Source: Patescibacteria group bacterium (GTDB taxonomy: Bacteria; Patescibacteriota; Gracilibacteria; UM-FILTER-43-11). Taken from it: a stretch of 13,169 bases of DNA. The notes below the pieces were generated by a model. The model did no database searches and was not told the origin of the DNA. It was given only the letters and a program-made list of their open reading frames with translations. Where the stretch lies: contig JAHIYT010000129.1 of assembly GCA_018814945.1 (NCBI GenBank), forward strand, positions 1-13,169, written 5' to 3'. How positions within the stretch are numbered: position 1 is the stretch's first letter; every line of letters begins with the position of its first letter. The position numbers and the translations under genes are program-made. Positions 1 to 13,169 of the stretch are shown here, piece by piece.

Positions 1-67
1 ACAGGATTATTAATAAACTTTGGTGCAAAAAGTTTACAGTTTAAGAGGGTGATTAATGAACCAGGGT

Positions 68-102
68 AATCAGCGCAATCATTTAATCAGTGTAATCAGT
101 GG
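68..102. repeat. degenerate 9-mer tandem array upstream of recG
   Basis: Four head-to-tail units of the form AATCAxxxx lie at 68-76, 77-84, 85-93 and 94-102; the second unit is one base short. The last two differ only in the final base (AATCAGTGT, AATCAGTGG). The array sits in the 127-base gap before recG. I recall similar AATCAGTG-type strings between genes in other bacteria but cannot verify that here. No function is visible. Confidence 0.6.
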
Positions 103-127
103 TCCAGACAATTAATATTCAGACATT

Positions 128-2200
128 ATGAATCTTTCTACTGCGCTTTCTGATGCGCTTAGTACAAAAAAGGAATATATTTTAGCCCTCAAAGAGATGG
201 GCTTATATACGGTGGCTGATTTGTTGCAGTATTTTCCTCGTGGATATGAAGATCTGTCTCAATTTAAAAAAATTAATGAGGCAAAAGATGGTGAAATAAT
301 TACCACAAAAGGCTTTTTACATGGAATTAAGCTTATTCCCACCAAAAAAAGGAATATGAAGTTGGTAAAGGCTATGTTTTACGATGATTATGGCTCAGAA
401 TGCGAGGTTGTTTGGTTTAATCAGCCCTTTTTGAAGCGGACTTTACCTATGGATAAAGAGTTGATCCTAGCTGGTAAGGTTCAATATCAATATGGTAAAT
501 ATGTTTTGCAGAGTCCTACAGTTGAAAGTATAAAAGAGGTGCAAATTCATGCTGGTGCTACTGTTCCCATTTACCCGCAACACGAGGTGATCACTTCTAA
601 ATGGCTTCGTGAAAAAATCCACCCATTACTTTATCTCGCAAAAGAGTTTGAAGAGGTTCTACCAGAGGAAATTGTTAAAGAAGAAGGATTGATGGGTAAA
701 TCAGAAGCAGTTAAAGAGGTTCATTTTCCAACTTCAACGGATAATTTAAAGAAGGCACAAGATCGTTTAGGGTATGAAGAACTCTTCTTACTCCAATTAA
801 ACGCTGTTAAGACAAAAGAGGAATGGAAAAATAGTCGACCAGAGGACATGAGTTCAATTAAAATGCCAATGGATCCGGAATTTGTAAAAGATTTTTTCTC
901 CACTCTTCCATTCATTCCGACAGGTGCCCAAAAAGTTACAATTTATGAGATTTTAAAAGATATGGAACGGCCTTTTCCTATGATGAGACTCCTTGAAGGG
1001 GATGTCGGATCCGGAAAAACGGTTGTAGCTGTTATGGCTTTGTTTCAGGCTGTTAAATATGGTTATCAAGCGGCTATTATGGCACCAACCGAAGTGCTTG
1101 CTCGACAACATTTCTTTTCTATCAGTAAATTCGTTGAACAATATGAAGAAAAAGTTAAGCCAACTAGGTCACTTAATATTCAATTACTGATTGGCTCACT
1201 GAAAGCCAAAGAAAAGAAGGTAGTTCAGGGTGTCATAAAAGACGGTCAGGTGGATATTATTATTGGTACGCATGCTTTGATTCAAGAAAGTATAGCATTC
1301 GCCAATCTCGGTCTAATTGTAATAGACGAACAACATCGTTTTGGTGTTAAACAGCGTGAAGTGATTGTAAAACAGGGGAGTCCACATGTTCTCCATATGA
1401 CAGCAACTCCAATTCCTCGAACCCTTGCAATGGTTGCATACGGTGATCAGGATTTATCTGTAATAAATGAAATGCCTAAGGGGCGGCTGCCTATAACTAC
1501 CAAGGTCGTTCCTCCTGAGCATCGCGATACGGTATATAAATTTATTGCTGGTAAAATTGAGCAAGGACAACAAGTTTATGTGATATGTCCTTTGATTGAT
1601 GAATCCGATAAATTGGAAGTTAAGTCCGTAAAGGCTGAATATGAAGCTCTCCAGTCGATTTTTCCCAATTTTCAAATTGGCCTATTGCATGGAAAGCTAA
1701 AGTCGGATGAAAAGGAGTCTATTATGCGGCAGTTTAAGGATGGCAATATTAATATCTTGGTATCGACTTCCGTGATTGAAGTAGGAGTGGACGTACCTAA
1801 TGCAACAATTATGCTAATCGAGGGCGCTGAAAGATTTGGACTATCTCAATTACACCAATTCCGTGGGCGTGTTGGCAGAGGAAAAGACCAATCATATTGC
1901 TTTTTGTATACAAATTCAGATTCGAGTCTTACTTATGAGCGCTTAAAAGCTATGGTGGATCATACTGATGGATTTAAATTAGCTGAAATTGATCTAAAAC
2001 TCCGTGGACCTGGTGAAGTTTATGGAATAAAGCAATCTGGTTTACCAGACCTTAAAATGGCCAATCTCCTTGATGGAATATTATTAGATAGAGTACGTAA
2101 AGCAGCTGAAAAGATAGTCGAAAAATCCAAAGATCTCACTAAATATCCATCATTAAAAAATGCTTGGCAAGCACTTAGGAAAAGAATGGAAGCTGATTAA
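128..2200 (+). CDS. recG: ATP-dependent DNA helicase RecG
   Basis: RecG is a superfamily 2 double-stranded DNA translocase that drives branch migration at stalled replication forks and Holliday junctions. The 690 residues match the usual family length. An N-terminal wedge/OB-fold region (about 50-150) precedes the helicase core: Walker A GDVGSGKT (291-298), motif Ia APTEVLARQH, motif II DEQH (400-403), motif III TATP (425-428) and motif VI QFRGRVGRG ending at 585. The family's TRG region follows, with RGPGE at 626-630 and the QSGLPDLK signature just after. All catalytic motifs are intact. The ATG at 128 is the first possible start after an in-frame TAA at 113-115. No Shine-Dalgarno is present; a TAATAT at 113-118 could act as a -10 box for a nearly leaderless mRNA, but this is weak. 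It is convergent with the pilus operon and unrelated to it in function. Confidence 0.97.
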   Translation: MNLSTALSDALSTKKEYILALKEMGLYTVADLLQYFPRGYEDLSQFKKINEAKDGEIITTKGFLHGIKLIPTKKRNMKLVKAMFYDDYGSECEVVWFNQPFLKRTLPMDKELILAGKVQYQYGKYVLQSPTVESIKEVQIHAGATVPIYPQHEVITSKWLREKIHPLLYLAKEFEEVLPEEIVKEEGLMGKSEAVKEVHFPTSTDNLKKAQDRLGYEELFLLQLNAVKTKEEWKNSRPEDMSSIKMPMDPEFVKDFFSTLPFIPTGAQKVTIYEILKDMERPFPMMRLLEGDVGSGKTVVAVMALFQAVKYGYQAAIMAPTEVLARQHFFSISKFVEQYEEKVKPTRSLNIQLLIGSLKAKEKKVVQGVIKDGQVDIIIGTHALIQESIAFANLGLIVIDEQHRFGVKQREVIVKQGSPHVLHMTATPIPRTLAMVAYGDQDLSVINEMPKGRLPITTKVVPPEHRDTVYKFIAGKIEQGQQVYVICPLIDESDKLEVKSVKAEYEALQSIFPNFQIGLLHGKLKSDEKESIMRQFKDGNINILVSTSVIEVGVDVPNATIMLIEGAERFGLSQLHQFRGRVGRGKDQSYCFLYTNSDSSLTYERLKAMVDHTDGFKLAEIDLKLRGPGEVYGIKQSGLPDLKMANLLDGILLDRVRKAAEKIVEKSKDLTKYPSLKNAWQALRKRMEAD

Positions 2201-2206
2201 TTTTGC

Positions 2207-2720
2207 ACAACAATCCTTGTACAACATTCCATTTCTTTCCCTTTTTTTCTTTTTGTCCTCGCCGGACGGGCATCCATTTTTTGAGTGGCAAAAAATGGAT
2301 AAAAAAACCACCGGGGGTTCGCGAGACGTAATTCAGCATCTCGCCTACGTATCAGCTATGGAACGTCCGCGTTACCCCCGGACCCCCCTTGCCTTAATTC
2401 AGCGTTATGCATTCAAAAAAGTTGTTAAGGTTTTTTATTCACGTGCCTTTTTTTGTTTCTTTTTATTTTTTATTTGCTGGTTAAAAGGAAGCGGGGTCTG
2501 GGGTACCCACGGACATGTAGGAGATGGTTAAAAGGAAAAAAGCTGGTGTTTGTCTCGTGGAACCCCAGAGGTTTTTGGTTTCTTTTTAACTATAAAAAGA
2601 AACGCCTGCCCGGCGAGGGCAAATAAAGTAAATTGCAACTAAACACATTTATGCAAGTTGAGAGCAGGGATTATTGGATAGTAAAAATAGAGATGTAGTA
2701 TTTCGTACAAGGATTGTTGT
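2207..2720. repeat. foldback element with perfect 16-bp terminal inverted repeats
   Basis: The sequence ACAACAATCCTTGTAC at 2207-2222 reappears as its exact reverse complement at 2705-2720, enclosing 514 bp. Each end is itself a dyad of the type GTACAA-N6-TTGTAC (exact at 2705-2722, one mismatch at 2205-2222). Inside, the two halves are diverged inverted copies of each other. The pairs are 2252-2271 with 2604-2623, 2303-2328 with 2551-2576, and 2365-2390 with 2489-2514. The left end starts 7 bases after the recG stop. The right end stops 20 bases before the terminator. No target-site duplication and no transposase gene are visible. It could be a MITE-like non-autonomous element or a decayed inverted duplication. 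The repeat is directly seen; mobility is inferred. Confidence 0.75.
2252..2623 (+). ncRNA. candidate large structured RNA (unrecognised)
   Basis: The inner part of the foldback region can form a long articulated hairpin. Stem P2 (2252-2271 / 2604-2623) has one mismatch if G-U pairs are allowed. Immediately inside it are two facing side hairpins: 2272-2282 / 2290-2300 (11 bp, 7-nt loop) and 2578-2587 / 2594-2603 (10 bp, 6-nt loop). Then come P4 (2303-2309 / 2570-2576 and 2313-2328 / 2551-2566) and P5 (2365-2390 / 2489-2514), with 36 nt on each side between P4 and P5. The stems are GC-rich against an AT-rich background. Several apparent G-U pairs occur on the plus strand (2256-2619, 2268-2607, 2321-2558, 2328-2551). 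No known RNA family is recognised, no promoter is evident, and it may only be the palindromic DNA of a mobile element. Strand assignment is tentative. Confidence 0.3.
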
Positions 2721-2740
2721 ACGGTAAAAACTTATATACC

Positions 2741-2773
2741 AAAAACCTACTCGACTATGTCGAGTAGGTTTTT
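2741..2773. terminator. bidirectional intrinsic terminator
   Basis: A perfect 15-bp stem (2741-2755 / 2759-2773) with a 3-nt TAT loop carries five A at its 5' side and five T at its 3' side, so it gives a U-tract in both directions. It lies 18 bases past the prepilin stop on the minus strand and also closes off plus-strand transcription coming from recG. This is the only strong terminator seen in the window and separates the two convergent units. Confidence 0.92.
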
Positions 2774-2791
2774 ATTTATATTTAGATTAGA

Positions 2792-3364
2792 TTAACCAGA
2801 AACACACATTACAGGATCTCCTGATCCGTCTGGATGATTACATCCTCCATCATCTGTAAATACTTCTGCCCCTGGTGAAAGAACATAAATTCTTGGGACT
2901 GTACCACTTGTATCCTGGCAAATGTAGTAACCAGTTGCTGTTGCATCATAGGTACTAGTAGGATCAATAGGTATCTCGCGAAGATAAGAAGGTACTAATG
3001 TGGTTGAACAATCGTAGGTATCAGCATCACCAGGAGTTCCTAACTCAACAGCTCCGTCAAAATCTCCGTTGACGTCAGCAGGATATACGTCAACATAATC
3101 ATCATCACATTCTGGGATAGCTGTAGCCGTTGGTGTGGCACCAAGTAAGCATTCTGGTAAAGCACCACGAGCTGTTGGAGAAGTTTGATATTGATAAACA
3201 GCACTTAAGAGGGTACCGATTTCTGACTTACGTTCAGAATCATTTGCCTTACCAAATTGTTGTGCTGGGTTTACAGCAACAAGAACGATACCCGCTAAAA
3301 TTGCGATGATACCGATAACAATTAAAAGCTCGATGAGCGTAAAACCTTTTTTACTTTTAAGCAT
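2792..3364 (-). CDS. major type IV prepilin (PilA/PulG-like)
   Basis: This is a type IV pilin, the likely major fibre subunit. The short positive leader ends in KKG, followed by FTLIELLIVIGIIAILAG: the prepilin peptidase cuts after G7, F8 becomes the N-methylated first residue, and E12 is the Glu+5 needed for subunit docking. The hydrophobic helix (about 8-29) is followed by NPAQQFGKANDSERKSEIGTLL, the alpha-1 pattern common in Patescibacteria pilins. The globular part contains six cysteines, enough for three disulfides. The mature length is about 183 residues. It is the last gene of the pilus operon, 74 bases after pilO, and has its own extended -10 promoter, which fits a need for far more copies than the minor pilins. 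There is no usable Shine-Dalgarno; an AAAGG lies too far upstream (about 24 nt). Assignment as major rather than minor pilin is an inference from type, promoter and position. Confidence 0.9.
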   Translation of the reverse strand: MLKSKKGFTLIELLIVIGIIAILAGIVLVAVNPAQQFGKANDSERKSEIGTLLSAVYQYQTSPTARGALPECLLGATPTATAIPECDDDYVDVYPADVNGDFDGAVELGTPGDADTYDCSTTLVPSYLREIPIDPTSTYDATATGYYICQDTSGTVPRIYVLSPGAEVFTDDGGCNHPDGSGDPVMCVSG

Positions 3365-3400
3365 TTTTTTGTTTTTATAAAATAAATAACCTTTGTGGAG

Positions 3401-3431
3401 ATTATATCACAAAAGTACCGTATTTATGCAA
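3401..3431 (-). promoter_or_regulatory. extended -10 promoter for the major prepilin
   Basis: On the minus strand TATAAT (3406-3401) is preceded by TGA, giving a TGnTATAAT extended -10. A weak -35-like TTGCAT lies at 3431-3426 with a 19-bp spacer, long but acceptable for an extended -10 promoter. Transcription would begin near 3394-3396 and leave a leader of about 30 nt. It lies in the one sizeable gap inside the pilus operon. Confidence 0.65.
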
Positions 3432-3438
3432 GCTTTTT

Positions 3439-4014
3439 TTAATTTAAATATAGTCTAATTGTAAATTCTGCTTCTTTAAGCTCATTGTGTCCCCCAGTTT
3501 CCATAGTTTTGTAGTTTAGCGCAAAGCTAGTTATTCTTGTTATAAACCTGGAATTATAAAGCTCATCGAATGCTTTAAAGAACAATTCGGCATTATTATC
3601 TATTTCAAGATTAACCGTATAATCTGCAAAATGATCTAGGAATATTTGATTCTCTTTACTTTTAATTGTTATATCGGCCTTTTGGTCAATTATGGAAAAT
3701 AAGCTCTCTAGAAGTGCTATAAAGGGTATTACTTCATCGTATCCTGCGAATGCCTTATCGATCAGTATACCTGACTCTGTACTTTCTATGCTTTCGCTGG
3801 CTTCTATCATAGCAAGCCTTTCCAGTGAAGCCAGAGTAATTTTATCCTCTTCTATTTTTTGTAGATCATCATTTGTTTTTCCATGCAATATAGCACTACT
3901 GGATAAAGACACAATTATAAATAAAACAAAAATAGCATTGGATATAATAAGTATCCTCAAGAACATACTTTCTTTTATGACTTTCCAAATTTTTCTAATT
4001 AGGCTTTTTTTCAT
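3439..4014 (-). CDS. pilO: PilO-like type IV pilus inner-membrane protein
   Basis: This bitopic membrane protein is probably the PilO partner of PilN in the alignment complex. From the ATG at 4014 it is 191 residues: a short basic cytoplasmic tail, one transmembrane helix (about 18-42), a coiled-coil-like stretch (TNDDLQKIEEDKITLASLERL), and an alpha/beta extracytoplasmic part of about 100 residues. The frame is also open to an ATG at 4053, which would add 13 residues and overlap pilMN by 32 bases. The 4014 start sits 7 nt after the pilMN stop and is preferred because the extra residues are polar and precede a typical MKK basic start. Sequence similarity to PilO is weak; the call rests on size, topology and position directly after a PilM-PilN gene. 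Confidence 0.7.
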   Translation of the reverse strand: MKKSLIRKIWKVIKESMFLRILIISNAIFVLFIIVSLSSSAILHGKTNDDLQKIEEDKITLASLERLAMIEASESIESTESGILIDKAFAGYDEVIPFIALLESLFSIIDQKADITIKSKENQIFLDHFADYTVNLEIDNNAELFFKAFDELYNSRFITRITSFALNYKTMETGGHNELKEAEFTIRLYLN

Positions 4015-4021
4015 TGTTATA

Positions 4022-5767
4022 TTATTGTTCGTTTTCGATATTTTCACTGCCATCTGTAGGTTCGCTAGCTTCTTCAGATGCAGGTTTCGGGGCTAATATT
4101 TTAGGCTTTGAACTACTTTCTACCTCTTCTTCCATTTGCTTTTTGGAATTAGAATAATTAGCAATTATTGCCTCTGGATCAAGAATTAAATCCATGTTTA
4201 CGAATCTGTCCCCTTTTCCTACAAGATTTGAAAGAGGAGAATCTACTTCTCTAAAAAATGCTTCCTCTTCCAGTTCTACTATAAGCTCCTCTGTTAGTTC
4301 ACGATTAGCAACTTTTCCCCTTAACCGCATGATATGCTCATTTGCTTTGTTCATGCTGTAGTTTATGTTTATTAAGCTTATTCCATTAACATTATAATCA
4401 TCAATTTTTCTCATTACCCTACTAACGGGTATCGTATCTGCTAAAATTTTGTTTATTTGACTTTCCAATTGAATTTTTTGTTGTGTAGCCTGAGCAACTT
4501 GTTTTAAGTAAGGATTCTTGGTTTGCTCTTCATATAAGATTGCCTCTTGTTTGGTTATTTTATGTTCAAGATAGCTCTCCGTAATTGAAATACCAGCAAA
4601 TAACATAAAAACTATTACTATTAAGTAAACGAGCAAAGAATATCTCATAACCATAGGCAATAATTGTGCTGTTTCTATTTCTTCCTTCCTTTCATTTGGC
4701 AGTAGATTGATTTCATTTTCATATTCTTCTATAAGCGTTCCCCTGATAGCTAAGCCAATTGCTTTTGGATAAAATAATTCAGTTGTTTCATCTAGCTTTA
4801 TATATTCGAGATCTTGCTTGATATTAATATCTGGGAATGTCTCCTGAAAAGTTTCTTTTAAGCCGGGTACACATGAATGGCATCCTATTAAATATATAGT
4901 TTGAAGATCAATATCTTCCTGAGAGCTTATAGCCCTTATAAGATCTTTTGTTTTTTGTATTATTAGTTCGAATTCATTGTTTAACTGGGATCTTATATTA
5001 CTTCGATCTTCCGGTTTTATTAGGCTTTCATTATGTTTTGATGCAAAAATCAAATTGTGCAGTTCTTCAGTGCTCGATATATTTAATATTTCCTTTATCT
5101 TATTATCAAATTCTTCACCTCCAATTTGTGCACTCAGATTATGAGAATGTCCTGATGGATTGGCAATACTTATTGTAGATTTTTCCAGTTCGATATTAAC
5201 TATCGCAAAGCTGCCTTCGTTGCTATTAAAACGATTGTTACAGTAACGTATAATACTGTTCTTATTAACATCTACTCCAACGACGTTCAATCCCTCGTCT
5301 TTTAATGCATTTATAAGTGAGTTGACTATATTTTTTTGGATGGCTACAAAATTAAACGTAACAATTTTTTTATTTAAACCTTCCTTAATTTGTTTAAAGT
5401 CAATAATTGCATCGTTTAATTCAATTGGTATGAAATCTTTTGCCAGATTTTTGATAAATTCCTCATCTTTACTGTGTTCTTTTGGAACATCTATGTGATG
5501 ACCGAAAGTTTTTTCTTCAGGTATTGAAATTATTACATTCTTTGATGTGATTGGCCCATTTTTTGCCTCAAGTAATACTGTTTTTAATGCTTCTTTGAAC
5601 CCTTCTATGTTTACAATAATACAGTCATCTTCCACTATTCCCGGTTCCAATGAAACCATTGAATAATTAACAACCCTAAACCCACTTTTTCCATGAGCCA
5701 GCTCCACTGCAGTAAGTGAAGTGTTGCTTATTTCTAACCCGAATATGTTCTTGAAAATGTTAGACAT
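4022..5767 (-). CDS. PilM-PilN fusion protein of the type IV pilus alignment complex
   Basis: One 581-residue chain covers what are normally two proteins. Residues 1 to about 345 are PilM-like, an actin-fold cytoplasmic protein that begins FGLEISNTSLTAVEL. Residues 353-357 are INLLP, within INLLPNERKEE, the PilN N-terminal motif that normally docks into PilM. A transmembrane helix (about 376-396) and a PilN-like extracytoplasmic domain (to about 540) follow. The chain ends in an acidic Ser/Pro/Glu-rich tail of about 40 residues. There is no stop or start between the halves. The nucleotide-binding motifs look degraded: GLEIS for GLDIG, VNIEL (190-194) in phosphate-2, and GCHSCVPGL (295-303) where GGG/GGA-x-x-PGL is usual. 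Its role would be to link the cytoplasmic ATPase and PilC to PilO. The ATG lies 4 nt after the preceding stop. Confidence 0.88.
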   Translation of the reverse strand: MSNIFKNIFGLEISNTSLTAVELAHGKSGFRVVNYSMVSLEPGIVEDDCIIVNIEGFKEALKTVLLEAKNGPITSKNVIISIPEEKTFGHHIDVPKEHSKDEEFIKNLAKDFIPIELNDAIIDFKQIKEGLNKKIVTFNFVAIQKNIVNSLINALKDEGLNVVGVDVNKNSIIRYCNNRFNSNEGSFAIVNIELEKSTISIANPSGHSHNLSAQIGGEEFDNKIKEILNISSTEELHNLIFASKHNESLIKPEDRSNIRSQLNNEFELIIQKTKDLIRAISSQEDIDLQTIYLIGCHSCVPGLKETFQETFPDINIKQDLEYIKLDETTELFYPKAIGLAIRGTLIEEYENEINLLPNERKEEIETAQLLPMVMRYSLLVYLIVIVFMLFAGISITESYLEHKITKQEAILYEEQTKNPYLKQVAQATQQKIQLESQINKILADTIPVSRVMRKIDDYNVNGISLININYSMNKANEHIMRLRGKVANRELTEELIVELEEEAFFREVDSPLSNLVGKGDRFVNMDLILDPEAIIANYSNSKKQMEEEVESSSKPKILAPKPASEEASEPTDGSENIENEQ

Positions 5768-5771
5768 TAAG

Positions 5772-6245
5772 TTAGCTTGTTAATTCTTCAACAGATAAAA
5801 TATCAATACTGTTCATATATTCTTGTGATCCGTCTGAATAATTTACGTCAAATCGTGAGATATTTAATTGATAGCGAAAGTTTCTGTTAAATGTATTACT
5901 TGTTCCGGTTACATTTAGTGTTGCTAGTGTTTCAGTAATTCCTGGTGCTACTACTTCTGGAGTAAACCATTCGATAGAAGTTGCGCAAGAATCTTCATCG
6001 GTTATTGTGTAATTTAAATTTGTAGAAAATTCTTGTTCCCCCTTTATTCTATAAAGTACATCCTCTAGGCAGGTAACAGCGTTAACTCTGGAATTTTCAT
6101 AAAAAATACTACTTAATGAAAGTGATGCATTATCTACACCATCTTTCAGCATGGACATGGCAAAGATCATACTAATGGTAGTAATAATCAGAAGACTGAC
6201 TATTGCTATGAACCCCTGAGGTTTATTATTTTTAGATATTACCAT
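5772..6245 (-). CDS. PilX/GspK-like minor pseudopilin
   Basis: This small pseudopilin has 157 residues. It starts with KPQG followed by FIAIVSLLIITTISMIFAMSM, so the predicted cleavage is after G11 and the hydrophobic helix spans about 12-32. There is no Glu at +5 of the mature form (Val is there), as in GspK and PilX-type tip pilins that do not need to dock to a preceding subunit. Two cysteines, C59 and C87, may form a disulfide around a small beta region. The ATG overlaps the stop of the upstream giant pseudopilin in ATGGTAA, and the pilMN gene follows after 4 nt, so it is translationally embedded in the operon. It is likely part of the priming or tip complex. PilX-like assignment rests on N-terminal architecture and size, not on full-length similarity. 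Confidence 0.75.
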   Translation of the reverse strand: MVISKNNKPQGFIAIVSLLIITTISMIFAMSMLKDGVDNASLSLSSIFYENSRVNAVTCLEDVLYRIKGEQEFSTNLNYTITDEDSCATSIEWFTPEVVAPGITETLATLNVTGTSNTFNRNFRYQLNISRFDVNYSDGSQEYMNSIDILSVEELTS

Positions 6246-8317
6246 TTAAGATGTAAGGTGAAATAATCTATAAGCATAAAACAAGGTGCGCTATCACTTC
6301 CTTCTGGCGGAATGCCATCCCAATTAAAATTGAATCTGGCTTTTATCATAATATCATCGGTGCCACCAACGTATTTTAGAACATCTGTTTCGTCGTATTT
6401 AACTTCCCAGGCTTGTTGGTCGCTTATTTCGCCATCAACAGTAGGTGCACCTATAACTTCCCATGATTCAGTATCCCAGTTATATAGTTCTACGTCTTGA
6501 TTGCCAACTAGACTACCATTCATTGGACAGTTTGAGCTTAAGGTATCACAGAAGAATTGTCCTAAGCTTTGGTAGGCGGTTTCACCACCAACGGTTATGC
6601 TTTTTAGTTCAGTTAGCTGTATTTGTGTAAGAACTGATTTAAAGGTTTTTTCCCAGTATACTGATTCCTCACCACTCTGAGTCCCACCGATAAAAGCTGG
6701 GTTGTCAGTATCATCATCTTCAAATGTGTACCAATGTGAACACCATTCCGGGAAGGCTTCATCCCATTTGTAGCATAAATCAGTATATACATTGGTTGTT
6801 ATAATTCCTGTTCCAATATCACCACAATCATCTGCACAGCCACCTTCACAATAACAAATGTAACGATCGGTTTCATAAATACTTGTTTCTGGAGGATTAA
6901 TAACATTTGCATTTGTGCCAAAATCGAATTCAACCGAAATCAATTCTTCTTCTGAATATGCAGAGCTAATCAGGAATGAATAGGAATCTCCGGCTATTCC
7001 ATCTAATTCAATTGCATATCCATTCACATCAACAAGGTAGTTATTTTCATTAGTAATTATGTTCACTTCAGTTCCACCAGTTGTTTCGGTTGTCACCGTA
7101 ACTGTGTCTGAACCATTTTCAACTTCAATTATAAATACATCTGTTTTTTCAGTTTGTTCAGATGATCCCAATACTTCATCTGCATCATGAAACTTAACTC
7201 TATTATTCCATTCCTCTGGTGGGGTGGCATCTGAATAGAATGTAACTTCATAATTTGCATAATTTCTCCTATCAACCATTAACCATGGTATATATTGTGC
7301 TGCTAAATCTGCTCCTAAAATTATAACTTTGTTAAATACTGGTAGATTGTCCATTTCTGTTACTGCTTCTAAAATTCCTTCCGGTAATATTGTATTTGCT
7401 ACAAAGACTTGTCTAAAGTGTCCGTTCGTCAGTAATGGGTGTGCATCTATTAGTGCGGTTAGAACAGTAGGGGACAATGGAGAAGCAGCTAATAATATTG
7501 ATTTTAAACTTGAGCTAGATAATGGTGGATTCTGATTTATAAGGTCTAATAATTGATCATCCGGGCTACAGTCATAAGCACCACCCAGGCCTCCGCCCCC
7601 ACCTCCACCCTCTCCTCCGAAGGCACTGGAATCACACTCATCTCCTATGTTATCTGCATCGTAATCATCCTGAAATGGGTTATAAGCAAGTACGCAGTTA
7701 TCCAACTCGTTACAAACACTATCACCGTCTGCATCTCCGCAACATTCTGCATGCTTTGGAAATACATCCAAATAGTCAGGGCATCCGTCCTCATCATAAT
7801 CTCCGTTTTCCAAATTAGCTGACACTACATAATCCTGAGGTACGTCATAATCTTCGAGCCCGCTAATTCCAAGTCTTATGTTAACACCCAAAACTATATC
7901 CGGGTCGTTTAGTATATCTGTAATTCTTTCAAAATATAAACTTTCAACTACCGTGTCATGAGAAGAAAGGTCAGATGTAACACCATCTTCAGTTATTTTT
8001 ATTTTATTATCAGCAGGATTTAATTCAATTATTACTGAACTATCGTCTTGCATTATTAAAGACAGCTTTCCATTGGGCTCATTTAAAACAGATCCCGCAA
8101 CATCAACTTTTTTTGCATCTATTATAATGTCATACACCCTTTCTACAACGAATCTACTATCTGTGCTCACTTGTTTTTCAACGGTGTGTCTTTCCTCAAG
8201 TTTTAGTGAATTTATAGATACTGTGAGCAGTATAGGAGTTAATACTAGAAAAACTGCTATATATAGGAGTAGTTCTATAAATGTTGTTCCCCCTTTGTTT
8301 TTAAATACGTTTTTCAT
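6239..8317 (-). CDS. giant modular pseudopilin with TSP3 calcium repeats, copy 2
   Basis: This is a 692-residue pseudopilin, several times the normal size. Leader KNKGG is followed by TTFIELLLY: cleavage after G10, Glu+5 at E15. A PilW/GspJ-like pilin region runs to about 170. Thrombospondin type 3 calcium loops follow at 173-229 (DYDEDGCPDY, DADGDSVCNELD, DYDADNIGDECD). Next come a poly-Gly linker (about 234-246), a helical repeat region with SPLSPTVL, a variable middle, and a Cys-rich beta-type C-terminal domain (about 488-692) ending FTLHLKW. It is a tandem paralogue of the gene upstream, with near-identical ends and a different middle. The frame is open to an ATG at 8353, but alignment with the paralogue favours the ATG at 8317. 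It probably acts as a calcium-stabilised adhesin at the pilus tip; ligand unknown. Jelly-roll or lectin-like folding of the C-terminal domain is only my inference. Confidence 0.85.
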   Translation of the reverse strand: MKNVFKNKGGTTFIELLLYIAVFLVLTPILLTVSINSLKLEERHTVEKQVSTDSRFVVERVYDIIIDAKKVDVAGSVLNEPNGKLSLIMQDDSSVIIELNPADNKIKITEDGVTSDLSSHDTVVESLYFERITDILNDPDIVLGVNIRLGISGLEDYDVPQDYVVSANLENGDYDEDGCPDYLDVFPKHAECCGDADGDSVCNELDNCVLAYNPFQDDYDADNIGDECDSSAFGGEGGGGGGGLGGAYDCSPDDQLLDLINQNPPLSSSSLKSILLAASPLSPTVLTALIDAHPLLTNGHFRQVFVANTILPEGILEAVTEMDNLPVFNKVIILGADLAAQYIPWLMVDRRNYANYEVTFYSDATPPEEWNNRVKFHDADEVLGSSEQTEKTDVFIIEVENGSDTVTVTTETTGGTEVNIITNENNYLVDVNGYAIELDGIAGDSYSFLISSAYSEEELISVEFDFGTNANVINPPETSIYETDRYICYCEGGCADDCGDIGTGIITTNVYTDLCYKWDEAFPEWCSHWYTFEDDDTDNPAFIGGTQSGEESVYWEKTFKSVLTQIQLTELKSITVGGETAYQSLGQFFCDTLSSNCPMNGSLVGNQDVELYNWDTESWEVIGAPTVDGEISDQQAWEVKYDETDVLKYVGGTDDIMIKARFNFNWDGIPPEGSDSAPCFMLIDYFTLHLKW

Positions 8318-8346
8318 TTTTAATATTAGGTAATTAATAGAGGGTA

Positions 8347-10941
8347 TTACCATTTAAGATGTAAAGTGAAATAATCGATTAACATAAAACATGGTGCGCT
8401 CTCACTACCTTCTGGTGGCACTCCTTCCCAATTAAATTCTAATCTCGCTTTGATTAAATCATTATCATCACCACCTATGAATTTAAGGACGTCACCGTCT
8501 TCATAAGTAATTTTCGATTTTTGCTGGTCACTGGTAGAACCATCTGCATTTAAAACACCAATGACTTCCCATGTTTCATTAGTCCAATTATAAAGTTCAA
8601 TATTTTGGTTTCCTACTAAATTACCGCTCATTGGGCAGTCAGCATGGTACTCATCACAATAAAATTGACCAATACTTTGATATGCAATTTCTGTTTCTAT
8701 ACTTATTTTTTTCAGCTCATCGTGTTCTCTGTCTGATAATGATAATTTAAATGTTTTTTCCCAATAACCGCTTTCTTCTCCTATCTGATTGCCTCCTATG
8801 TAAGCTACGTTCAGGGAATCGTCGTCTTGGAAGGTTTTCCATTTTACACACCATTCAGGGTAAGAATCATCTGCTAAATAGCATTGATCTGTAAAAATGT
8901 CACCTATATATATACCAGTACCTGTGTCTCCACATTCATCTTCACATCCTCCCGGGCAATAATCGGTGATACGTGTTAGGTAGTAATCATCGTTGTTAAT
9001 TGGATCGGTAATAACAAGATCTCCTTCCTGGTTCTTGTAAAATTGAAATTCAGCGTATTCCAATGGTTGTGTATTTGCCACACTACTTACGCTAAATACA
9101 TAAGTATAAGCAATACCTTCGTTATTACATCCCTCTTCCCCCTCAATACATTCTTCATAGTCAGGGAAAGTTATCAGCAATACTAGATCTTGAAAATCTG
9201 CAGAGGATGTATCTAGTGAACCAAATTCATATAGTATTATGACCTGATTAAGTTCAACAGATATCTTCCCATCTTGATCAATATACGGAGCAAGTATTTC
9301 CGATATACCCTGTTGTACATCAAAAGCGTCATAATTTGGTAAATCACTGCCATTTTGTAACACAAGAACGTGTGCATCTCCATCATCTGAATAATAGCTT
9401 TGATCAAAATTGTTGTAATATTTGGCACGCCCTTTAATAGCAATATCTGTTTGAGAATCCAGAATTTTCGAGTAAGATTCATCACCATCTTCATATAGAG
9501 TTACATAAACGTCCACCTCCGGTCCGCCCGAGCCGTAAGTTATTTGTGAAGCGATTACATCTACTATCATTTCTCCCGAAGGTGCAACGATATTTCCATT
9601 ATTTTCAATCCCTATATCATCAATTGTTCTGCTTTTATAATCTATTAACCAACCTTTTTCATCCAAAATAACTTCTCCTACCGTATTGAAATAAGTTGTA
9701 TCATCACCGTCACTATATGTTTTTACTGACAAATTTATAATATCTCCTACAACTGTCATGGTGAATATATCGGTTTTATAAGTCTCAAATTCTCCTAATT
9801 CGTAATTTGGGTTTTTAAAACTTACCTTTTCTTTTCCATCATTCTCCACTTCGTACACAATATTATTGGTTGGGTCTTCTCCTTCCACCCATAATACTGC
9901 TTCAGCTTCTTCGTGTGCGTCTATTATCTTATTTTTGTAATTGTCATCTATATTTTCCATTGCCAATAAGTTTATATAGACATCACCCGGTAGTTTTACG
10001 TTATTAACAAAAATATCCTTAAAATGACCATCTTTTATTATTTCGTCTTCCCCCTCATTTTCTTTTATATCAATTAGTGCGTTTAGTACTGTTGGTGATA
10101 AAGGTGAAGAAGTTAAAAGAGTCTTTTTTAGCTTGTTTGATTGTACGGGGGGTTCGTAATTAATAAGTTCTAATTGCTGACTTTCATTACTGCAATTAGG
10201 AGATCCGCCGCCATCTGAACCTCCGCCTCCTGTTCCGTAGGCTGTTAAATCACATTCATCTCCTATGCCATCTTCGTCATAATCTTCCTGAAATGGATTG
10301 TAAGTCAATATACAGTTATCCAGTTCATTACAGGTGCCATCAGCATCCGCATCTCCGCAACATGCTGCGTGTTTAGGAAATATATCTTTGTAATCTGGAC
10401 ATCCATCTTCATCATAATCTCCATTCTCTAAATTTGCTGAAACTACGTAATCCTGAGGTACATCGTATTCTTCAATTCCGCTAATCTTGAGCCTCATATT
10501 AACACCCAAAATTATATCCGGATCATTTAATGTGTCCGTAATTTTTTCGAAATACAGGTTTTCAATTACAGCGTCTCCAGAAGAAAGCTCATAAGTAATA
10601 TCATCTTCGGTTATCTTTACCTTATTATCATTAGGATCCACCTCAATTATTACTAAGCTGTCATCCTGCATTACTAATGATATCCTTCCATTTGCAGCGT
10701 TAAATATAGAATCTTCAACATCAATTCTTTTTGCGTCTATTATGGTGTCATACACCCTTTCTATTACAAATCTACTATCTGTGCTTACTTTTTTTTCAAC
10801 AGTGTGTCTTTCCTCAAGTTTCAGTGAATTTATAGATACGGTAAGTAGTATAGGGGTTAAGGCTAGAAAAACTGCTATATATAGGAGTAGCTCTATAAAT
10901 GTTGCACCTGCTTTGTTTTTGAAAATATTTTTATTTTTCAT
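8347..10941 (-). CDS. giant modular pseudopilin with TSP3 calcium repeats, copy 1
   Basis: At 864 residues this is the larger and first of two tandem paralogues. Leader FKNKAG is followed by ATFIELLLY: cleavage after G12, Glu+5 at E17. A PilW/GspJ-like region is followed by thrombospondin type 3 loops (175-231, Asp-rich with paired Cys), a Gly/Ser linker, and a helical repeat region containing SPLSPTVL. An acidic beta-rich middle of nearly 400 residues has no counterpart in the other copy. The C-terminal domain (about 660-864) contains CPGGCEDECGDTGTG, IELYNW and CFMLIDYFTLHLKW. The cysteine content fits an exported disulfide-bonded protein. The gene begins 3 nt after the PilV-like stop. DNA of the pilin region is close to copy 2, for example 28 identical bases at 10863-10890 and 8245-8272. 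A tip adhesin role is inferred from architecture. Confidence 0.88.
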   Translation of the reverse strand: MKNKNIFKNKAGATFIELLLYIAVFLALTPILLTVSINSLKLEERHTVEKKVSTDSRFVIERVYDTIIDAKRIDVEDSIFNAANGRISLVMQDDSLVIIEVDPNDNKVKITEDDITYELSSGDAVIENLYFEKITDTLNDPDIILGVNMRLKISGIEEYDVPQDYVVSANLENGDYDEDGCPDYKDIFPKHAACCGDADADGTCNELDNCILTYNPFQEDYDEDGIGDECDLTAYGTGGGGSDGGGSPNCSNESQQLELINYEPPVQSNKLKKTLLTSSPLSPTVLNALIDIKENEGEDEIIKDGHFKDIFVNNVKLPGDVYINLLAMENIDDNYKNKIIDAHEEAEAVLWVEGEDPTNNIVYEVENDGKEKVSFKNPNYELGEFETYKTDIFTMTVVGDIINLSVKTYSDGDDTTYFNTVGEVILDEKGWLIDYKSRTIDDIGIENNGNIVAPSGEMIVDVIASQITYGSGGPEVDVYVTLYEDGDESYSKILDSQTDIAIKGRAKYYNNFDQSYYSDDGDAHVLVLQNGSDLPNYDAFDVQQGISEILAPYIDQDGKISVELNQVIILYEFGSLDTSSADFQDLVLLITFPDYEECIEGEEGCNNEGIAYTYVFSVSSVANTQPLEYAEFQFYKNQEGDLVITDPINNDDYYLTRITDYCPGGCEDECGDTGTGIYIGDIFTDQCYLADDSYPEWCVKWKTFQDDDSLNVAYIGGNQIGEESGYWEKTFKLSLSDREHDELKKISIETEIAYQSIGQFYCDEYHADCPMSGNLVGNQNIELYNWTNETWEVIGVLNADGSTSDQQKSKITYEDGDVLKFIGGDDNDLIKARLEFNWEGVPPEGSESAPCFMLIDYFTLHLKW

Positions 10942-10944
10942 TTT

Positions 10945-11469
10945 TTATGATGAATACGTAATCGTTTTCTGCCAGTTCGTAATATAAATAGTTTGTGTTA
11001 TTAAATCTAATGGCAAATAGTCCGGCGCCCATAATATTTGAATTTCTATTTTTTTAGTGTTCGGATCTTCATGATTCGGTCCTGAATCACCATCAAAATA
11101 AATGTTATTCGTACTGTCGTGTCTTAATGCATTTGAAACCGTAATATATCTCTCAAAAGTATCTTTATCCGGTAGGTCATTTTTTACTAACCATGAATTA
11201 GATCCTGGATTTCTAATTAAATAGAAAGATCCATTTGCTATTAAGTCGAACCCCTGATTCCTCATATACCTTAATATATCGTTTGTTTCACCCAATGTGG
11301 TTGCTGCAGAATGCTGAATATATGCCTGACCATTAATCTTGCTTGCACTGATGAATATACCAATAGAAGTTGGAACCAAGATTGCAAATAATATGGTTAC
11401 AATAATCAATTCGACTATGCTCGATCCCTTTTTATACTCTTTGATTTTTTTAATTATTTTAGTTAACAA
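10945..11469 (-). CDS. PilV/GspI-like minor pseudopilin
   Basis: This minor pseudopilin has 174 residues. The Lys-rich leader IKKIKEYKKG precedes SSIVELIIVTILFAILVP: predicted cleavage after G15, mature Ser+1 and Glu+5 at E20, helix to about 40. The rest is a mixed alpha/beta domain without cysteines. The only possible start is TTG at 11469, overlapping the upstream gene by 11 bases; a TAA closes the frame a few codons further up. An AAGGAG directly abuts this TTG, one of the very few Shine-Dalgarno-like strings in the window, so initiation probably depends on coupling with the upstream stop. The closest described class is PilV/GspI by position after a GspH/FimT-like gene and before PilW-like genes. 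The subclass is less certain than the pilin identity. Confidence 0.82.
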   Translation of the reverse strand: MLTKIIKKIKEYKKGSSIVELIIVTILFAILVPTSIGIFISASKINGQAYIQHSAATTLGETNDILRYMRNQGFDLIANGSFYLIRNPGSNSWLVKNDLPDKDTFERYITVSNALRHDSTNNIYFDGDSGPNHEDPNTKKIEIQILWAPDYLPLDLITQTIYITNWQKTITYSS

Positions 11470-11926
11470 CTCCTTGCGCGTTAATATTTATTGTATAGCT
11501 GTAATTGGCGTCTCCTATAGTAAAATTGCCATAATTATCAGTTTTGCCCGTTTGTGTTTGGAAAATTATTTCGTCGGTGACTCCGATGCTAGGATTAAGA
11601 CTTAAATCAGTAATATTTAATTGTTCCAGTTGCACAACTGTATTCTCTGTATCGAATGGGCTATATGTTTTTCTAAATCCTGTAATTGTTCTTGTGGGAA
11701 CGTCTATGTGAATACCATAATCTTCACTTGTTGGGTTCTTTAGAGCCTTAAATCTAGTTTGCCCTATTAGGGTTAGCACATTGTTTACATCTGCTTTTAC
11801 CAACGAAAATGAATAATATTGAAAATATGCTCCTACTCCAACTCCAGCCAATAATAGGAATAATGAAATTGTGATTATCACTTCTATAAATGAAAATGCC
11901 TTTATTTTTTTATTTAGGAATTTCAT
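11459..11926 (-). CDS. GspH/FimT-like minor pseudopilin
   Basis: This minor pseudopilin has 155 residues. After the leader MKFLNKKIKA comes FSFIEVIITISLFLLLAGVGVG, with Glu+5 at E15. The residue before the cut is Ala10 rather than the usual Gly. The helix is followed by an alpha-1 continuation (ADVNNVLTLIGQTRFKALKN) and a beta-rich C-terminal half with IIFQTQTGKTDNYGN, resembling GspH/FimT proteins, which help nucleate pilus assembly. The ATG shares one base with the pilC stop (TAATG), indicating coupled translation, and there is no Shine-Dalgarno. The next gene starts inside its last codons. Confidence 0.82.
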   Translation of the reverse strand: MKFLNKKIKAFSFIEVIITISLFLLLAGVGVGAYFQYYSFSLVKADVNNVLTLIGQTRFKALKNPTSEDYGIHIDVPTRTITGFRKTYSPFDTENTVVQLEQLNITDLSLNPSIGVTDEIIFQTQTGKTDNYGNFTIGDANYSYTININAQGVVN

Positions 11927-13095
11927 TAATTACTTACATTTGAAATTAATTGATAGATAGGTCCGATAACCGTTACCACAAGGCCGGCAACCATTAATCC
12001 GAGTAAAACCATAATTACCGGTTCGATTATTGTCGTAATATTTTTTACATCTTCATCTACAAGATTTTTGTAATAACCTTTTAAATAATCAATAACATGA
12101 GGTAGCTTACCAGTCCTTTCTCCTACCTTAATAAGCTTTATGAACATAGGAGGAAAGATTGATTTTTCTTTAAAACTATTTGAAAAAGAAGATCCGTTTT
12201 TAATTTTATCTACCATATAATTTACTTCATCTCGGAAAACTGTATTGTTTATAACCGATTCGGTGATTTCCAAACATCTTATAATGGTTAATCCACTCGC
12301 AAATAATGTACCGAAATGCTGACCCACTTGTGTTGTGTTATAGTTGAGTACTATATGTCCTACAAATGGAAACTTTAAAAAGAGCATATCTTTATGACCT
12401 TTTATTATTGGGTTTTTTAGTATGAAGTGACCACCAATAATCACACCGGCTATTACGAGCCCAATCATTAAAATATTACCCTCAATAAATTCTGTTATTC
12501 CAATAGTGATTTTGGTTGCTAGTGGTATTTCTGCATTTAAACTGTAGAAAATTGTAAGAATTCTAGGCATTACAAAGAAAAAGAGCACAAAAAGGAACAG
12601 CACCATAACCGAAAGAATTATCTTCGGATATAAAAGTGCACCTTTTACTTTACTTTTAAATTTATCATTTTCCTCTAAGTGGTTTGCAAGGTCACTCATG
12701 GTTTCTGCCAGTGATCCCGATTGTTCACCAACATGAACGATATTCGTATATATTTCAGGAAATACTTTAGGAAACTTTTTCATTGATGCAGATAAGGATT
12801 GTCCATTATTTAAACTCTCAATCACGTTATCTAAACGGCTTGCAAATACCTTGTTTCTTGATTGATCTCTTAAAAATGTAATAGCTTCAAAAATAGTAAC
12901 TCCAGCACTTATCATTACAGATAAATGTCTTGTAAATTCAACTACCTCTTTAGAAGAAATTGTTCCAATTTCGCTAAGTTTTGCAAATATACCTTTTTTC
13001 TTTTTGGTAGGTTTCTTTATATTGAATTTTATTTCTTCTATTTCCGTTTCATTACTTTTTGTTTCTTGCATATCCCTTTCTTCAAGCTTATTCAT
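11926..13095 (-). CDS. pilC: type IV pilus inner-membrane platform protein PilC
   Basis: PilC (GspF family) is the polytopic platform that passes motion from the assembly ATPase to the growing pilus. The 389 residues from this ATG hold two GspF-type cytoplasmic helical domains (about 52-155 and 255-355), each with the conserved GE-x-x-G turn (GEQSG 123-127, GERTG 325-329). Three membrane helices lie at about 159-180, 208-226 and 357-384. This is the expected layout. The first 50 residues are a charged low-complexity tail. The reading frame stays open without a stop from 13095 to the window edge at 13169 and keeps the same Glu/Lys/Asn/Ser character, so the true start may lie outside and the gene may be 5'-partial here. 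It is the first visible gene of the operon; PilB and PilT would be expected further upstream. Confidence 0.95.
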   Translation of the reverse strand: MNKLEERDMQETKSNETEIEEIKFNIKKPTKKKKGIFAKLSEIGTISSKEVVEFTRHLSVMISAGVTIFEAITFLRDQSRNKVFASRLDNVIESLNNGQSLSASMKKFPKVFPEIYTNIVHVGEQSGSLAETMSDLANHLEENDKFKSKVKGALLYPKIILSVMVLFLFVLFFFVMPRILTIFYSLNAEIPLATKITIGITEFIEGNILMIGLVIAGVIIGGHFILKNPIIKGHKDMLFLKFPFVGHIVLNYNTTQVGQHFGTLFASGLTIIRCLEITESVINNTVFRDEVNYMVDKIKNGSSFSNSFKEKSIFPPMFIKLIKVGERTGKLPHVIDYLKGYYKNLVDEDVKNITTIIEPVIMVLLGLMVAGLVVTVIGPIYQLISNVSN

Positions 13096-13140
13096 TCCGC
13101 TTTCTTTAGGTTCAGTATTTGTATTTTTTGTTTTATTTTC

Positions 13141-13169
13141 AGATACTTCAGATACTTCAGATACTTCAG
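13141..13169 (-). repeat. 9-bp tandem repeat in frame with pilC
   Basis: Three exact copies of AGATACTTC plus a partial copy reach the window edge. On the minus strand and in the pilC frame they read EVSEVSEVSE. The unit length keeps the frame, which fits a coding low-complexity tail prone to copy-number change. Whether it is translated depends on a start beyond the edge. Confidence 0.7.

Follow-up and report, generated by a model that had tools for sequence, protein, structure and literature searches.

Two Tandem Giant Pilins with Kindred Stems and Different Heads in the GspJ/PilW Slot of a Pilus Operon from Uncultivated Peregrinibacteria

Gene Content of the Locus

The window, by which we mean the whole stretch of 13,169 nucleotides that was analyzed, comes from a 1.03-Mb draft genome that is divided into 187 contigs and is estimated to be 89% complete. 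Its contig starts at pilC, and the genes on the minus strand follow in the order pilC, H-type pilin, I-type pilin, giant pilin 1 (G1), giant pilin 2 (G2), K-type pilin, pilM(N), pilO-like gene, and major pilin (Table 1), the labels H, I, J, and K being given by operon order. Past the major-pilin end of the operon lies recG, on the opposite strand. A tandem pair of giant pilins had been predicted here, and both open reading frames are present, encoding 864 aa in the first copy and 692 aa in the second when the latter is read from an internal ATG at 8317; no ribosome-binding site is obvious by eye at either start of G2. The sequence of the K-type pilin has no Glu at +5, an absence reported as a trait of GspK/PilX (PMC7541494). 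A prepilin peptidase is also encoded in the genome of the window, as indicated by a partial PF01478 match above the cut-off at a contig edge.

Table 1. Pilus genes of the window, with the basis of each assignment
Feature	Coordinates	Strand	Basis
PilC/GspF platform protein	11926..13095	-	PF00482, E 1.3e-57
H-type minor pilin, 155 aa	11459..11926	-	N_methyl match near cut-off; H by operon order
I-type minor pilin, 174 aa, directly upstream of G1	10945..11469	-	N_methyl below cut-off (E 0.095); operon order
Giant pilin copy 1 (G1), 864 aa	8347..10941	-	ORF and alignment
Giant pilin copy 2 (G2), 704-aa ORF; 692 aa from ATG at 8317	6239..8353	-	ORF and alignment
K/PilX-type minor pilin, 157 aa	5772..6245	-	No family match; prepilin-like Gly then FIAIV
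PilM with C-terminal PilN-like extension	4022..5767	-	PF11104, E 4.1e-18; extension inferred from length and position
PilO-like protein	3439..4053	-	Position and size; no meaningful family match
Major pilin candidate, 190 aa	2792..3364	-	N_methyl E 1.3e-8

Architecture and Conservation of the Giant Pilins

In both giants a prepilin leader runs up to a Gly and is followed by A/T-T-F-I-E, which places Glu at +5; next come a hydrophobic helix and a stem some 170 residues long. In G1, the leader and pilin stem (1-172) are succeeded by a neck of the thrombospondin type 3 (TSP3) type (173-232), a Gly linker (233-249), a middle region (250-660), and a C-terminal domain (661-864); the corresponding parts of G2 are the stem (1-170), neck (171-232), linker (233-247), middle (248-484), and C-terminal domain (485-692). 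The Gly-rich stretch that had been predicted to be a hinge lies in both proteins between neck and middle. The parts beyond the stem (neck, linker, middle, and C-terminal domain) amount to about 520 residues in G2 and 690 in G1, and between the linker and the C-terminal domain G1 has about 170 residues that are absent from G2. The copies are 57% identical overall and have in common the C-terminal domain of about 207 residues, which terminates in FMLIDYFTLHLKW.

A protein search returned 51 matches, 48 of which are relatives over most of their length at an E value of 1.5e-151 or better, so the architecture is not a product of chance. The 48 include both window copies and a truncated row, P0048; P0049 to P0051, which match the query over 4-6% of its length through TSP3-type sequence, were dropped from all family work. 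A second search with the C-terminal part gave 53 matches, 18 of them new, and brought the family to 66 proteins. Its named members are assigned to Peregrinibacteria or Patescibacteria, save one filed as Marinimicrobia, and the 14 named contigs of giant-bearing genomes are divided among Peregrinibacteria (8), Patescibacteria (4), and Gracilibacteria (2).

Conservation was assessed in an alignment of 47 rows, with the truncated P0048 omitted here and from the trees. Gly at -1 and Glu at +5 occur in 47 of 47 aligned members, which bears out the prepilin cleavage site that had been proposed. Fifteen Asp columns of the neck are conserved in 40-47 of the 47 rows and six Cys columns in 41-47, and the C-terminal domain has seven Cys columns conserved in 43-47 (G2 positions 490, 494, 498, 515, 526, 590, and 597, all earlier than the last 14 residues). 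The two giants do share an ending, as the original prediction held, but this ending is not Cys rich: a single Cys occurs among the last 14 residues, and fewer than 30% of members share a Cys in that column. Mean pairwise identity across the family comes to 0.68 for the helix and 0.51 for the remaining stem, 0.69 for the neck, 0.44 and 0.35 for the two middle parts, and 0.60 and 0.59 for the two parts of the C-terminal domain. The second middle part varies in length from 131 to 380, and it is the linker, the middle, and the opening part of the C-terminal domain that account for the large differences in length.

The proposed succession of pilin anchor, neck, linker, and grafted C-terminal part stands, with one point against the simple picture, namely a C-terminal domain that is conserved and a middle that is variable. 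Since the two regions differ in this way, recognition specificity may lie in the variable middle; the conserved C-terminal domain may serve as a structural cap and the middle as the recognizing part, or the roles may be reversed. The conservation of the C-terminal domain is unexpected for a specificity head and counts against the explanation of the locus that we favor.

When the family profile was compared with the PDB, chains of thrombospondin-2 and COMP were matched through the neck at E values of 1e-19 to 3e-16, and thrombospondin-1 was also among the significant matches through the neck; geopilin matched the stem at an E value of only 0.04. These matches and the conserved Asp and Cys columns agree with the TSP3-type, Cys-bearing neck that had been read from the window; this neck, with its conserved Asp columns, may bind calcium. 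The Pfam model TSP_3 (PF02412) gave the window copies 16.8 and 13.1 bits, each below its cut-off of 25, and matched 39 of the 48 members at E 0.5 or better (best, 3.2e-15). No PDB chain matched the C-terminal domain, and no convincing Pfam or NCBIfam family was found for this domain or the head. None of these sequence searches gave a match to a binding-type domain, a result that weighs against the explanation we favor. TIGR01711 (gspJ) had no match at E 0.1 or better in either giant, and PF05567 (PilY1) matched neither window copy and only 1 of the 48 members (E 0.011). The latter was set aside as a weak Pfam match, along with SpaA_3 (E 0.0017, in G2) and YjcQ (12 of 48). Chou-Fasman averages did not separate the regions of the giants.

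Distribution and Operon Context

A giant is encoded in 13 of the 18 genomes of the window's own family, in two of them (G379 and G385) as a piece at a contig end. Among the matches listed in a scan of 379 genomes of the phylum, those to the whole profile came from the window genome and from G360 of the same family; the others listed were matches to the stem, mostly in open reading frames of about 140-230 aa with some longer, or TSP3 stretches of other proteins. Across 353 genomes of the class, the stem-plus-neck profile aligned at full or nearly full length in 15, these being the 13 of the family, G664, and G399, and the head profile found a match in 14 of 192 class genomes. A head match in G418 (E 0.001, 41 positions, no pilin) was judged to be due to chance. 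G664 is filed in another family, yet its contig has the same operon and upstream genes as the window family; its giant may reflect either a binning error or a transfer, and because the locus is of the window-family type we left it uncounted as an independent lineage. The version in G399, which belongs to a further family, is distant and consists of a stem, neck, Gly linker, and relative of the C-terminal domain (E 4e-14) followed by DUF4215 repeats.

These relatives combine a pilin with a TSP3-type neck and are sited inside pil operons. In 8 of the 12 other giant-bearing family genomes (G360, G381, G382, G383, G384, G387, G388, and G389), a single giant is contiguous between I- and K-type pilins, and the other four loci (G379, G380, G385, and G390) are interrupted by contig ends; G664 likewise has one giant between I and K. 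This slot, the GspJ/PilW position, is occupied in the window by two giants. A close orthologue of the I-type pilin (at least 61% identity) occurs in 12 of the 18 family genomes, including that of the window, and all 12 have a giant. Upstream in the relatives are genes that, from sequence and position, we read as pilT, response-regulator-like, and pilB; a close orthologue of their pilT-like protein was not seen in the window genome, where the best match is 44% identical and lies on a different contig.

A second pil operon, comprising pilC (27-31% identical), H, I, and a J-type pilin of 170-209 aa, was found in seven family genomes, six of which bear a giant, at each of the seven loci inspected; G381 is an eighth candidate. 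A pilB-sized gene accompanies it in 6 of the 7 and a K-like gene of 124-127 aa in 4 of the 7, and G391 has the second operon only. Identity between the short J pilins and a giant is only 21-25%; BLAST matched five of the seven to a giant (E 7e-7 to 0.005) and left two without a match, and a sixth was linked by a profile match. From the J slot and the short J pilin of the second operon, we interpret the giant as a J-type pilin onto which a head has been grafted, and G1 and G2 are most likely modular pilins of the tip complex in the GspJ/PilW slot.

With a single giant in 8 of 12 related genomes and the other four interrupted by contig ends, the tandem pair is atypical. This might mean that G2 is redundant or in decay, a duplicate with no role of its own, but both frames are open and align across the conserved Cys and Asp positions, and tandem giants probably recur in G390 and G399, so we hold such redundancy to be quite improbable. 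The evidence in these two genomes comes from contig ends and not from a spanning contig. In G390, the contig with H, I, and a giant ends in a repeat, after which the initial codons of a further giant appear. The longest stretch that this contig shares exactly with the contig carrying a giant, K, and pilMN is 55 bases and starts at base 77 of the second contig; the repeat preceding these 55 bases has no end-to-end match. In G399, one contig with pilB-like and pilC fragments ends inside a giant, and another starts inside a giant-like frame, after which come a 972-aa giant, pilM, a pilO-like gene, and major pilins.

Histories of the Stems and Heads

The likeness of G1 and G2 is unevenly distributed: identity is 0.77 in the stem and 0.79 in the neck, 0.43 and 0.25 in the middle, and 0.55 and 0.66 in the C-terminal domain. 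Alike stems in a draft of 187 contigs might raise the suspicion that the tandem is an assembly artefact, but the copies differ over their whole length (later parts are as little as 25% and at most 66% identical) and their frames join cleanly, so that such an artefact has only the slightest probability. The head of G2 is closer to P0012 than to G1, with identities of 0.74, 0.67, 0.83, and 0.71 in the head parts, but its stem is not (0.59). The trees follow the same pattern. G1 and G2 are grouped in the stem tree (99/94); the head tree groups G2 with P0012 (99/95) and places the G1 head on a long unresolved branch. P0009, P0033, and P0036 are included in the head tree and absent from the stem tree and the quick trees, and P0052 to P0069 are in the head tree only.

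In the quick trees, constraining the stem to G2 plus P0012 was rejected (p 0.0085), constraining it to G1 plus G388 gave p 0.059, and constraining the head to G1 plus G2 was not rejected (p 0.315). In keeping with this last value, much of the amino acid pattern could be accounted for if the G1 head evolved faster at the protein level. A change-point test of the triple G2, G1, and P0012 gave 53:20 and then 17:144 (p 0.0005). Four of seven chosen triples had p < 0.01, with G2 as the child in all four; among 150 random triples drawn from other rows, mostly more distant ones, none reached this level.

Silent codons at residues identical between G1 and G2 gave 87/130 in the stem (45% expected at saturation), 26/48 in the neck (55% expected), 90/193 in the head (46% expected), and 14/20 in the last 24 codons (42% expected), and stem and head differ at a Fisher p of 4e-4. 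Expressed as excess over saturation, the value is 0.40 in the stem (0.56 in the first 60 codons) and 0.02 in the head. When the giants were compared with P0012 and G388, the excess ranged from -0.09 to 0.34, the highest being the neck of G2 and G388, and five flanking genes ranged from -0.00 to 0.20; the G1/G2 stem therefore has the highest silent excess, though not far above the best other comparison. Because of the silent-site contrast between the copies, we favor conversion of the stem, and we read the pattern as a stem and a 3' end that were homogenized within the genome and heads that diverged in the distant past. Selection acting on the DNA sequence at the gene ends may be an alternative to homogenization.

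Two further histories were considered and set aside. A recent transfer of the head between the lineages of the window and P0012 is unsupported, the silent excess of G2 and P0012 being 0.17 in the stem, 0.01 in the neck, 0.25 and 0.23 in the middle, and 0.08 in the C-terminal domain, with no part standing out in the range of 0.01 to 0.25. Two ancestral head types, type I in first copies and type II in second copies, receive a split of only 82/69 in a larger tree, which also moves P0026, the row that had seemed closest to the second copy of G390.

It is conceivable, though we regard it as doubtful, that tandem giant J pilins form a head-exchange cassette, in which gene conversion within the genome would keep the stem and last codons alike as heads are kept different or imported. 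If so, both copies would fit the same tip, and one bacterium would possess two recognition heads that can be exchanged.

Function of the Giant Pilins

The explanation that in our view best accounts for the locus is that G1 and G2 would be modular minor pilins filling the GspJ/PilW slot in a type IV pilus operon. The prepilin peptidase would cut the stem of each giant, and the stem would pack with the I- and K-type minor pilins into a pilus-priming complex that presumably remains at the tip; the TSP3-type neck would keep the large head away from the pilus shaft, and the head would bind a partner cell or surface. The cell would have two tip subunits, with stems that are kin and heads long diverged, either at the same tip or at alternative tips, and its pili could thus present two different heads. 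On the strength of the modular-pilin architecture, TM7x PilX2, and the tip-complex precedents of Myxococcus xanthus, we think it probable that both giants are tip-displayed pilus subunits that bind a partner cell or surface.

The conserved C-terminal domain, with its invariant Cys and Trp, and the J-slot position would also suit a tip-complex pilin whose C-terminal part is structural and either primes assembly or plugs the machine and stops retraction, with no ligand on another cell. Priming and cork roles have been proposed for the PilY1/minor pilin complex of M. xanthus (PMC7541494), and the 18 family genomes have no PilY1 match, although 14 controls are silent as well. The variable middle with its large insertions in some members would, however, be superfluous for a plug, as would two different heads in one genome, and the second operons of the family manage with a J pilin of 170-209 aa. 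We therefore consider a structural head unlikely.

A pilus for DNA uptake, with a giant head that binds DNA at the tip, has a precedent in the discussion of type IV pili and ComEC for host-DNA uptake in Vampirococcus (PMC8080830). Neck and head appear acidic by eye, however, no convincing DNA-binding domain was matched, and the window proteins scanned include no ComEC- or ComEA-type match, which makes DNA binding improbable.

If the giants are, as we favor, tip-displayed binding subunits, one gene in a fixed operon slot provides a candidate tip-binding protein for 13 of the 18 genomes of an uncultivated family of Peregrinibacteria, and the tandem pairs are natural experiments on whether a difference in heads brings a difference in partners.

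Comparison with Known Systems

Long pilins are a known kind; the unusual feature of this locus is a pair whose stems are kin and whose heads differ. Modular pilins are widespread, with more than 1,200 proteins in 264 architectures listed in 2021, among them a Falkowbacteria protein of 860 residues, and have been argued to be likely exposed at the tip, with a place in the shaft also possible (PMC8179133). G1 and G2 have the features of this class, namely the Gly (-1) and Glu (+5) of an N-terminal class III prepilin signal and an extra module C-terminal to the pilin. They resemble PilB and PilC of Streptococcus sanguinis, in which a small N-terminal pilin with a class III signal peptide carries a bulky C-terminal module on a linker, and adhesion has been demonstrated for PilB (PMC8179133). 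The S. sanguinis modules are vWA or lectin domains (PMC8179133), whereas the giants have a TSP3-type neck and parts with no known domain, occupy the J slot, and are in tandem. The main text of the modular-pilin paper contains no occurrence of "TSP" or "thrombospondin" (PMC8179133), and among the open-access papers searched, which are a part of the whole literature, we found none joining thrombospondin type 3 with pilins or modular pilins with the candidate phyla radiation.

By architecture, the giants can also be likened to PilX2 and PilX1 of Nanosynbacter lyticus TM7x, which are Patescibacterial minor pilins with added C-terminal domains (PMC12206443). Deletion of pilX2 lowered the hosts bound from about 10.6% to 4.6% and did not abolish association, and no mutant reported there lost host association entirely (PMC12206443). 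PilX2 differs from the giants in its predicted C-terminal beta-propeller and in having no predicted PilD signal, and PilX1 is predicted to be jelly-roll-like (PMC12206443). The contribution to host binding was measured for T4P-2, to which PilX2 is assigned and which is apparently a pilus with no retraction ATPase, and in the locus that bears pilT, deletion of pilA1, pilV1, and pilW1 could not be achieved (PMC12206443). The analogy is imperfect because the giant-type operon has a pilT-like gene upstream in relatives.

Like GspJ/PilW, the giants are encoded between I- and K-type pilins and keep Glu at +5; GspJ has been called nonmodular (PMC8179133), whereas the giants are modular and have no match to the gspJ HMM. 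They also recall CofB of enterotoxigenic Escherichia coli (ETEC) and the PilY1/PilC tip adhesins, for which large nonpilin domains are proposed at the tip. CofB has a beta-repeat and a beta-sandwich (PMC8179133), whereas the head of the giants has no PDB match, and PilY1 is not a pilin, whereas the giants are prepilins and the window copies have no PF05567 match. In M. xanthus, minor pilins and PilY1 reportedly make up a complex that primes the pilus and sits at its tip, and several gene clusters have been suggested to yield tips of differing properties (PMC7541494).

Variation at the giant pilin loci

The locus of G664 (L149, on contig C23), a genome with a single giant pilin between minor pilins I and K, is of the same type as those of the window's family and has the same upstream genes, yet the genome is filed in family f5; this may reflect either a binning error or transfer. 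In G399, from a further family of the class, the pilB-like and pilC stretch that lies upstream of its giant is split into several frames (L148, on contig C25), for which sequence error or another cause may be responsible. The precomputed Pfam domain PF27237 is present in six proteins closely related to the G399 giant (P0070-P0075). Within the window's own family, a short, partly masked tandem repeat lies between the two G390 giants (end of L043, start of L038), and by eye L112, a different contig of this genome, has a similar one.

Other pilin genes

The window genome (G000) encodes another large pilin (N_methyl, E 3.1e-7), whose neighbors are pilins of 180 and 163 aa and putative pilB and pilC genes. 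By eye, its C-terminal part resembles NHL/propeller repeats; Pfam called none in this protein at E 0.01. In G259, of the same class, I-like and J-like frames are adjacent, the latter containing 11 DUF4215 stretches. Some relatives have two or three consecutive major-pilin-like genes, compared with one in the window.

Coordinates of pilin genes outside the window
Feature	Locus	Contig	Position	Length (aa)
Large pilin	L107	G000:C46	5777-7735	652
I-like frame	L150	G259:C10	2166-4106	646
J-like frame	L150	G259:C10	4094-7888	1264
Consecutive major-pilin-like genes	L036		14970-16814	
Consecutive major-pilin-like genes	L048		12258-13463
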